The notes under the pieces are model-generated. The model was not told the origin of the DNA and searched no databases. It worked only from the letters and a program-made list of their open reading frames with translations. A program made the position numbers and the translations under genes. 64,000 nt of DNA from assembly GCF_011759585.1 (NCBI RefSeq), contig NZ_JAAOYV010000001.1, positions 1,116,001 through 1,180,000 of the forward strand. Direction: 5' to 3'. Shown piece by piece: positions 1 through 64,000 of the stretch. Within the stretch, counting starts at the first letter, position 1; every line of letters starts with the position of its first letter. The DNA is from Frigoribacterium endophyticum (lineage in GTDB: Bacteria > Actinomycetota > Actinomycetes > Actinomycetales > Microbacteriaceae).

Positions 1-1
1 G

Positions 2-1027
2 TCGGCGACCGACTCCACGGGCCTCCCGGCCCTCGTCGTCACCGACGACCGCCAGCACGGGGTCTCGAACTACGCACGGGGCGTCGCGGCGGCCGTGGCG
101 GCCCTCGTCGGGCGGGACCTCGCGGTCGCGCCGGACGCGCTCACCGGGACCGCGCCTCCGGCCCGGTCCCACCTCCACTTCACCGACCGGCTCTGGGGCG
201 GGTCGCCCGAGGAGGCGGCCGACCGCATCGAGGACCTCGCGCGCCGGACGTCGCTCACGGTCACCCTGCACGATCTCCCGCAGCCGTCCGACGGCGAGCG
301 CAACCTCCCGCGGCGCGCCGAGTGCTACCGGCGCGTGGTCGAGGCGGCCGCGGGCGTCGTCTGCAACAGCCGGCACGAGGCGCTGCTGCTCGATGAGCAC
401 GCCCTCGTGGGGGCGGGCGGCCGCGCGGCCGTCCTGCCCCTGGCCGTCGACCCCGTCGGGCCGGCGCCCGCGCCCGGGCAGCGCCCGCCGCCGGACGGGA
501 CGGCGGCCGTCATCGGGTTCTTCTACCCCGGCAAGGGCCACGCCGAGCTCGTCGACGCCGTCGTCGAGCTGCGGGCCGCCGGGTCGGCCCTGCGGGTCGC
601 GGCCCTGGGTCGCGCGTCGACGGGCCACGAGGCCGAGCTCGCCGAGCTCGTCGCCGGCGCCGCCTCCCGCGGAGCGTCGCTGGAGGTCACGGGCTACCTC
701 GACGACGACGAGCTGCTCGAGCGCTGCCGCCGGGCCGCGGTGCCCGTCGCCGCCCACCGGCACGTCTCGGCCTCCGGATCGATCGCGACCTGGATCGCGG
801 CCGGGCGGCGCCCCCTGGTGCCCGACACGAGGTACTCCCGCGAGATGGCCGAGCTGCGGCCGGGCACCCTGACCCTCGTCGACCCCGACGACCTCGTGAC
901 GGCGCTGGCCGCGGCCCTCGCCGACCCCGCCTCGACCTGGCTCGGGCCCTCGGCCGTGACGGCGCCCGGCCTTGCCGACGTCGCGGCGGCCTCGGTGCGC
1001 TGGTGGGCAGACGAGGTGGCCTGGTGA
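2..1027 (+). CDS. Glycosyltransferase, GT4-like, 5' truncated by window edge
   Basis: The reading frame is open from base 2, so the gene begins upstream of the window; about 341 residues are visible. The N-terminal half has a Rossmann-like acceptor-side region (QHGVSNYARG). The C-terminal half resembles the nucleotide-sugar domain of GT-B enzymes: GFFYPGKGH, a VTGYLDDDEL strand-turn, then HVSASGSIATWIAAG in the place of the donor-binding loop. It probably transfers a sugar from a nucleotide donor to a cell-surface glycan; donor and acceptor cannot be read from sequence. The stop overlaps the next glycosyltransferase's GTG start by 4 bases, so the two are co-translated. Family assignment is moderate; exact function unknown. 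Confidence 0.75.
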   Translation, partial: SATDSTGLPALVVTDDRQHGVSNYARGVAAAVAALVGRDLAVAPDALTGTAPPARSHLHFTDRLWGGSPEEAADRIEDLARRTSLTVTLHDLPQPSDGERNLPRRAECYRRVVEAAAGVVCNSRHEALLLDEHALVGAGGRAAVLPLAVDPVGPAPAPGQRPPPDGTAAVIGFFYPGKGHAELVDAVVELRAAGSALRVAALGRASTGHEAELAELVAGAASRGASLEVTGYLDDDELLERCRRAAVPVAAHRHVSASGSIATWIAAGRRPLVPDTRYSREMAELRPGTLTLVDPDDLVTALAAALADPASTWLGPSAVTAPGLADVAAASVRWWADEVAW

Positions 1028-2400
1028 CGGCGCGGCCGCCGTGGGGGCGGGGCCTGCCCGGCAACCGCTGGGACCTGCTCGACGGCGAGCTGCCCGCGGA
1101 GCCGCCCCGCGTCAGCGTCGTCGTGCCCCACTACCGCCAGCAGGCCGAGCTCGACCGGACGCTCGCGGCCCTCGCCCGGCAGACGCACCCCGCCGATCGC
1201 CTCGAGGTCGTGGTCGTCGACGACGGGTCGCCCGAGGCGCCCGTCGTGCCGCCCGGCGTCGTGCTCGTGCGGCAACGCGACGAGGGCTTCCGGCTGGCCG
1301 CGGCGCGGAACCTCGGCGTGCGGACCGCCACCGGCGACGTGCTCGTCTTCCTCGACGCCGACACGGCGCCCGAGCCGGGCTACGTCGCCGCGGTGACCCG
1401 GCTGCCCGCCCTCTCGCCGGAGGTGGTGACCGTGGGTCGACGCCGGCACGCCGACTTCGCCGGGGTGCCGGTCGACGCGCCGGTCGAGGTCGCGGGGCCG
1501 GCCGCCGAGCTCCCGTCGCCTGCGTGGCTCGACGACGCCCACCGGGCCAGCCGCGACCTGCTCGACGCCGACGACCGGTCGTACCGCCACGTCATCGGGG
1601 CGGTCACGGCGTGCAGCCGGTGGCTCCTCGAGGAGGTCGGCGGCTGGGACGAGGGCTTCACCGAGTACGGGGGAGAGGACTGGGAGTGGGTCCACCGCGC
1701 CTGGCGGGGCGGGGCCGTGCTCGCGCACGTCCGCGACGCGGTCGCCTGGCACGACGGCCCGGACTGGGCCGGTCGCTCCGCCGACGCCGACGCCCGGCAG
1801 CGGCGTCAGAACGCCGAGACGATCACGCTGAGCAGGCTCGTGGCCGTGGCTGGCTCCCGCCCCCGGGCGCTGCGGGGCGACGGGCCGGTCGACGTCGTCG
1901 TGCGCCTCGGCCGCGCCCTGTCGCCGGGACGTGCCTTCCTCACGGCGGACTCCGTCCTGGCGGTGCTGCCGGAGGCGCGGCTCGTCGTCCCGGAGGAGGT
2001 CGCGTCGGCCGTCGAGGATGACCCGCGGGTCGTCTCCGCGGCGGAGGTCGCGGCCCGGCCCGCGCTCGTGACCGGTGCCCGGGTGACGGTCGACCTCCCC
2101 GGTGAGGTGAGGGTCCGGGACGGCGCCGCCCTCGTCCGCGCCGTGGCCGAGGTCGGCGTCGGCGAGCTGGGCGCCGTCGAGCTGTGCGCCGTCGGGCCTG
2201 AGGACGGTGGGCGGGACGACGGCGGGGCCAGCGGGGCCGCGCCCGTCGTCGTCGCCCGCGTCACGTCCCGACGCGCCGAGCTGCGGCGGGCGCGCTGGGA
2301 GCGCGACGACCTCTTCCGGACGGAGCGCCGGGGTGCCGACGGCCTCGAGCCTGTCGTCGGCGAGCCCTCCCTCGCGGCGTGGCTCGGCGGGTGGGGCTGA
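1024..2400 (+). CDS. Glycosyltransferase family 2 with extra C-terminal domain
   Basis: The predicted product is 458 aa. It starts with the GTG overlapping the previous stop (GTGA), which I prefer to an upstream in-frame codon because of the coupling. Residues about 30-250 form a GT-A fold: VSVVVPHYRQ at the strand-1 region, VVVVDDGSPE, FLDADTAPEPG with the DxD-type metal site, and GGWDEGFTEYGGEDWEW, which matches the acceptor/catalytic base region of chondroitin-polymerase-type GT2 enzymes. The last 200 residues have no fold I recognise. No membrane segment is visible, so it is likely cytoplasmic or peripheral. With the upstream GT it probably builds a surface polysaccharide or teichoic-like polymer; substrate unknown. 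Confidence 0.85.
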   Translation: MTARPPWGRGLPGNRWDLLDGELPAEPPRVSVVVPHYRQQAELDRTLAALARQTHPADRLEVVVVDDGSPEAPVVPPGVVLVRQRDEGFRLAAARNLGVRTATGDVLVFLDADTAPEPGYVAAVTRLPALSPEVVTVGRRRHADFAGVPVDAPVEVAGPAAELPSPAWLDDAHRASRDLLDADDRSYRHVIGAVTACSRWLLEEVGGWDEGFTEYGGEDWEWVHRAWRGGAVLAHVRDAVAWHDGPDWAGRSADADARQRRQNAETITLSRLVAVAGSRPRALRGDGPVDVVVRLGRALSPGRAFLTADSVLAVLPEARLVVPEEVASAVEDDPRVVSAAEVAARPALVTGARVTVDLPGEVRVRDGAALVRAVAEVGVGELGAVELCAVGPEDGGRDDGGASGAAPVVVARVTSRRAELRRARWERDDLFRTERRGADGLEPVVGEPSLAAWLGGWG

Positions 2401-2497
2401 GGGGCAGGCGCCGCACGGGCCTGCCGACGGCCCCGCGACTCCGCCGTTCCTGCTGGTCACACCGGCGAGCCTCCCCGGCCCGGCGTGCCGCCCGAGG

Positions 2498-2503
2498 TAC
2501 CGT
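2498..2503 (+). promoter_or_regulatory. -10 box TACCGT of a leaderless-type promoter
   Basis: TACCGT ends 6 bases before the ATG at 2510, so the transcript would begin at or next to the start codon. No Shine-Dalgarno sequence precedes the ATG, which agrees with leaderless translation. No clear -35 is visible. Confidence 0.45.
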
Positions 2504-2509
2504 CCCGCC

Positions 2510-3883
2510 ATGACCGACAGCGTGCGGACGGCCGAGGGCGACACCATCGTGGTGCCCGAGGCCGACGACGCACCCCAGCGGCACCGCTCGACCTTCGTCG
2601 AGCCGGTGCCCCGCACGTCGCCCGAGGCGGAGGCCACCGCCCCGCCCGAGGCGACCGACCAGGAGCTCCGCCCCGTGACACCCACCCTGACGCCCGAGGC
2701 CCCCGCCGACCTGGAGCAGTCGCCCGCCGACCCCGAGCAGTCGCCCGCCGACCTCGACCCGGCGGCGGTCGTCGAGCCGAGCGCCCCGGTGCGCGAGCCG
2801 CGTCCCGTCTCCGTCCCGTCGCACCGGGCCGACGTGCCCGCCGACGTCGTGCCGACCGACGCCGCCGAGCCCCGCCCCGCGAGCGTCGCGCGGCACTCCC
2901 TCGACACGTCGAGCATCACCCTCCCCGTCTTCGCCGAGCCCGTCGACCCCTCGCTGCCGCAGCCGCCCGAGCGCATCTCGCTCGACGACGACGTCCTCGT
3001 GCGCATGGTCGAGCGACGCCTCGACGACACGGCGACCGTCGACCTGATGGCCGTCGTCCAGGCCCAGATGGAGGCGCGTCGCCAGGAGGCCGCCCGCTTC
3101 GCCCGCTGGGCCGACGAGGTCGGCCGCATCGGCACGGACGAGGCCGCCGAGGCCCTCGAGCGCACCCGCCTCCGGTTCACCGGCGTCATCGACGTCGTCC
3201 TGCCCCTGATGCCCGCTCCGGGCGACGAGGTCGCCGTCGCCCCGGTGGTCGCGTCCGAGGCCGCCGCGCCCGCCGTCCTCGACGTCGCTCCGGCGCCCGA
3301 GGCCCCTCAGGTCGTCGAGGAGGCGCCCGCCGGCTCCCCGGCACCGGTCACGACCGCCGCCGCCGCCGAGGTCGCCCGCGCCGAGCCGGCTCCCGTCCCC
3401 TCCGACGTCGTCGCCGGCACCTCGGCCGCTGACGCTCCGGTCGCCGTGGCCGCGCCCTCGCGACGCCCCCTCGCCCTGGCCGGCCTGGCCGTCGGCGTCC
3501 TCGTCGTCCTCGCCGCCCTGGTGCTCACGCTCCTCGACGCCGGCCTCCTGGTCTCCGCCGTCGTGGCGACCCTCGCGGTGCCGGTCGTCGGGGGCCTCGT
3601 GGCCACCGCGGCGCTCCGCGTCGCCTCGCAGCGCCGCCCGGGCGACGCCCGGCTCGAGACCCGGGGCCCGATCGCCGTCGTGGCCGCCGTCGTGCTCTCC
3701 GCCGTCGTCGGCCTCGGCCTGCTGGCCCCCTCGTCGGAGGCCCTCTCGTGGCAGGGCTACCTGCTCGGCGGCGCCCCGCTCGAGCCGGTCGTCGGCCTGC
3801 TCGTCGCCCTGGTCGCCGCGGCCCTCGTCGCGGTGGTCGTGGTCGCGTCCGTCGCCCTCGTCCGCCCGGCGGCCCGCGACTAG
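2510..3883 (+). CDS. Ala/Pro/Glu-rich protein with C-terminal membrane domain, unknown function
   Basis: The product is 457 aa. The first 310 residues or so are low complexity, rich in Ala, Pro, Glu, Asp and Val, with short repeats of the SPADxEQ type near residue 65. A helical segment around residues 165-225 (ERRLDDTATVDLMAVVQAQMEARR) is the only ordered-looking part. The C-terminal 130 residues contain four hydrophobic segments (LALAGLAVGVLVVLAALVLT, VVATLAVPVVGGLVATAAL, IAVVAAVVLSAVVGLGLLA, VVGLLVALVAAALVAVVVV). The predicted topology is a long cytoplasmic tail on a small membrane domain. I do not recognise a family. The start is fixed by the leaderless-type -10 box just upstream. Confidence 0.7.
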   Translation: MTDSVRTAEGDTIVVPEADDAPQRHRSTFVEPVPRTSPEAEATAPPEATDQELRPVTPTLTPEAPADLEQSPADPEQSPADLDPAAVVEPSAPVREPRPVSVPSHRADVPADVVPTDAAEPRPASVARHSLDTSSITLPVFAEPVDPSLPQPPERISLDDDVLVRMVERRLDDTATVDLMAVVQAQMEARRQEAARFARWADEVGRIGTDEAAEALERTRLRFTGVIDVVLPLMPAPGDEVAVAPVVASEAAAPAVLDVAPAPEAPQVVEEAPAGSPAPVTTAAAAEVARAEPAPVPSDVVAGTSAADAPVAVAAPSRRPLALAGLAVGVLVVLAALVLTLLDAGLLVSAVVATLAVPVVGGLVATAALRVASQRRPGDARLETRGPIAVVAAVVLSAVVGLGLLAPSSEALSWQGYLLGGAPLEPVVGLLVALVAAALVAVVVVASVALVRPAARD

Positions 3884-3887
3884 GCTG
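3882..3887 (+). promoter_or_regulatory. -10 box TAGGCT, leaderless-type
   Basis: TAGGCT overlaps the stop codon (TAG) of the preceding gene and ends 5 bases before the GTG start at 3893. It therefore gives the downstream gene its own promoter and supports that GTG as the start. Confidence 0.5.
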
Positions 3888-3892
3888 ACGGG

Positions 3893-4708
3893 GTGTCCTC
3901 CCTCGCAGCCGTCTCCGCCGCCGTCGAGCGCCTCTGGCCCCTCGCGGGCGCCGAGTCGTGGGATTCTCCGGGCCTCGTGCTCGGCGACCCCGAGCAGCCC
4001 GTCCGGCACGTGCACCTGGCGGTCGACGCGGTGCTCGACACCGTCGACGAGGCCGTCGCCCTGGGCGCCGACCTCCTCCTGACGCACCACCCCCTGCTCT
4101 TCCGCGGCGTGACGACGCTGGCGGGCGACACGACCAAGGGCGCCGTCGTGGCCCGGCTGCAGCGGGCCGGGTGCGCCCTCCTCGCGGCGCACACCAACGC
4201 CGACGTCGTGCCCACCGGCACCTCGCGGGTGCTGGCCCACCAGCTCGGCCTCGTCGACCAGTCGCCGATCACGGCGGGCGCCCTCCCGGGCACCGGGCTC
4301 GGCGTCGTCGGGCGCCTCCCGCGCCCGACCAGCCTCGTCGCGCTCGCCCGCCAGCTCGGCGACGTGCTGCCGCCCACGGCCTCCGGAGTCCGTGTGGCCG
4401 GAGACGCCGACCGCGTCGTCGAGACCGTGGCGCTCTGCGCGGGCGCCGGCGACTCGCTGCTCGACCACCCCGCCGTGCGGGCCGCCGACGTCTACGTCAC
4501 GAGCGACCTCCGGCACCACCCCGCCTCCGACGCCCGCGACCTGATGCGCCTCGGCCACGGGCCCGCCCTCGTCGACGTGTCGCACTGGGCGAGCGAGTGG
4601 CTCTGGCTCGACACCGCCGCGGAGCAGCTCCGATGCGAGCTCGACGACGTCGAGGTCACCCTGAGCGACCTCCGCACCGACCCCTGGGACTTCGCGGTCG
4701 TGCAGTAG
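3893..4708 (+). CDS. Nif3-like dinuclear metal center protein
   Basis: The product is 271 aa with GTG start. It matches the Nif3/YbgI family (often named GTP cyclohydrolase 1 type 2 homologues): GADLLLTHHPLLF carries the paired His metal ligands, LLAAHTNADV the next His/Asp cluster, and DVSHWASEW near the C-terminus a further His. The C-terminal part has the DVYVTSDLRHH segment typical of the family. These proteins form toroidal hexamers with a two-metal site; the physiological reaction is not firmly established. The short form here lacks the large inserted PII-like domain of some homologues. It sits directly upstream of the coiled-coil zinc-ribbon-family gene, a neighbour order seen in many actinobacteria. 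Confidence 0.9.
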   Translation: MSSLAAVSAAVERLWPLAGAESWDSPGLVLGDPEQPVRHVHLAVDAVLDTVDEAVALGADLLLTHHPLLFRGVTTLAGDTTKGAVVARLQRAGCALLAAHTNADVVPTGTSRVLAHQLGLVDQSPITAGALPGTGLGVVGRLPRPTSLVALARQLGDVLPPTASGVRVAGDADRVVETVALCAGAGDSLLDHPAVRAADVYVTSDLRHHPASDARDLMRLGHGPALVDVSHWASEWLWLDTAAEQLRCELDDVEVTLSDLRTDPWDFAVVQ

Positions 4709-4773
4709 CCGCCGCCGACCCGCCCGGGCGCCCCGGCGCCCGCCCCGTTCCGCCCCTGACGAAAGAAGTCCCC

Positions 4774-5514
4774 GTGCCGTTGCAAGCCAGCCCCGCCGAC
4801 CAGGCCCTGCTGCTCGACCTCCAGAAGCTCGACACCACCCTGCAGCAGCTCGCGCACCGTGCCGCGAACCTCCCCGAGATCGCCGTCCTCGCGACGGTCG
4901 ACGGCGACGCCCACCGCCTCCGCAGCCGCATGGCGTCGGAGCAGGGCGCCTGGGAGGACGCGCAGGCCGAGCTCCGCCGCGTCGAGTCCGACGTGGCGGT
5001 CGTCGAGGCCCGCGTCGCCCGCGACCGGCAGCGGCTCGCGAGCACCTCGTCCGTCAAGGACGTCCAGGCGCTCGAGGCGGAGCTCGCCGCCCTCGCGAAG
5101 CGGGGCTCCGACCTGGAGGACATGCAGCTCGAGGTGATGGAGCGCGTCGAGAGCCTCGGCGCCGTCGCCACGGTCACCCACGAGGAGCTCGACCAGCTCG
5201 AGGTCCGCCGGGCCGACGCCCGGAGCACGCGCGACGCCAAGCTCGGCGAGCTCGAGATCGAGCGCCGTCAGGTCGAGGCCGACCGCGCCACGCTCGCCGA
5301 GAAGGTGCCGGCCGACCTGCTCGACCTCTACGAGACGCAGCGTCGCCGGTACGGCATCGGTGCCTCCCTCCTGCGCGGCGGCGTCTCGAGCGCCAGCGGG
5401 GTCACCCTGACCGGCAGCGACCTGGCCGCCGTGCGCTCCGCCAGCGCGTACGACGTCGTCCTCTGCCCCGACAGCAACGCCGTCCTCGTGCGCACGAACG
5501 AGTCCGGGATCTAG
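4774..5514 (+). CDS. Coiled-coil protein of the C4 zinc-ribbon family, zinc ligands lost
   Basis: The product is 246 aa from GTG 4774, with a GAAAG ribosome site 9 bases upstream. Residues about 15-180 are a long antiparallel coiled coil (many Glu/Arg/Ala heptads). The C-terminal 50 residues align with the zinc ribbon of this family (DLYETQRRRYGIGASLL, then LTGSDLAAVR, then VRTNESGI at the end). Members normally carry two CxxC pairs there. Here the first pair reads GVSSASG and the second LCPDS, so only one cysteine remains in the whole protein and zinc cannot be bound in the usual way. The family is thought to act near nucleic acid or as a small scaffold; no enzymatic role is known to me. It follows the Nif3-like gene, with rnpB downstream. 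Confidence 0.8.
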   Translation: MPLQASPADQALLLDLQKLDTTLQQLAHRAANLPEIAVLATVDGDAHRLRSRMASEQGAWEDAQAELRRVESDVAVVEARVARDRQRLASTSSVKDVQALEAELAALAKRGSDLEDMQLEVMERVESLGAVATVTHEELDQLEVRRADARSTRDAKLGELEIERRQVEADRATLAEKVPADLLDLYETQRRRYGIGASLLRGGVSSASGVTLTGSDLAAVRSASAYDVVLCPDSNAVLVRTNESGI

Positions 5515-5567
5515 GCCTCTCCGGGGCACGGGGGCCGGCACCGGCTCGGCGCCCCGCCGGCGCGCGC

Positions 5568-5573
5568 TACAGT
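5568..5573 (+). promoter_or_regulatory. Candidate -10 box (TACAGT) of rnpB
   Basis: TACAGT ends 5 bases before the first base of RNase P helix P1 at 5579, which is where a transcript start would be expected. A convincing -35 is not visible. Confidence 0.45.
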
Positions 5574-5578
5574 GGCAG

Positions 5579-5969
5579 GGCGGATGGGTCGGCAAGACGG
5601 TCGCGTCGGTCGGGGGCTCGCTCCCGACCGCCGAGGAACGTCCGGGCTCCACAGAGCAGGGCGGTGGGCAACACCCACCCGGGGCGACCCGCGAGACAGT
5701 GCAACAGAGAGCAGACCGCCTCGGTCACGTCGTGAGACGGGGCCGCGGTGAGGGTGAAACGGTGGTGTAAGAGACCACCAGCGGTTCGGGTGACCGACCG
5801 GCTAGGCAAACCTCGCCCGGAGCAAGGTCAGACAGAGGACGTCGAGGTGGCTCGCCGAGTCCTCGGGTAGACCGCTGGAGGGCTGCGGCAACGTAGTCCC
5901 GAGATAGATGGCCGTCCATGGTGCCTCGGCACCGGGACAGAACCCGGCGTATCAGCCGGCCCATCCGCC
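5579..5969 (+). ncRNA. rnpB: RNase P RNA, bacterial type A
   Basis: This is the catalytic RNA that removes 5' leaders from pre-tRNAs. The two ends pair as helix P1 over 14 bases (5579-5592 with 5956-5969, one G-U). Conserved core blocks are visible in order: GAGGAACGTCCGGGCTCC near 5633, a GGGTGAAACGGTGG block near 5752, AGACCGCTGGAGG near 5870, CCCGAGATAGATGGCCGTCC near 5898 and GACAGAACCCGGCGTATCAG near 5936. Length (about 391 nt) and core fit type A RNAs of Actinobacteria. Exact ends may differ by a few bases. It has its own promoter candidate and a strong hairpin 12 bases after its end. Confidence 0.95.
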
Positions 5970-5980
5970 CCAGACCGACA

Positions 5981-6024
5981 GGAGGCCCGGGTGCAGGAGG
6001 CACGCCTCCCGCACCCGGGCCTCC
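5981..6024. terminator. Long hairpin between rnpB and ppgK
   Basis: A 14-bp perfect stem (5981-5994 with 6011-6024) is extended, after one mismatch, by GGAGG/CCTCC. No U-tract follows on either strand. It lies between convergent rnpB and ppgK and likely stops transcription from both sides. Confidence 0.7.
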
Positions 6025-6079
6025 GTCACGTCGTGACGACGGTCGGCCCGGGCGGTCGCCGCCCCGGGCCGTCGTCGGT

Positions 6080-6847
6080 TCAGACCGCGGTCGTGGGCCG
6101 CGACGACGCCGCGAGGGCCGCCGCGCCGAGGATGCCCGCGTTGTTGCGGAGCACGGCCGGCACGATCTCGGCCCGGAGGTCGAGCAGGGGGAGGAACTCC
6201 TGGTGGTGCTTCGAGACGCCGCCGCCGACGATGATGAGCCGCGGGTAGAGCAGGGCCTCGAGGTGCGAGTAGTACTTCTGCAGGCGCTTGGCCCAGTGCT
6301 TCCAGCTCAGCTCGTCGCGTTCCTTGGCGGCGAACGAGGCCTTCGTCTCGTAGTCCTTGCCGCCGATCTCGAGGTGGCCGAGCTCGGCGTTGACGATGAG
6401 GACGCCGTCGTTGATGAGCGCGGTGCCGATCCCGGTGCCCAGCGTCGTCATGACCACCAGCCCCGGGACCCCCTTCGCCGCGCCGTAGCGCGTCTCGGCG
6501 TAGCCCGCCGCGTCGGCGTCGTTGACGAAGTGGATGTCGCGCCCGAGGGTGGTCTCGAAGAGGCGCTCGGCCTCGAAGTCGATCCACTTCTTCGACACGT
6601 TCGCGGCCGACAGCGTCTTGCCGTCCATGATCGCGGCGGGGAAGCAGACGCCGACGGGCACGTCGAGGTCGTCGACGCCGAGCTCCTCGACGATCTGCTT
6701 CACGACGGCCACGATGTCGTCGGGCTCGCCGCCGGCCGGGGTCGGCTTCTTGAGGCGGTCGGTGAGCAGCTCGCCCGACTCGACGTCGACGATCGCCCCC
6801 TTGATGCCGGTGCCGCCGATGTCGATGCCCACTGCCTTCTGTGCCAC
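6080..6847 (-). CDS. ppgK: Polyphosphate glucokinase (ROK family)
   Basis: The product is 255 aa. It phosphorylates glucose to glucose-6-phosphate using polyphosphate, usually also ATP, in the cytoplasm. VGIDIGGTGIKGA at residue 6 is the phosphate-binding loop; RLKKPTPAGG follows at the position of the polyphosphate-binding segment; VNDADAAGYAE holds the catalytic Asp; VVMTTLGTGIGTAL and NAELGHLEIGGKDYE complete the ROK signature, the latter specific to PpgK rather than ordinary glucokinases. Length matches the family. It is followed upstream by map on the same strand with a 38-base gap. Confidence 0.93.
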   Translation of the reverse strand: MAQKAVGIDIGGTGIKGAIVDVESGELLTDRLKKPTPAGGEPDDIVAVVKQIVEELGVDDLDVPVGVCFPAAIMDGKTLSAANVSKKWIDFEAERLFETTLGRDIHFVNDADAAGYAETRYGAAKGVPGLVVMTTLGTGIGTALINDGVLIVNAELGHLEIGGKDYETKASFAAKERDELSWKHWAKRLQKYYSHLEALLYPRLIIVGGGVSKHHQEFLPLLDLRAEIVPAVLRNNAGILGAAALAASSRPTTAV

Positions 6848-6885
6848 GGGTGGAACCTTCCTAGGGGAGTGTGTCGGAGTTGGGG

Positions 6886-7749
6886 TCAGCTGAGGGTGAG
6901 CACGTCGGCGCCGCGCTCGGTGACGACGAGGGTGTGCTCGAACTGCGCCGTGAGCGACCGGTCGCGGGTCGTGACCGTCCAGTCGTCGGGCCAGATGTCG
7001 GCCTCGACGCCGCCGAGCGTCAGCATCGGCTCGATGGTGAAGACCATGCCGGGGGTCATGACGTCGTCGTACTGCGGGGCGTCGTAGTGCGGGATGACCA
7101 GGCCGGAGTGGAACGCACGGCCCACGCCGTGGCCGGTGTAGTCGCGGACGACGCCGTAGCCGAAGCGCGCGGCGTAGGACTCGATCGCGCGGCCGATGAC
7201 GTTCACCTGCCGGCCCGGCGCGACGGCCTTGATTCCCCGACGCAGGGCCTCCCGCGTCCGGTCGACGAGGTCGACCGTGGCCTGGGGCGCCTCGCCGACG
7301 ATCATCGTGCGGTTGAGGTCGCCGTGGACGCCGTCCTTGAACGCGGTGACGTCGACGTTGAGCAGGTCGCCCTCGACGAGGGTCGTGTCGTCGGGGATGC
7401 CGTGGCAGATCACCTCGTTGAGCGAGGTGCAGATCGACTTCGGGAAGCCGCGGTAGCCCAGGGTCGAGGGGTAGGCGCCGTGGGCGACGAGGAACTCGTG
7501 GGCGACGCGGTCGAGCTCGTCGGTGGTGACGCCGGGGCGGAGGGCCGCCTCGACGGCGTCGATGGCCTGCGAGGCGATGCGACCGCTCTCGCGGATGAGC
7601 TCGACGGTCGCGGCGTCGTGCACGTCGCCGCCCGTGTAGGGCGCCGGCCCGGCCTTGCCCACGTACTCCGGTCGAGGGATCGACGCGGGGACCGGACGCT
7701 GCGCTGAGATCCGGCCCGGGGTCAGGTGTCCGTGGGAGTCCCGAGGCAT
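6886..7749 (-). CDS. map: Methionine aminopeptidase, type I
   Basis: The product is 287 aa from the ATG at 7749, preceded by AAGGTGG; the frame stays open far upstream but has no support there. It removes the initiator Met from nascent proteins. Conserved M24A features: [18 protein letters not shown] with the substrate-binding His, [20 protein letters not shown] with two metal-binding Asp, [11 protein letters not shown] with the metal His, FTIEPML with Glu, and [10 protein letters not shown] with the last Glu. The first 40 residues extend beyond the catalytic core, like the longer MetAPs of mycobacteria, but without a clear PxxP block. Probable two-gene unit with ppgK. Confidence 0.95.
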
Positions 7750-7827
7750 GTCGTCCACCTTAGGGGGAGACGTCGTCCGCGGGGCGCAGCGGCGGGCACC
7801 CGGCGGCCCCGGGCCGAGCCCCGGAGG

Positions 7828-7833
7828 TAGCCT
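7828..7833 (+). promoter_or_regulatory. -10 box TAGCCT, leaderless-type
   Basis: TAGCCT ends 6 bases before the ATG of the small SPOR-type gene at 7840. It supports that short gene as expressed. Confidence 0.5.
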
Positions 7834-7839
7834 GCTGCC

Positions 7840-8013
7840 ATGGCACCCGAGTACTGGTACAACATCACCACCCACGAGGTCGAGGAGGGCAAGGTCTCGC
7901 CGGCCGTCGACCGCGCCGGCCCGTACGCCACCCGTGAGGAGGCGGAGCGCGCGATCCAGACGATCACGGAGCGCAACGCCCGCCTCGACGCCGAGGACGC
8001 CGCCGACGACTGA
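7840..8013 (+). CDS. Small SPOR-type protein
   Basis: This 57-aa reading frame begins [20 protein letters not shown] and continues [18 protein letters not shown], then ends in an acidic tail. The pattern (Trp-Tyr start, conserved [14 protein letters not shown]) matches the short actinobacterial proteins annotated as SPOR-domain proteins, found next to glutamine synthetase or map genes. It has no signal peptide or membrane segment, unlike the peptidoglycan-binding SPOR proteins, so function is unknown. The leaderless-type -10 box upstream and coding bias (GC-rich third positions) support it as real. It is divergent from map and co-directional with glnA2. Confidence 0.75.
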
Positions 8014-8049
8014 CCGGGCCCGCGCCCCCGCGGCGCGCGTCCCGTCCAC

Positions 8050-8055
8050 TAGCCT
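8050..8055 (+). promoter_or_regulatory. -10 box TAGCCT upstream of glnA2
   Basis: TAGCCT lies 24 bases before the ATG at 8080. The expected transcript start near 8062 leaves a short leader holding an AGAAAGG ribosome site. I see no GlnR-type box here, in contrast to glnA and amtB. Confidence 0.4.
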
Positions 8056-8079
8056 GGTCGTCGAGCAGAAAGGCCGTGC

Positions 8080-9417
8080 ATGGACAAGCAGACAGACTTC
8101 GTTCTTCGGACCATCGAAGAGCGGGGCATCAAGTTCATCCGCCTCTGGTTCACCGACGTGATCGGCACCCTCAAGTCGGTGGCCATCGCGCCGGCCGAGG
8201 TCGAGGGGGCGTTCGCCGAGGGGATCGGCTTCGACGGCTCGGCGATCGAGGGGCTGACCCGCTCCTACGAAGCCGACGTCCTGGCGCAGCCCGACCCGAC
8301 GACGTTCCAGATCCTGCCCTGGCGGGGCGAGATCGACCCGACGGCCCGCATGTTCTGCGACATCACGACGCCCGACGGGCAGCCGGCGGTCGCCGACCCC
8401 CGCAACGTCCTGAAGCGCACGCTCGCCCGCGCCGGCGACCGGGGCTTCACCTTCTACACGCACCCCGAGGTCGAGTTCTACCTCCTCAAGAGCGCCCAGC
8501 ACGGCCCGGAGGGCCCCCAGCCGGTCGACTCCGCCGGCTACTTCGACAACGTGCCCGGCGGCACCGCCCACGACTTCCGTCGTCGCTCGGTGCGCATGCT
8601 GGAAGACCTGGGCATCTCGGTGGAGTTCAGCCACCACGAGGCCGGCCCCGGCCAGAACGAGATCGACCTCCGCTACGCCGACGCGCTCACCACGGCGGAC
8701 AACATCATGACCTTCCGCACGGTCATCAAGGAGGTCGCGATCGAGCAGGGCGTCTACGCGACGTTCATGCCGAAGCCCTTCAGCCAGCACCCCGGCTCGG
8801 GCATGCACACCCACATGTCGCTCTTCGAGGGCGACTCGAACGCCTTCTACGAGGCGGGCGCGGAGTACCAGCTCTCCCGCATCGGTCGACAGTTCATCGC
8901 CGGCCTGCTCAAGCACGCCCCCGAGATCACGGCCGTCACGAACCAGTTCGTCAACAGCTACAAGCGCCTCTGGGGCGGCGACGAGGCCCCGAGCTTCGTG
9001 ACCTGGGGCCACAACAACCGCAGCGCCCTCGTGCGCGTGCCGCTCTACAAGCCGAACAAGGGCAACTCGAGCCGCGTCGAGTACCGCGCGATCGACTCGG
9101 CGGCGAACCCGTACCTCGCCTTCTCGCTCATGCTGGCCGCCGGCCTCAAGGGCATCGAGGAGGGCTACGAGCTGCCGACCGAGGCGGAGGACAACGTCTG
9201 GGGCATGAGCGACGCCGAGCGCCGCGCGCTGGGCTACAAGCAGCTGCCCGCCAGCCTCGACCACGCCCTCTCGATCATGGAGGACAGCGAGCTCGTCGCC
9301 GAGACGCTGGGCGAGCAGGTCTTCAACTACGTGCTGCTCAACAAGCGCCAGGAGTGGAAGGCCTACCGGGCCCAGGTCACCCCGTACGAGCTGCGCTCCA
9401 ACCTCGAGATCCTCTAG
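8080..9417 (+). CDS. glnA2: Glutamine synthetase, GlnA2 type
   Basis: The product is 445 aa, of the type I glutamine synthetase family that joins glutamate and ammonia with ATP. Seen: [15 protein letters not shown] and GFDGSAIEG near the N-terminus (beta-grasp domain), the HPEVEFYLL metal site, [18 protein letters not shown], the ATP-site [19 protein letters not shown], and [11 protein letters not shown] with the arginine loop. It is about 30 residues shorter than the second copy (17717-19141) and clusters by eye with GSI-alpha/GlnA2 proteins. The loop where GlnA is adenylylated reads [14 protein letters not shown], so regulation by GlnE is doubtful. It lies directly upstream of glnE, the order known from mycobacteria and other actinobacteria. 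Confidence 0.92.
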
Positions 9418-9447
9418 CCCGCGCCGCAGTCCGCGCGCCCGACCGTC

Positions 9448-12393
9448 ATGACCCGCCCGAGCACCGGACTGTCCGAGCTCGCCCGGCTGGGCTTCGCGGA
9501 GCTGCGGGAGGCCCGCGACCGCATCGAGCGGCTGGTCGCCGAGGAGCCCCGGGCGGAGTCGCTGGTCGCGTCGTTCACCCGCGCTCCCGACCCCGACGCG
9601 GCGCTCCGGCACCTCGAGCGGCTCGTCGAGCGCGACGCCGGCGGCGTCTCCCGGCTCCTCGACGGCGGAGCCGGGCCCCGCCTGGTGCGCGTGCTCGGGG
9701 CGTCGTCGGGCCTCGCGGAGTTCCTGACGCGACGACCGGACCAACTCGCGGGCCTCCTCGTTCCCCTCACCGCGCCTCCCTCACCGGAGGAGTACGTCGA
9801 CGACCTCCTCGCCGCCGTCGCCGGGCTGGTCGGCGACGACGCCGCGGTCGCGCTCCGTCGCCGGTACCGCCACCACCTCCTGCGGCTCTCGGCCTGGGAC
9901 CTCGAGTCCTCCGACCCGGTCGCCGTCCTGCCCGAGGTGGCCGCCGCCCTCGCCGACCTCGCCGGCGCCGCCCTCGAGGCCGCCGTCGACGTCGCCCGGC
10001 GCGAGGTGCCCTACCCCGCCGCTGACGTGGCCCGCACGCGCTTCACCGTCATCGGCATGGGCAAGACGGGCGCCCGCGAGCTCAACTACCTCAGCGACGT
10101 CGACGTCGTGTACGTCGCCGAGGGCGCCGACGGGCTCGAACCGGGCCGGGCCGTCGAGATCGCCACCCGCCTCGCGGTCCACGCCGTGCGCGCGGTCTCC
10201 GACCTGTCGATCGAGCCCGAGCTCTGGGAGGTCGACGCGAACCTCCGCCCCGAGGGCAAGGACGGCGCGCTAGTCCGCACCCTCGACTCGCACGTGGCGT
10301 ACTACGACCGCTGGGCCCGGGGGTGGGAGTTCCAGGCGCTGCTCAAGGCCCGGCCGATCGCCGGCGACCGCGAGCTGGGCGAGCGCTACGTCGAGCGCAT
10401 CGCGCCCTTCGTCTGGTCCGCGGCCTCCCGCGAGGCCTTCGTCGAGTCGGTGCAGCGGATGCGCGAGCGCGTCACCGACCTCATCCCCGCCGACGAGGTC
10501 GACCGTCAGCTCAAGCTAGGGCCGGGGGGCCTCCGCGACGTCGAGTTCACGATCCAGCTGCTCCAGCTCGTGCACGGCCAGGCCGACGACGGCGTCCGGG
10601 AGCGCTCGACCCTCGCGGCCCTGTCGGCGCTCGCCCGCCGGGGCTACGTCGGACGGGCGGAGGCGGCGGAGTTCGACCGCGACTACCGCGTCCTCCGGCT
10701 GCTCGAGCACCGCATCCAGCTCTCCCGCCTGCGTCGCACGCACCTGATGCCGACCGACGACGACGACCTCCGCGCCCTCGCCCGCGGCACCGGCCTGGCC
10801 GGCTCGGCCCGCGAGCTCGTCGAGGCGTGGCAGGGCGTCAAGCGACGCGTGCGCACCCTCCACGAGCGCCTCTTCTACCGCCCGCTGCTCTCCGCCGTCG
10901 CGGCGCGGCCGGAGGAGGAACTGGCCCTCAGCACCGACCAGGCCGCCGCGAGGCTCGCGGCCATCGGCTTCGCCGACCCGCGGGGCGCGCTGGGGCACAT
11001 CGCGGCCCTCACGGGCGGCGTCTCCCGCCGCGCGAGCATCCAGCGCCACCTCCTGCCGGCGATGCTGCAGTGGTTCGCCGACGGCACCGACCCGGACCTC
11101 GGCCTCCTCGCCTTCCGTCGGCTCAGCGACGGGCTGGGGGAGTCCTACTGGTTCCTCCGCATGCTCCGCGACTCCTCCGGGGCGGCGCACCGCCTCACCA
11201 CCGTCCTGTCGACGTCGCGCTTCGTCGCGGATCTCCTCGAGCGCGCCCCCGAGGCCGCGGTCTGGTTCGAGAACGACGACGAGCTGCGCCCCCGTAGCCT
11301 CGCCAGCCTGCTCGACGAGACGCACGCGACCCTGGCCCGTCACGACACCCCGGAGGCGGGGGCCGCGGTCCTGAGGAACGCCCGCCGACGCGAGGTCCTC
11401 CGCCTCGCCATCGGCGGCATCCTCGGCCTGATGACGATCGACGAGCTGGCGGCCGGGCTCACCGACGTGACCACGGCCGCCATCACGGGCGCCCTCGCCC
11501 TCGCGCGGCGCGACGCGGGCGACATCGAGTTCGCCGTCGTGGCCATGGGGCGCTACGGGGGCCGCGAGCTCGGCTTCGGCTCGGACGCCGACGTGCTCTA
11601 CGTCTACCGGGCCCCGGACGGCGACGAGACCGCCCACCGCCGGGCCGTGCGCGTCGTGGCGGAGCTGAACCGACTGACCGCCGACTCCCTCGTGCCCCTC
11701 GACCTCGACGCCGGCCTGCGCCCGGAGGGCAGCAGCGGGCCCGTGGTGCGGTCGTTGACCTCCTACCGGGCCTACTACGACCGGTGGTCGCTCACGTGGG
11801 AGGCGCAGTCGCTGCTGCGGGCCCGCGCCGTGGCCGGCGACGAGGCGCTGCGCCGTGACTTCACGGCCGTCGCCGACACGGTGAGGTACCCCGCGGAGCT
11901 CTCCGAGCAGGAGGTGCGGGAGGTCAAGCGCATCAAGGCGCGCGTCGAGGCCGAGAGGCTGCCCCGCGGCGCCGAGCCGTCCCGGCACCTCAAGCTCGGG
12001 CGGGGGTCGCTGAGCGACGTCGAGTGGTTCGTGCAGCTGCTCCAGCTGCAGCACGCCCACGCCGTGCCCGCCCTCCGCACGCCCTCGACCCTCGACGCCC
12101 TGGCGGCGGCGGAGGAGGCCGGGCTCGTCTCGGCGGAGGACGCCCGCAAGCTCCACGACGCCTGGGTGATCGCCTCCCGCGCACGCTCGGCCGGGGTCCT
12201 CTGGACGTCGCGGACGTCCGACGTCCTGCCGACCGACCGTCGTCAGCTCGAGGGCGTGGCGCGGCTGATGGAGTACCCGCCCGGCTCGGCGACGCGGCTG
12301 GAGGAGGACTACCTCGCCGCGACCCGGCGTGCCCGGGCCGTCTTCGAGCGGGGCTTCTACGGCCTCGACGAGGCTCCCACCCCCACGGGCTGA
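9448..12393 (+). CDS. glnE: Glutamine synthetase adenylyltransferase / adenylyl-removing enzyme
   Basis: The product is 981 aa, the usual length. It attaches AMP to, or removes AMP from, a tyrosine of GlnA in response to nitrogen status. Two nucleotidyltransferase halves are visible. The N-terminal half (adenylyl-removing) has [15 protein letters not shown] near residue 205, followed by [15 protein letters not shown]. The C-terminal half (adenylylating) has [16 protein letters not shown] near residue 705, followed by [18 protein letters not shown]. Each is followed by a helical linker with the [13 protein letters not shown] or [13 protein letters not shown] signature. All GSDxD-type acidic residues are present. 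It starts 30 bases after glnA2, so the two form an operon; the likely target GlnA is encoded 5 kb away. Confidence 0.97.
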
Positions 12394-12894
12394 GGCGCGA
12401 CACGCCCGGGATGCAGATCTCGGCGGGTGAGGCACGAATTCGTCGCGGGTGATCGCTGCGTACCCCGATATCACCCGATGTACCCCGACCGAGATGACCG
12501 GCGTGTTTCGGGCTCGTGGCCGGCGGGAGCACGGCCCGTGTCTGACAGGTCCTTCTCAGGTTCACGGGTACTCGCTCTTGGTGCTTCAGTCGATCCTGTC
12601 GAAAACCCTGTCCAGAGGGCTTTTCTCCGATCGTGAGGCGGGCTCTGATCTAGCCCTGAGGGAGGCGACGGCCGTCGTTCAGGGGGCGCCAGCCGTGTCG
12701 CTGTCCGGTGTCGGCATTTCGCCTGACACCAGAGGGAGGACAAGTGCCGTACCCCACGGGGTGAGAGCACGCCCCCGAAGAGGTGACGGCTTGTGAGCAC
12801 CCGCAGGGTGACTGAAGATTGCCTCACCCGACACCCAGGTTCCCCGACGACGCGGACGCCACCCCCTGTTCCCCCATCTTCCGAGGCGGCCATC
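12394..12894 (+). promoter_or_regulatory. 500-base gene-free leader with several hairpins upstream of the glycan synthase
   Basis: No plausible gene fills this stretch, which is visibly less GC-rich than its surroundings around 12430-12660. A short direct repeat GTACCCCGA occurs twice near 12472 and 12480. Then come four potential stems in a row: CCCTGA...TCAGGG (12654-12684) enclosing the perfect palindrome CGACGGCCGTCG (12666-12677); GGTGTCGGC/GCCTGACACC (12707-12730); ACCCC-AC-GGGGT (12751-12762); CACCC-GCA-GGGTG (12798-12810). The chosen GTG start at 12895 is 85 bases further on. The series looks like a structured 5' leader. I could not match it to the c-di-GMP, c-di-AMP or cobalamin riboswitch consensus, so its ligand, if any, is unknown. 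Confidence 0.5.
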
Positions 12895-14538
12895 GTGTTG
12901 ACTTTCATCCTTCAGATCCGTTCCATGGCGGGCGGCTACCCCGAGGTCTACCTGTTCGCGGTGTACTCGGCCCTCATCTGGGTCCTGTGGATCGTCAAGG
13001 TGGTCCTCTCGCGCCGGTACCGCCCCTCGACGGGCGAGTTCACCGGCACGACCAGCGTCGTCGTCCCCGTGGTCGACGAGCCCCTCGACCTCTTCCGCGA
13101 CGTCATCGGCCGCATGGTCGAGCAGGCGCCCGGCGAGATCATCGTCGTCATCAACGGCGCCCCGAACCCCGACCTCGCCGCGGTCTGCGACGAGTACGCG
13201 CCCCTCGTGCGCTGGGTGCACACGCCCATCCCCGGCAAGCGCAACGCCGTCATGATCGGCACCGAGCTGAGCCGCGGCGACATCACGGTGCTCGTCGACT
13301 CCGACACCGTCTGGACGCCGGGCACGCTCTCCGAGCTCGTCCGCCCCTTCTCCGAGGCCAACGTCGGCGGCGTCACCACCCGTCAGCGCATCCTCGAGCC
13401 CGAGCGCAGCTGGATCACCCGCTGGGCGGACTGGCTCGAGAACTCGCGGGCCCTGTACTCGATGCCCGCCCAGAGCGTGCTCGGCCAGATCGGCTGCCTC
13501 CCCGGCCGCACCATCGCCTTCCGCCGCGTCATCCTCGAGCGGGTCATGGACAAGTTCATGACCGAGAAGTTCATGGGCGTGTTCCTCGAGGTGAGCGACG
13601 ACCGCACCCTGACGAACCTCACGCTCAAGGAGGGCTACCGCACCGTCTACCAACACACGAGCCTCGTCTACACCGACGCGCCCCTGCAGGTGAAGAAGCT
13701 CTTCAAGCAGCAGCTCCGCTGGGCCCGCGGCAGCCAGTACAACACCTTCCGGATGATGCCGTGGATGCTCGGCCACGCTCCGATGCTCGCCTTCTTCTTC
13801 GCGATGGACATCATCCTGCCGTTCATGCTCATGGGCGTCATCGGCGGCTGGGTCTACCGCGGCATCACCGGTCAGGGCGTCAACCTCTACCGCGGCATCC
13901 TCGCCGAGTACGGCGTCTCGACCGGGCTCATCAGCATCATCGTGCTGATGGTCCTCTCCTCCGTGCTGAGCATGGCGATCCGCCAGATGCGCCACCTCGC
14001 CGAGAAGCCCTCGGACTTCTTCCGCCTGCCCGTCTTCATCATCGTGTCGACGTTCTTCCTGATGCCCATCCGCGTCATCGGCTTCTTCCGCATGGGCCAC
14101 GCGAGCGGCTGGGGCACCCGTGCCGGTGCCTACGGGGGAGGCGCGGCCGACGACGCCGTGCAGGCCCAGGTCCAGGCCGTGGGGGCCGACGACTCCCTCG
14201 ACGTGCTGGAGCGCGAGTTCCGGGGCGAGGCCGACCCCGGCGTCGACACCCTGTTCGACTTCGGACCGTCCACCTCGACGGCCGGCCCGACCGGCGACTC
14301 CACCACGGTGCGCGACGGTGACCGCGGCGCGGTCATGGTGCGCAGCCACCGCGCGGAGACGGCCGTGGACGCCCGCCCCGGCGACGCCGTCACGACCAGC
14401 ACGGCGACCGCGCTGGCGGAGGCGACCTCCCCGGCCCGCGTGGCCGCGCCTCCCCGTCGTCGCCTCAACCCCAAAGCCGGCTTCCCGTACCTGATCGGTG
14501 CCGTCATCCTCGCCCTGGAGGTGCTCTTCATTGTCTGA
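12895..14538 (+). CDS. Processive membrane glycosyltransferase family 2, hyaluronan/type-3-capsule synthase-like
   Basis: The product is 547 aa from GTG 12895 (GAGG 8 bases upstream); an upstream in-frame GTG at 12793 has no ribosome site. One membrane helix (about 18-38) precedes a cytoplasmic GT-A domain with TSVVVPVVDEP, VDSDTVW (DxD, residues 135-137), EVSDDRTLTN (acceptor Asp, 235-236) and QQLRWARGS (QxxRW, 272-276). These motifs define processive synthases that polymerise and export a polysaccharide; the DDRTLTN and QQLRW context is close to HasA/Cps3S. Three helices follow (about 297-320, 344-362, 378-396). A 120-residue disordered, probably cytoplasmic tail and a last C-terminal helix (FPYLIGAVILALEVLFIV) are unusual. 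The downstream UDP-glucose dehydrogenase suggests UDP-glucuronate as a donor. Confidence 0.88.
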   Translation: MLTFILQIRSMAGGYPEVYLFAVYSALIWVLWIVKVVLSRRYRPSTGEFTGTTSVVVPVVDEPLDLFRDVIGRMVEQAPGEIIVVINGAPNPDLAAVCDEYAPLVRWVHTPIPGKRNAVMIGTELSRGDITVLVDSDTVWTPGTLSELVRPFSEANVGGVTTRQRILEPERSWITRWADWLENSRALYSMPAQSVLGQIGCLPGRTIAFRRVILERVMDKFMTEKFMGVFLEVSDDRTLTNLTLKEGYRTVYQHTSLVYTDAPLQVKKLFKQQLRWARGSQYNTFRMMPWMLGHAPMLAFFFAMDIILPFMLMGVIGGWVYRGITGQGVNLYRGILAEYGVSTGLISIIVLMVLSSVLSMAIRQMRHLAEKPSDFFRLPVFIIVSTFFLMPIRVIGFFRMGHASGWGTRAGAYGGGAADDAVQAQVQAVGADDSLDVLEREFRGEADPGVDTLFDFGPSTSTAGPTGDSTTVRDGDRGAVMVRSHRAETAVDARPGDAVTTSTATALAEATSPARVAAPPRRRLNPKAGFPYLIGAVILALEVLFIV

Positions 14539-16078
14539 GTCCGCACAGAAGTTCGTCGCCCCGGCGCACGTGCAGTCGGGAGCCTGGTGGGCGCAGTCCC
14601 ACGGCAACGCCCGCCGCACGGGCCTCGGCGCCACCGCCGTCGTCGTCCTGCTCGCCATGATCTCGTGGCTGATCTGGATATCCCCGTCCGACAACGCCGT
14701 GCGCAGCGCGGTGCAGACCGCCGTGGGCGCCTCGCCGTCCGACGTCGCCGAGCTGAAGGCCGACCGGTCGGCCCTGCTCGACCAGCTGGTGAGCGCGAAG
14801 GCGCAGCTGGCCGACAGCAAGACGGCCCTGGCCGACGTGCAGCAGCAGGCCTGGACCTCCGAGGGGCAGCTGACCGCGGCGCAGGCGAAGCTCGCCTCGG
14901 CGCAGAGCGCCCTCGACCAGGCGCAGGCCGCGGCCGACGGCGGATCGACGGCCGCAGGGTCGGCAGCCGGCGGGTCCGGCGCCGCCGCCTTCTCGGGCGC
15001 CAAGGGCGCCACGGGGTCGGGGGGCAAGGGCTCCGGCAACGGCAGCGGCTCGGGCTCCGGCACCGGCAGCGGGACCCCGGCGGCCCCCCAGCCCGTCACG
15101 GCGCCGTCGCTGGCGAGCATCATCCAGCCCGAGTCGCGCTACTTCGGCCTCTACACGACGCAGTCGCCCTTCAGCTGGTCCGAGTTCGACGACGTCAGCA
15201 GCAAGGTCGGCGCGCAGCCGAACATGGCGGGGTACTTCCAGGGCTGGGACCAGGACTTCGACCCGAACGCGGTCACCCGGGCGTGGGCCAAGGGCGACCT
15301 GCCCTTCCTCACCTGGGAGTCGCGCCCGCTGAAGGCGGCCAACGACCAGGTCGTCGACCCCGACTACGAGCTCGGCAAGATCATCGACGGCGAGTTCGAC
15401 GCGTACCTGACGAAGTACGCCCAGGACATCAAGACCACCGGGCTGCCCCTCGCCATCCGTCTCGACCACGAGATGAACGGCAACTGGTACCCGTGGGACG
15501 AGGGCGTCAACAACAACACTCCCGGCCAGTACCGAGAGATGTGGCGCCACGTGCACGACGTATTCGAGCGCGAGGGGGCGAACGACCTCGTCGCCTGGGT
15601 CTGGGCTCCCACCCGCGTGGAGGGCGTGCCGACCAAGAACCGCACGCTCGAGTACACCGCGAGCCTCTACCCCGGCGACGACTACGTCGACTGGGTCGGC
15701 ATGACCGGCTACCTCCGCAGCAACGCCGAGACGCCGCAGACCGGCGACTTCGACGGCACCTTCGGCAAGACCCTCGGCTACCTGCGGGCCATCACCGACA
15801 AGCCGATCGTCCTCGCCGAGATCGGCGCGGCCGAGCTGGGCACGACGAAGGCCGCCCAGAAGCCCCGGTGGATCGACTCGCTGTTCGACACCCTGGCCGA
15901 CCCGGCGAACGACGACATCGTCGGCTTCGCCTGGTTCAACCTCACGGCGACCACCGTCGCGTCCGGGTCGTACCTGACCAACGACTGGCGGATCGTCTCC
16001 CGACAGGACTCGATCACGGCCTTCCGCGAGGGCATCGCCCGGCGCGACACGGGCTTCGACCTCCGGACCCTCCCGTGA
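14531..16078 (+). CDS. Membrane-anchored coiled-coil protein with glycoside hydrolase family 26 domain
   Basis: The product is 515 aa. TTG 14531 is chosen because GGAGGT lies 8 bases upstream; it overlaps the synthase stop by 8 bases. Order of parts: short cytoplasmic N-terminus, signal-anchor helix about 31-50, coiled coil about 70-137, Gly/Ser linker about 138-190, then a GH26-like barrel about 200-505 outside the membrane. Catalytic candidates: Glu314 in RLDHEMNGNWYPW as acid/base and Glu430 in KPIVLAEIGA as nucleophile. GH26 enzymes usually cleave beta-mannans or mixed beta-glucans. Translational coupling to the synthase suggests it trims, releases or edits the secreted polymer, like hydrolases in cellulose or alginate systems; the real substrate is unknown. 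Confidence 0.87.
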   Translation: MSESAQKFVAPAHVQSGAWWAQSHGNARRTGLGATAVVVLLAMISWLIWISPSDNAVRSAVQTAVGASPSDVAELKADRSALLDQLVSAKAQLADSKTALADVQQQAWTSEGQLTAAQAKLASAQSALDQAQAAADGGSTAAGSAAGGSGAAAFSGAKGATGSGGKGSGNGSGSGSGTGSGTPAAPQPVTAPSLASIIQPESRYFGLYTTQSPFSWSEFDDVSSKVGAQPNMAGYFQGWDQDFDPNAVTRAWAKGDLPFLTWESRPLKAANDQVVDPDYELGKIIDGEFDAYLTKYAQDIKTTGLPLAIRLDHEMNGNWYPWDEGVNNNTPGQYREMWRHVHDVFEREGANDLVAWVWAPTRVEGVPTKNRTLEYTASLYPGDDYVDWVGMTGYLRSNAETPQTGDFDGTFGKTLGYLRAITDKPIVLAEIGAAELGTTKAAQKPRWIDSLFDTLADPANDDIVGFAWFNLTATTVASGSYLTNDWRIVSRQDSITAFREGIARRDTGFDLRTLP

Positions 16079-16136
16079 CCGGCCCCGCCCGTCCCTCCTC
16101 CCTCCCTGCAGCCCCCACCATCCTCAGGAGCGCATC

Positions 16137-17561
16137 ATGACCGACGACCTCACCCCCTTCGACAGCGACGCCCCCGTCACCTCCGCCGACTCCGCCCGGC
16201 CGCGCATCAGCGTCATCGGCACCGGCTACCTCGGCGCCACCCACGCGGCCGCCATGGCGGAGATGGGCTTCGACGTGATCGGCGTCGACACCGACCCCTC
16301 GAAGGTGGAGGCGCTGGCCCAGGGCCGCGTCCCGTTCTTCGAGCCCGGCCTGCCCGAGCTGATCGTCAAGCACGTCGACTCCGGCCGGCTGGTGTTCACC
16401 ACCGACCTCGCCGAGGCCGTCGCCCTCAGCGACGTCCACTTCATCTGCGTGGGCACGCCCCAGCGGCGGGGGAGCCACGCGGCGAACCTGACCTACGTGG
16501 AGGAGGCGACCCGGGCCGTGGCCCGCTCGCTGAGCCACGACGGCCTCATCGTCGGCAAGTCGACCGTGCCCGTGGGCACGGCGGCGCGGCTCCGAGAGAT
16601 CGTCGCGGGCGTCCTGCCCGCCGGCATCTCGGCCGACGTCGTCTGGAACCCCGAGTTCCTCCGCGAGGGCCACGCCGTCGAGGACACCCTGCGCCCCGAC
16701 CGCATCGTCTTCGGGGGCACCGACAGCCGCTCGGAGGCCGTGCTGCGGGCCGTCTACGCCGAGCCCATCTCGACCGGCACGCCGGTCATCTCGTGCGACC
16801 TGCCGACGGCCGAGCTGGTGAAGGTCAGCGCCAACGCCTTCCTCGCGACGAAGATCTCGTTCATCAACGCGATCTCCGAGCTCTGCGAGGCCGCCGGCGC
16901 CGACGTGTCGACGCTCGCCGACGCGCTGGGCTTCGACGACCGCATCGGCCGCAAGTTCCTCAACGCCGGCCTCGGCTTCGGCGGGGGCTGCTTGCCCAAG
17001 GACATCCGCGCCCTCATGTTCCGGGCCAACGAGCTCGGCGCCCACCGCGCGGTGGGTCTGATGCAGCAGGTCGACGAGATCAACATGGCCCAGCGCCAGC
17101 GCGTCATCGACCAGGCCATCGACGCCTGCGGCGGCTCCGTGCTCAACCGCCGGATCGCCGTCCTCGGCGCGGCCTTCAAGCCGCACACCGACGACGTCCG
17201 CGACTCGCCCGCCCTCAACGTCGCCGCGGCGCTGCACCTGCGCGGTGCGCAGGTGCTCGTCGTCGACCCCGAGGCGACGCAGACGGCCCAGCGCAGCTTC
17301 CCCACGCTGTCGTTCGCGGACAGCATCGAGGAGGCGGTGACCGACGCCGACGCCGTCCTCCTGCTGACCGAGTGGCCCGAGTTCGTCGGGGCCGAGCCGC
17401 TGCCCCTCGCGCAGCTGGCCGCCAACCCCGTCGTGATCGACGCCCGGAACGCGCTCGACGCCGAGGTCTGGGCGAGCGCCGGCTGGGAGGTCCGGCCGCT
17501 CGGCAGCCGACGCGTCCCTGCGCGTCGCCAGGCGCTGTCGCCGGTGGCGATCCCGGCCTGA
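16137..17561 (+). CDS. ugd: UDP-glucose 6-dehydrogenase
   Basis: The product is 474 aa. It oxidises UDP-glucose to UDP-glucuronate with two NAD+. Seen: the NAD-binding loop ISVIGTGYLGATHA (residues 24-37), HFICVGTPQ, KSTVPVGTA, WNPEFLREGHA, the catalytic GFGGGCLPKDIRAL with Cys285, and AAFKPHTDDVRDSPA in the C-terminal UDP-binding domain. CAGGAG lies 7 bases before ATG 16137. It is the third gene of the probable polysaccharide operon, 58 bases after the GH26 gene, and closes it with a hairpin. GDP-mannose dehydrogenase shares the fold, but the spacing and motifs fit UDP-glucose dehydrogenase better. Confidence 0.92.
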   Translation: MTDDLTPFDSDAPVTSADSARPRISVIGTGYLGATHAAAMAEMGFDVIGVDTDPSKVEALAQGRVPFFEPGLPELIVKHVDSGRLVFTTDLAEAVALSDVHFICVGTPQRRGSHAANLTYVEEATRAVARSLSHDGLIVGKSTVPVGTAARLREIVAGVLPAGISADVVWNPEFLREGHAVEDTLRPDRIVFGGTDSRSEAVLRAVYAEPISTGTPVISCDLPTAELVKVSANAFLATKISFINAISELCEAAGADVSTLADALGFDDRIGRKFLNAGLGFGGGCLPKDIRALMFRANELGAHRAVGLMQQVDEINMAQRQRVIDQAIDACGGSVLNRRIAVLGAAFKPHTDDVRDSPALNVAAALHLRGAQVLVVDPEATQTAQRSFPTLSFADSIEEAVTDADAVLLLTEWPEFVGAEPLPLAQLAANPVVIDARNALDAEVWASAGWEVRPLGSRRVPARRQALSPVAIPA

Positions 17562-17582
17562 GCCAGCCGCCGCACGGCGATC

Positions 17583-17614
17583 ACGGGCCGTCCTCCTCCG
17601 GGAGGGCGGCCCGT
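17583..17614 (+). terminator. Hairpin after ugd
   Basis: A 14-bp stem (17583-17596 with 17601-17614, one G-U pair) and a 4-base loop start 22 bases after the ugd stop. There is no U-tract. Confidence 0.65.
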
Positions 17615-17666
17615 CCGCGTGCCCCCGGCCGGTGCGCCGGGCGGCGACACGGGCTGGGGAACGACG

Positions 17667-17698
17667 GGAGGCCCGCACCCCAGGGGGTGCGGGCCTCC
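17667..17698 (-). terminator. Hairpin after glnA
   Basis: A perfect 15-bp stem with a 2-base loop (17667-17681 with 17684-17698) lies 19 bases after the glnA stop on the minus strand. No U-tract follows. A separate hairpin serves ugd, so the two convergent genes each have their own. Confidence 0.65.
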
Positions 17699-17716
17699 GC
17701 GGAGAACGCTCGTGAG

Positions 17717-19141
17717 CTAGACGCCGAAGTACATCTCGAACTCGAACGGGTGGGGACGCTGCGCCATGGGCAGGATCTCCTTGTCGCGCTTGTACGCGAT
17801 CCAGGTCTCGATGAGGTCCTCGGTGAACACGTTGCCCTTGGTGAGGAACTCGTGGTCGGCCTCGAGCGCGAGCAGGGCCGCGTCGAGCGAGGCGGGCACC
17901 TGGGGGATGTTCTTCGCCTCCTCCGGGGGCAGCTCGTAGAGGTCCTTGTCGACGGGCTCGTGCGGCTCGATCCTGTTCTGGATGCCGTCGAGGCCCGCCA
18001 TCAGCTGGGCGGCGAACGCGAGGTACGGGTTCGAGGCCGCGTCGGGGACGCGGAACTCGATGCGCTTGGCCTTCGGGTTCGTGCCCGTGATCGGGATGCG
18101 GATCGCCGCGGACCGGTTGCCGGCCGAGTAGACCAGGTTGACGGGGGCCTCGAAGCCGGGGATCAGGCGGTGGTACGAGTTGATCGACGGGTTGGTGAAG
18201 GCGAGCACCGCCGGAGCGTGCTTGAGCAGGCCGCCGATGTACCAGCGGGCGACGTCGGAGAGACCGCCGTAGCCGTTCTCGTCGTAGAACAGGGGCTTGC
18301 CGTCGCTCCAGAGCGACTGGTGGGTGTGCATGCCCGACCCGTTGTCGCCGAAGAGCGGCTTGGGCATGAAGGTCGCGACCTTGCCCCACTGCTCGGCGGT
18401 GTTCTTGACGATGTACTTGAACTTCAGGATGTCGTCCGCCGCGTGGACCATCGTGTCGAACTTGTAGTTGATCTCCTGCTGGCCGCCCGTGCCCACCTCG
18501 TGGTGCGCGCGCTCGAGCTCGAGGCCGGAGTCGATCAGCTTGAGGCTGATGTCGTCGCGGAGGTCGGCCGTCTTGTCGACGGGGCTGACGGGGAAGTAGC
18601 CGCCCTTGTAGGCCGTCTTGTTGGCGAGGTTGCCGCCCTCCTCGACGCGACCGGTGTTCCAGGCGCCCTCCTCGGAGTCGACGCTGTAGAAGCTCGCGTT
18701 CTGCGTGACCTCGTAGCGGACGTCGTCGAAGATGTAGAACTCGGCCTCGGGCGCGAAGAACGCCGTGTCGGCGATGCCGGTCGAGGCGAGGTACTTCTCG
18801 GCCTTCTTGGCGACCTGGCGGGGGTCGCGGCTGTAGAGCTCGCCGTTCCGCGGGTTGAAGATGTCGAAGACCAGGATGAGCGTGCGCTCGGCCCGGAAGG
18901 GGTCCACGTAGCCGGTCGTGACGTCGGGGATGAGCTGCATGTCCGACTCGTGGATCGAGGCGAAGCCACGGATGGACGATCCGTCGAAGAGCTGCCCGAC
19001 GGAGAAGAACTCCTCGTCGACCGTGGAGGCGGGGATGTTGAAGTGCTGCTGGACGCCGGGGAGGTCGGTGAACCGGATGTCGAGGAACTTGACGTCGGTG
19101 TCCTTGATGAACTTCAGCACCTCGGAAGAATCAGTGAACAT
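17717..19141 (-). CDS. glnA: Glutamine synthetase type I, adenylylatable
   Basis: The product is 474 aa, the length of GSI-beta enzymes. It is the main ammonia-assimilating enzyme, a dodecamer in the cytoplasm. Seen: [11 protein letters not shown] and [10 protein letters not shown] in the N-terminal beta-grasp domain, [14 protein letters not shown] (metal site), [40 protein letters not shown] (ATP and glutamate site), and NRSAAIRIP (arginine loop). The loop [11 protein letters not shown] carries Tyr402, the expected site of adenylylation by GlnE. Its promoter holds a four-part GlnR-type operator, so transcription is probably nitrogen-controlled. It is monocistronic, with a hairpin directly after its stop. 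Confidence 0.97.
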
Positions 19142-19198
19142 CTAGATGTCTCTCCAATGGTGTGGAACGGATCGGCCAGCGGGACGCAGCCACTGACG

Positions 19199-19204
19199 AC
19201 GGTA
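19199..19204 (-). promoter_or_regulatory. glnA -10 box (TACCGT)
   Basis: On the minus strand TACCGT lies 10 bases downstream of the GlnR-type operator, giving a transcript start near 19192 and a leader of about 50 bases. Confidence 0.45.
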
Positions 19205-19214
19205 TGGGCGAGGG

Positions 19215-19252
19215 GTTTCGCTGCGGTGTCCCTCGTGTTTCCGGCATGTTAC
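19215..19252 (-). promoter_or_regulatory. GlnR-type operator of glnA
   Basis: Read on the minus strand the stretch is GTAAC, 6 bases, GAAAC, 6 bases, GACAC, 6 bases, GAAAC. This is the two-dimer GlnR box known from Streptomyces and other actinobacteria (GTNAC-n6-GAAAC repeated at n6) with one mismatch in 18 specified bases. It ends 10 bases before the -10 box, covering the -35 region, a position typical of GlnR activation. Confidence 0.75.
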
Positions 19253-19267
19253 GCATGTGCCGGTCGG

Positions 19268-19273
19268 TAGGCT
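19268..19273 (+). promoter_or_regulatory. -10 box TAGGCT, leaderless-type
   Basis: TAGGCT ends 7 bases before the ATG at 19281 of the RDD gene and fixes that start. Confidence 0.5.
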
Positions 19274-19280
19274 CGACGCC

Positions 19281-19733
19281 ATGCCCGACTCCATCCGCCG
19301 ACCTCCGTCCGAGCCCGCCGCGCCCTCCGGCCAGGGCGGCTCCGACGGCCGCCAGGAGTGGCCGGGCCAGCGTCTCGGCCTGCCGCGAGAGGGGCCGCGG
19401 TCGATCGCGCGCCTCGGGCGCCGGGTCGGCGGCCTGGTGATCGACTGGGCCCTCGCCTCGGTCGTCGCGTACGCGTTCTTCGACGGTGAGGGCCTCGCCA
19501 TCACCGCCGTGTTCGTCGTCGTGCAGGTGCTCTTCCTGGTCACCCTCGGGGGCACGCCGGGCCACCTCGCCCTGGGCATGCGCCTCGTGCCGATGCGAGG
19601 GGGAGCGGTCGGTCTCTGGCGCCCGCTGGTCCGCACGCTCCTGGTCGCCCTCGTCGTCCCCGCCGTGGTGTGGGACCTCGACCAGCGCGGCCTCCACGAC
19701 CGCATAGCCGGCACGGTGCTCGTCCGCGTCTGA
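19281..19733 (+). CDS. RDD family membrane protein
   Basis: The product is 150 aa. An Arg/Pro-rich N-terminus of about 45 residues precedes three hydrophobic segments: VGGLVIDWALASVVAYAFF, ITAVFVVVQVLFLVTLG and LVRTLLVALVVPAVV. The family marks are RRVGGLVIDW (the first Arg-Asp), GTPGHLALGMRLVPM between helices 2 and 3, and WDLDQRGLHDRIAGT at the end. RDD proteins are small polytopic membrane proteins, some linked to ion or compatible-solute transport; no role can be assigned here. It is divergent from glnA and convergent with the DUF4191 gene, separated by a strong hairpin. Confidence 0.88.
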   Translation: MPDSIRRPPSEPAAPSGQGGSDGRQEWPGQRLGLPREGPRSIARLGRRVGGLVIDWALASVVAYAFFDGEGLAITAVFVVVQVLFLVTLGGTPGHLALGMRLVPMRGGAVGLWRPLVRTLLVALVVPAVVWDLDQRGLHDRIAGTVLVRV

Positions 19734-19776
19734 CGCCGCCCGCGCGGGCCCGCCCGGTCCGGTGGGTGCCGCTCGG

Positions 19777-19821
19777 CACGACGACGGCGCCGCCCCCGAG
19801 GGGAGCGGCGCCGTCGTCGTG
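19777..19821. terminator. Bidirectional hairpin between RDD and DUF4191 genes
   Basis: A perfect 17-bp stem (19777-19793 with 19805-19821) and an 11-base loop lie between two convergent genes. No U-tract on either side. Confidence 0.7.
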
Positions 19822-19833
19822 CGGGGCGGTCGG

Positions 19834-20550
19834 TCAGCGCGGTCGGCCGGAGCGGACCTTGAACGGGTCGACGCCCTTGGGGATGGGCAGGCCGTTCTTG
19901 CCGAGCGACTGGAGGCGGTTGCTGACCGCCAGCACCTCGTTGCGGTTCAGGGTCGACTTGACCTTGTTCATGCGCCCGGCGAGCTTGTGCAGCGGGACGG
20001 CGTCGGCGTCGGGGCCGACGTGCAGCACGGTCACGGCGACGTTCGGCAGGATGCGGGCGACCTTGCGGCGCTCCTCGTCGACGAGCTTCTTGGTCTGGGC
20101 CGCGGCGCCCTCGGCGATGAGGACGACGCCGCCCTTGCCCACGGCCCGGTAGACGGCGGCCTGGGTGCGGCCCTGCACGGCGACGGGCATCTCGGCCGCA
20201 CGCCACGAGCGGCGGAGGCCGCTCTTCATGACGGCGCCGACGGCGCCCGGCTGGCCCTCGATCTGCGAGTACGCGGCCTTCTCGGCACGTCGCCCCAGGA
20301 CGATGAGCAGCAGGAGGACGCCGAGCATGAGCCCGACGATGATGTAGAGCACGAGCGCGAGCACGTTGCCGCCCGAGAGCAGCAGGGCCGCGACGACGCC
20401 GAGCACCACCGGCACGAGCAGCGCCGCGAGCATCAGCGGCAGCGCCTGGGAGTCGTAGCGGCGGGTCATCTGGAAGACCTGCCACATCTGCTTGAACCGA
20501 CCCGGTTCCTTGGGCGGCTTGGGAGTCGGGTTCTCGGAGCGTCGTGCCAT
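19834..20550 (-). CDS. DUF4191 membrane protein
   Basis: The product is 238 aa from ATG 20550 (MARRSENP); upstream open frame is not supported. RFKQMWQVFQMTRRYD, then two membrane helices (about 43-63 and 69-92), then a soluble domain with GRRAEKAAYSQIEGQPGAVGAV, VGKGGVVLIAEG and HKLAGRMNKVKSTLNRNEV. This matches DUF4191, a family near lipoate and oxo-acid dehydrogenase genes in actinobacteria, of unknown function. The neighbours here (sucB, lpdA within 5 kb) fit that context. Confidence 0.88.
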   Translation of the reverse strand: MARRSENPTPKPPKEPGRFKQMWQVFQMTRRYDSQALPLMLAALLVPVVLGVVAALLLSGGNVLALVLYIIVGLMLGVLLLLIVLGRRAEKAAYSQIEGQPGAVGAVMKSGLRRSWRAAEMPVAVQGRTQAAVYRAVGKGGVVLIAEGAAAQTKKLVDEERRKVARILPNVAVTVLHVGPDADAVPLHKLAGRMNKVKSTLNRNEVLAVSNRLQSLGKNGLPIPKGVDPFKVRSGRPR

Positions 20551-20683
20551 GTCGACCAGGATACGGGACGGGCGTGCGCACGGCGGCCCGGTCGGCCCTC
20601 CCGGCCTCCCCCCGGGGCGGGCCCGTCCACAGGGCACCCCGGGGAGTCGCGGTGCCGGGCCCGGCACCGGGCACGCTCTCCGG

Positions 20684-22075
20684 GTGAGCAGCTCCCGCAC
20701 CGGCCCCTACGACGTCCACGCCCGAGACGAGCACGACGGCCTCGAGGCCCTCCGCGCGACGGGACCGGACGGGCTGCCGGTCGTCCTCCTGCGGCCGGCG
20801 CAGGCCGGCCCGCACGGAGCGCGCGTGCAGGCGGAGCTCGCCCGGGCCGCCCCGGTGCGGCACGCCCACCTGCTACCCGCCGTCGACGTCCTGCACGAGC
20901 CCGACGGGCGCCTGGTGGTGGTCGTGCCCGACGGCGACCTCGTCCCCCTCCCGTCGTGGCTCGCGGGCCGGGGGCCCCTGGCGCCGGGGGAGCTGGTCAC
21001 CCTGGCGGTGCCTCTCCTCGCGGTGCTGGAGCGCGCGGCCGCGACGGGTCTGCTCGTCGGCCGCCCCGACCTCGGCGACGTGGTCCTCGACGACCGCGGC
21101 GCACCGCTGCTGCGTCGGCTGCGCACGGCGGGCGCGACGGCGGACGTCGCGGCGGCCCGTGCGTCGGCGGCCGCCGCCTCGCGGGGTCTCGTCGAGCTCG
21201 TGGCGGGGCACCTCGAGGAGGGCTCGTCGCCCCTGCTCACGGCCCTGGCGGCAGCGGACGACCTCGACGCCGTCGTGGAGGCCGTGCACGACCTCGCGGC
21301 CCCGCTGCCCCTGCCGTCGGCGGCGGCGGAGACGGACGACGCGACCCAGGGCGACGAGGTCGACTGGTCCGCCCTGGCGGGTCCGCCGCGCCCCGCGTGG
21401 GCGGCCGTGCTGCCGGAGGCGGCGGTGGTCGACGCGGCCCTCGACTGGCTCGCCGCGCGTCGCGAGACCTCCGTCCGGGCGCGCGTCGCGGCGGTGAGGC
21501 CCCGGTTCTGGCTCCTGGGCGGCGTCGTGGCGGCGTCGGTCGTGATCGCCCTCCTGCTCTCGGCGCCGGGAGGGTCCGTCGACGGCGGCACCGCCGTCGC
21601 GACGGACGGCGGGGGCGCGGCCGGCCCCTCCCCGACACCCGCCCCGGCAGCGGACGTCGGTGAAGGCGGTGATGCCGGTGCGACGTCTCCTCCCGGGCAG
21701 CCGCCGACGACCTCCCGGGGTGGCGACCGGCCGACCCCGGGCGACGACGACGTCGTGACCACGGGGGAGGACGCCGTCGCCGCGGCCCGGGTGCTCCTTG
21801 AGGCTCGGGAACGCTGTCTCGCCGACGTCACGCCCTCGTGCCTCGCGGCCGTCGACCAGCCGGGCTCACCGGTCGCGGCGCGAGACGCGCAGCTGCTGGA
21901 CGACCCCGGGGCGGCGGGAGGGGCACTCGTCCCGACGGCGGTCGACGGCGAGGTGCAGCGACTGGGCGAGACGGTGCTCCTCGACGCCCGCGGGGCCGAC
22001 GACGAACCGGCCTCGGTCCTGGTGGTCAGGACCGAGGCCGGTTGGCGGCTCCGCGAGGTGGTCGCCCGCCGGTGA
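20684..22075 (+). CDS. Single-pass membrane protein with pseudokinase-like cytoplasmic domain (inferred)
   Basis: The product is 463 aa from GTG 20684. Residues 1-285 look like a strongly decayed protein-kinase fold: YDVHARDEHDGLEAL.. at the start, a beta-rich N-lobe (PVVLLRPAQ, RLVVVVPDGDLVPLP), then LAPGELVTLAVPLLAVLE and GLLVGRPDLGDVVLDDRGAPLL, where kinases have the HxD loop and DFG. His-Asp, the metal Asn and DFG are all replaced, so it should not phosphorylate. One helix follows (FWLLGGVVAASVVIALLLSA, about 273-292), then a Gly/Pro/Thr-rich linker and an outer domain of about 110 residues with one Cys pair. The pseudokinase reading is my inference from pattern; the membrane layout is clear. 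It is convergent with sucB, 12 bases apart. Confidence 0.6.
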   Translation: MSSSRTGPYDVHARDEHDGLEALRATGPDGLPVVLLRPAQAGPHGARVQAELARAAPVRHAHLLPAVDVLHEPDGRLVVVVPDGDLVPLPSWLAGRGPLAPGELVTLAVPLLAVLERAAATGLLVGRPDLGDVVLDDRGAPLLRRLRTAGATADVAAARASAAAASRGLVELVAGHLEEGSSPLLTALAAADDLDAVVEAVHDLAAPLPLPSAAAETDDATQGDEVDWSALAGPPRPAWAAVLPEAAVVDAALDWLAARRETSVRARVAAVRPRFWLLGGVVAASVVIALLLSAPGGSVDGGTAVATDGGGAAGPSPTPAPAADVGEGGDAGATSPPGQPPTTSRGGDRPTPGDDDVVTTGEDAVAAARVLLEARERCLADVTPSCLAAVDQPGSPVAARDAQLLDDPGAAGGALVPTAVDGEVQRLGETVLLDARGADDEPASVLVVRTEAGWRLREVVARR

Positions 22076-22087
22076 CGGGCGACCGGG

Positions 22088-23611
22088 CTAGATGCCGAGC
22101 ACGGAGGCGAAGTCGCCCGCCTCGAGGCGGTCCTTGACCGCGACGAGGAAGCGGGCGGCGTCAGCGCCGTCGACGATGCGGTGGTCGTACGACAGGGCGA
22201 GGTACACCATGGAGCGGACCGCGATGGCCTCGCCCCCGGCGGCCTTGACGACGACGGGGCGCTTGACCACGATGCCGGTGCCGAGGATGGCGACCTGCGG
22301 CAGGAACACCACCGGGGTGTCGAACAGCGCGCCGCGCGACCCCGTGTTCGTGACCGTGAAGGTGCCGCCGGCGAGCTCGTCGGGCTTCAGCTTGTTGTCG
22401 CGCGTCCGCTGGGCGAGGTCGGCGATCTGGGCGGCGATGCCGGCCAGGTCGAGCTCCGAGGCGTTCTTGATGACGGGCGTGAGCAGGCCGCGCTCCGTGT
22501 CGACGGCCATGCTGACGTTCTCGTGGTCCGGGTAGACGATCGAGTCGCCGTCGACGGTCGCGTTGAGCTTCGGGTGGGCCTTGAGGGCCTCCGCCGCCGC
22601 GAGGGTGAAGAACGGGAGGAACGACAGCTTGTTGCCGGTCTTCTCCAGGAACTCGGCCTTGTGGGCGTCCCGGAAGGATGCCACGGCGGTCACGTCGACC
22701 TCGACCACGCTGGTGAGCTGGGCCATCGCCTGCATCGACTGGACGGCGCGCTCGGCGACGACCTTGCGGAGGCGGGTCATCGGGACGGTCGTGCCGCGGA
22801 GCGGCGAGACCTCGACGGGGGCGGGAGCCGCGGCGCCCGACGACGCCGGGGCCGACGCCGCGGCCGAGGCGGCCTCGGCGGCGGCGAGCACGTCCTCCTT
22901 GCGGATGCGTCCGCCGACGCCGCTGCCGCTGAGCGTGCTGATGTCGACGCCCTTCTCGTTGGCGAGCTTGCGCACGAGGGGGGTGACGTAGCCCGTCGGA
23001 GCGGAGCTGCTCGAGGCGGACTCGGCGGCGGGAGCGGCGGCCGGCGCGGGGCTGGCCGCCGGCGCTGCCGGCGCCGGAGCGGCGGCGGGCACCGCGGCCG
23101 GCACGGCGGCGGGAGCGGCCACCGGGGCGGACGGTGCGGGGACGGGAGCCGACGCGTCGGTCGCCCCCGGCTGGGCGGGCGCGTCGTCCGACGCGGCGGG
23201 CGCCGGGTCGACCTCGTCCGCCGGGGCGAGGGGAGCGGCGGGCGCTTCCTCGCCGGGAGCGGGAGCGTTCGACGACGAGACGACGGTCTCCTCGGTCTCC
23301 GCCTCGGGCTCGGGCGCCTGCTCGGACTCGGCAGAGGCCGACTCGGGGGCGGAGCCGCCGTCGGACGAGCCGCTGCCGTCACCGATGCGCACCAGCGCCG
23401 TGCCGACCTCGACCGTCTCGTCCTCCTGGACGAGGATCTCCTCGACGACGCCGGCGACCGGCGACGGGATCTCGGTGTCGACCTTGTCGGTCGAGACCTC
23501 GAGCAGGGGCTCGTCGACCTCGACCCGGTCGCCGACGTTCTTCAACCATCGGGTGACCGTGCCCTCGGTGACACTCTCCCCGAGTGCCGGGAGGTTGACG
23601 GATTCGCTCAT
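22088..23611 (-). CDS. sucB: Dihydrolipoamide acyltransferase (E2), 2-oxoglutarate dehydrogenase type
   Basis: The product is 507 aa. Residues 1-80 are a lipoyl domain ([31 protein letters not shown] with the lipoylated Lys). A long Ala/Pro linker follows. Residues about 205-245 are the E3-binding domain ([29 protein letters not shown]). The C-terminal 230 residues are the acyltransferase with [17 protein letters not shown] (catalytic His and Asp). The single lipoyl domain and GESVTEGTV fit the succinyltransferase, though in actinobacteria this protein may serve both pyruvate and 2-oxoglutarate complexes. The gene lies 69 bases after lpdA on the same strand, an E3-E2 operon. Confidence 0.92.
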
Positions 23612-23680
23612 GCGTGGAACTCCTTTGACGACATCATGTGCCTGTGTGTGCGGTGCGGTGCGGTGCAGTGGTGGGTGGTG

Positions 23681-25054
23681 CTACATCGCGTGGAGGGGCT
23701 TGCCCGCCAGGGCCAGCATGGCCTCGCCGAGCGCCTCGTTCTGGGTGGGGTGGGCGTGGACCAGGGGAGCGACGTCCTCCGGGTAGGCCTCCCAGTTGAC
23801 CGTCAGCTGGGCCTCGCCGATGAGCTCGCCGACGCGGGCGCCGATCATGTGGACGCCGACGACGGGGCCGTCGACGACGCGGACGACCTTCACCGAGCCG
23901 CTCGTGCCGATGATGTGGCTCTTGCCGTTGCCCGCGAGGTTGTAGTCGTAGGTGGCCACGGCGTCGCGGCCGTGCTTCTCGACGGCCTTGGCCTCGGAGA
24001 GGCCGACGGAGGCGACCTCGGGGTCGGAGTAGGTGACCTTGGGGATGTTCACGTCGTCGATGACCTGGGGCGAGAGCCCCGCGATCTCCTCCGCCACGAA
24101 GATCCCGTGCTGGAAGCTGCGGTGGGCGAGCTGGAGGCCGGGCACGATGTCGCCGACGGCGTAGACGCCGGGGACGCTCGTCGCGAGGCGCTCGTTCGTG
24201 ATGACGAAGCCGCGGTCCATGGTGAGGCCCACCTCCTCGTAACCGAGGCCCGCGGTCGAGGGGCCGCGGCCCACGGCGACCAGCAGGATGTCGGCCTCGA
24301 AGGTCTTGCCGTCCTCCAGGGTGACGACGACGCCGTCGTCGCTCTGGGTGACGCCCTGGAAGCGGACCCCGAGCGAGAAGCCGATGCCGCGCTTCCGGAA
24401 GGCGCGCTCGAACTGCTTCGAGATCGACTCCTCCTCGTTCGGGACGAGGTGCGGCAGCGCCTCGATGATGTCGACCTCGGCGCCGAACGACTTCCAGACG
24501 CTCGCGAACTCGACGCCGATCACCCCGCCGCCCAGGATGGCGACGCGCGACGGGACGTGGTCGAGGGCGAGCGCCTGCTCGCTGGTGATGACACGGCCGC
24601 CGATCTCGAGGCCGGGCAGGCTCCGTGAGTACGAGCCGGTCGCCAGCACGACGTTCTTGCCCGTGAGGGTCACGTCGCCGACCTGGACGGTGGTGGGCGA
24701 GGTGAGGCGCCCCTCGCCCTCGACGGTCGTGATCTTGCGGGCCTTGAGCAGGCCCTGCAGGCCCTTGTACTTGCTGGCCACGACGCCCTCCCGGTAGGAG
24801 GTCACGGCGGCGATGTCGATGCCGTGGAAGTCGGTGTGGACGCCGTACTTCTCCGACTCGCGCGAGACGTCGGCCACCTCGGCGGAGTGCAGCAGGGCCT
24901 TGGTCGGGATGCAGCCCCGGTGGAGGCAGGTGCCGCCGACCTTGTCCTTCTCGACGAGCGCGACGCTCAGCCCCAGCTCGGTCGCCCGCAGCGCGGCGGC
25001 GTAGCCGCCGCTGCCGCCGCCGAGCACCACCAGGTCAAAATTCTGTTCCGACAC
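23681..25054 (-). CDS. lpdA: Dihydrolipoamide dehydrogenase (E3)
   Basis: The product is 457 aa from GTG 25054, chosen because GGGAG lies upstream and the FAD motif follows within 10 residues. It reoxidises dihydrolipoamide with NAD+. Seen: FAD loop LVVLGGGSGGYAAALRA, redox disulfide GGTCLHRGCIPTKALL, NAD loop VAILGGGVIGVEFASVW, second FAD motif VYAVGDIVPG, and the C-terminal catalytic pair VHAHPTQNEALGEA at the dimer interface. All active residues are present. Confidence 0.96.
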   Translation of the reverse strand: MSEQNFDLVVLGGGSGGYAAALRATELGLSVALVEKDKVGGTCLHRGCIPTKALLHSAEVADVSRESEKYGVHTDFHGIDIAAVTSYREGVVASKYKGLQGLLKARKITTVEGEGRLTSPTTVQVGDVTLTGKNVVLATGSYSRSLPGLEIGGRVITSEQALALDHVPSRVAILGGGVIGVEFASVWKSFGAEVDIIEALPHLVPNEEESISKQFERAFRKRGIGFSLGVRFQGVTQSDDGVVVTLEDGKTFEADILLVAVGRGPSTAGLGYEEVGLTMDRGFVITNERLATSVPGVYAVGDIVPGLQLAHRSFQHGIFVAEEIAGLSPQVIDDVNIPKVTYSDPEVASVGLSEAKAVEKHGRDAVATYDYNLAGNGKSHIIGTSGSVKVVRVVDGPVVGVHMIGARVGELIGEAQLTVNWEAYPEDVAPLVHAHPTQNEALGEAMLALAGKPLHAM

Positions 25055-25245
25055 CCAGCAACTCCCTCGTGCGTTCGGAGGTACCCCGCGGGGCTGAGGT
25101 GCTGCGGCGTCGTGGTGACGGCGTCGTCGCACCCGCCAGCGTCTGCTCCGTCAGGAGCTGCGCCCGGCAGGTGCTCTGCAGGGCGCGGGGCTGGTGTCGC
25201 CCGGGGGACCGATCTCGGCGGGTTTCTCCCGCCTCCCCGACCCTA

Positions 25246-26721
25246 CTACGCGACCGAAAAGACGGCTGCCAGCTCCAGCAGGGTGCGGACGGAGACGCCG
25301 GTCGAGCCCTTGGCCGTGAAGCCGTAGCCGCCGCCCTTGTTGTTCGACGGCCCCGCGATGTCGAGGTGGACCCACGGGAGGACGCTGCCGTCCTCGCGGC
25401 GCCCGACGAACTCCTGGAGGAACACGCCGGCGAGGAGCATGCCGGCGGCGGTGTTGCCCGGGGTCGCGTTGACGAGGTCCGCGACGTCGGAGTCGAGACG
25501 GGCGCGCAGCTCGCCGGGCAGCGGCATCCGCCAGAACGTCTCGCCGACACGGCCCGCGAGGCCGACGACCTCGTCGGCCAGCGCGTCGTTGCCCATCACC
25601 CCGACCGTGCGCGTGCCCAGGGCCACGACCTGGGCGCCCGTGAGCGTGGCGACGTCGACGACCGCGTCGGGCATCTCCTCGCTCGCGGCGACCAGGCCGT
25701 CGGCCATGACGAGGCGGCCCTCCGCGTCGGTGTTGGTCACCTCGACGGTGGTGCCGCCGCGGATCGTCAGGACGTCGTCCGGGCGGATCGACGTGCCGCT
25801 GACCATGTTCTCGGCGATGCAGAGCCACGCCGTGAGCCGGACGGGGAGGTCGAGGCGAGCGGCCGCGACGGTGACGGCGAGCACCGTGGCCGCGCCCGTC
25901 ATGTCGTCCTTCATCCCGAGCATGCTGCCGGCCGGCTTGAGCGAGAGCCCGCCGGTGTCGTAGGTGATGCCCTTGCCCACGAGGGCGAGGTGCTTGGCGG
26001 CGCCCTCGGGCGCGTACTCGACCTTGACCAGGCGAGGCCCGCGCGACGAGCCCTGCCCTACCCCCAGGATGCCGCCGTAGCCGCCGGCGCGCAGCTCGTC
26101 CTCCGCGAGGACGGTGACGGTCAGGGGCAGGCCCTCGGCCCGGGCGACGGCCACGTCGGCCAGTGCCTGCGGGAACATCTGCTGCGGCGGGGTCATGGCG
26201 AGGTCACGGACGGTGTGGACGGCCTCCGCGACCACCGCGGCGCGCGTCACCAGCGACTCCTCGAGGTCACGGTCGGCGACCAGCACCAGCTCGCGCGCGT
26301 GCCGCCGAGACTCGCCGGCCGAGGCCGAGCGGAAGGAGTCGAACTCCCAGGAGGCGATGGCCGCGCCCTCGAGGACGGCCGCGGCCTCGTCGTCGTCGGC
26401 CACGGGGAGGGCGAGGGCGACGCGGTCGACGCCGGTGAGCTGACGGACCGCCGAGCCGGCGGCGTAGCGCAGGGACTCCGCGTCGACGACGTCGCCGAGG
26501 CCCACGAGGGCGACGACCGACGCGGCCACGCCCACGGCGGGCACGCGGACGAGCTGGTCACGGGCACCGGTCACGCCGAGGACCGCGAGGTCGGTCGGCA
26601 GGCCTTCGAGCTCCACGGTCACGGTGGGGCCGTCGGCTCCCTTGAGGACGCCCACGACGAGGACGTCGGCGGTGGTCTCGGCGGGGGAGGTGCGGACGGC
26701 GGACAGGCTGAGCTCGGTCAT
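25246..26721 (-). CDS. pepA: Leucyl aminopeptidase (M17)
   Basis: The product is 491 aa from ATG 26721. It is a two-metal cytosolic aminopeptidase, normally a hexamer. The catalytic C-terminal half has GKGITYDTGGLSLKP (metal Lys and Asp), MKDDMTGAATV and VTNTDAEGRLVMADGL (the M17 signature). The N-terminal half is the variable domain. A 191-base gap separates it from lpdA, in which I see only a GC-rich stretch with no gene. It shares an intergenic promoter region with the PAC2 gene. Confidence 0.95.
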   Translation of the reverse strand: MTELSLSAVRTSPAETTADVLVVGVLKGADGPTVTVELEGLPTDLAVLGVTGARDQLVRVPAVGVAASVVALVGLGDVVDAESLRYAAGSAVRQLTGVDRVALALPVADDDEAAAVLEGAAIASWEFDSFRSASAGESRRHARELVLVADRDLEESLVTRAAVVAEAVHTVRDLAMTPPQQMFPQALADVAVARAEGLPLTVTVLAEDELRAGGYGGILGVGQGSSRGPRLVKVEYAPEGAAKHLALVGKGITYDTGGLSLKPAGSMLGMKDDMTGAATVLAVTVAAARLDLPVRLTAWLCIAENMVSGTSIRPDDVLTIRGGTTVEVTNTDAEGRLVMADGLVAASEEMPDAVVDVATLTGAQVVALGTRTVGVMGNDALADEVVGLAGRVGETFWRMPLPGELRARLDSDVADLVNATPGNTAAGMLLAGVFLQEFVGRREDGSVLPWVHLDIAGPSNNKGGGYGFTAKGSTGVSVRTLLELAAVFSVA

Positions 26722-26790
26722 GACGTCGATGCTACCGACGGCGCTGTTCGCTCTCGGCACGCGCCGGCGGCCGGGGAGGCGACCCCGGGG

Positions 26791-26800
26791 TGTCTAGGCT
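26791..26800. promoter_or_regulatory. Shared divergent -10 element between pepA and PAC2 gene
   Basis: The 10 bases TGTCTAGGCT hold TAGGCT on the plus strand (26795-26800), ending 7 bases before the PAC2 ATG, and TAGACA on the minus strand (26796-26791), about 63 bases upstream of the pepA transcript's first codon. The two boxes overlap on the central TA. Confidence 0.45.
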
Positions 26801-26807
26801 CGATCAC

Positions 26808-27722
26808 ATGCACGACCCCGCCGGCCTCTACGACCTCGCCCCCGACTCCCACGACGTGCCCGAGGGCCTGCCGCTCGTCGCGGGGCTCACCGGCTTCGCC
26901 GACGCGGGCTCCGCCGTCAGCCAGCTCGGGCAGTACGTGCTCGACACCCTCGACCACACCCTCGTCGCGACCTTCGACCCCGACGAGCTCCTCGACTACC
27001 GGGCCCGACGTCCGGTGTTCACCTTCGACCAGGACCACGTCGCCGAGATCACGACCTCCCCGCTGTCGCTGCACCTCGTGCAGGACGACGTGGGGCAGCC
27101 GTTCCTCTTCCTCTCCGGGTTCGAGCCCGACTTCCAGTGGCAGCGCTTCACGGCGGCGGTGGTGGGCCTGGTCGAGCGGTACCGCGTGTCGACGACGACG
27201 TGGGTGCACTCGATCCCCATGCCCGTGCCGCACACCCGCCCGCTCGGGGTCACGGTCAGCGGCAACCGGGCCGACCTCATCGAGACCCTCTCCGTCTGGA
27301 AGCCCGTGACGCAGGCGCCCGCCAACGCCCTCCACCTGATCGAGAAGCGGCTGCACGACGACGGCCACCCGACGGCAGGCTTCGTCCTCCTGGTGCCGCA
27401 CTACCTGGCCGACACCGAGTTCCCCGACGCGGCCGTGACCGCGCTCTCGAGCATCAGCGCGGCCACCGGACTGATCTTCCCGACCGACCGCCTCCGCACC
27501 GAGGGGCGCGACTTCCTCGTGAAGGTCGACGAGCAGGTGCACGGCAACCAGGAGCTGTCGCGGCTCGTGACGACCCTGGAAGAGCGCCACGACACGTACA
27601 TGGAGGGCAACCCCCTGCCGTCGCCCCTCACCGACCAGGACGGCCAGGTCCCGTCGGCCGACGCCCTGGCGGCCGAGCTCGAGAAGTTCCTCGCGACGCG
27701 CCGCCCCGACGACGAGGGCTGA
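26808..27722 (+). CDS. PAC2 family protein
   Basis: The product is 304 aa from ATG 26808; an upstream GTG lies inside the -10 box and is rejected. It matches the PAC2 family of actinobacteria: PLVAGLTGFADAGSAVSQL, LLDYRARRPVFTFD, PFLFLSGFEPDFQWQRFTAAV, VSTTTWVHSIPMPVPHTRPLGVT, GFVLLVPHYLADTEFPDAA and the HDTYMEGNPLPSPL tail. The archaeal and eukaryotic relatives are proteasome-assembly chaperones; the role of the bacterial proteins is not established. No proteasome gene is visible in the window. No membrane segment or signal peptide. Confidence 0.9.
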   Translation: MHDPAGLYDLAPDSHDVPEGLPLVAGLTGFADAGSAVSQLGQYVLDTLDHTLVATFDPDELLDYRARRPVFTFDQDHVAEITTSPLSLHLVQDDVGQPFLFLSGFEPDFQWQRFTAAVVGLVERYRVSTTTWVHSIPMPVPHTRPLGVTVSGNRADLIETLSVWKPVTQAPANALHLIEKRLHDDGHPTAGFVLLVPHYLADTEFPDAAVTALSSISAATGLIFPTDRLRTEGRDFLVKVDEQVHGNQELSRLVTTLEERHDTYMEGNPLPSPLTDQDGQVPSADALAAELEKFLATRRPDDEG

Positions 27723-27756
27723 CTCCCGCTCCGTGCCGGGGGAGGAGCGGGTCGGG

Positions 27757-27762
27757 TAGGTT
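27757..27762 (+). promoter_or_regulatory. -10 box TAGGTT, leaderless-type
   Basis: TAGGTT ends 6 bases before the GTG at 27769 and supports that start for the transporter gene. Confidence 0.45.
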
Positions 27763-27768
27763 CGTCGG

Positions 27769-29118
27769 GTGAACTCCGCGCGTGCCTGGCTGGTCTGGGG
27801 CACCGCCGTCCTCGCGTACGTGGTCGCCGTGCTCCAACGGTCCTCCCTCGGCGTCTCGGGCGTCGAGGCCCAGCAGCTCTTCGGCATCTCTGCCGCCACC
27901 CTCTCCACGCTCGCCGTCGTGCAGCTCGCCGTCTACGCCGGGCTGCAGATCCCGGTCGGCGTCATGCTCGACCGCGTCGGGCCCAAGGCCCTGATCGTGA
28001 CGGGCGGCGTCCTCCTTGCAGTGGGGCAGGGCGTGGTCGCCCTGTCCCCGCCCGTGATCGGCGTGGCCGTGGTCGGTCGCGTCCTGGTGGGGGCCGGCGA
28101 CGCGATGACGTTCATCTCGGTGATGCGGCTCCTGCCGGCCTGGTTCCGCGGGCCGATCCTGCCGCAGGTCTCACAGTGGACGGGCAACATCGGCCAGGCC
28201 GGGCAGGTGCTCTCGGCCCTGCCCCTGTCGCTCGTGCTGCACTCCGCGGGCTGGTCGCCCGCCTTCCTCAGCGCCGCGGCGCTCTCCGTGCTCGCGGTCG
28301 TCCTCGTCGTCGCCGTCGTCAGCGAGTCCCCGGAGGGCCGCGACCGCGACCGCGCCGTGCTCACCTGGCGCGAGGCGGGCCGGCAGCTCGGCGAGAGCGT
28401 GAAGCGGCCGGGCACCCGCCTCGGCTTCTGGTCGCACTTCGTGACGCAGTCGTCGGGCACCGTCTTCTCCCTCCTCTGGGGCGTGCCCTTCCTCGTGGGC
28501 GGGCTGGGCTTCACGAGCGGACAGGCCTCGGGCCTCCTCACCGTGCTCGTCGTGTCGGGCGTCGTGGCCGGGCCGGTGCTCGGCGTCCTGATGGCGCGCT
28601 TCCCGCTGCGCCGCTCGGCGCTGGTGCTGGGCATCGTGACCGTGCTCGGCGTCGTCTGGACGGTGCTGCTGGCCTGGCCCGGGGTGCCCCCGCAGTGGAT
28701 GGCGGTCGTCCTGGTCGTGGCCCTCGGCGTGGGAGGGCCCGGCTCGATCATCGGCTTCGACTTCGCCCGCACGTTCAACCCCCTGCGCAGCCTGGGCGTC
28801 GCGAACGGGGTGGTCAACGTCGGGGGCTTCCTCGCGAGCTTCGTCATGATGTTCCTCATCGGCGTCGTCCTCGACCAGGTGGACGCCGCACGGGTGGCGT
28901 CCGGGCAGCCGAGCGACCTCTTCGCGTTCGACTCCTTCCGGGTGGCCTTCCTGGTGCAGTACGTGGTCGTGGGCGGCGGGGTGGTCGGCCTGCTCCTCGC
29001 CCGCCGCGGCACGCGTCGTCGCCTGCACCTCGAGGAGGGGATCCAGGTCGCTCCGCTCTGGGTCGCGCTCGACCGCCGCTGGCGCGAGGCGCGGCGTCGG
29101 CGGCGAGGTGGCGCCTGA
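27769..29118 (+). CDS. Major facilitator superfamily transporter
   Basis: The product is 449 aa with GTG start and about twelve hydrophobic segments in two halves. LDRVGPKALIVTGG between helices 2 and 3 is the MFS loop motif (D-R-x-G-x-K/R), and GRVLVGAGDAMTFISVMRL is the helix-4 segment. The second half repeats the layout with ARFPLRRSALVLGIV. The C-terminus ends in a basic tail. Substrate cannot be told; the pattern resembles nitrate/nitrite-like or sugar-phosphate-like MFS members only vaguely. It stands alone between PAC2 and sigA. Confidence 0.85.
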   Translation: MNSARAWLVWGTAVLAYVVAVLQRSSLGVSGVEAQQLFGISAATLSTLAVVQLAVYAGLQIPVGVMLDRVGPKALIVTGGVLLAVGQGVVALSPPVIGVAVVGRVLVGAGDAMTFISVMRLLPAWFRGPILPQVSQWTGNIGQAGQVLSALPLSLVLHSAGWSPAFLSAAALSVLAVVLVVAVVSESPEGRDRDRAVLTWREAGRQLGESVKRPGTRLGFWSHFVTQSSGTVFSLLWGVPFLVGGLGFTSGQASGLLTVLVVSGVVAGPVLGVLMARFPLRRSALVLGIVTVLGVVWTVLLAWPGVPPQWMAVVLVVALGVGGPGSIIGFDFARTFNPLRSLGVANGVVNVGGFLASFVMMFLIGVVLDQVDAARVASGQPSDLFAFDSFRVAFLVQYVVVGGGVVGLLLARRGTRRRLHLEEGIQVAPLWVALDRRWREARRRRRGGA

Positions 29119-29479
29119 CGCACGGGCGTCCGCCGAGGGCGCACCGCGGGGGCGCCCGCGTGTCGAACGGCTCGCCCGGGCCGTGCAATAATGGTCGAAG
29201 GACCCGTTCGTGTCCTCGCACACCGTCCGCCGTGAGGCGCGTCACCGCGAGGACTTGACATGGGTCCTAGTACTGCCCGAAATCCTGCACCATCTCCCGC
29301 GCGCCCCGTGGCGTGCGAGACCACAGCGACATCGGCCCGCCACCAGGGCCGATCCGGTCGGCCCGCCCCGCGGGCCGTCCGCCCAGAAGCAAGGCCGACC
29401 GACGTCAGGGCGCCGGTCGACACGTCGAGACGCCGCGCCGCAGCCTCCCCGACGCAACCGACGATCGAAAGGTGTTCGC
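29119..29479 (+). promoter_or_regulatory. 361-base upstream region of sigA with two promoter candidates
   Basis: No gene is visible here. One candidate promoter has an extended -10 (TGCAATAAT ending at 29192) with a weak TCGAAC 18 bases before it. The other has a consensus -35 TTGACA at 29255-29260, but the best -10 at 17 bases is only CGAAAT (29278-29283). Either could drive sigA. An AAAGG ribosome site at 29469-29472 precedes the ATG at 29480. Confidence 0.4.
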
Positions 29480-30772
29480 ATGGCTACTCGCAGCAAGGCG
29501 ACCACGGCCGCCCCGGCCGTGTCCGACGAGGGGACCGAGCCCGTGTCCCCGGCCACGGAGGCGGCCGAGACCGCCGCCGCGGCCCCCGCCAAGAAGGCCC
29601 CGGCCCGCAAGGCCCCCGCGAAGAAGGCCCCGGCCAAGAAGGCTCCCGCGAAGTCGACGAAGGCGGCGGCCGGCGAGGACGCCCCCGACGACGAGGCCGA
29701 GGTCGAGCCCGTCGAGGTTCCCGCCGACACCGAGGCCGACGCCGCCGACGAGACCGAGGGCGACGCCCCCGCGAAGGCTCCCGAGGTGCTGCCCACCGGT
29801 GCCCTCGTCATCTCGCAGGACGACGACGACGAGATGCCGGTCTACTCGACCACCATCACCGGTGCGACGGCCGACCCCGTCAAGGACTACCTGAAGCAGA
29901 TCGGCAAGGTCGCCCTCCTCAACGCCGCCGAGGAGGTCGAGCTGGCGATGCGGATCGAGGCCGGCCTCTTCGCGGAGGACAAGCTCTCGCACAGCACGGG
30001 CCTCAGCAAGGAGCTCGAGCGCGAGCTCCGCTGGGTCGCCCGCGACGGGCAGCGGGCCAAGAGCCACCTGCTCGGCGCGAACCTCCGCCTCGTCGTGAGC
30101 CTCGCCAAGCGCTACACCGGTCGCGGCATGCAGTTCCTCGACCTCATCCAGGAGGGCAACCTGGGCCTGATCCGTGCCGTCGAGAAGTTCGACTACACGA
30201 AGGGCTTCAAGTTCAGCACCTACGCGACGTGGTGGATCCGCCAGGCCATCACCCGCGCCATGGCCGACCAGGCCCGCACCATCCGCATCCCCGTCCACAT
30301 GGTCGAGGTCATCAACAAGCTGGCCCGCGTGCAGCGGCAGATGCTGCAGGACCTCGGTCGCGAGCCCACGCCCGAGGAGCTCTCCCGTGAGCTGGACATG
30401 ACGCCCGAGAAGGTCGTCGAGGTCCAGAAGTACGGCCGCGAGCCCATCTCGCTGCACACGCCCCTCGGCGAGGACGGCGACAGCGAGTTCGGCGACCTCA
30501 TCGAGGACACCGAGGCGGTCGTCCCGGCCGACGCGGTCGGCTTCACCATGCTGCAGAAGCAGCTGGAGTCGCTGCTCGACAGCCTCTCCGAGCGCGAGGC
30601 GGGCGTCATCCGCATGCGCTTCGGCCTCGGAGACGGGATGCCGAAGACGCTCGACCAGATCGGCGACACCTTCGGCGTGACGCGCGAGCGCATCCGCCAG
30701 ATCGAGTCGAAGACGATGGCCAAGCTCCGCCACCCGTCCCGGTCGCAGTCGCTCCGCGACTACCTCGAGTAG
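29480..30772 (+). CDS. sigA: Primary RNA polymerase sigma factor
   Basis: The product is 430 aa. The first 100 residues are Lys/Ala/Pro-rich with KKAPA repeats and then acidic, as in HrdB/SigA of actinobacteria. Region 1.2 follows ([20 protein letters not shown]), then region 2 with [43 protein letters not shown] and [16 protein letters not shown] (-10 recognition), region 3, and region 4 with [15 protein letters not shown] and the helix-turn-helix [20 protein letters not shown] (-35 recognition). It is the housekeeping sigma factor. It lies 4 bases before murT, which may be co-transcribed. Confidence 0.97.
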
Positions 30773-30776
30773 ACCC

Positions 30777-32036
30777 GTGAAGTACGTCATCCCCGTCCTG
30801 GCCGGGCGCCTGGTCCGTGCCGCGGCCCGGCTCCGCGGCGGCGGCTCGGCCTACCCGGGCCGCACTGTCCTGACGCTGGCGCCGGACTTCCTCAGCCACG
30901 TCGCGTCGCAGTTCGAGCAGGGCGTCGTCTTCGTGCTCGGCTCCAACGGCAAGTCGACGACGACGATGATGCTGACGGAGACGCTGCGGGCCCACGGCCT
31001 CTCGGTCTTCACCAACCCGACCGGGGCCAACCTGCCCCAGGGCATCGCGTCGGCCTTCCTCCGCGAGGTGACGGTGACCGGCCGTGTCAAGCACGACATC
31101 GGCGTGATCGAGGTCGACGAGGCCTTCGCGGTCGAGCTGACCCGGTCGCTGCACCCCTCGACGGTGCTGATGCTCAACGTCCAGGTCGACCAGCTCTACC
31201 GCTTCTTCGAGACGGAGCGCGTCGGCACGATGATGACCGACACGGCCGCGCTGGCGACCACCGCCGTGGTCACGAACCGCGACGACCAGCACCTCGCGCC
31301 CTACGAGGCACGCCCGGGGCAGACCGTCACCCGCTTCGGCGCGGCCCCCGACGTCGTCGAGGCGTCGCCCAACGGCCTGCAGAACGCCCACGACTTCAGC
31401 CGCGAGGCCGACGGCGGGCGGTCGGCCGACAGCGAGGTCCTCTCGCTCTCCGGCGACCGAGCCACCATCTCGGTCGGCGGCACCACGGTCGAGGTCAGGC
31501 TGCCCGCCCGCGGCCTGCACTACGCCGTCGACGCCGCGGCGGCGCTGCAGACCGCCTCGGTCGTCCTCGGCCGACCCGTCGACCCGGCCGCCGTCAGCCG
31601 GGCGTTCGAGTCGATGAAGCCGGCTTACGGGCGGGGCGAGCGCATGTCGCTCGGCGCCGATGAGGCGGAGTTCATCATGTTTAAGAACGCCGCGAGCCTC
31701 CAGCTGAACCTCGACGCCCTGCCGCAGGACGTCGAGCAGGTCATGCTGGCGATCGACGAGGGCACCCCCGACATCTCGTGGATCTACGACATCGACTTCT
31801 CGCACCTCGACCACGTCGACGTGCTGGCCGGTGCCAAGGCCTGGCAGCTCGCGCTCCGTCTCGAGCACGACGGCATCCCCGTGCACGTCATCGAGGAGGA
31901 CATCTCGAAGGCCATCCGGCTCATGCGCCGGCTGCCCTCGCCGAGCGACCACACGAAGCACTTCGTGACGAACTACGAGCAGATGATGCTGGCCCGTCGA
32001 ATCCTCGGCCACCCCGACCTGGAGAAGACCGCGTGA
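30777..32036 (+). CDS. murT: MurT-like Mur ligase, lacking the cysteine ribbon
   Basis: The product is 419 aa. MurT with GatD normally amidates the alpha-carboxyl of D-Glu in lipid II. Seen: P-loop VLGSNGKSTTTMM (residues 54-66), FTNPTGANLPQGI, DIGVIEVDEAF and the C-terminal domain with MFKNAASLQLNLDA and DISWIYDIDF (332-341), so the ATP-dependent ligase core looks intact. The region after VVTNRDDQHLAPYE (residues 165-230), where usual MurT proteins have a ribbon with two cysteine pairs, contains none; I find no cysteine in the whole protein. It is coupled to the gatD-like gene (4-base overlap), whose glutaminase residues are also missing. It likely still activates a carboxyl group, but the amine donor may differ from glutamine. 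Confidence 0.88.
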   Translation: MKYVIPVLAGRLVRAAARLRGGGSAYPGRTVLTLAPDFLSHVASQFEQGVVFVLGSNGKSTTTMMLTETLRAHGLSVFTNPTGANLPQGIASAFLREVTVTGRVKHDIGVIEVDEAFAVELTRSLHPSTVLMLNVQVDQLYRFFETERVGTMMTDTAALATTAVVTNRDDQHLAPYEARPGQTVTRFGAAPDVVEASPNGLQNAHDFSREADGGRSADSEVLSLSGDRATISVGGTTVEVRLPARGLHYAVDAAAALQTASVVLGRPVDPAAVSRAFESMKPAYGRGERMSLGADEAEFIMFKNAASLQLNLDALPQDVEQVMLAIDEGTPDISWIYDIDFSHLDHVDVLAGAKAWQLALRLEHDGIPVHVIEEDISKAIRLMRRLPSPSDHTKHFVTNYEQMMLARRILGHPDLEKTA

Positions 32037-32788
32037 GCAGCGACACCCTCCGCCTCGTCCACCTCTACCCCGAGCAGCTCGGCGTCAGCGGCGACCGGGG
32101 CAACGTGACGGCCCTCGTCGAGCGCGCCCGCCGGGCCGGCATCGAGAGCGAGGTCCTCGAGTACAGGGTCGGCGACGCGGTCCCCACGGTCGCCGACGTC
32201 GTGCTCGTCGGCCACGGCCCGCTCTCGGGCGTCCGCGCCGTCAGCGAGGACGCACAGCGCCTCCGCGACGCGCTGGAGGGCTTCGCCGCGTCCGGCGTCC
32301 CCGTCGTCGGGGTGGGCGGCGGCATGGAGCTCCTCAGCCACGGCGTGCAGACGACGGAGGGCGAGACGGTGGTCGGCATCGGCTTCCTCCCCGGCACCGT
32401 CCGTCGGGGCGCGCCGCGCCGCACGAACTACTTCCAGGTCACGACCGAGCACCTCGGCGACCCGCTGACGCTCTTCGGCTTCGAGGACCACGCGGCGCAC
32501 GTCGAGCTCGACGCCGACGCGGAGGCGTTCGCCACCGTCGTCCACGGCGGCGGCAACGGCGACGGTCGCTCCGAGGGGATCCGGCGGGGCGCCTCCTTCG
32601 GCACGCAGCTCAAGGGCCCCCTGCTCCCGCTCAACCCGGCCCTGAGCGACCGCCTGCTGCGGGCAGCGCTCACGCGCCGGAGCATCTCGTACCACCCGTC
32701 GGCCGCGCACGCGAAGCTCGACGAGTACGCCGCGGCCTCGCAGCGCGTCATCCGCGACAACCTGGAGCGCTCGTTCAAGGCGATGTGA
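32033..32788 (+). CDS. gatD: GatD-like glutamine amidotransferase, catalytic Cys and His replaced
   Basis: The product is 251 aa from GTG 32033, overlapping the murT stop (GTGA), with GGAG 8 bases upstream. It aligns along its length with GatD: LYPEQLGVSGDRGNV at the start, GFEDHAAHVEL, EGIRRGASFGTQLKGPLLPLN near the end. In active GatD the nucleophile elbow reads ICGGYQ; here it is VGGGME, so Cys is Gly95. The catalytic His lies in GTYLHGP; here GTQLKGP gives Lys194. The GGGSD strand that helps bind glutamine is changed to GHGPL. A working glutaminase is therefore unlikely, although the gene is intact and coupled to murT. It may act as a structural or regulatory subunit. Confidence 0.88.
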   Translation: MSSDTLRLVHLYPEQLGVSGDRGNVTALVERARRAGIESEVLEYRVGDAVPTVADVVLVGHGPLSGVRAVSEDAQRLRDALEGFAASGVPVVGVGGGMELLSHGVQTTEGETVVGIGFLPGTVRRGAPRRTNYFQVTTEHLGDPLTLFGFEDHAAHVELDADAEAFATVVHGGGNGDGRSEGIRRGASFGTQLKGPLLPLNPALSDRLLRAALTRRSISYHPSAAHAKLDEYAAASQRVIRDNLERSFKAM

Positions 32789-32807
32789 CCCGAGCGCGGG
32801 CGACCGC

Positions 32808-32849
32808 ACGACGAAGGGCCCGTGCCGGGTGGCACGGGCCCTTCGTCGT
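32808..32849. terminator. Strong hairpin after murT-gatD
   Basis: A perfect 19-bp stem with GGGT loop (32808-32826 with 32831-32849) lies 19 bases after the gatD-like stop and 38 bases before the convergent DUF7455 gene's stop. No U-tract. Confidence 0.72.
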
Positions 32850-32887
32850 CACGGGCCGGGGCGTGCCCGGCCGGTAGTCGTGGGTGG

Positions 32888-33115
32888 TCAGCTCGCCGTG
32901 AGCTTGGCGCTCTCGTCGAGCCACTCGACGGCGTCGGGCTGCAGCTTGTCCTTGAACTTCGCGCCGTGGTGGGCGCAGAAGAGCAGTTCGCCGCTGGCCA
33001 TGGTCGCGCGGACGTAGGCCTGGGCTCCGCAGCTGTCGCAGCGGTCTGCGGCGCTGAGCTGGTACCGGGAGCCGAGCTCGTCGACGGCGGTGGTGTCGGT
33101 GGCCATCTGAGTCAT
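32888..33115 (-). CDS. DUF7455 small zinc-ribbon-like protein
   Basis: The product is 75 aa from ATG 33115, where AGGAGGAG lies 6-8 bases upstream; longer in-frame starts lack this. RYQLSAADRCDSCGAQAYVRA and GELLFCAHHGAKFKDKL give a CxxC plus C-His-His set fit for one zinc. The family is common in actinobacteria beside sigA and topoisomerase genes, and its function is unknown. It is divergent from parE. Confidence 0.85.
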   Translation of the reverse strand: MTQMATDTTAVDELGSRYQLSAADRCDSCGAQAYVRATMASGELLFCAHHGAKFKDKLQPDAVEWLDESAKLTAS

Positions 33116-33350
33116 GGGGTGCTCCTCCTGACGGTGGTGCTGTGGGTGGGTGACACTCATCAAAACACGCGCGCGGCGAGCACGGAGCACATTGCGCGGG
33201 ATTTCGCTCCGCGCGTAGCGGAACGGCCCCGGGAAGGGGGCCTCGCGGGTGTCGACCCGGCCGTATCGGGGGCTCTCGTTAAGATGGACCGAGCCCACCG
33301 CCTCCGGATCCCCCGGTCGACGCGGTCGGCTCAGCGTCAGGAGATCCCCG

Positions 33351-35447
33351 TTGGCCACGTCTGATTACTCGGCTCGACACCTTTCCGTCCTCGAGGGGCT
33401 CGAGGCGGTGCGCAAGCGACCCGGCATGTACATCGGGTCGACCGACTCCCGCGGGCTGATGCACTGCCTGTGGGAGATCATCGACAACTCCGTCGACGAG
33501 GCGCTCGGCGGCCACGGCGACGCCATCGACGTCGTCCTGCACGCCGACGACAGCGTCACCGTCCGCGACACCGCGCGCGGCATCCCCGTCGACATCGAGC
33601 CCAAGACCGGCCTCACGGGGGTCGAGGTCGTCTTCACCAAGCTGCACGCCGGCGGCAAGTTCGGCGGTGGCTCGTACGCCTCCTCGGGCGGCCTGCACGG
33701 CGTCGGCGCCTCCGTCGTGAACGCCCTGTCGGAGCGGCTCGACGTCGAGGTCGACCGCGACGGCGTCACCTGGGCGATGTCGTTCCGCCGCGGGGAGCCC
33801 GGCACGTTCGACGACTCCGGCGAGCCGACGCCCGACGCGCCCTTCACGCCGTTCGTCTCCGGCAGCGTGCTGCGCCGGGTCGGGAAGGTGAAGAAGGGCG
33901 TGACGGGCACGCGCATCCGCTACTGGGCCGACCGCCAGATCTTCACCCGCGGCGCGAGCTTCCAGCCCGACGAGCTGTTCGGGCGGGCCCGCCAGACGGC
34001 CTTCCTCATCCCCGGCCTGTCGCTGCGCATCCGTGACGAGCGGCCCGGCTCGCTGACCGACGGCGGCTTCCCCTCCGAGAGCACCTTCCGCTTCGACGGC
34101 GGCATCAGCGAGTTCGTCGAGTTCCTGGCGCCCGACACGGCCGTGACCGACACCTGGCGGATGACGGGCCGGGGGAGCTACACCGAGACCGTGCCCGTGC
34201 TGACCGAGGGCGGTGCCATGGTCGCCACCGAGCTCGAGCGCGAGTGCGAGGTCGACATCGCGCTGCGCTGGGGCAGCGGCTACGAGACGGTCTTCCGCAG
34301 CTACGTCAACATCATCGCGACGCCCAAGGGCGGCTCGCACCAGGCCGGCTTCGAGGCGGGCCTGCTGAAGTTCCTCCGGCAGCAGGTCGAGGCGAACGCC
34401 CGTCGACTCAAGGTCGGCACCGACAAGGTCGAGAAGGACGACGTGCTGGCGGGGCTGACCGCGGTGCTCACCGTGCGCCTCCCCGAGCCGCAGTTCGAGG
34501 GCCAGACGAAGGAGATCCTCGGCACCCCCGCCGTGCGGGCGATCGTCGCCGGCGTCGTGGCCGACCAGTTCGGCGAGCTCTTCGGCTCGTCGCGCCGGGA
34601 GGACAAGGCGCAGACGGCGCTCGTGCTCGACAAGGTCGTCGCCGAGATGAAGTCCCGCATCGCCGCTCGGGCCCACAAGGAGACGCAGCGGCGCAAGAAC
34701 GCGCTCGAGAACAGCTCGCTGCCCGCCAAGCTGGTCGACTGCCGGTCCAACGACGTCGCGAACAGCGAGCTCTTCATCGTCGAGGGCGACTCGGCCCTCG
34801 GCACGGCCAAGCTGGCCCGCGACAGCGAGTTCCAGGCGCTGCTGCCCATCCGCGGCAAGATCCTCAACGTGCAGAAGGCCTCGGTCAGCGACATGCTCTC
34901 CAACGTCGAGTGCGCGTCGATCATCCAGGTGCTCGGGGCGGGGTCGGGGCGGTCGTTCGACCTCGACGCGGCGCGCTACGGCAAGGTCATCATCATGAGC
35001 GACGCCGACGTCGACGGAGCCCACATCCGGACGCTGCTGCTCACGCTCTTCTTCCGGTACATGCGCCCGATGATCGAGCAGGGGCGCGTCTTCGCGGCCG
35101 TGCCTCCCCTCCACCGGGTCGTGGCCATCAACGCCGGCAGCAAGCCGAACCAGACCATCTACACGTACTCCGAGCAGGAGCTGAAGGGGGTGCTGGCGGG
35201 TCTCCGCCGGAGCGGCAAGCGCTACCAGGACCCGATCCAGCGCTACAAGGGCCTCGGCGAGATGGACGCCGAGCAGCTCGCGACCACCACGATGGACCGC
35301 AAGGGGCGCATGCTGCGCCGGGTCAGGGTCGACGACGCGGAGAACGCGGCGCGGGTCTTCGAGCTGCTGATGGGCAACGACGTGGCCCCCCGCAAGGAGT
35401 TCATCATCGACGGGGCCGGCCTCAGCCGCGACCGCATCGACGTCTGA
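33351..35447 (+). CDS. parE: DNA topoisomerase IV subunit B
   Basis: The product is 698 aa from TTG 33351 (AGGAG 7 bases upstream). A TAAGAT -10 box at 33280-33285 would give a leader of about 60 bases. The GHKL ATPase domain shows RKRPGMYIGSTD, EIIDNSVDEAL (catalytic Glu and Asn), DTARGIPVDIEPKTG, and KLHAGGKFGGGSYASSGGLHGVG. The transducer follows, then the TOPRIM domain with ELFIVEGDSALGTA, LLPIRGKILNV, IIMSDADVDGAHIRTLLL and YKGLGEMDAEQL. Together with ParC it decatenates chromosomes. GyrB is similar; the pairing with the convergent parC gene decides for ParE. Confidence 0.93.
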   Translation: MATSDYSARHLSVLEGLEAVRKRPGMYIGSTDSRGLMHCLWEIIDNSVDEALGGHGDAIDVVLHADDSVTVRDTARGIPVDIEPKTGLTGVEVVFTKLHAGGKFGGGSYASSGGLHGVGASVVNALSERLDVEVDRDGVTWAMSFRRGEPGTFDDSGEPTPDAPFTPFVSGSVLRRVGKVKKGVTGTRIRYWADRQIFTRGASFQPDELFGRARQTAFLIPGLSLRIRDERPGSLTDGGFPSESTFRFDGGISEFVEFLAPDTAVTDTWRMTGRGSYTETVPVLTEGGAMVATELERECEVDIALRWGSGYETVFRSYVNIIATPKGGSHQAGFEAGLLKFLRQQVEANARRLKVGTDKVEKDDVLAGLTAVLTVRLPEPQFEGQTKEILGTPAVRAIVAGVVADQFGELFGSSRREDKAQTALVLDKVVAEMKSRIAARAHKETQRRKNALENSSLPAKLVDCRSNDVANSELFIVEGDSALGTAKLARDSEFQALLPIRGKILNVQKASVSDMLSNVECASIIQVLGAGSGRSFDLDAARYGKVIIMSDADVDGAHIRTLLLTLFFRYMRPMIEQGRVFAAVPPLHRVVAINAGSKPNQTIYTYSEQELKGVLAGLRRSGKRYQDPIQRYKGLGEMDAEQLATTTMDRKGRMLRRVRVDDAENAARVFELLMGNDVAPRKEFIIDGAGLSRDRIDV

Positions 35448-35528
35448 CGCCGCCGCCGGGGTCGGCCCGACCGCTCGCCGCGGGGGAGCCCCGCCGGCCT
35501 GGCCGGGCCGGTGGCTGCCCGTCGTCGG

Positions 35529-38042
<2,514 letters not shown>

Positions 38043-38130
38043 GCACTTCTCGGGGGAAGGAGGCGCGGGGCGCCTCGGCGGGGCCGGCACCCGGCTGCGG
38101 GGCGGCGGGACCGGCCAGACGGCGCTGTGC

Positions 38131-38136
38131 CAGACT
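38131..38136 (+). promoter_or_regulatory. -10 box CAGACT, leaderless-type
   Basis: CAGACT ends 7 bases before ATG 38144. The same bases read CAGTCT (38137-38132) on the minus strand, a possible -10 for parC with a leader of about 80 bases. Confidence 0.35.
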
Positions 38137-38143
38137 GGTGCCG

Positions 38144-39280
38144 ATGACGACCATCGTACCGGCGCGCCCGACCGGAGCCGTGAGCCTGGCCGACGTCCTG
38201 GAGTCGTCCGTCGCGGCCCTCACGGGCCAGGTCGGCGCCCTCCCCCTCCCCCCCGCCCGCTCGGCGATCCTCCTCCTCGTCGACGGCCTCGGCTCGGCCT
38301 CCCTGGGGGCCCGAGCCGGTCACGCACGCACCCTCACGGGCCGGAAGGGCAGCATCTGGTCGGGCTTCCCGACCACGACGGCCGCTGCCCTCGCGACGCT
38401 CACGACGGGCGCGCTCCCCGGCGAGCACGGGCTCGTCGGCTGGTCCGTCCTCGACGCGGAGAACGACCGGGTCGTCAAGCAGCTCTCCGGCTGGGACGAC
38501 CGGATGCGCCCGAGCACGTGGCAGCGCCGGTCGACCGTCTTCGAGCGCAGCGCCGCGGTCGGCGTCCGCAGCTTCGCGGTCGGGCCCCGTCGCTACGCCG
38601 CCTCCGGGCTCACCGAGGCGATCCTCTCCGGCGCCGAGTACGTCACCGCCGAGACCGTGGCCGAGCGCTTCGCCACCGCGCGCTCCCTCGTGGCCGCGCC
38701 CGGCGCCTCCCTCGTGTACCTCTACGTGCCCGAGCTCGACATGATCGCCCACCGGGCCGGGTGGGAGTCGGACGAGTGGACGGCGGCCCTGGAGGAGCTC
38801 GACGGAGAGGTGCGGCGCCTGGACGAGGCGCTCGGCGCCGACGAGGGGCTGCTCGTCACGGCCGACCACGGCGTGCTCGACGTGGCCGAGAAGGGCCGCG
38901 TCGTCTTCGGCGGCCAGGCCGCGCTCGTCGACGGGGTTCGCCACGTGGCGGGGGAGCCGCGCTGCCTCCAGCTGCACTTCGAGCCCGACGCGAGCGACGG
39001 CCAGCGGGCCGCGACCGTCGCGGCCTGGCGCGAGGCGGAGTCGCACCGTTCCTGGGTCGTCACCCGCGAGGAGGCGGTGGTGGCCGGCTGGTTCGGCCCG
39101 GTCGACGAGGCGGTGCTGCCTCGCATCGGCGACCTGCTCGTCGCCGCCCGCAAGGGGGTCGTCTACTACGACGGCCGCTCCACCGGCGGTGCCGCGGGCA
39201 GCATGATCGGCCAGCACGGGTCCTGGTCGAGCGAGGAGACGCAGGTGCCCCTGCGCCGGTTCGGGGCCTTCGCCCGCTGA
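38144..39280 (+). CDS. Alkaline-phosphatase superfamily phosphodiesterase / nucleotide pyrophosphatase
   Basis: The product is 378 aa from ATG 38144 (a GTG 6 bases upstream is also possible). Metal and catalytic sites of the type I phosphodiesterase family are visible: [10 protein letters not shown] (Asp), [10 protein letters not shown] with the nucleophilic Thr, [11 protein letters not shown] (Asp and His), and [12 protein letters not shown] (Asp-His). There is no signal peptide or membrane helix, so it is probably cytoplasmic. The substrate is unknown. It lies between divergent parC and convergent sepH, with 1 base between its stop and the sepH stop. Confidence 0.88.
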
Positions 39281-39281
39281 G

Positions 39282-40454
39282 TCAGGCGGGGCCCTCGTCG
39301 TCCGTCCGGGCACCGAACACGATCTCGTCCCAGCTCGGCATGGACGCGCGCCCCCTGCCCTTCTTCGGCGGGGTGGTCGTGGCGGAGGTCGGGATCGGGT
39401 CGCGACCGCGGCCTCGACGGGCCGAGCCGATGGACCGGGGCTCGGCCGGGGCGGGGGCCGGCGGGTCGACCTGCTCGGTCTCGTCGTCCCGGGGGGCGGG
39501 AGGGGCGCCCTCGGGCAGGCCGAAGTCGGTCAGGGGGACGTCGATGACCCGCATCGACCCCGTGGACGGGTGCGCCGAGCGCTCGTCGTCCGTGAAGCGG
39601 GCGGCCTCGCGCTCGCCCCGACGGCGGCGCAGGGCCTCGAGCAGGTCGGCCGTCTGGGCCTGCGACGACGGGGAGGTCGGGGCGGAGTCGCGGTTCGTGG
39701 CGGCCAGGGAGGCGGCGGACCGCGGGTCGACGCGGGGGCGCTCGGCGGCCGGGGACTCGACGACGGTGTCGTCGACGACGTCGGAGCGGTCGGGGGCGAT
39801 CTCGAAGGCGCCGGTGTCGAAGCGGCCGCCGGCGTCCGACTCGGCGTCGGAGGAGTGGCCCACCGCGCGGAGGCGCGGGACGAGGGGGCCCGGGTCGGCG
39901 GAGTGGCGGGACAGCACGTGGGCGTCGCCCGAGTGGGGCGCCAGGGCGGTGCGCTTGGGGTCGAAGCGCCAGACGGCGTCGCGGGCGACCTCCTGGGTGA
40001 CGTAGGAGACCCGCACGACCCAGCCGTGCTCGCCGTCCTTGTAGCTCGTCCACTCGCGGTCGGTCGCGTCGGCGGCGTCGAGGCGGGACTCGATGACCGC
40101 GCCGAAGGTGCCGGAGCCCGTGGAGGGAGCCACCTCGGTGGCGACGGAGACGGCCACGCGGAGGGCCGTCTCGAGGACGAAGGCGCGCTCCGCGAGGACG
40201 GGGCCCTCGAAGCGGTGGACGAACTCGACGTCGGCGCCGGTGAGCGCGGCGACCTCGGCCGACGAGAGCCCGGAGCGCACGAGCGACTGGATCTCACGCG
40301 GCGGGGCCTTGCGCGTCGTGGCGGGCGTCTCGCCGCTCGCCGTGCGCAGCTGCGCGCGCAGCGAGTGCGTGACGGGGAGGCGGTACTCGACACCGGCGTC
40401 GGTGGTCAGGAGGAGCGCTCCGTCCTCGACTCCGTTGACCCTCAGATCCTGCAT
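39282..40454 (-). CDS. sepH: Septation protein SepH (DUF3071)
   Basis: The product is 390 aa. The N-terminal 200 residues match DUF3071/SepH: MQDLRVNGVEDGALLL, YRLPVTHSLRAQL, then a helix-turn-helix-like region IQSLVRSGLSSAEVAALTGA and FVHRFEGPVLAERAFV. SepH in Streptomyces and mycobacteria binds FtsZ through this part and promotes Z-ring assembly. The C-terminal half is disordered, with acidic and Pro/Ser-rich parts and a conserved end, GRASMPSWDEIVFGAR. Both conserved ends are present, so the protein is complete. Confidence 0.93.
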   Translation of the reverse strand: MQDLRVNGVEDGALLLTTDAGVEYRLPVTHSLRAQLRTASGETPATTRKAPPREIQSLVRSGLSSAEVAALTGADVEFVHRFEGPVLAERAFVLETALRVAVSVATEVAPSTGSGTFGAVIESRLDAADATDREWTSYKDGEHGWVVRVSYVTQEVARDAVWRFDPKRTALAPHSGDAHVLSRHSADPGPLVPRLRAVGHSSDAESDAGGRFDTGAFEIAPDRSDVVDDTVVESPAAERPRVDPRSAASLAATNRDSAPTSPSSQAQTADLLEALRRRRGEREAARFTDDERSAHPSTGSMRVIDVPLTDFGLPEGAPPAPRDDETEQVDPPAPAPAEPRSIGSARRGRGRDPIPTSATTTPPKKGRGRASMPSWDEIVFGARTDDEGPA

Positions 40455-40651
40455 GTGGCACGCCTTTCGCCGTCGTGTTCCCGGGAGAAGAATCGCACGT
40501 CAGAGGCCGTCTGCCGGGAATGCGACGGGCGTGCCGCGGGTTCCACCGAGGCGGCCGAGAGGCCCCCCGCGGCGGGTTTGCTATTCGACAACGAGTGATG
40601 CAAACTGTGCCCGCCGAATCGGGCAACGATCAACACGAAGACTGGATGGGC

Positions 40652-40942
40652 ATGGCCACCGACTACGACGCACCTCGCAAGAACGACGACGACTCGGAGT
40701 CGATCGAGGGCCTCAAGGAGCGCACCCCTGACAAGACGACCGGCGTCATCGACGACGACGCCGACAACCCCGGCTCGTTCGAGCTGGCCGGGCAGGACCT
40801 CTCCGACCTCGACCTCGACGTCGTCGTCCTCCCTCCCCAGGTCGACGAGTTCACCTGCGTGGAGTGCTTCCTCGTGAAGCACCGTTCGCAGCTGGACCAC
40901 GAGACCAAGCTGGGCGCTATCTGCCGGGAGTGCGCCGCCTGA
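40652..40942 (+). CDS. DUF4193 zinc-ribbon protein
   Basis: The product is 96 aa from ATG 40652 (MATDYDAPRK, the usual family start; ATG 40646 is also possible). An acidic middle (LSDLDLDVVVLPP) is followed by DEFTCVECFLVKHRSQL and GAICRECAA, four cysteines in two CxxC pairs. Function unknown; the family is near-universal in actinobacteria and lies beside sepH and dut. Its 3' end overlaps the convergent DUF3093 gene by 26 bases. Confidence 0.9.
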   Translation: MATDYDAPRKNDDDSESIEGLKERTPDKTTGVIDDDADNPGSFELAGQDLSDLDLDVVVLPPQVDEFTCVECFLVKHRSQLDHETKLGAICRECAA

Positions 40943-41372
40943 GCTCCTCCACCCGGCGCACGACCTCGTCAGGTCGTCGCGTCGACACCAACCAGTAAGG
41001 AGCGGGGTCGGAGTCGTCGGTCAGCGTGATCTTCACGACCGGCCCCACCCAGCCCCGGAAGAGGGTCCAGGCTCGCGCGTCGAGCCCGGGCCCTCTCTGC
41101 GTGGTGGCGGCGGAGCCCGTGAACCCCGTCACCTCGCCGATCTCGTCGGGGTGCAGCCGGGCCCGGCCGGCGTGGAACCCCTCGTCGTCCACACGGACGA
41201 CCGGCGAGCTGACCACGAGCGCCACGACCGCGGCCGCGTAGAACAGCACGGCCACCACGACGCCCACGACGGGGTCGATGGGCAGGAAGACCAGCAGGGT
41301 CGCGGGCACCAGGAGCGCCGAGGCGAGGAAGACGGTGAGCGGCGGCAGCAGCCGTTCGCGGTAGGGGTTCAT
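40917..41372 (-). CDS. DUF3093 membrane protein
   Basis: The product is 151 aa. Two close membrane helices (about 13-32 and 37-55) follow MNPYRERLLPP; the rest is a cytoplasmic beta-rich domain (VVRVDDEGFHAGRARLHPDEIG, GWVGPVVKITLTD, PYWLVSTRRPDEV). It matches DUF3093, whose gene is usually divergent from dut, as here. Function unknown. The stop lies inside the DUF4193 gene on the other strand. Confidence 0.9.
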   Translation of the reverse strand: MNPYRERLLPPLTVFLASALLVPATLLVFLPIDPVVGVVVAVLFYAAAVVALVVSSPVVRVDDEGFHAGRARLHPDEIGEVTGFTGSAATTQRGPGLDARAWTLFRGWVGPVVKITLTDDSDPAPYWLVSTRRPDEVVRRVEELRRRTPGR

Positions 41373-41398
41373 GGGTCCATTCGACCAGACTTCTGCAC

Positions 41399-41404
41399 TA
41401 CCCT
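41399..41404 (+). promoter_or_regulatory. -10 box TACCCT, leaderless-type, of dut
   Basis: TACCCT ends 6 bases before the dut GTG at 41411, and no Shine-Dalgarno sequence is present. Confidence 0.45.
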
Positions 41405-41410
41405 CGACAC

Positions 41411-41911
41411 GTGACCCAGAGCCTCGACGTCCCCCTCACGGCCCGGAGGTCGCCCGCCGACCCGTCCACGGGCACGGCCGCCGTCGACCACACGCCGCGG
41501 TACGCCCACCCGGGCGACGCCGGCGCAGACCTCCTCGCGAGCGAGTCCGTCGTGCTCCTGCCCGGCCGTCGTGCCCTGGTCGGCACGGGGGTCTCGATCG
41601 CCCTGCCCGAGGGCCACGCGGCCTTCGTCATGCCCCGCAGCGGGCTCGCGGCCAAGCACGGCGTGACCGTCGTCAACAGCCCGGGCACCGTCGACGCGGG
41701 CTACCGTGGTGAGATCAAGGTCGCGTTGTTGAACACCGACCTCGAGGCCGAGCACCACGTCGCCGTCGGCGACAAGATCGCCCAGCTCGTCGTCATGCCC
41801 GTCGTCCGGGCCGAGTTCCTCCCCGTCGACGCCCTCCCCGAGAGCGTCCGCGGCGAGGGGGGCTTCGGCTCCACGGGCTACGCACACACCACCGGAGGCA
41901 CCGCATCATGA
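41411..41911 (+). CDS. dut: Deoxyuridine triphosphatase
   Basis: The product is 166 aa with GTG start. It hydrolyses dUTP to dUMP, protecting DNA from uracil and feeding thymidylate synthesis. The five trimeric dUTPase motifs are visible: HPGDAGADLLA, MPRSGLAAKHG, VNSPGTVDAGYRGEIKVALLN (catalytic Asp), GDKIAQLVVMPV and GEGGFGSTGY (C-terminal phosphate-binding tail). The N-terminus is about 15 residues longer than usual. Its stop overlaps the DUF3710 start (ATGA). Confidence 0.97.
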   Translation: MTQSLDVPLTARRSPADPSTGTAAVDHTPRYAHPGDAGADLLASESVVLLPGRRALVGTGVSIALPEGHAAFVMPRSGLAAKHGVTVVNSPGTVDAGYRGEIKVALLNTDLEAEHHVAVGDKIAQLVVMPVVRAEFLPVDALPESVRGEGGFGSTGYAHTTGGTAS

Positions 41912-42627
41912 GGAAGTCGAAGCGCGAAGCGCAGCAGCTGGCCACGACCGAGGTCGAGGTCGAGACCGCTGACCTCGACGACGTCGAGGTCAGCATCGAG
42001 TCCCTGGAGGACGCGGAGGTCGAGGTCTTCGACGACTCCAAGTCCGCTCCTGCCGACCGTGCCGACACGGGCCCGCTCGACGAGACCGAGGCCAGCCCCG
42101 TCCGCCCGTACGTCGACCTGGGCGGCGTGAAGATCCTGCCGCGCGACGGCCTGCACCTTCGCCTCGAGGTCGAGGAGGGCAGCAAGCGCGTCGTCGCCGT
42201 CGGGCTCGACTTCGCGAAGTCGACGCTCCAGGTGCAGCCGTTCGCCGCCCCCCGCAGCACGGGCCTGTGGAACGAGATCCGCGAGCAGATCACCGAGCAG
42301 ATCCAGCGACAGGGCGGCACCACGGCCGAGGTCGACGGCCCGTTCGGCCCCGAGGTCAGGGCCGAGATCCCCGTCATGGGCGGCGACGCCAGCACGACCC
42401 GCCGAGCCCGCTTCATCGGCGTCGACGGCCCCCGCTGGTTCCTCCGCGGCGTCATCGCCGGCGAGGCGGCGGTCGACCCGGAGGCCGCGGAGAAGATCGA
42501 GGAGCTCTTCCGGAGCGTCGTCGTCGTCCGCGGCAGCACCCCGATGGCCCCGCGTGACCTCATCCCGCTGACCATGCCGAAGGCCGGCCCGACCGACGCC
42601 CCCAGCACGACGCCCTCGCGCGTCTGA
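41908..42627 (+). CDS. DUF3710 protein
   Basis: The product is 239 aa, starting with a basic MRKSKREAQ and a long acidic stretch rich in Glu, Asp and Val. A globular part follows (RPYVDLGGVKILPRDGLHLR, LQVQPFAAPRSTGLWNEIRE, VRAEIPVMGGDAS, GVDGPRWFLRGVIAGEAA, PLTMPKAG). It fits DUF3710, next to dut in most actinobacteria; role unknown. It is coupled to dut by a 4-base overlap. Confidence 0.9.
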   Translation: MRKSKREAQQLATTEVEVETADLDDVEVSIESLEDAEVEVFDDSKSAPADRADTGPLDETEASPVRPYVDLGGVKILPRDGLHLRLEVEEGSKRVVAVGLDFAKSTLQVQPFAAPRSTGLWNEIREQITEQIQRQGGTTAEVDGPFGPEVRAEIPVMGGDASTTRRARFIGVDGPRWFLRGVIAGEAAVDPEAAEKIEELFRSVVVVRGSTPMAPRDLIPLTMPKAGPTDAPSTTPSRV

Positions 42628-42640
42628 CGCGACCGAGCCC

Positions 42641-43450
42641 GTGAGCACGCCCGGCCTCGGCGACGCCGACGACCTCCGCGCGACCGGCACGCCCGTCGGC
42701 GACGGCGAGGCGTCGCCTCTCGACGACCCTCGCGTCTCGCTCTCGGCCCAGCTCCGCTCGGCGGCGCAGCGTGCCGGCATCGGGCAGGTCGCGCCCGGCG
42801 AGGTGCCCACGGCGTCGGCGCTCCTCTCGGCGATCGGCGGCGTCCGCGGCCTCGTCGAGTCGATCGTCCCCGGCCTGGGCTTCGTCGTCGTCTACGCCGT
42901 GACGCGCGACGTGCTCCCGTCGGTGCTGATCCCGGTCGTCGTGGCCCTGGCCTTCGTCGTCGCCCGCGCCGTGCAGCGGGGCCCCGTGGCCCAGGCCCTG
43001 GCCGGCGTCCTGGGCATCGCGATCTCCGCCGCGATCGCCCTGCTCAGCGGTCGCGCCGAGGGCAACTTCGTGCCCGGGCTCGTCATCAACGCCGTGTCGC
43101 TGCTCGCCCTCCTCGCGAGCGTCGTGGTCCGCTGGCCGCTGATCGGCGTCGTCGTCGGCCTCCTGACCAACGAGGGCTCCGCCTGGCGCGGCGACCGCGC
43201 CAAGCGTCGCGTCCTCACCCTCGCGACCGTCCTGTGGGCGGGGCTCTTCGCCGCCCGGCTGGCGGTCCAGCTCCCGCTCTTCTTCGCGGGCCAGATCACC
43301 GCCCTCGCGACCCTGAAGCTGATCATGGGCGTGCCCCTCTACGCGGGCCTGCTCTGGGTCACGTGGCTGCTCGTGCGGACGGTCTACCGCGGCCGAGCCG
43401 AGGCCGAGGTCGGCGACGCGGCCGCCGAGGGCGATCCGCAGCGCTCCTGA
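42641..43450 (+). CDS. DUF3159 membrane protein
   Basis: The product is 269 aa from GTG 42641. A soluble N-terminus (SAQLRSAAQRAGIGQVAPGE) is followed by about six membrane segments (for example FVVVYAVTRDVLPSVLIPVV, LAGVLGIAISAAIALLSG, VINAVSLLALLASVVVRWP, LATLKLIMGVPLYAGLLWVT). GRAEGNFVPGLVINA and WRGDRAKRR are family marks of DUF3159. Function unknown. It is the third gene of the dut-DUF3710-DUF3159 unit, with 13 bases between it and DUF3710. Confidence 0.9.
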   Translation: MSTPGLGDADDLRATGTPVGDGEASPLDDPRVSLSAQLRSAAQRAGIGQVAPGEVPTASALLSAIGGVRGLVESIVPGLGFVVVYAVTRDVLPSVLIPVVVALAFVVARAVQRGPVAQALAGVLGIAISAAIALLSGRAEGNFVPGLVINAVSLLALLASVVVRWPLIGVVVGLLTNEGSAWRGDRAKRRVLTLATVLWAGLFAARLAVQLPLFFAGQITALATLKLIMGVPLYAGLLWVTWLLVRTVYRGRAEAEVGDAAAEGDPQRS

Positions 43451-43482
43451 CCGCTGTTCCGCGACTCCTGGTGGTACCGTTG

Positions 43483-43496
43483 TCTCGACATCGAGA
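43483..43496. promoter_or_regulatory. Perfect palindrome upstream of acnA, operator candidate
   Basis: TCTCGA-CA-TCGAGA is an exact inverted repeat, 38 bases before the acnA -10 box. It would suit a dimeric repressor or activator. I do not recognise the regulator. Confidence 0.4.
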
Positions 43497-43533
43497 TACA
43501 TCGACGGCCACGGCCGCTCGCGGTCGATCGACT

Positions 43534-43539
43534 TAGGCT
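43534..43539 (+). promoter_or_regulatory. acnA -10 box (TAGGCT)
   Basis: TAGGCT gives an expected transcript start near 43546 and a 60-base leader that includes a GGGAGA ribosome site shortly before GTG 43607. Confidence 0.4.
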
Positions 43540-43606
43540 GGCCTCGCTGGTGCGGCTCCGGGTCGGGCGACCATGATGAGGGCGTAGTCAGCAAGGGAGA
43601 CGGCAC

Positions 43607-46438
<2,832 letters not shown>

Positions 46439-46449
46439 CCCGCACGAGG

Positions 46450-46485
46450 AGCCCCCACCCGCGTCGCCGACGCCCGGTGGGGGCT
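46450..46485 (+). terminator. Hairpin after acnA
   Basis: AGCCCCCACC pairs with GGTGGGGGCT (10 bp) around a GC-rich loop, 11 bases after the acnA stop, with a short TT after the stem. Confidence 0.6.
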
Positions 46486-46511
46486 TCCGGCGTTCTCGCC
46501 GGGTCGACGCA

Positions 46512-46517
46512 TAAACT
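46512..46517 (+). promoter_or_regulatory. dxs -10 box (TAAACT)
   Basis: TAAACT lies 39 bases before ATG 46557, leaving a leader of about 33 bases with a GGAAAGGAAG ribosome site. Confidence 0.4.
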
Positions 46518-46556
46518 GAGCCCGGCTGCCTCCGGGTAGGCGGAAAGGAAGCCGGC

Positions 46557-48497
46557 ATGAGCATTCTCGAGACGATCAGCGGTCCGCGTGACCTCCTCGC
46601 GTTGACCGACCAGCAGATGGTCGACCTCGCGACGGAGATCCGGGCGTTCCTCGTGGCGGAGGTCAGCAAGACCGGCGGCCACCTCGGGCCGAACCTCGGG
46701 GTCGTCGAGCTGACGCTGGCCATGCACCGCGTGTTCCGCTCGCCGCACGACGCGTTCGTCTTCGACACGGGCCACCAGTCGTACGTGCACAAGCTCGTGA
46801 CGGGCCGACAGGACTTCAGCGGTCTCCGCCTCCGGGGCGGACTCGCGGGTTACCCGCAGCGCAGCGAGTCGGAGCACGACATCGTCGAGAGCTCGCACGC
46901 CTCCAGCAGCCTCTCGTGGGCCGACGGCATCTCGCGCGGCTTCGGCCTCACCGGCCAGTCCGACCGCCACGTCGTCGCCGTCGTCGGCGACGGCGCGCTG
47001 ACCGGCGGCATGACGTGGGAGGCGCTGAACAACATCAGCGACGACAACGACCGCCGCCTGATCATCGTCGTGAACGACAACGGTCGGTCGTACGCCCCCA
47101 CCATCGGCGGCATGGCGCGCTTCCTCAACACGGTGCGCACGCGGAGCACCTACCGCGAGATGCACATGGGCAGCGAGGCCGTGTTCGACCGGCTCGGCCA
47201 CCCGGGTCGCGCGTTCTACCGCGGCGTGCGGGGCGGGCTGCACGGCTTCCTCAGCCGCTTCACCAACAACGAGGCGCTCTACTCGAACCTCGACATCAAG
47301 TACATCGGGCCCGTCGACGGCCACGACCAGGTCGCGATGGAGGAGGCCCTCCACCAGGCCAAGAACTACGGGGCGCCGGTCATCGTCCACGCCATCACGG
47401 AGAAGGGTCGCGGCTACGACCCCGCCCGCGCCGACGTGGCCGACCAGTTCCACGCGGTCGGCCAGATCGACCCCGAGACCGGCGAGCCGCTCGAGACGAC
47501 CGCCGCGCCCTCGTACACGAGCGTCTTCGCGGACGAGATGGTCGCCGTCGCCGCCGAGGACGAGACCGTCGTCGGCATCACCGCCGCGATGCTGCGGCCG
47601 GTCGGGCTGCACAAGATGGCCGAGCGCTTCCCCGAGCGGGTGCTCGACGTCGGCATCGCCGAGCAGCACGCGGTCACCTCCGCCGCGGGCCTGGCCTACG
47701 CCGGGCTCCACCCGGTCGTCGCCCTGTACGCCACCTTCGTCAACCGCGCCTTCGACCAGGTCCTGATGGACGTCGGCCTGCACCGGGCGGGCGTGACCTT
47801 CGTGCTCGACCGGGCGGGCGTGACCGGGCCGGACGGCCCGAGCCACCACGGCATCTGGGACTTGGCGCTGCTCCAGATCGTCCCGCACATCCGTCTCGCC
47901 GCGCCCCGCGACGCCACGCGCCTCCGGGAGGAGCTCCGCGAGGCCGTCGCCGTCACCGACGCCCCGACGGTCGTGCGCTTCTCGAAGGGCACGGTCGGCA
48001 CCGAGCACGAGGCCGAGCGCCGGCTCGACGACGGCGTCGACGTCCTCTCGAGCGACGAGCGCCGCGACGTGCTGCTCGTCTGCGTGGGGCCGATGGCCTC
48101 CGTGGGGCTCGAGGTGGCCGAGCGCCTCGCCGCACAGGGCATCGGCGCCACCGTGGTCGACCCGCGCTGGGTCGTGCCCGTGGCCCGGTCGATCGTCGAC
48201 CTCGCCGCCGACCACCGCCTCGTCATCACGATCGAGGACGGCGTCCGGGTGGGGGGCATCGGCACCCGGGTCCGACAAGACCTCCGTCAGGCGGGCGTCG
48301 ACACGGCCGTGACCGAGCTGGGCCTGCCCGACGAGTTCCTCGAGCACGGCTCACGGGCCCAGATCCTCGAGGAGGCGGGCCTCACCCCCCAGCACATCGC
48401 GCGGGACGTCGTGGCGCAGGTCCTCGGGAGCAAGATCCCCGTGGCCCGCCCGCTCGACGACGCCGACGAGCGTCGGGTGGACGCCCAGCACGACTGA
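46557..48497 (+). CDS. dxs: 1-deoxy-D-xylulose-5-phosphate synthase
   Basis: The product is 646 aa. It joins pyruvate and glyceraldehyde-3-phosphate, the first step of the MEP isoprenoid pathway. Seen: GGHLGPNLGVVELTLAMH, the TPP-binding VVGDGALTGGMTWEALNN, and the transketolase-like Glu-containing FPERVLDVGIAEQHAVTSAAGLA. YATFVNRAFDQVLMDVGLH and DRAGVTGPDGPSHHGIWDLA form the substrate pocket. Length and motifs are normal. No other MEP gene is in the window. Confidence 0.97.
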   Translation: MSILETISGPRDLLALTDQQMVDLATEIRAFLVAEVSKTGGHLGPNLGVVELTLAMHRVFRSPHDAFVFDTGHQSYVHKLVTGRQDFSGLRLRGGLAGYPQRSESEHDIVESSHASSSLSWADGISRGFGLTGQSDRHVVAVVGDGALTGGMTWEALNNISDDNDRRLIIVVNDNGRSYAPTIGGMARFLNTVRTRSTYREMHMGSEAVFDRLGHPGRAFYRGVRGGLHGFLSRFTNNEALYSNLDIKYIGPVDGHDQVAMEEALHQAKNYGAPVIVHAITEKGRGYDPARADVADQFHAVGQIDPETGEPLETTAAPSYTSVFADEMVAVAAEDETVVGITAAMLRPVGLHKMAERFPERVLDVGIAEQHAVTSAAGLAYAGLHPVVALYATFVNRAFDQVLMDVGLHRAGVTFVLDRAGVTGPDGPSHHGIWDLALLQIVPHIRLAAPRDATRLREELREAVAVTDAPTVVRFSKGTVGTEHEAERRLDDGVDVLSSDERRDVLLVCVGPMASVGLEVAERLAAQGIGATVVDPRWVVPVARSIVDLAADHRLVITIEDGVRVGGIGTRVRQDLRQAGVDTAVTELGLPDEFLEHGSRAQILEEAGLTPQHIARDVVAQVLGSKIPVARPLDDADERRVDAQHD

Positions 48498-48570
48498 CCG
48501 ACACCGGCGTCCGCGCCGGCTCGGCTCTCCTTGGCGCCCGTCCGGCCTCGGCGGGCCGCGCCGACAGCGT

Positions 48571-48610
48571 CGGAGGGCCCGCCACGACCGTCGTCGTGGC
48601 GGGCCCTCCG
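48571..48610. terminator. Bidirectional hairpin between dxs and fadB
   Basis: A perfect 18-bp stem with a 4-base loop (48571-48588 with 48593-48610) lies between the convergent genes. No U-tract. Confidence 0.72.
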
Positions 48611-48629
48611 ATCGCCGTGCCCCGTGGCG

Positions 48630-50777
48630 TCAGGCGTCGACGTACTCCGGCCCGACGATCATCGGGTCGTGGAATGTCGTGCCACGCACGCGGAGGGTCG
48701 CCCCCACACGGTCGAGGTAGGGCGTCACCCCGCCCATCTGGAACGGGTACCCGGCGCCCAGGATGAGGCAGAGGTCGATGTCCTGCGCCGCCGACACCAC
48801 ACCGTCGTCGAGCATCCGGCCCACCTCGTCGGCGAGGCCGTCCTCGATCCGGCGACGGAGCTCGTCGTCCGTCATCGGGGTGCCGGGCCCGGCCGCGAGG
48901 GCGACCGCCTTCTTGTCGAAGCCCTTGCGGCGGCCCTTGGAGTCCCGCTCGAAGATCGTTCCGTGCTCAGCGAGGCGGTGCAGGCCGTCGCTGGCGAAGA
49001 AGCGGTCGGGGAAGGCCGCGTGGTGCGTGTCGAGCACGTGGGCGCCGACCGTGAGGCCGACGAGCTCCAGGAGCTCGAACGGGGTCATCGGGAGGCCGAA
49101 CGGGGCCGTCGCACGGTCGACGACCTCGAACGGGGTGCCCGTCTCCACCGCGTGCATGGCCTCGCCGAGCAGCTTCGCGAGGATGCGGTTCACCACGAAC
49201 CCAGGGGTGTCGGCCGTGATGACCGCGTTCTTCCGGAGGGCGGCCGCCGTCACCATGGCGGTGCTGAGGGTGGCCTCGTCGGTGGCGGGCGTGCGCACCA
49301 CCTCGACCAGGGGCATCACGGCCACCGGGTTGAAGAAGTGGAAGCCGACCAGCCGCTCGGGGTGGCGGAGGCGGGCCCCGATCGCCTCCACGCTGAGCGA
49401 CGACGTGTTCGTGGCGAGCACGGCGCCCTCCGCGACCACCGCCTCCACCCGTTCGAAGACGTCCTGCTTCACGCCGAGCTCCTCGAAGACGGCTTCGATC
49501 ACCCAGTCGCAGTCGGCGAAGTCGGAGAGGTCGGTCGTGCCGGTGACGAGCGCGGAGAGCCGGTTCGACTCGTCGCCCGAGATGCGGCCCTTCGTCGCGA
49601 GCTCGACGATCTCGCCGCGGATCCGCTCGACGCCGGCGTCGACCCTGGCCTGGTCGAGGTCGGTGATGACGACCGGCACCTGGAGACGACGGACGAAGAG
49701 CAGGGCGAACTGGCTGGCCATCAGGCCCGCGCCGACGATGCCGACCTTGGTCACGGGCTTCGCCAGGTCGCGCGGGGGAGCGCCGGCCGGCTTCTTGGCC
49801 CGCTTCTGGACGAGGTCGAACGAGTACATGCTCGCGGCGAACTGGTCGCCCGCGACGAGCCCGGCGAGGGCCTCGTCCTCCGCGGCGAAGCCCGTGGCCC
49901 GGTCGGTCGACCGGGCGGCCTTCAGCAGTTCCAGGGCCGCGTAGGGCGAGCGCGCCACCGTGCCGATCTTGCCCTCGAGCGACTTCCGGGCGATCGAGAC
50001 GGCGGCGTCCCACTTCACCGCACGCTCCAGGCGTCCGGGCACGTGGGGGCGGGCGACCTTCGTCGTGCCGGCCACCACGCCGTCCGCCCAGCGGATCGAG
50101 TCCTCGAGGAAGGCCGCCGGGCCGAAGGCCGCGTCGACGATGCCGAGCTCCAGGGCCTGCGCCGGCTTCAGCGTCCGGTTGTTCTTGAGCGGGTTCTCGA
50201 TGACCACCCGGAGGGCGGCCTCGATGCCGATGAGGTTCGGCAGCAGCCACGCGCCTCCCCAGCCGGGGACGATGCCGAGGAAGACCTCGGGCAGCGCGAG
50301 GGCGGCGGCGGACGTGTCGACGGTGCGGTAGTCGGCGTGCAGGGCGATCTCGAGGCCGCCCCCGAGCGCGAGCCCGTTCACGAAGACGAAGGTCGGCACG
50401 CCGGCGTCGTGCAGCTTGCCGAGGGTGGAGTGACCGAGTCGAGCGAGCTCGCGGGCGACCTCGCGGCTGGGGATCTGGCTGACCTTGCTGAGGTCGGCCC
50501 CGGCGGCGAGGAAATAGGGCTTGCCCGTGACGGCGATCGCCGCGACCTCGCCGCGCGACGCACGCGCTCGGAGCTCGTCGAGCGTCGCGCCGAACTCGAG
50601 CAGCGTCGCCGGCCCGAGGGTGCTCGGCCGGGTGTGGTCCCGGCCGTTGTCGAGGGTCACGAGCGCGAGGACCCCGCCGGAGGGGAGGGGCACGTCGCGG
50701 ACGTGGCTGTGGGTCACGACCTCGTCGTGGCTGAGCTCGGTGAGGGCCTCGAGGGGGGCGTTCGTGGTCGTGCTCAT
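48630..50777 (-). CDS. fadB: Fatty acid oxidation enzyme: enoyl-CoA hydratase / 3-hydroxyacyl-CoA dehydrogenase
   Basis: The product is 715 aa from ATG 50777. Residues about 20-290 are an enoyl-CoA hydratase (crotonase) domain with FVNGLALGGGLEIALHADYR and LPEVFLGIVPGWGGAWLLP. Residues about 325-510 are the NAD-binding dehydrogenase domain (KVGIVGAGLMASQFALLF, GFHFFNPVAVMPLVEVV, TPGFVVNRIL), followed by two C-terminal dehydrogenase repeats to the end. It performs two steps of beta-oxidation. It overlaps the thiolase gene by 4 bases (ATGA), the usual fadA-fadB unit with the thiolase first. Confidence 0.94.
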   Translation of the reverse strand: MSTTTNAPLEALTELSHDEVVTHSHVRDVPLPSGGVLALVTLDNGRDHTRPSTLGPATLLEFGATLDELRARASRGEVAAIAVTGKPYFLAAGADLSKVSQIPSREVARELARLGHSTLGKLHDAGVPTFVFVNGLALGGGLEIALHADYRTVDTSAAALALPEVFLGIVPGWGGAWLLPNLIGIEAALRVVIENPLKNNRTLKPAQALELGIVDAAFGPAAFLEDSIRWADGVVAGTTKVARPHVPGRLERAVKWDAAVSIARKSLEGKIGTVARSPYAALELLKAARSTDRATGFAAEDEALAGLVAGDQFAASMYSFDLVQKRAKKPAGAPPRDLAKPVTKVGIVGAGLMASQFALLFVRRLQVPVVITDLDQARVDAGVERIRGEIVELATKGRISGDESNRLSALVTGTTDLSDFADCDWVIEAVFEELGVKQDVFERVEAVVAEGAVLATNTSSLSVEAIGARLRHPERLVGFHFFNPVAVMPLVEVVRTPATDEATLSTAMVTAAALRKNAVITADTPGFVVNRILAKLLGEAMHAVETGTPFEVVDRATAPFGLPMTPFELLELVGLTVGAHVLDTHHAAFPDRFFASDGLHRLAEHGTIFERDSKGRRKGFDKKAVALAAGPGTPMTDDELRRRIEDGLADEVGRMLDDGVVSAAQDIDLCLILGAGYPFQMGGVTPYLDRVGATLRVRGTTFHDPMIVGPEYVDA

Positions 50778-51979
50778 GCTCGTGCGGCCTTCCGGTCGAA
50801 GTGCGGGTTCTCCCAGATGACGCTGCCGCCCTGGCCGAGGCCGACGCACATCGCGGTCAGGCCGTAGCGGACCTCCGGGTGCTGCTCGAACTGGCGAGCG
50901 AGCTGGATCATCAGCCGCACGCCGGACGAGGCGAGCGGGTGGCCGACGGCGATGGCGCCGCCCCACGGGTTGACCCGCGGGTCGTCGTCGTCGACGCCGA
51001 AGTGGTCGAGCAGCGACAGCACCTGCACGGCGAAGGCCTCGTTGAGCTCGAAGAGCCCGATGTCGTCGATCGTGAGCCCCGCCTTGCGGAGCGCCTTCTC
51101 GGTGGAGGGCACGGGGCCGATGCCCATGATCTCCGGCTCGACCCCGGCGTAGGCGAAGCTGACGAGACGCATCTTCGGGGCGAGGCCGTACTCGCGCGCG
51201 GCCTCCGCCGAGGCGAGCAGGCTGACGGTCGCGCCGTCGTTCAGCCCCGACGAGTTGCCCGCGGTGACCCGCCCGTGGGGTCGGAACGGCGTCCGCAGGC
51301 CGGCCAGCGCCTCCATCGTGGTCTCCGGGCGCGGTGCCTCGTCGCGGGTCACGAGGCCCCAGCCCTCGGCCGACGGCACGGCGACCGGCACGAGGTCGGG
51401 CTGGATGTGCCCGGCGTCGTAGGCGGCCGCGAGCTTCTGCTGTGACCGCATCGCGAAGCGGTCGGAGCGCTCCTTCGTCAGCTGCGGGAAGCGGTCGTGG
51501 ATGCGCTCGGCCGTCGACCCCATGTTGAGGGCGTCGCCGCTGACGAGCTTCTCGGTGAGGAACCTCGGGTTGGGGTCGGCGGCGAAGCCCATCGGGTGGC
51601 GGCCCATGTGCTCGACGCCGCCGGCGACGGCGACGTCGTAGGCGCCGAAGGCGATGCCGCCCGCGAGGGTGGTGACGCTCGTCATCGCCCCCGCGCACAT
51701 CCGGTCGATCGCGAAGCCGGGCACCGACCGGGGGAGGCCCGCGAGGAGCGCCGTCGTGCGCCCCAGGGTCAGCCCCTGGTCGCCCTGCTGCGTGGTCGCC
51801 GCGACGGCGACGTCGTCGACGCGGTCGAGGGGGAGGGAGGGGTTCCGCTCCAGCAGCCCCTTCATGGCCTTGACGACGAGGTCGTCCGCCCGGGTGCCCC
51901 AGTAGACGCCCTTCTCCCCTGCCCGGCCGAACGGGGTGCGGACCCCGTCGACGAAGACGACTTCTGTTCTCTCGGCCAC
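50774..51979 (-). CDS. fadA: Acetyl-CoA acyltransferase (thiolase)
   Basis: The product is 401 aa. It cleaves 3-ketoacyl-CoA in the last step of beta-oxidation. Catalytic residues: Cys in IDRMCAGAMTSV, His in AVGHPLASSGVR, Cys in AMCVGLGQGGS. GVEHMGRHPMGF, AGNSSGLNDGATVSLLAS and LNEAFAVQVL are further thiolase marks. A Lys/Arg-rich end closes the protein. It is first of the two-gene fadA-fadB unit. Confidence 0.94.
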   Translation of the reverse strand: MAERTEVVFVDGVRTPFGRAGEKGVYWGTRADDLVVKAMKGLLERNPSLPLDRVDDVAVAATTQQGDQGLTLGRTTALLAGLPRSVPGFAIDRMCAGAMTSVTTLAGGIAFGAYDVAVAGGVEHMGRHPMGFAADPNPRFLTEKLVSGDALNMGSTAERIHDRFPQLTKERSDRFAMRSQQKLAAAYDAGHIQPDLVPVAVPSAEGWGLVTRDEAPRPETTMEALAGLRTPFRPHGRVTAGNSSGLNDGATVSLLASAEAAREYGLAPKMRLVSFAYAGVEPEIMGIGPVPSTEKALRKAGLTIDDIGLFELNEAFAVQVLSLLDHFGVDDDDPRVNPWGGAIAVGHPLASSGVRLMIQLARQFEQHPEVRYGLTAMCVGLGQGGSVIWENPHFDRKAARA

Positions 51980-52051
51980 GTTGCCTCCAGTGCTCGGAAC
52001 TGGTCCGATCCTAGGGAGGCGGCGGGGGCGGGCAGAATCCTTCGCGGATTG

Positions 52052-53353
52052 CTACGAAGGCTCGGCGGGCTGCGTCTCGGGCTCTTGGTGGGCGTCGACA
52101 AAGGCGTCGGCGAGGGGCCCCGCGACGGCCTCGACCTGCCAGGTGCGGGCCCCGAGCTCGGTCAGGGCCGCGGCGAGGGCCTCGGGCTCGAAGGGGATCG
52201 GCGGCTCCCAGCAGACCCGGCGGAGGAGCTCCGGCGTGAGGAGGTTCTCGACCGGCAGGTCGAGGCGCTCGGCGATCGCCGCCACGACGGGGCGGGCGTG
52301 CCGGTACCGGGCGTCGGCCATCGGCGACTTGTCGGCCCAGCTGCGGGGCGGGGGGAGGGTGTCGCCGGCCGGCCCGCGGTGCGAGGGCAGGTCGGCGGTC
52401 GCCTGGCCGCGCTCGACGGCGGCCCACCACCGGTCGAGCTCGCTCCGGCTCGCGCGGCCCACGAACTCGCGGAGGCCGGCCAGGGCGCGCTTGTCGGCCG
52501 GCAGCGCCTTCGCCGCGGCGACCAGGGAAGAGTCCGGCACGAGCCGGCCCGCGGCGGTGTCGACCTGCCGGGCGTAGTCGTCGCGCGCGGTCCAGAGCTC
52601 ACGGGCGACGGCGAGGCCCCGCGACCCGCGCACGGTGTGCAGCCCGGTGAGGCGACGCCAGGGCTCGGCCTTGGCCGGCTTGACCTCGCGGGCGACCGTC
52701 GCCGCGAACTCCTGCCGAGCGATGTCGAGCTTGCCGTCACGCTCGAGCAGCTCGGCCATCGCGTCCCGGAGGTCGACGAGCAGCTCGACGTCGAGGGCCG
52801 CGTAGACCAGCCAGCTCTGGGGGAGGGGGCGGGTCGACCAGTCGGCCGCGGAGTGCTCCTTGGCGAGGTGGACGCCGAGGAGCTGCTCGACGACGGCCCC
52901 GAGGCCCACCTTCGGCAGCCCGGCGAGGCGGGCGCCGAGCTCGGTGTCGAACACGAGGTCGGGGTCGAGGCCGATCTCGCGCAGGCACGCGAGGTCCTGG
53001 CTGGCGGCGTGCAGCACCCACTCCTCGTGGCCGATGACGGCCTGGAGCTCGTCGAAGCGGCCGATGGCCGGCGGGTCGAAGAGGAAGACGCCCGAGCCGC
53101 GGCGGAACACCTGGATGAGGTACGCGCGCTGCGAGTAGCGGTAGCCGGAGGCGCGCTCCGCGTCGATCGAGATCGGCCCCGTCCCGGCGGCGATCGCCTC
53201 GACCGCGGCCAGGTAGCCGTCGCGGTCGTCGATGACGTCGACGTGCCCGTGGGCGGAGTCCGCCGTGGCGACGACGGGGGCCACGGTCACTCGGGGAGCG
53301 GCGGCGGCCTCGGGCGAGGGCGTCTCGCTCGGGTCGGGGGTGACGGTGTCCAT
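52052..53353 (-). CDS. Ribonuclease D family 3'-5' exonuclease with HRDC domain
   Basis: The product is 433 aa. The exonuclease domain (residues about 40-220) keeps the four acidic residues of the DEDD family: PISIDAERASGYRYSQRAYL (Asp and Glu), WVLHAASQDLACLREIG (Asp), and YAALDVELLVDLRDAM (Tyr and Asp). HSAADWSTRPL matches the loop before the last motif. An HRDC-like helical domain follows (about 225-330), then a C-terminal extension typical of the actinobacterial form. It should act in RNA processing. The neighbour DUF3000 gene is its usual partner in actinobacteria. Confidence 0.93.
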   Translation of the reverse strand: MDTVTPDPSETPSPEAAAAPRVTVAPVVATADSAHGHVDVIDDRDGYLAAVEAIAAGTGPISIDAERASGYRYSQRAYLIQVFRRGSGVFLFDPPAIGRFDELQAVIGHEEWVLHAASQDLACLREIGLDPDLVFDTELGARLAGLPKVGLGAVVEQLLGVHLAKEHSAADWSTRPLPQSWLVYAALDVELLVDLRDAMAELLERDGKLDIARQEFAATVAREVKPAKAEPWRRLTGLHTVRGSRGLAVARELWTARDDYARQVDTAAGRLVPDSSLVAAAKALPADKRALAGLREFVGRASRSELDRWWAAVERGQATADLPSHRGPAGDTLPPPRSWADKSPMADARYRHARPVVAAIAERLDLPVENLLTPELLRRVCWEPPIPFEPEALAAALTELGARTWQVEAVAGPLADAFVDAHQEPETQPAEPS

Positions 53354-53402
53354 GTCTCGGCGGTCCTGTTCTCGGCTCGGAGGTGTCGCGGTGGGCGACG
53401 GG

Positions 53403-53999
53403 TCAGTCGCGCCCGACGCGGCGCGACGCGAGGAGGGTGACGCCCTCGACGGTCGGCGGCAGGCCCGCGAGGGTGCAGATCAGTTCGCTCCAGGCCTCGA
53501 GGTGCGGTGCGAGGTCGGTGCTCGTCGGCGTCCACGAGGCGCGCAGCTCGAGCTGCGCCCCCTCGCCCTGGTCGGCGAGGTCGCCGTAGCCGGTCGAGAG
53601 CACCTTCGTGGCGGTGCCGGAGGCGGAGTGGTGGGAGGCCCCGCCGGCGGCGAGGGAGTCGACGAGCCACGACCAGGCGACGTCGGCGACGAAGGGGTCG
53701 AGCGCGAGGTCGGCCTCGAGCGGCGCCTGGGCGAAGCAGACGACGCGGAAGACGCCGCCCCAGGCCTCCGGGGCCGACTCGTCGTACAGCAGGACGAAGC
53801 GGCCCGTGCCGAGGTCGGGGTCGGCGCGGCCCGAGGCGCCCACGACGTCGCCCGCGAGGGCGAGGGCGTGCGGCGCGAGGCCGCCCGGAGCGGGGATCTC
53901 GCTGACGGCGAGGTCGTCGCGGGCGACGGCTCGGCGCACGGACTCGACCGCTGCGGCGAACGCGGACGGGGTCGTCGGCGTCGAGGGGGTGTCGGACAC
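53403..53999 (-). CDS. DUF3000 protein
   Basis: The product is 198 aa from GTG 53999, set by the -10 box just upstream. It matches DUF3000: FAAAVESVRRAVARDDLAVSEI, LAPHALALAGDV, GTGRFVLLYDESAPEAWGGVFRVVCF, DPFVADVAWSWLVDSL, SWTPTSTDLAPHLEAWSELICTLAGLPP. It is a soluble protein of unknown function, next to the RNase D gene as in most actinobacteria, and probably co-transcribed with it. Confidence 0.9.
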   Translation of the reverse strand: MSDTPSTPTTPSAFAAAVESVRRAVARDDLAVSEIPAPGGLAPHALALAGDVVGASGRADPDLGTGRFVLLYDESAPEAWGGVFRVVCFAQAPLEADLALDPFVADVAWSWLVDSLAAGGASHHSASGTATKVLSTGYGDLADQGEGAQLELRASWTPTSTDLAPHLEAWSELICTLAGLPPTVEGVTLLASRRVGRD

Positions 54000-54005
54000 C
54001 CCAGC

Positions 54006-54015
54006 AGACTAGGCT
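54006..54015. promoter_or_regulatory. Shared divergent -10 element, DUF3000 / hydrolase
   Basis: AGACTAGGCT holds TAGTCT on the minus strand (54011-54006), ending 6 bases before the DUF3000 GTG (leaderless), and TAGGCT on the plus strand (54010-54015), leading to the hydrolase gene. The two boxes share the central TA. Confidence 0.5.
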
Positions 54016-54079
54016 CCCAGCTGATCCCGAGGTGGGCGGCACGCCGCGTCCGCCCGCCGCCCCGTCGATCGGAGCTCCC

Positions 54080-55327
54080 GTGACCCGCCCCTCGACTCCG
54101 TCCCCCGACCTCGGCGCGCGTCGCGCCCGGGGCGTCGGCCTCGTGCTCTCGGCCTCCGTCGTCGCCACGGCCGTCGTCTCGGCGGCGGCCGTCGTCTCGG
54201 GCGCCCTGGTCATGGCCGACAAGGTCGTGACGCCGGCCCGGCGTCGCGCCGACGGCGTCCGGGTGCTCGGGCACGACCCGTCCGTCCCCTCCGTGACGCT
54301 CAGCTCCGACCCCGACACCCGCCTGCCCGGCCGCTACAGCTTCTGGTTCGACCACGGCCGGGGCCACGCCCGAGTCGGAGAGGTGCTGAGCGACGACGGG
54401 CACCGGGTGGTCCGGTCGGTCGAGGCCGTCGACGCGGGCGACCTCGCCTCGGCCCGCCGGGGGCGGCTCGGGGGCTGGCTCTGGCGCACGCCTGCCGACG
54501 CCGGCCTGCCGGTCGTCGACGTCGAGGTCGGCACCCCGGTCGGCCCCGCGCCCGCGTGGCTCGTCCCCGCTCCCGGCGGCACCGACGGGCCGTGGCTGAT
54601 CAGCGTGCACGGCCGGGGCGTCACGCGGGCCGAGACCATCCGCGCCGCGCCGGCCGCGCACCGCGCGGGCTGGACCTCGCTCCTCGTCTCGTACCGCAAC
54701 GACGGGGAGGCGCCCCCGTCTCCCGACGGCCGCTACGCCCTCGGCGACCAGGAGTGGCGCGACGTGGAGGCCGCGATGGAGCACGCGGTCTCCTCCGGCG
54801 CGACCGCCCTCGTGCTCATGGGCTGGTCGATGGGCGGCGCGACCGTCCTGCAGGCCGTCACGCGCGCGAGGCACGGCGACCGCGTCGTGGGCGTGGCCCT
54901 CGAGTCGCCCGTCGTCGACTGGCGGACGACGCTGCGCTTCCAGGGGCGGGCCATGCACGTGCCGCGCCTCGTGCAGGAACTCGCGCTGCGCCTCCTGCAG
55001 TCGCCCGCGGCGGCGCGGCTCGGCCGCCGCGACGGGCCGATCGACCTCGACCGTCTCGACCTCGTGGCGCGGGCCGACCAGCTCGACGTCCCGGTGCTCC
55101 TGCTGCACAGCGACGACGACGGGTTCGTGCCGTCGACCGCGTCGCACGCGCTGGCCGAGGCGCGACCCGACCTCGTGCAGCTGGAGGTCTTCGCCGTGGC
55201 TCGCCACACGAAGATCTGGAACTACGACCCGGAGCGCTTCGAGCGGGTCATCGGCGAGTGGCTGGGCCGTCTGCCACGAGCCAGCGCGCGTACAGCGCGT
55301 CGTGGTCGTCCTTCAGCAGCTGGCTGA
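54080..55327 (+). CDS. Alpha/beta hydrolase with N-terminal membrane segment
   Basis: The product is 415 aa from GTG 54080, with GGAG 5 bases upstream; GTG 54032 is an alternative. An N-terminal helix (ARGVGLVLSASVVATAVVSAAAVVSGALV, in part) anchors or exports it. The hydrolase core shows WLISVHGRGVTRAET, LVLMGWSMGGATVL (nucleophile Ser), LLLHSDDDGFVPS (Asp) and AVARHTKIWNYDPERF (His), a complete catalytic triad. The substrate is unknown. Its last 80 bases overlap the end of the RibD-like gene on the other strand, and the tail (PRASARTARRGRPSAAG) looks like read-through rather than domain. Confidence 0.85.
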   Translation: MTRPSTPSPDLGARRARGVGLVLSASVVATAVVSAAAVVSGALVMADKVVTPARRRADGVRVLGHDPSVPSVTLSSDPDTRLPGRYSFWFDHGRGHARVGEVLSDDGHRVVRSVEAVDAGDLASARRGRLGGWLWRTPADAGLPVVDVEVGTPVGPAPAWLVPAPGGTDGPWLISVHGRGVTRAETIRAAPAAHRAGWTSLLVSYRNDGEAPPSPDGRYALGDQEWRDVEAAMEHAVSSGATALVLMGWSMGGATVLQAVTRARHGDRVVGVALESPVVDWRTTLRFQGRAMHVPRLVQELALRLLQSPAAARLGRRDGPIDLDRLDLVARADQLDVPVLLLHSDDDGFVPSTASHALAEARPDLVQLEVFAVARHTKIWNYDPERFERVIGEWLGRLPRASARTARRGRPSAAG

Positions 55328-56018
55328 GCGAGAGGCGCGCGGGGTCGAACCTCTCGCGGCCGAAGACGGGCAGGCCGCTGCCGATCACGACCGGGGAGGT
55401 GCTGAGGCAGAGCTCGTCGACGAGGCCGTCGCGGAGGAACTGCCCGGCGAGCGACGGCCCGCCCTCGCAGACGAGCGAGAGGAGGCGGTGGTCACGCAGC
55501 CGTCGGAGCACCGTCGCGGGGTCGAGACGCCCGTCCACGTCGTCGACCACCAGCACGGTCGCCGCCTCGGCGACCGCCGGCCCGAGGCTCGCGGCCACGG
55601 CGTCGGTCGCGCCGGCGGGGCACACGACGACGACGCGCTCGGCCTCGGCGGGGTCCATCCGGTGGCCTGACAGGTCGCCGGACGACGTGACCACGACGAG
55701 CCGGGAGGTCTTGGGCACCCGGTAGCCCTCGGCGCGGACGCTGGCGGCGCCGACGACCACTCCGTCGGCCAGGTCGCGGACGACCGCGAGCACCGCCCGG
55801 TCGACCGCGTTGCTGAGGGTGTCGGAGGTGCCGTCCTCGCCGGCGGCGTCGCCGCTCACCGCGGCGATGAGGTTGAGGCGCAGCCAGGTCTCGGCCGGGG
55901 GAGCGTAGAGGCCGCGGAGGGTCTCGCGCCCCCCGTCGCCGTCGCCCTCCACCGGGACGAGGTCGCCCGCCGACGCGAGGGAGGCCGGGGCGGCGGTGTG
56001 CAGGACCCGGAGGCTCAC
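55248..56018 (-). CDS. Pyrimidine reductase, RibD C-terminal family
   Basis: The product is 256 aa from GTG 56018, overlapping the sufE stop (GTGA). It has the RibD-C/dihydrofolate-reductase-like fold: WLRLNLIAAVSGDAAG, DRAVLAVVRDLADGVVVGAASVRAEGY, LVVVTSSGDLSG, HRLLSLVCEGGPSLAGQFL and DGLVDELCLSTSPVVIGSG. The GGP..L segment is the nucleotide site. In riboflavin synthesis this domain reduces a ribosylamino-pyrimidine, but many stand-alone copies act elsewhere, and no rib gene lies nearby. It is third in the sseA-sufE-reductase unit. Confidence 0.88.
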   Translation of the reverse strand: MSLRVLHTAAPASLASAGDLVPVEGDGDGGRETLRGLYAPPAETWLRLNLIAAVSGDAAGEDGTSDTLSNAVDRAVLAVVRDLADGVVVGAASVRAEGYRVPKTSRLVVVTSSGDLSGHRMDPAEAERVVVVCPAGATDAVAASLGPAVAEAATVLVVDDVDGRLDPATVLRRLRDHRLLSLVCEGGPSLAGQFLRDGLVDELCLSTSPVVIGSGLPVFGRERFDPARLSLSQLLKDDHDALYARWLVADGPATRR

Positions 56019-56515
56019 GCTCCCGAGGCCCCCGGAGCACCGGCGGTGTCGGCCTGCGCCGTCTTCTCGGCGATCTGGCGCTTGGCCCGCCCGAGGAGGG
56101 CGGTCATGCCCCGGACCCGCAGCGGGCTGACGGCCTCGACCAGGCCGATCGTCTGGGGGTAGTCGTCCGGCACGTCACGGAGGACCTGCTGGGCGGTCAG
56201 GCCCGTGAGGCCCTGCGCCAGGATCGACGCGAAGCCGCGCGTCGTCGGCGCCTCCCGAGGAGCCGTGGCGTGCATCGCGACGACGCCGTCGACGACCTCG
56301 ACGAAGATGAAGACCGGCGACTGGCACTCCTCGACACGCTCGAGCAGGTCGGGGTGGCCCTCGTACTCGGCGGGCAGCGCCGGCAGCTCGTTCGAGAACT
56401 CGAGCAGCAGCTGGAGGCGGTCCCGCACCTCGAGGGCGAGGAACTCGTCGCGGATCTCGGCGAGCGAGGCGGGCAGGTCGCCCGCGCCGGCCGCGGTGTC
56501 GGCCACGGCCGTCAT
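56015..56515 (-). CDS. sufE: SufE family sulfur acceptor protein
   Basis: The product is 166 aa from ATG 56515, overlapping the sulfurtransferase stop (ATGA). SufE accepts sulfane sulfur from a cysteine desulfurase. Seen: [35 protein letters not shown] with the sulfur-accepting Cys, [19 protein letters not shown], and [13 protein letters not shown]. Its cysteine desulfurase is not in the window; being coupled to a rhodanese suggests sulfur traffic between the two. Confidence 0.93.
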
Positions 56516-57411
56516 CGAGCCGGGACGGCGCCGGGCTCGGTGCCCTGCACGATCGGGACGCGCACGGCGCTGCCCCACTCGGTCCACGAGCCGTCGTAGT
56601 TCCGGACGTCCTCGAAGCCCATCAGGTGGTGCAGCACGAACCAGGTGTGGCTCGACCGCTCGCCGATGCGGCAGTAGGCGACGACGGAGTCCCCGTCGGC
56701 GAGGCCCGCGCCGTCGCGGTAGATCGCGTCGAGCTCCGCGCGCCCGCGGAAGCGGCCGTCGTCGGCGGCGGCCTTGCCCCACGGCACGTTCTGGGCGCTG
56801 GGGATGTGGCCGGCGCGCAGGGCGCCCTCTTCCGGGTAGGCGGGGGCGGTGGTGCGCTGGCCCGAGTACTCCTCGGGGGAGCGCACGTCGATGAGGGGCC
56901 GGCCGAGGTGGGCGAGCACGTCGTCCTTGTAGGCACGGATCACGGTGTCGTCGCGCTCGACCACCGGGTAGTCGGTCGGCTCAGGGCTCGGGGCCTGGGT
57001 GGTGTACTCACGGCCCTCCGCCTCCCACGCGGCGCGGCCGCCGTCGAGCAGGCGCACGTCCTCGTGGCCGAAGAGCGAGAACACCCAGAGGGCGTAGGCC
57101 GCCCACCAGTTGTTCTTGTCGCCGTAGACGACGATCGTCGAGTCGCGCGTGACGCCGCTGCGCGACATGAGCGCCGCGAAGGCCTCGCCGTCGACGTAGT
57201 CGCGCTGCACGGGGTCGTTGAGGTCGAGGTGCCAGTCGATCTTGACGGCGCCGGCGATGTGCCCGGTCTCGTAGAGCAGCACGTCCTCGTCGGACTCGAC
57301 GACGACGAGCCCCGGCGTGCCGAGGTGCTCCTGCAGCCAGTCGGTGCTGACGAGGCGCTCGGGGTGCGCGAACTCCTGGAACTTCGGTGATGCGTCGTGC
57401 TCGACGACCAT
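56512..57411 (-). CDS. sseA: Thiosulfate sulfurtransferase (tandem rhodanese)
   Basis: The product is 299 aa. Two rhodanese domains are visible. The first (about 20-140) has [17 protein letters not shown] and [16 protein letters not shown] and lacks the catalytic Cys (inactive half). The second (about 165-290) has [29 protein letters not shown] and the active loop [12 protein letters not shown] with Cys. [16 protein letters not shown] is the usual end. It moves sulfane sulfur from thiosulfate or a related donor. It is first of a three-gene unit with sufE and the reductase. Confidence 0.93.
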
Positions 57412-57676
57412 GGGTGCCTCCTGCTGTGTCTCTCCGTCGCGGGGACGGAGCGCCGCCGGCGACGGCGGACGATCTCGGGTGCAGCGCGGCGGGCGCTGCG
57501 GTCGGGCGCCGGTGCCCGGTGGCTAGACTCGGGCCCGGGTCACCGTCGAGGCTACGCACACGGCGTGAGCGTCGTCCGGGCGCCCCTCAGACTCTGACAC
57601 AGATCGCCCCGACGCACACCGCGGCCAGGCCCCCGACGTGCGTCGCCCCCTGGTCCCCTGCCTGCGAGGTCGCCCG

Positions 57677-58696
57677 ATGTCACCAGATCCCCTCACCGCC
57701 CGCGTCGCGCTGACCGAGCGCGCCCCCACGATCACGGGCGCCGAGATCGTCGCCGAGCTCGTCCCGCCCCGACAGTTCGACGGGGCGTCGCTCGAGAACT
57801 ACGTGCCCGACACGGCCTTCCCGTCGCAGGCGGAGGCGGTGGAGGCGGTGGCCGGCTTCGGCGGCGCCGCCGAGCGTCCCGCACGACGCGGCCTGTTCCG
57901 CCGACGCGCGGACTCTCCCGACGTGCTCCCCGGCCTCTACCTCGACGGCGGCTTCGGCGTCGGCAAGACCCACCTGCTCGCCGCCCTCTTCAACCGGACC
58001 ACGGGGCGCCGCTACTTCGGGACGTTCATCGAGTACACGGCCCTGGTCGGCGCCGTCGGGTACGCGGGCGCCGCTCGCCAGCTGGAGGGCGCCTCCCTGG
58101 TCTGCATCGACGAGTTCGAGCTCGACGACCCGGGCGACACGATGATGATGACGCGGCTGCTCGGCGACCTCGCCGAGGGCGGGACGCGGATCGCCGCGAC
58201 CTCGAACACGCCGCCGGCGGCCCTCGGCGAGGGCCGGTTCGCGGCGGCGGACTTCCTCCGCGAGATCCAGGGGCTCTCCGACCGCTTCCGCACCCTCCGC
58301 ATCGACGGTGACGACTACCGCCGTCGGGAGGTCGAGGCGAAGGCCCACACGGTCGACGACCTGGACACCGCGGTGGCCTCCCTGCCGGGCACGGTGTCGG
58401 TGGACGACTTCGCGGCCGTGGTCGCGCACCTCTCGTCGGTGCACCCGAGCCGGTACGTCAAGCTCATCGACGGCCTCGACGCGGTCGCCCTGCGCGACGT
58501 CCGGCCGTTCACGAGCCAGACGGACGCGCTCCGCTTCGTGGCCTTCGTCGACCGGCTGTACGACGCGCAGGTGCGCGTCGTCGCGTCCGGCGCACCGCTC
58601 GACACGGTGTTCAGCGACGAGATGCTGGCCGGCGGCTACCGGAAGAAGTACCTGCGGGCCACCTCGAGGCTCGTGGCGCTCACGTCGGCGCACTGA
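57677..58696 (+). CDS. zapE: Cell division ATPase ZapE (AFG1-like)
   Basis: The product is 339 aa from ATG 57677 with GAGG 8 bases upstream; a longer in-frame start at 57638 lacks support. Walker A is YLDGGFGVGKTHLLAALF, Walker B LVCIDEFELDDPGD, then an Asn sensor in RIAATSNTPP. FADFL-like AAADFLREIQGLSDRF and YRKKYLRATSRL follow the family. In proteobacteria ZapE acts at the Z-ring during late division. A TAGACT -10 candidate at 57524-57529 would give a 140-base leader. A 14-base tandem repeat covers the gene's end. Confidence 0.9.
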   Translation: MSPDPLTARVALTERAPTITGAEIVAELVPPRQFDGASLENYVPDTAFPSQAEAVEAVAGFGGAAERPARRGLFRRRADSPDVLPGLYLDGGFGVGKTHLLAALFNRTTGRRYFGTFIEYTALVGAVGYAGAARQLEGASLVCIDEFELDDPGDTMMMTRLLGDLAEGGTRIAATSNTPPAALGEGRFAAADFLREIQGLSDRFRTLRIDGDDYRRREVEAKAHTVDDLDTAVASLPGTVSVDDFAAVVAHLSSVHPSRYVKLIDGLDAVALRDVRPFTSQTDALRFVAFVDRLYDAQVRVVASGAPLDTVFSDEMLAGGYRKKYLRATSRLVALTSAH

Positions 58697-58744
58697 CTGA
58701 CGTCGGGGCGCTGACGTCGGGGCGCTGACGTCGGCACGCTGACC
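58679..58744 (+). repeat. 14-base tandem repeat over the zapE stop
   Basis: The unit CTGACGTCGGGGCG occurs exactly at 58697-58710 and 58711-58724, with CTGACGTCGGCACG at 58725-58738 and the start of another at 58739. A diverged copy (CTCACGTCGGCGCA) at 58679-58692 lies inside the last codons of zapE. Confidence 0.8.
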
Positions 58745-58839
58745 TTCCGGGCCACGCGGCGACGTCGCCCCCTGGGCCCCGACCTCGGAGGCCTTCCCGA
58801 GGCGGGCGAAACACGTTGTTCACAGTCGCGCGATACGTG

Positions 58840-58876
58840 TTACATCCCCGAAACACGACGGCACACGACCCGAAAC
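58840..58876 (+). promoter_or_regulatory. GlnR-type operator of amtB
   Basis: The first half is an exact GlnR box: GTTAC, 6 bases, GAAAC (58840-58855). The second half is weaker: CACAC at 58862-58866, then 5 bases and GAAAC at 58872-58876. It ends 10 bases before the -10 candidate, the same spacing as at glnA. A further GAAAC stands at 58809-58813. Confidence 0.65.
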
Positions 58877-58886
58877 ACCTCGTCGA

Positions 58887-58892
58887 GACACT
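58887..58892 (+). promoter_or_regulatory. amtB -10 candidate (GACACT)
   Basis: GACACT lies 10 bases after the GlnR-type operator and would start a leader of about 98 bases. The assignment rests mainly on the matching geometry at glnA. Confidence 0.35.
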
Positions 58893-58995
58893 GAGGGCGG
58901 CACCACCCGCATCGTCCCGCACAGCCCGTGGCACCCCCACGGTCGGGGCGGCCGGTGCCTCCCTGGCTTGTCAGAACTCGAGAGGTGACACACAC

Positions 58996-60279
58996 ATGGA
59001 TCAAGGCAACACCGCCTTCATGCTGATCTGCGCGGCACTCGTGCTGCTCATGACGCCCGGCCTGGCGTTCTTCTACGGCGGCCTCGTCAAGGCCAAGAGC
59101 GTGATCAGCATGATGATGCTGAGCTTCGGGGCCATGGGCCTGATCGGCGTCCTCTGGGTGCTCTTCGGCTACTCCATCGCGTTCTCGAACGGCCCCCAGG
59201 GCCCCGCGGGCACCGACACCTACATCGGGTGGGACGGCGTCTTCGGCTTCGACCCGTCGATGTTCAGCCTCGACTCGCTCTTCCAGGAGAGCGCGGCGCC
59301 GGTCGGCGACTACCCGACCATCGCCTTCGCCGCCTTCCAGGCGACGTTCGCGATCATCACCGTCGCCCTCATCTCGGGCGCCATCGCCGACCGCGCCAAG
59401 TTCGGCGCGTGGATGATCTTCGCCGGCGTCTGGGCCACGGTCGTCTACTTCCCCGTCGCGAGCTGGGTCTTCAACTTCACCCTCGGCGAGGACGGCTCGG
59501 TCGTCGACGGCGGCTGGATCGCCAGCATGGGCGTCATCGACTTCGCCGGCGGCACGGCCGTCCACATCAACGCGGGCGCCGCCGCCCTGGCCCTCGCCCT
59601 GGTGCTCGGCAAGCGCGTCGGCTTCGCCAAGGGCGCCGACAAGCCCCACAACCCGCCCTTCGTGCTGCTGGGCGCCGGCCTGCTCTGGTTCGGCTGGTTC
59701 GGGTTCAACGCCGGCTCGGAGCTCGCCGCCGACGGCGTCGCCGCCCTCGCCTTCCTCAACACGATCGCCGCCCCCGCGGCCGCCATCCTCGGCTGGCTCG
59801 TCGTCGAGAAGGTCAAGGACGGCAAGGCCACCTCGGTCGGCGCCGCCTCGGGCGCCGTCGCCGGCCTCGTCGCCATCACGCCGGCCTGTGCCGCCCTGTC
59901 GCCGTTCTGGGCCATCGTGCTCGGCGTCGCCGCCGGCGCCGTCTGCGCCCTGGCGATCGACCTCAAGTTCAAGCTCGGCTTCGACGACTCCCTCGACGTC
60001 GTGGGCATCCACCTCGTCGGCGGCCTGCTCGGCACCCTGTACCTCGGCTTCTTCGCGAACAACTCGGGCCTGATCTTCTCCCACTCGTTCCGTCAGCTGG
60101 GCATCCAGGCCCTCTCGGCCCTCGCCGTCATGGCCTACTCGTTCGTGCTCGCCTTCCTGATCGGCCTGGCCATCGAGAAGACGATCGGCTTCCGCGTCAA
60201 GAACGAGGACGAGGTCGCGGGCATCGACCTCGCGCTGCACGGCGAAGAGGGCTACGTGCTCGAGAACTCGCGCGCCTAG
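58996..60279 (+). CDS. amtB: Ammonium channel
   Basis: The product is 427 aa from ATG 58996 (AGAGG about 10 bases upstream); open frame further upstream lies within the promoter. It has eleven membrane segments typical of Amt. TPGLAFFYGGLVKAKS is the first conserved block, DFAGGTAVHINAGAAALAL carries the first pore His, LLWFGWFGFNAGSELAADG the central signature, and VVGIHLVGGLLGTLYLG the second pore His. It admits ammonium when nitrogen is scarce. The glnK/glnD genes that often follow amtB in actinobacteria are absent: a terminator follows at once. The GlnR-type operator upstream fits nitrogen control. Confidence 0.96.
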   Translation: MDQGNTAFMLICAALVLLMTPGLAFFYGGLVKAKSVISMMMLSFGAMGLIGVLWVLFGYSIAFSNGPQGPAGTDTYIGWDGVFGFDPSMFSLDSLFQESAAPVGDYPTIAFAAFQATFAIITVALISGAIADRAKFGAWMIFAGVWATVVYFPVASWVFNFTLGEDGSVVDGGWIASMGVIDFAGGTAVHINAGAAALALALVLGKRVGFAKGADKPHNPPFVLLGAGLLWFGWFGFNAGSELAADGVAALAFLNTIAAPAAAILGWLVVEKVKDGKATSVGAASGAVAGLVAITPACAALSPFWAIVLGVAAGAVCALAIDLKFKLGFDDSLDVVGIHLVGGLLGTLYLGFFANNSGLIFSHSFRQLGIQALSALAVMAYSFVLAFLIGLAIEKTIGFRVKNEDEVAGIDLALHGEEGYVLENSRA

Positions 60280-60299
60280 CTCGTCACCGCTGCTCCACC

Positions 60300-60337
60300 A
60301 GGACGGCCCCGGTCACCACGACCGGGGCCGTCCTTCT
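60300..60337 (+). terminator. Terminator after amtB
   Basis: A 14-bp perfect stem (60301-60314 with 60320-60333) is followed by TTCT, starting 21 bases after the amtB stop. Confidence 0.78.
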
Positions 60338-60517
60338 GTGTGTGCGGTGGAGCTGCCGAGCCGCGCAAGCGGGCTGCTGCGCCCCGCAGGGACGCCGGAG
60401 GCGCACGAGCCCACCTGAGGACGTCCGGGACGACGAGACGGGCGGCGGACGCGGGTCGAGACGAACGGTGCCCGCGGGGGAGGACAGCACCCTCCTCGGA
60501 GGCCAGCAGCCCCTGAG

Positions 60518-60555
60518 AACGACGAAAGCCCCCGGGAACGACGAAAGCCCCCGGC
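60518..60555. repeat. 19-base direct duplication beside tRNA terminator
   Basis: AACGACGAAAGCCCCCGGG occurs at 60518-60536 and again at 60537-60555 (last base C). The second copy forms one arm of the terminator, so half a terminator was duplicated. Confidence 0.75.
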
Positions 60556-60570
60556 GAACCGGGGGCTTTC
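60543..60570 (-). terminator. Terminator of the Gly-Cys-Val tRNA cluster
   Basis: GAAAGCCCCCGG pairs with CCGGGGGCTTTC (12 bp, CGAA loop on the plus strand), 7 bases beyond the 3' end of tRNA-Val on the minus strand. Confidence 0.7.
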
Positions 60571-60576
60571 TCTGTG

Positions 60577-60648
60577 TGAGCGATACTGGGATCGAACCAG
60601 CGACCTCTTCCGTGTCAGGGAAGCGCGCTACCGCTGCGCCAATCGCTC
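60577..60648 (-). tRNA. tRNA-Val (GAC)
   Basis: The cloverleaf folds on the minus strand: acceptor GAGCGAT/ATCGCTC, D-arm GCGC, anticodon stem CTTCC/GGAAG with loop CTGACAC (anticodon GAC), T-loop GGTTCGATCCC. Discriminator A; CCA is not encoded. It is last of three tRNAs read from one promoter. Confidence 0.95.
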
Positions 60649-60715
60649 ATGCATGTCGCCGAGGCGACGTATTCAGTTGATCACGACATCATAGACCGGA
60701 GTCTTGACGACATGG

Positions 60716-60786
60716 AGGTGGAGACGGGATTTGAACCCGCGTGAACGGCTTTGCAGGCCGGTGCCTCGCCTCTCGGCCACTCCACC
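60716..60786 (-). tRNA. tRNA-Cys (GCA)
   Basis: Minus strand: acceptor GGTGGAG/CTCCACC, anticodon loop CTGCAAA (anticodon GCA), T-arm GCGGGTTCAAATCCCGT. Discriminator U, as required for tRNA-Cys. Middle gene of the cluster. Confidence 0.95.
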
Positions 60787-60852
60787 ATACGAGCAGCTCC
60801 CAGAGGGGGAGCCACCAGTCGGTGGACCACCCTCTGGTGAGCATTACACTCG

Positions 60853-60924
60853 AGCGGATGACGAGATTCGAACTCGCGACCCTCACCTTGGCAAGGTGAT
60901 GCGCTACCACTGCGCCACATCCGC
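60853..60924 (-). tRNA. tRNA-Gly (GCC)
   Basis: Minus strand: acceptor GCGGATG/CATCCGC, anticodon stem TCACC/GGTGA with loop TTGCCAA (anticodon GCC), T-arm GCGAGTTCGAATCTCGT. Discriminator U. First gene of the Gly-Cys-Val cluster. Confidence 0.95.
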
Positions 60925-60954
60925 ATTTCGCTTTGCATTTCTGCGTGCAAAAGA

Positions 60955-60983
60955 ACAATACCCAGACCCGGGGCAGAAAACAA
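60955..60983 (-). promoter_or_regulatory. Promoter of the tRNA cluster
   Basis: On the minus strand TTGTTT (60983-60978) and TATTGT (60960-60955) are separated by exactly 17 bases, in a locally AT-rich patch. Transcription would start near 60948, about 24 bases before tRNA-Gly. Confidence 0.65.
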
Positions 60984-61076
60984 ATCGAGGGAAGTTCGTG
61001 TCTTGGGGGCCATGATCAGCGGCCTCGACCGCCCCTGCGTCGGGCCCTCGAATGGCGCCGGGCCGCTCCGATGCAC

Positions 61077-61082
61077 TAGCAT
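61077..61082 (+). promoter_or_regulatory. -10 candidate (TAGCAT) for tRNA-Val (CAC)
   Basis: TAGCAT lies 15 bases before the 5' end of the plus-strand tRNA. No clear -35. Confidence 0.4.
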
Positions 61083-61097
61083 CGACGAGTCCCGCAG

Positions 61098-61170
61098 GGG
61101 CGATTGGCGCAGTTGGTAGCGCGCTTCCTTCACACGGAAGAGGTCATCGGTTCGAGCCCGGTATCGCCCA
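61098..61170 (+). tRNA. tRNA-Val (CAC)
   Basis: Acceptor GGGCGAT/ATCGCCC, anticodon stem CTTCC/GGAAG with loop TTCACAC (anticodon CAC), T-arm with GGTTCGAGCCC, discriminator A. It stands alone, divergent from the other cluster. Confidence 0.96.
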
Positions 61171-61217
61171 CACAGAACTTCCCTCGAGAGAACCTCCCCC
61201 GGCAGAGCATGTCGGCA

Positions 61218-61243
61218 GAACCCCGGTCCGCCGGGGTTTTCTC
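61218..61243 (+). terminator. Intrinsic terminator after tRNA-Val (CAC)
   Basis: AACCCCGG-TCCG-CCGGGGTT followed by TTCTC is a canonical stem plus U-rich tail, the clearest of its kind in the window. Confidence 0.82.
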
Positions 61244-61276
61244 ATGCCCCCGCCCGGCATCACGGCCGACCGCCCG

Positions 61277-62320
61277 TCACGGCGTGGACGACTGCGGTGC
61301 CAGGAACACGTCGGTCGACTGATCGGCCCCGTACGTGACCGAGACCGGCACCGCCTCCGCCGCGCTCCGCACGAGCGGGACGGGCACGTACTGCCCCGCC
61401 CACCACCAGCGCTGGTGCGACGCCGTCTCGACGCCCACCGTGTAGCGACCGCTCGGCACGATGAACTGAGCCACCTTGCGGGGCGAGCTCGTGGCGTCGA
61501 GGGCCTGCGTCATGACGGCCCCGGTCACCGTGTCCGTGATGGTCACGACGGCGCCGTCGAGGTCCGGGCCCGGAGCGTTCACCGGGTCCGGCTCGTCGAC
61601 GACGACCTGGAGGTCGTACGTCGTGTGGACGTACCGGGGAGCCGCGGCGACGTGGCTCGCCGGCGTCGTGGCGGTCTCGGCCTCGACGTCCTGTCGCCAC
61701 ACGGTGGGCACCGCACCCGGGGCGGCGACGACCGTGGCCGTGTAGAGGTCGGTGGGCATGCCCGAGAAGAAGTAGCGCCCCTCGGCGTCGGTGACCGAGC
61801 TGAGGGAGGTGCCGGTCCGGTTGCCGTAGACCTCGACCGTGAGCCCGGCCGGCGGCGAGGGCCACGGGCCGACCAGCCGGCCCCCCAGGGTGCCCCCGAC
61901 GGGGAGCGTCACGTCGACCGCCGTGGACGCGCCGGCCCGGACGGTGAGGTCGGTGGTCATCACCGGTGTCCGACGACCGTGACCGGCGGTCGGCGGCGGG
62001 GTCACGGAGACCCAGTAGCGCGTGCCCACAGGAACGTCGGCGAAGGTCAGGGCTCCGGTGGAGTCGGTGGTCGCGTCCCGCTCGAAGGGCCAGGCTCCCA
62101 CGAGGCGGACCGTGGCCCCCGGGAGGCCGAGGGTCGTGCCCGACGACCGCAGCAGCCGGACGGAGACCGTGCCCGTCGCCGTCGCGGCCGGCACCGCGGC
62201 GGCCGGCACCGTGGCGGTCAACGACACGACGGGCGGAGGCGCGGCCTGGGCCGAGGCCGGGGCGAGAGCCCCGAGGCCGACCGCGGCCACGAGCGAGAGC
62301 GAGACGACGAACCTGTCCAC
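61277..62320 (-). CDS. Secreted protein with repeated beta-sandwich (CarboxypepD_reg/Cna-B-like) domains
   Basis: The product is 347 aa from GTG 62320. A signal peptide is visible (VVSLSLVAAVGLGALAPASAQA, cleavage probable after AQA). Three units of similar build follow, each with a Gly-Xaa-Val strand and a DxxGxYxFxxVPxGxY-like turn: GATVRLVGAWPFERDATTDSTG, GRLVGPWPSPPAGLTVEVYG with DAEGRYFFSGMPTDLY, and GAVVTITDTVTGAVM with FIVPSGRYTVGVE. Such domains are structural beta-sandwiches on surface or secreted proteins. It has no enzyme motif and no LPxTG or C-terminal membrane helix, so it is probably released. Neighbours do not explain its role. Confidence 0.75.
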   Translation of the reverse strand: MDRFVVSLSLVAAVGLGALAPASAQAAPPPVVSLTATVPAAAVPAATATGTVSVRLLRSSGTTLGLPGATVRLVGAWPFERDATTDSTGALTFADVPVGTRYWVSVTPPPTAGHGRRTPVMTTDLTVRAGASTAVDVTLPVGGTLGGRLVGPWPSPPAGLTVEVYGNRTGTSLSSVTDAEGRYFFSGMPTDLYTATVVAAPGAVPTVWRQDVEAETATTPASHVAAAPRYVHTTYDLQVVVDEPDPVNAPGPDLDGAVVTITDTVTGAVMTQALDATSSPRKVAQFIVPSGRYTVGVETASHQRWWWAGQYVPVPLVRSAAEAVPVSVTYGADQSTDVFLAPQSSTP

Positions 62321-62474
62321 GGGGACCCCCTGTGCGTGCAGCGGCCCGGCACGGTGCCGAGCCCGCCGGGGTCCGGGCCTCCGGTGGCAGGAGCCTAGGC
62401 CCGCGGCGCCTCCGCCGCACCCGTCGTGGTCACCGCGGCTCGACAGCGTCCACCGGGCGGGCCGCCGTCGACGC

Positions 62475-62684
62475 TCAGCCCGCCTTCGCGGCCCGCCGTC
62501 GACGGACGGCCCGCACGGTCCGCACGCCGTAGACCACGGCGATGACCGCCCCGACGACGATGGTCACCCACGAGCCGTCGGGGGAGAGCAGCGCCTCCGC
62601 CGCGAAGACGAGGCCGAGGAAGGCGATGCCGGCGGTGATGGCCAACGACGCGGTGGTGGGGGCGGGAGGGGGCGTGTCGCTCAT
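62475..62684 (-). CDS. Small two-helix membrane protein
   Basis: The product is 69 aa. Pro/Thr-rich start, two hydrophobic segments (SLAITAGIAFLGLVFAAEALL and WVTIVVGAVIAVVYGVRTV) and a basic tail (RRRRAAKAG). I do not recognise a family. A -10 box (TACGGT) 6 bases upstream of its ATG supports it as a real leaderless gene. Confidence 0.6.
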   Translation of the reverse strand: MSDTPPPAPTTASLAITAGIAFLGLVFAAEALLSPDGSWVTIVVGAVIAVVYGVRTVRAVRRRRAAKAG

Positions 62685-62690
62685 CCCGTG

Positions 62691-62700
62691 ACCGTACCGT
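62691..62700. promoter_or_regulatory. Shared divergent -10 element
   Basis: ACCGTACCGT holds TACGGT on the minus strand (62696-62691), ending 6 bases before the small membrane gene's ATG, and TACCGT on the plus strand (62695-62700) for the DUF2071 gene. The central TA is shared. Confidence 0.45.
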
Positions 62701-62729
62701 CACCCGCTCCGGGGGAGCAGCATCGGAGC

Positions 62730-63440
62730 ATGCCCGCCGCCCCGCCCCTGCCGCACCGCCCCGTCACCCAGCACGACTGGCGCGACGTCGTCGGCCTGCA
62801 CTGGGCGATCGACCCGGCCCTCGCGGCGCCGCTGGTGCCCCGGGGCACGAGGCCCGACCTGCACGACGGGGCGGCCTGGGCGAGCCTCGTCGCCTACCGG
62901 TTCGTCGACAGCACCGTGCCGCCGCTGCCGCGCCTGGGGCGGCTCGGCACCATGACAGAGATCGTCGTCCAGCTCGCGACCGTCGACGACGGCGGCCGTC
63001 GGGGCATCGCGTACCGCTCGATCGACACCCAGCACGCGCCCGCCGTGGTCGCGGCTCGGCTGATCGGCCTGCCCTACGTCTGGGCCCGGGCCGGCAGCCG
63101 GGTGCGCGACGACGACGTCGCCCACCGCACGCAGCGCCGGGCAGGAGGCGCGGGCTCGGTCGTCCGGGTCGCCCTCGTCCCCGAGCCGGTCGCCCCGCGC
63201 ACGGCCGACGCCGACGAGACGACGAGGTTCCTCTCCGAGCGCTGGGGAGTGCACACCGCCCGCCGCGGAGTCACCGGCTGGTGGCGTCGGGCGCACGAGC
63301 CGTGGACCTTCCGCACGGGCACGGTCACGCGCCTCGACGACGGGCTCCTGGCCGCGGCGGGCCTGCCCGGCCTCGCCGAGCGCGAGCCCGACCGCGTGAC
63401 GGTGTCGCCGGGCGTCGTCGTCCGCTACTCGCGGGGCTGA
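62730..63440 (+). CDS. DUF2071 (YqjF-like) protein
   Basis: The product is 236 aa from ATG 62730, with a weak GGAG immediately upstream. Marks of the family: TQHDWRDVVGLHWAIDPALAAPLVP, ASLVAYRFVDSTVP, MTEIVVQLATVDDGGRRGIAYRSIDT, GLPYVWARAG, FLSERWGVHTAR and the end VSPGVVVRYSRG. It is a soluble protein of the acetoacetate-decarboxylase-like fold with no known reaction. Confidence 0.88.
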   Translation: MPAAPPLPHRPVTQHDWRDVVGLHWAIDPALAAPLVPRGTRPDLHDGAAWASLVAYRFVDSTVPPLPRLGRLGTMTEIVVQLATVDDGGRRGIAYRSIDTQHAPAVVAARLIGLPYVWARAGSRVRDDDVAHRTQRRAGGAGSVVRVALVPEPVAPRTADADETTRFLSERWGVHTARRGVTGWWRRAHEPWTFRTGTVTRLDDGLLAAAGLPGLAEREPDRVTVSPGVVVRYSRG

Positions 63441-63594
63441 GGGCGGCCCGCTCGGACGGCCACGCGGCGTCCACCGTCCCGTCACCGGGGCGCCGCCTCC
63501 TCGTCGTCCTCGCTCCCTACGGTGCTCGCGGGCCGGTCAGCACGACCGGCCGCACGACCGGCGGCCGCCCGCGGCCCCGCACCTGGAGGACACC

Positions 63595-64000
63595 GTGACC
63601 CCGACCCGCCCCCTCGCCGCCGCCGCGGCGCTCACCGTCCTCGCCCTCGGCCTCGCGGGCTGCACCGCCGCCGACGCCGCGGGCGACGACGCCGCCGCCG
63701 GCACGGCCGCGACCGCCACCAGCGCGGAGGACCTCGGCGGCATGGACGCCCTCGTCGCGGCCGCCGAGGCCGAGGGCGAGCTCAACGTGATCGCCCTGCC
63801 CGACACCTGGGCCAACTACGGGAAGATCATCGACGCCTTCGAGGCCGAGTACGACATCACGGTCAACAGCGACAGCCCCGACGTCTCGAGCGCGGAGGAG
63901 ATCACGGCGGCGGAGAACCTCGCCGGGCAGGACACCGCGCCCGACGTCTTCGACCTCGGCTCGGCCGTGACGCTCGCGAACCTCGACCAGTTCGCGAAGT
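63595..64000 (+). CDS. ABC transporter solute-binding lipoprotein, 3' truncated by window edge
   Basis: Only 135 codons are inside the window. GTG 63595 follows GGAGGA by 6 bases. A lipoprotein signal is clear: basic start, hydrophobic run, then LGLAGC with the lipidated Cys at about residue 22. The mature part begins with a low-complexity Ala/Thr/Asp linker, then LVAAAEAEGELNVIALPDTWANYG and a KIIDAFEAEYDITV strand-helix, which match family 1 extracellular solute-binding proteins of the iron, polyamine or organophosphonate type. Substrate unknown; permease genes should follow beyond the window. Confidence 0.85.
   Translation, partial: MTPTRPLAAAAALTVLALGLAGCTAADAAGDDAAAGTAATATSAEDLGGMDALVAAAEAEGELNVIALPDTWANYGKIIDAFEAEYDITVNSDSPDVSSAEEITAAENLAGQDTAPDVFDLGSAVTLANLDQFAK

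Follow-up and report, generated by a model that had tools for sequence, protein, structure and literature searches.

The window analysed here, a stretch of 64,000 nucleotides from Frigoribacterium endophyticum, contains a pair of genes (Table 1) that resemble murT and gatD but lack the residues of a working glutaminase, which raises the question of what reaction the encoded proteins may catalyse. A first-pass annotation of this DNA had proposed that the pair joins an amino acid to the α-carboxyl of D-Glu, making the bridge of B-type peptidoglycan. The FemABX and Aslfm-type ligases of A-type walls add the cross-bridge to residue 3 of the stem peptide and not to the D-Glu α-carboxyl, and would be functional analogues of the window pair. 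Group-B (2-to-4) cross-linking has reportedly served as a marker in taxonomy since the work of Schleifer and Kandler in 1972. No report of an enzyme adding an amino acid to the D-Glu α-carboxyl was found in the open-access literature, among the matches listed. If the proposal is true, a group-B bridge enzyme acting on this carboxyl can be named, the loss of its ammonia source has turned a glutamine amidotransferase into a peptide ligase, and bridge type can be predicted from genes in a bacterial family associated with plants and soil.

Table 1. Positions in the window of the gene pair, its flanking genes and the codons discussed.
Feature	Position	Strand	Basis or occurrence
Primary sigma factor gene (sigA/rpoD type), left slot border	29210..30772	+	ORF; name from sequence
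murT (type I), 419-aa subunit with Mur-ligase fold, no Cys	30777..32036	+	ORF, Pfam, clade
P-loop codons 55-61 (GSNGKST) of MurT	30939..30959	+	Gly58, Lys59, Thr61 in 81/81 type I
Asn85 codon of MurT, residue placed at acceptor carboxylate	31029..31031	+	81/81 type I
Glu112 codon of MurT (S. aureus Glu108, Mg/ATP)	31110..31112	+	81/81 type I
Remodelled DNAAD region of MurT	31758..31772	+	Two residues missing between codons 328/329; Asp332 kept
gatD (type I), 251-aa protein with class I glutamine-amidotransferase fold, nucleophile and all other Cys absent	32033..32788	+	
Ser19 codon of GatD, replaces putative ammonia-gate Tyr	32087..32089	+	Alignment
Gly95 codon of GatD, replaces nucleophile Cys94	32315..32317	+	Alignment
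Arg129 codon of GatD, retained	32417..32419	+	75/81 type I, 57/57 canonical
Lys194 codon of GatD, replaces His189	32612..32614	+	Alignment
parE/gyrB-type topoisomerase gene, right slot border	33249..35447	+	ORF; name from sequence

Both reading frames are open and overlap by 4 bp, the gatD start being a GTG at 32033 and the murT stop lying at 32034-32036. In Pfam searches, the window MurT scored 38.7 bits with MurT_C (cut-off 25) and 28.2 bits with Mur_ligase_M (24), and the window GatD scored 55.2 bits with GATase_3 (27); the NCBIfam MurT and GatD equivalogs were not reached, with best scores of 101.8 versus 800 and 87.4 versus 450 bits. AlphaFold2 models (pLDDT 92.7 for MurT and 95.5 for GatD) had as top Foldseek matches the MurT of MurT/GatD complexes and the GatD structures 5n9m and 6gs2 (TM 0.85), respectively. 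The lipid II isoglutaminyl synthase MurT/GatD (S. aureus 6GS2/6H5E, S. pneumoniae 6FQB, S. pyogenes 9SQ9) was the best match by both Foldseek and HMMER. The window pair shares with it the two-gene operon, both folds, and the MurT P-loop, Asn85, Glu108 and Asp349, but differs in lacking the glutaminase Cys and His and the gate Tyr, in a gap at the DNAAD region and in its sub-equivalog scores. The next fold matches of the window MurT were the pseudomurein ligase pMurC (6VR7) and MurF; MurC-F, pMurC and pMurE belong with it to a common ATP-dependent ligase superfamily and join amino acids, as is proposed for the window MurT.

Residue equivalences were taken from PDB alignments to S. aureus MurT and GatD, and 138 GatDs were scored, 81 of the form found in the window (type I) and 57 canonical. 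The nucleophile Cys94 and the gate Tyr were each present in all 57 canonical GatDs and in none of the 81 of type I. The putative gate residue is S. aureus Tyr17, equated with S. pneumoniae Tyr30 and replaced by Ser19 in the window, and Arg129 (S. aureus Arg128, equated with S. pneumoniae Arg142) is presumed to bind glutamine. Relative to S. aureus, Gly60 is changed to His61, and Asp19 (Asp21) and Asn22 (Asn24) are unchanged. Replacement of Cys94 by Gly or Ser abolished amidation by the S. aureus enzyme (PMC6113224, in excerpt). On the ligase side, MurT Lys59, Thr61, Asn85, Glu108, Asp110, Glu111, Asp134, Arg138 and Asp349 were present in 81/81 type I proteins, Asn85 having been assigned to the acceptor carboxylate by docking with S. 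pneumoniae MurT and by analogy with MurD/MurF (PMC6085368, in excerpt). All 81 type I MurTs also have a two-residue alignment gap in the DNAAD region. Asp332 of the window MurT corresponds to S. aureus Asp349, the third triad residue; its retention in every type I MurT without the partner Cys, and that of His189 in 42 of the 81 type I GatDs, counts against an aminoacyl ligase. When five genomes of the genus, that of the window among them, were compared in pairs, dN/dS was 0.07-0.17 for MurT and 0.07-0.31 for GatD, and these low values, together with the absence of Cys94 from all type I GatDs, indicate that the loss of Cys94 is not a matter of chance.

The description in the first-pass annotation of intact, overlapping genes, of a GatD-like protein whose nucleophile Cys is Gly95 and whose catalytic His is Lys194 (C94G and H189K in S. 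aureus numbering), and of a MurT that keeps its P-loop (Lys59 and Thr61) and has no cysteine, agrees with these results. Its view that the missing Cys ribbon of MurT is unusual had to be given up, as two or more CxxC motifs occurred in just 6 of the 57 canonical MurTs of the set; with the other 51 lacking them, absence of the ribbon is uninformative and was discarded as a mark of new function. A Cys tetrad is described for some Actinobacteria only (PMC6085368, in excerpt).

As the S. aureus enzyme can use ammonia instead of glutamine at pH 8.5 (PMC6085368, in excerpt), a pair without Cys could still amidate. We regard it as unlikely, if worth weighing, that the window pair amidates D-Glu from free ammonia and that GatD just holds MurT in its active shape. 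The S. aureus enzyme needs GatD even when ammonia is supplied (PMC6085368, in excerpt) and the ligase residues of MurT are retained, both of which such a role would accommodate, but the gate Tyr is lost in 81/81 type I GatDs, the D-Glu α-carboxyl is occupied by the bridge in a B-type wall, an amidating type I pair would be redundant in the four genomes that also have a canonical Cys/His pair, and in sister species a gene of an amino-acid-ligase family fills the same slot (see below). D-Glu amidation is also among the modifications listed for Clavibacter muropeptides analysed by UPLC-MS (PMC9603630, in excerpt); this favours amidation from ammonia and counts against a pure aminoacyl ligase, which does not explain it.

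The distribution of the Cys-less form was then considered. Pfam MurT_C detects type I poorly (9/25 Microbacteriaceae), and MurT presence was therefore judged from matches to the window protein and to profile A1. The MurT partners of the 81 Cys-less GatDs form one clade (SH-aLRT 100), all members of which are Microbacteriaceae, and all 45 GatDs drawn from a further eight families of this order retain Cys and His. Within the sampled order, Cys-less GatD is thus limited to Microbacteriaceae, as expected for a group-B bridge ligase; to our knowledge, no other family of this order is B-type. In types 3 and 4, Cys94 was lost from a canonical branch other than that of type I, according to a quick tree of 57 chosen rows in which the type 4 row is long and its placement unsure. 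The first-pass annotation had named a second intact MurT/GatD pair, a known bridge-forming ligase and an A-type wall as findings that would speak against its proposal. The genome gave no second MurT_C match, no second full GatD-type match and no FemAB match, and Frigoribacterium is listed as B2β with D-Lys (PMC7033078, Table 3, in excerpt). Its expectation that Cys/His loss would coincide with B-type genera held in part: loss was seen only in Microbacteriaceae in this sample, but some members of the family have the canonical pair only, or no pair and a slot that is empty or otherwise filled. As these cases are joined by genomes with both canonical and type I pairs, the link to the B-type wall may not be strict.

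Further evidence came from the position of the genes between sigA and the parE/gyrB-type gene. The C-terminal part of sigA gave a strong match in 30/30 family genomes tried, and the parE/gyrB-type neighbour recurs at many slots inspected. The slot after sigA held type I in 87/90 genome entries, type 3, a separately derived Cys-less form, in 11/12, and canonical MurT in 0/17, counts that cover the retrieved loci and not all 164 genomes with MurT. In species without MurT, the slot is occupied by a diverged relative of CofE/FbiB, the F420-0:L-glutamate ligase (PF01996), which is unrelated to MurT/GatD. At a threshold of E <= 1e-50, this CofE-like gene was present in 28/199 genomes, every one of which belongs to the 35 that lack MurT and none to the 164 that have it (Fisher p 6.5e-28, not corrected for kinship), and it lay directly after sigA in 26/28. 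One genome (G402), in which a divergent, sub-threshold CofE-like gene (160 bits) adjoins a type 4 MurT, shows that the exclusion is not absolute. The PF01996 gathering score of 25 was exceeded by 5/5 slot proteins tried (28.4-46.7 bits), and the CofE equivalog TIGR01916 was far from reached (best 35.6 versus 180.65 bits, four tried); on their own profile the slot proteins scored 364-443 bits versus <=199 for other families of the order. CofE itself attaches glutamate to carboxyl groups (PMC10861534, in excerpt). An ATP-grasp gene accompanies 14/16 named CofE-like loci, 1/50 type I loci and 2/4 type 3 loci.

Three further explanations bear on this exchange. The CofE-like gene and the window MurT might be functionally unrelated and owe their common position just to an insertion hotspot after sigA, which is very improbable: that the slot is empty or otherwise filled in some genera, and tolerates several contents as types 3 and 4 show, would suit a hotspot, but the mutual exclusion is genome-wide rather than slot-only, nine genera contain both alternatives, and more genomes with both or neither would be predicted than the 0 and 7 of 199 seen at the thresholds used. 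That the pair is a decaying or purely regulatory, non-catalytic pseudoenzyme is hardly credible, for dN/dS is well under 1 in the genus, the MurT active-site residues and the slot position are kept as described, and a well-conserved ligase-family gene stands in the same place elsewhere; these weigh against the loss of the GatD catalytic residues and the shortening of some GatDs in reduced genomes. It is also improbable, though less so, that the slot encodes an amino-acid ligase serving another bridge residue or another cell-envelope molecule. The exchange with the CofE-like gene speaks for amide ligation and not for a particular acceptor, and the concentration of ATP-grasp genes at CofE-like loci suggests a possible division of several ligations between genes; against this, the window MurT keeps both the lipid II amidase fold and Asn85, whose place at the acceptor carboxylate rests on docking and analogy.

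As the ammonia-releasing residues are lost and an amino-acid-ligase-family gene takes the place of the pair in relatives, the window pair probably attaches the cross-link amino acid. Our preferred reading, which we hold to be moderately probable, is that it descends from a lipid II isoglutaminyl synthase, has a dead glutaminase and is now an aminoacyl ligase for group-B peptidoglycan. The reaction, the substrate and the part played by GatD, which we infer, would be as follows. By analogy with the proposal for canonical MurT, the window MurT would use ATP to form an acyl phosphate of the D-Glu α-carboxyl on the lipid-linked precursor. The window GatD, with no Cys, a replaced gate Tyr and a retained Arg128, would no longer make ammonia and may instead, judging from these residue patterns, provide the wall or docking site for a free amino acid that attacks with its amino group. 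The reaction would leave the first bridge residue on the α-carboxyl of D-Glu, in B2 walls probably a D-diamino acid (D-Lys in Frigoribacterium, D-DAB in Clavibacter). In sister species, the CofE-like ligase, usually with the ATP-grasp protein, would take both the slot and this function. The exchange at the sigA slot and the second, separate loss of Cys provide independent support for aminoacyl ligation and strengthen the first-pass proposal; its Cys-ribbon argument did not survive.

A broader view is put forward tentatively, with slightly more doubt than belief: the sigA-parE slot may be an exchangeable cassette for the first group-B bond, in which the glutaminase was lost at least twice from different branches and the CofE-like and ATP-grasp proteins are convergent. 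The old glutamine pocket would dock a free, probably D-configured diamino acid in type I and in types 3 and 4, and the CofE-like and ATP-grasp proteins would serve two-residue bridges starting with another amino acid, e.g. glycine. If so, the repeated turning of amidotransferases into ligases and the co-option of a relative of the F420 ligase would be convergent answers to one problem of wall chemistry.

Not every genome fits this pattern. Of the 17 canonical-MurT genome entries, 13 showed the canonical kind alone at the retrieved loci, and these, with the seven genomes that have neither gene, count against the ligase. In 30 genomes chosen from genera with canonical MurT only, with neither gene or otherwise unusual, 21 had neither MurT nor a CofE-like gene (by profiles) within 1.5 kb after sigA. 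Slot-empty genera include Alpinimonas and Aurantimicrobium; if their walls are B-type, another bridge route exists. One genome (G342) had neither gene there and an Alr-like match. Alr-like genes occur in 11/50 named type I loci, and a racemase near gatD was considered as proof of a D-amino-acid bridge and set aside: 6/6 of those checked pass the ordinary alanine-racemase cut-off and so may be housekeeping genes, and three from CofE-like loci fall short of it.

Wall types, mostly given at the genus rather than the strain level, are B2γ for Cryobacterium, Subtercola, Agreia, Agromyces and Herbiconiux (literature in excerpt). The Agromyces bridge is written as D-Glu-L-Dab in an excerpt of its paper, which counts against the ligase reading. 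Lacisediminihabitans, with a CofE-like gene in 2/2 named strains, is B1α in an excerpt of the genus description; a rule assigning B1 to CofE-like and B2 to the type I pair was not adopted, its CofE side coming from this genus alone and from another of its species. Since the two cassettes have been exchanged naturally within nine genera, the walls of sister species offer a direct test of the idea. Rhodoluna lacicola is described as B2β with D-Ala-D-Dab (in excerpt), and the genome taken to be this species (G304) carries type I in the slot.

The gene pair in the window had been described in the first-pass annotation as an intact, overlapping murT/gatD pair (lipid II isoglutaminyl synthase) stripped of its glutaminase residues, with a proposed role as aminoacyl ligase for the D-Glu alpha-carboxyl in the bridge of group-B (B-type) peptidoglycan. 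The catalytic losses were reproduced on alignment (S. aureus numbering throughout), with C94G and H189K in GatD and not a single Cys in either protein. GatD also carries G60H and Y17S while retaining R128, D19 and N22, and K59, T61, N85, E108 and D349 are retained in MurT. Both folds were confidently predicted by AlphaFold2 (pLDDT 92.7 for MurT and 95.5 for GatD), and the top Foldseek matches were solved MurT and GatD chains, respectively, with pMurC and MurF following the MurT structures as the next matches for MurT. The window MurT and its Frigoribacterium counterpart share 88.5% identity, and a neighbouring gene, taken to be PAC2-like, shares 85%. Pairwise dN/dS across five genomes of the genus was 0.07-0.17 for MurT and 0.07-0.31 for GatD. 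A second pair or a known bridge-forming ligase would have spoken against the proposed role; the window genome gave one MurT_C match, one full GatD-type protein among three GATase_3 matches, and no FemAB match in a genome search.

Genes of the window locus around the Cys-less murT/gatD pair
Gene	Position	Strand	Remarks
sigA	29210-30772	+	name from sequence
murT (type I)	30777-32036	+	intact ORF
gatD (type I)	32033-32788	+	intact ORF, overlaps murT by 4 bp
parE/gyrB	33249-35447	+	name from sequence; short reverse-strand ORF between gatD and parE/gyrB

The alignment proposed at the outset was run order-wide, and within the sampled loci Cys loss was found only in Microbacteriaceae. In a draw of 297 genomes, 101 matched MurT_C (E <= 0.001), nine Microbacteriaceae at 23.7-41.9 bits and the remainder at 65-104. 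GatD was scored in 138 of 144 loci, after removal of two window copies, two other GATases and two MurTs for which a GatD was not found. Cys94 was missing in 81, and Cys and His were both present in the other 57, made up of 12 from Microbacteriaceae and 45 from eight other families (45/45 keeping both residues). To our knowledge, the remaining families of the order have A-type walls. On a 140-row MurT tree the 81 Cys-less pairs (type I), all from Microbacteriaceae, lay on one side of a single branch, which has SH-aLRT 100 and a length of 0.58; one additional row without a scored GatD falls on that side too. Gly58, Lys59, Thr61, Asn85, Glu108, Asp110, Glu111, Asp134, Arg138 and Asp349 were unchanged in 81/81 type I MurTs, all of which have a DNAAD region short by two residues. 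The ammonia-gate residue of S. pneumoniae GatD is given as Tyr30 in PMC6085368; the position equated with it in this analysis was Tyr in 57/57 canonical GatDs and in 0/81 of type I (N 51, S 15, T 7, A 5, F 2, Q 1). As Arg128 was kept in 75/81 and His189 in 42/81, the pocket is largely kept, with nucleophile and plug gone. One genome (G401) holds two differing type I pairs (L096, L097), one without adjoining sigA; in a reduced 0.9 Mb genome (G308; L158/L374) the MurT following sigA is type I-like and its GatD lacks the nucleophile Cys; and in L159 (G355) and L078 (G353) a TGA falls within the aligned MurT stretch, perhaps a frameshift or assembly error.

The place directly after sigA, bordered on the right by parE/gyrB, is where the pair is exchanged. 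Around the PAC2-like neighbour gene 80 loci were read and 73 judged, six being incomplete and one (L270) having sigA out of reach. This slot held type I in 50, a second glutaminase-dead form (type 3) in four and a CofE-like ligase gene in 16 (15 genomes), and CofE-like and MurT occurred together in none of the 73. None of the three was found in the slot of the other three loci, from Naasia (L295, type I elsewhere), Alpinimonas and Aurantimicrobium. A PF01996 match was obtained for 5/5 CofE-like proteins tried, and an ATP-grasp gene accompanied the CofE-like gene in 14/16 loci (PF14397 in 3/3 tried). Among fetched loci, MurT lay directly after sigA in 87/90 genome entries for type I, 11/12 for the type 3 kind, 0/17 for canonical MurT and, by the distance rule used, 0/2 for a further form, type 4. 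When 49 whole genomes were checked, 33 carried a MurT of one kind or another and 16 showed none.

The exclusion extended to 199 Microbacteriaceae genomes. MurT was present in 164 (148 at E <= 1e-20 and 16 of 27 weaker matches confirmed by profile) and absent in 35 (24 unmatched, G459 and G466 without a profile retest, and 11 weak and unconfirmed). All 28 genomes with a CofE-like gene (E <= 1e-50) fell within these 35 (Fisher p 6.5e-28, kinship ignored), leaving seven with neither at the thresholds used (G237, G312, G340, G350, G398, G400, G446). Twenty-six of the 28 genes lay directly after sigA; for the other two, sigA was outside the piece read. Nine sampled genera contain both kinds (g2, g3, g98, g100, g142, g143 with type 3, g157, g159 and g164), and of 12 g3 genomes in the order-wide draw, eight had CofE-like and three matched MurT_C, no genome having both and one showing neither in these tests. 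The only place where both were seen together was G402 (L174; also L353), an exception in which a divergent CofE-like gene after sigA, scoring 160 bits and thus below threshold, is followed by type 4 MurT/GatD. Because profile scores were 364-443 bits inside the family and at best 199 outside, the slot CofE-like version looks like a lineage of its own. Enzymes of the CofE family use GTP-dependent activation and then attach glutamate to a carboxyl (PMC10861534). The replacement of the pair by a gene of this type at the same slot makes a role as amino-acid ligase likelier than one as amidase for the Cys-less MurT/GatD. The ATP-grasp protein beside CofE-like, whose gene lies mostly on the opposite strand (L243:15343-16350, L248, L269 and others) and in some cases also near a pair of type I or type 3, may be the ligase for a second bridge residue. 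Alanine-racemase-like genes near the Cys-less gatD (L245, L246, L291, L299, L302, L304) score above the ordinary alr cut-off and are therefore possibly housekeeping.

Type 3 (L241, L254, L257, L264; L164-L173) came to light in a profile search and occurs in 11/199 Microbacteriaceae genomes, with type 4 (genus g138) in two others and one more relative in G300. In type 3 GatD, position 94 is His and position 189 is Ile or Leu (9/9 aligned), and type 3 MurT has the Cys ribbon motifs in 8/9 and Asn for Asp349 in 8/9. In a quick tree built from 57 selected MurTs, the 20 rows of type I and the 10 of types 3/4 arose from separate canonical branches, requiring two changes, so Cys94 was probably lost at least twice. 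G442 holds type I plus type 3.

For Frigoribacterium, Table 3 of PMC7033078 gives a B2beta wall containing D-Lys, a B-type wall at genus level rather than the A-type that would have weighed against the ligase reading. B2beta was assigned at peptide level in Rhodoluna lacicola (PMC4156110); in the genome taken as this species (G304), a type I MurT directly follows sigA, and the GatD is strongly diverged, Ala aligning at Cys94. B2gamma is the wall type described for Subtercola, Agreia (with D-Orn), Agromyces (written D-Glu-L-Dab), Herbiconiux and Cryobacterium, all of which have type I loci, the link to wall type being at genus level; one Cryobacterium (L289) carries a CofE-like gene, not type I. 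In the open-licence PMC literature no report was found of MurT and GatD in Microbacteriaceae, of MurT with B-type peptidoglycan, or of an F420 ligase tied to peptidoglycan in Microbacterium (the last judged mainly by listing), and no group-B ligase was named by title among the matches listed. A possible alternative to the ligase reading is that the Cys-less pair still amidates in an ammonia-dependent manner, since amidated D-Glu is reported among Clavibacter muropeptides (PMC9603630) and the S. aureus enzyme can run on ammonia (PMC6085368). Also to be set against a ligase role, canonical MurT occurred, in the fetched set, in twelve genera and, in four genomes, alongside type I. The 1.5 kb after sigA was read in 30 genomes of unusual genera, and in 21 of these, from twelve genera (g5, g95, g97, g104, g109, g113, g133, g136, g144, g146, g153, g163), it gave no MurT, GatD or CofE-like match over threshold; a B-type wall in these 21 would mean that a route besides the slot exists. 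The remaining nine comprised eight with MurT and one (G342) with an Alr-like match only. In a g97 genome (L361, G426), a MurE-type-looking ligase gene scoring 20 bits to MurT profiles follows sigA, a possible further slot content.
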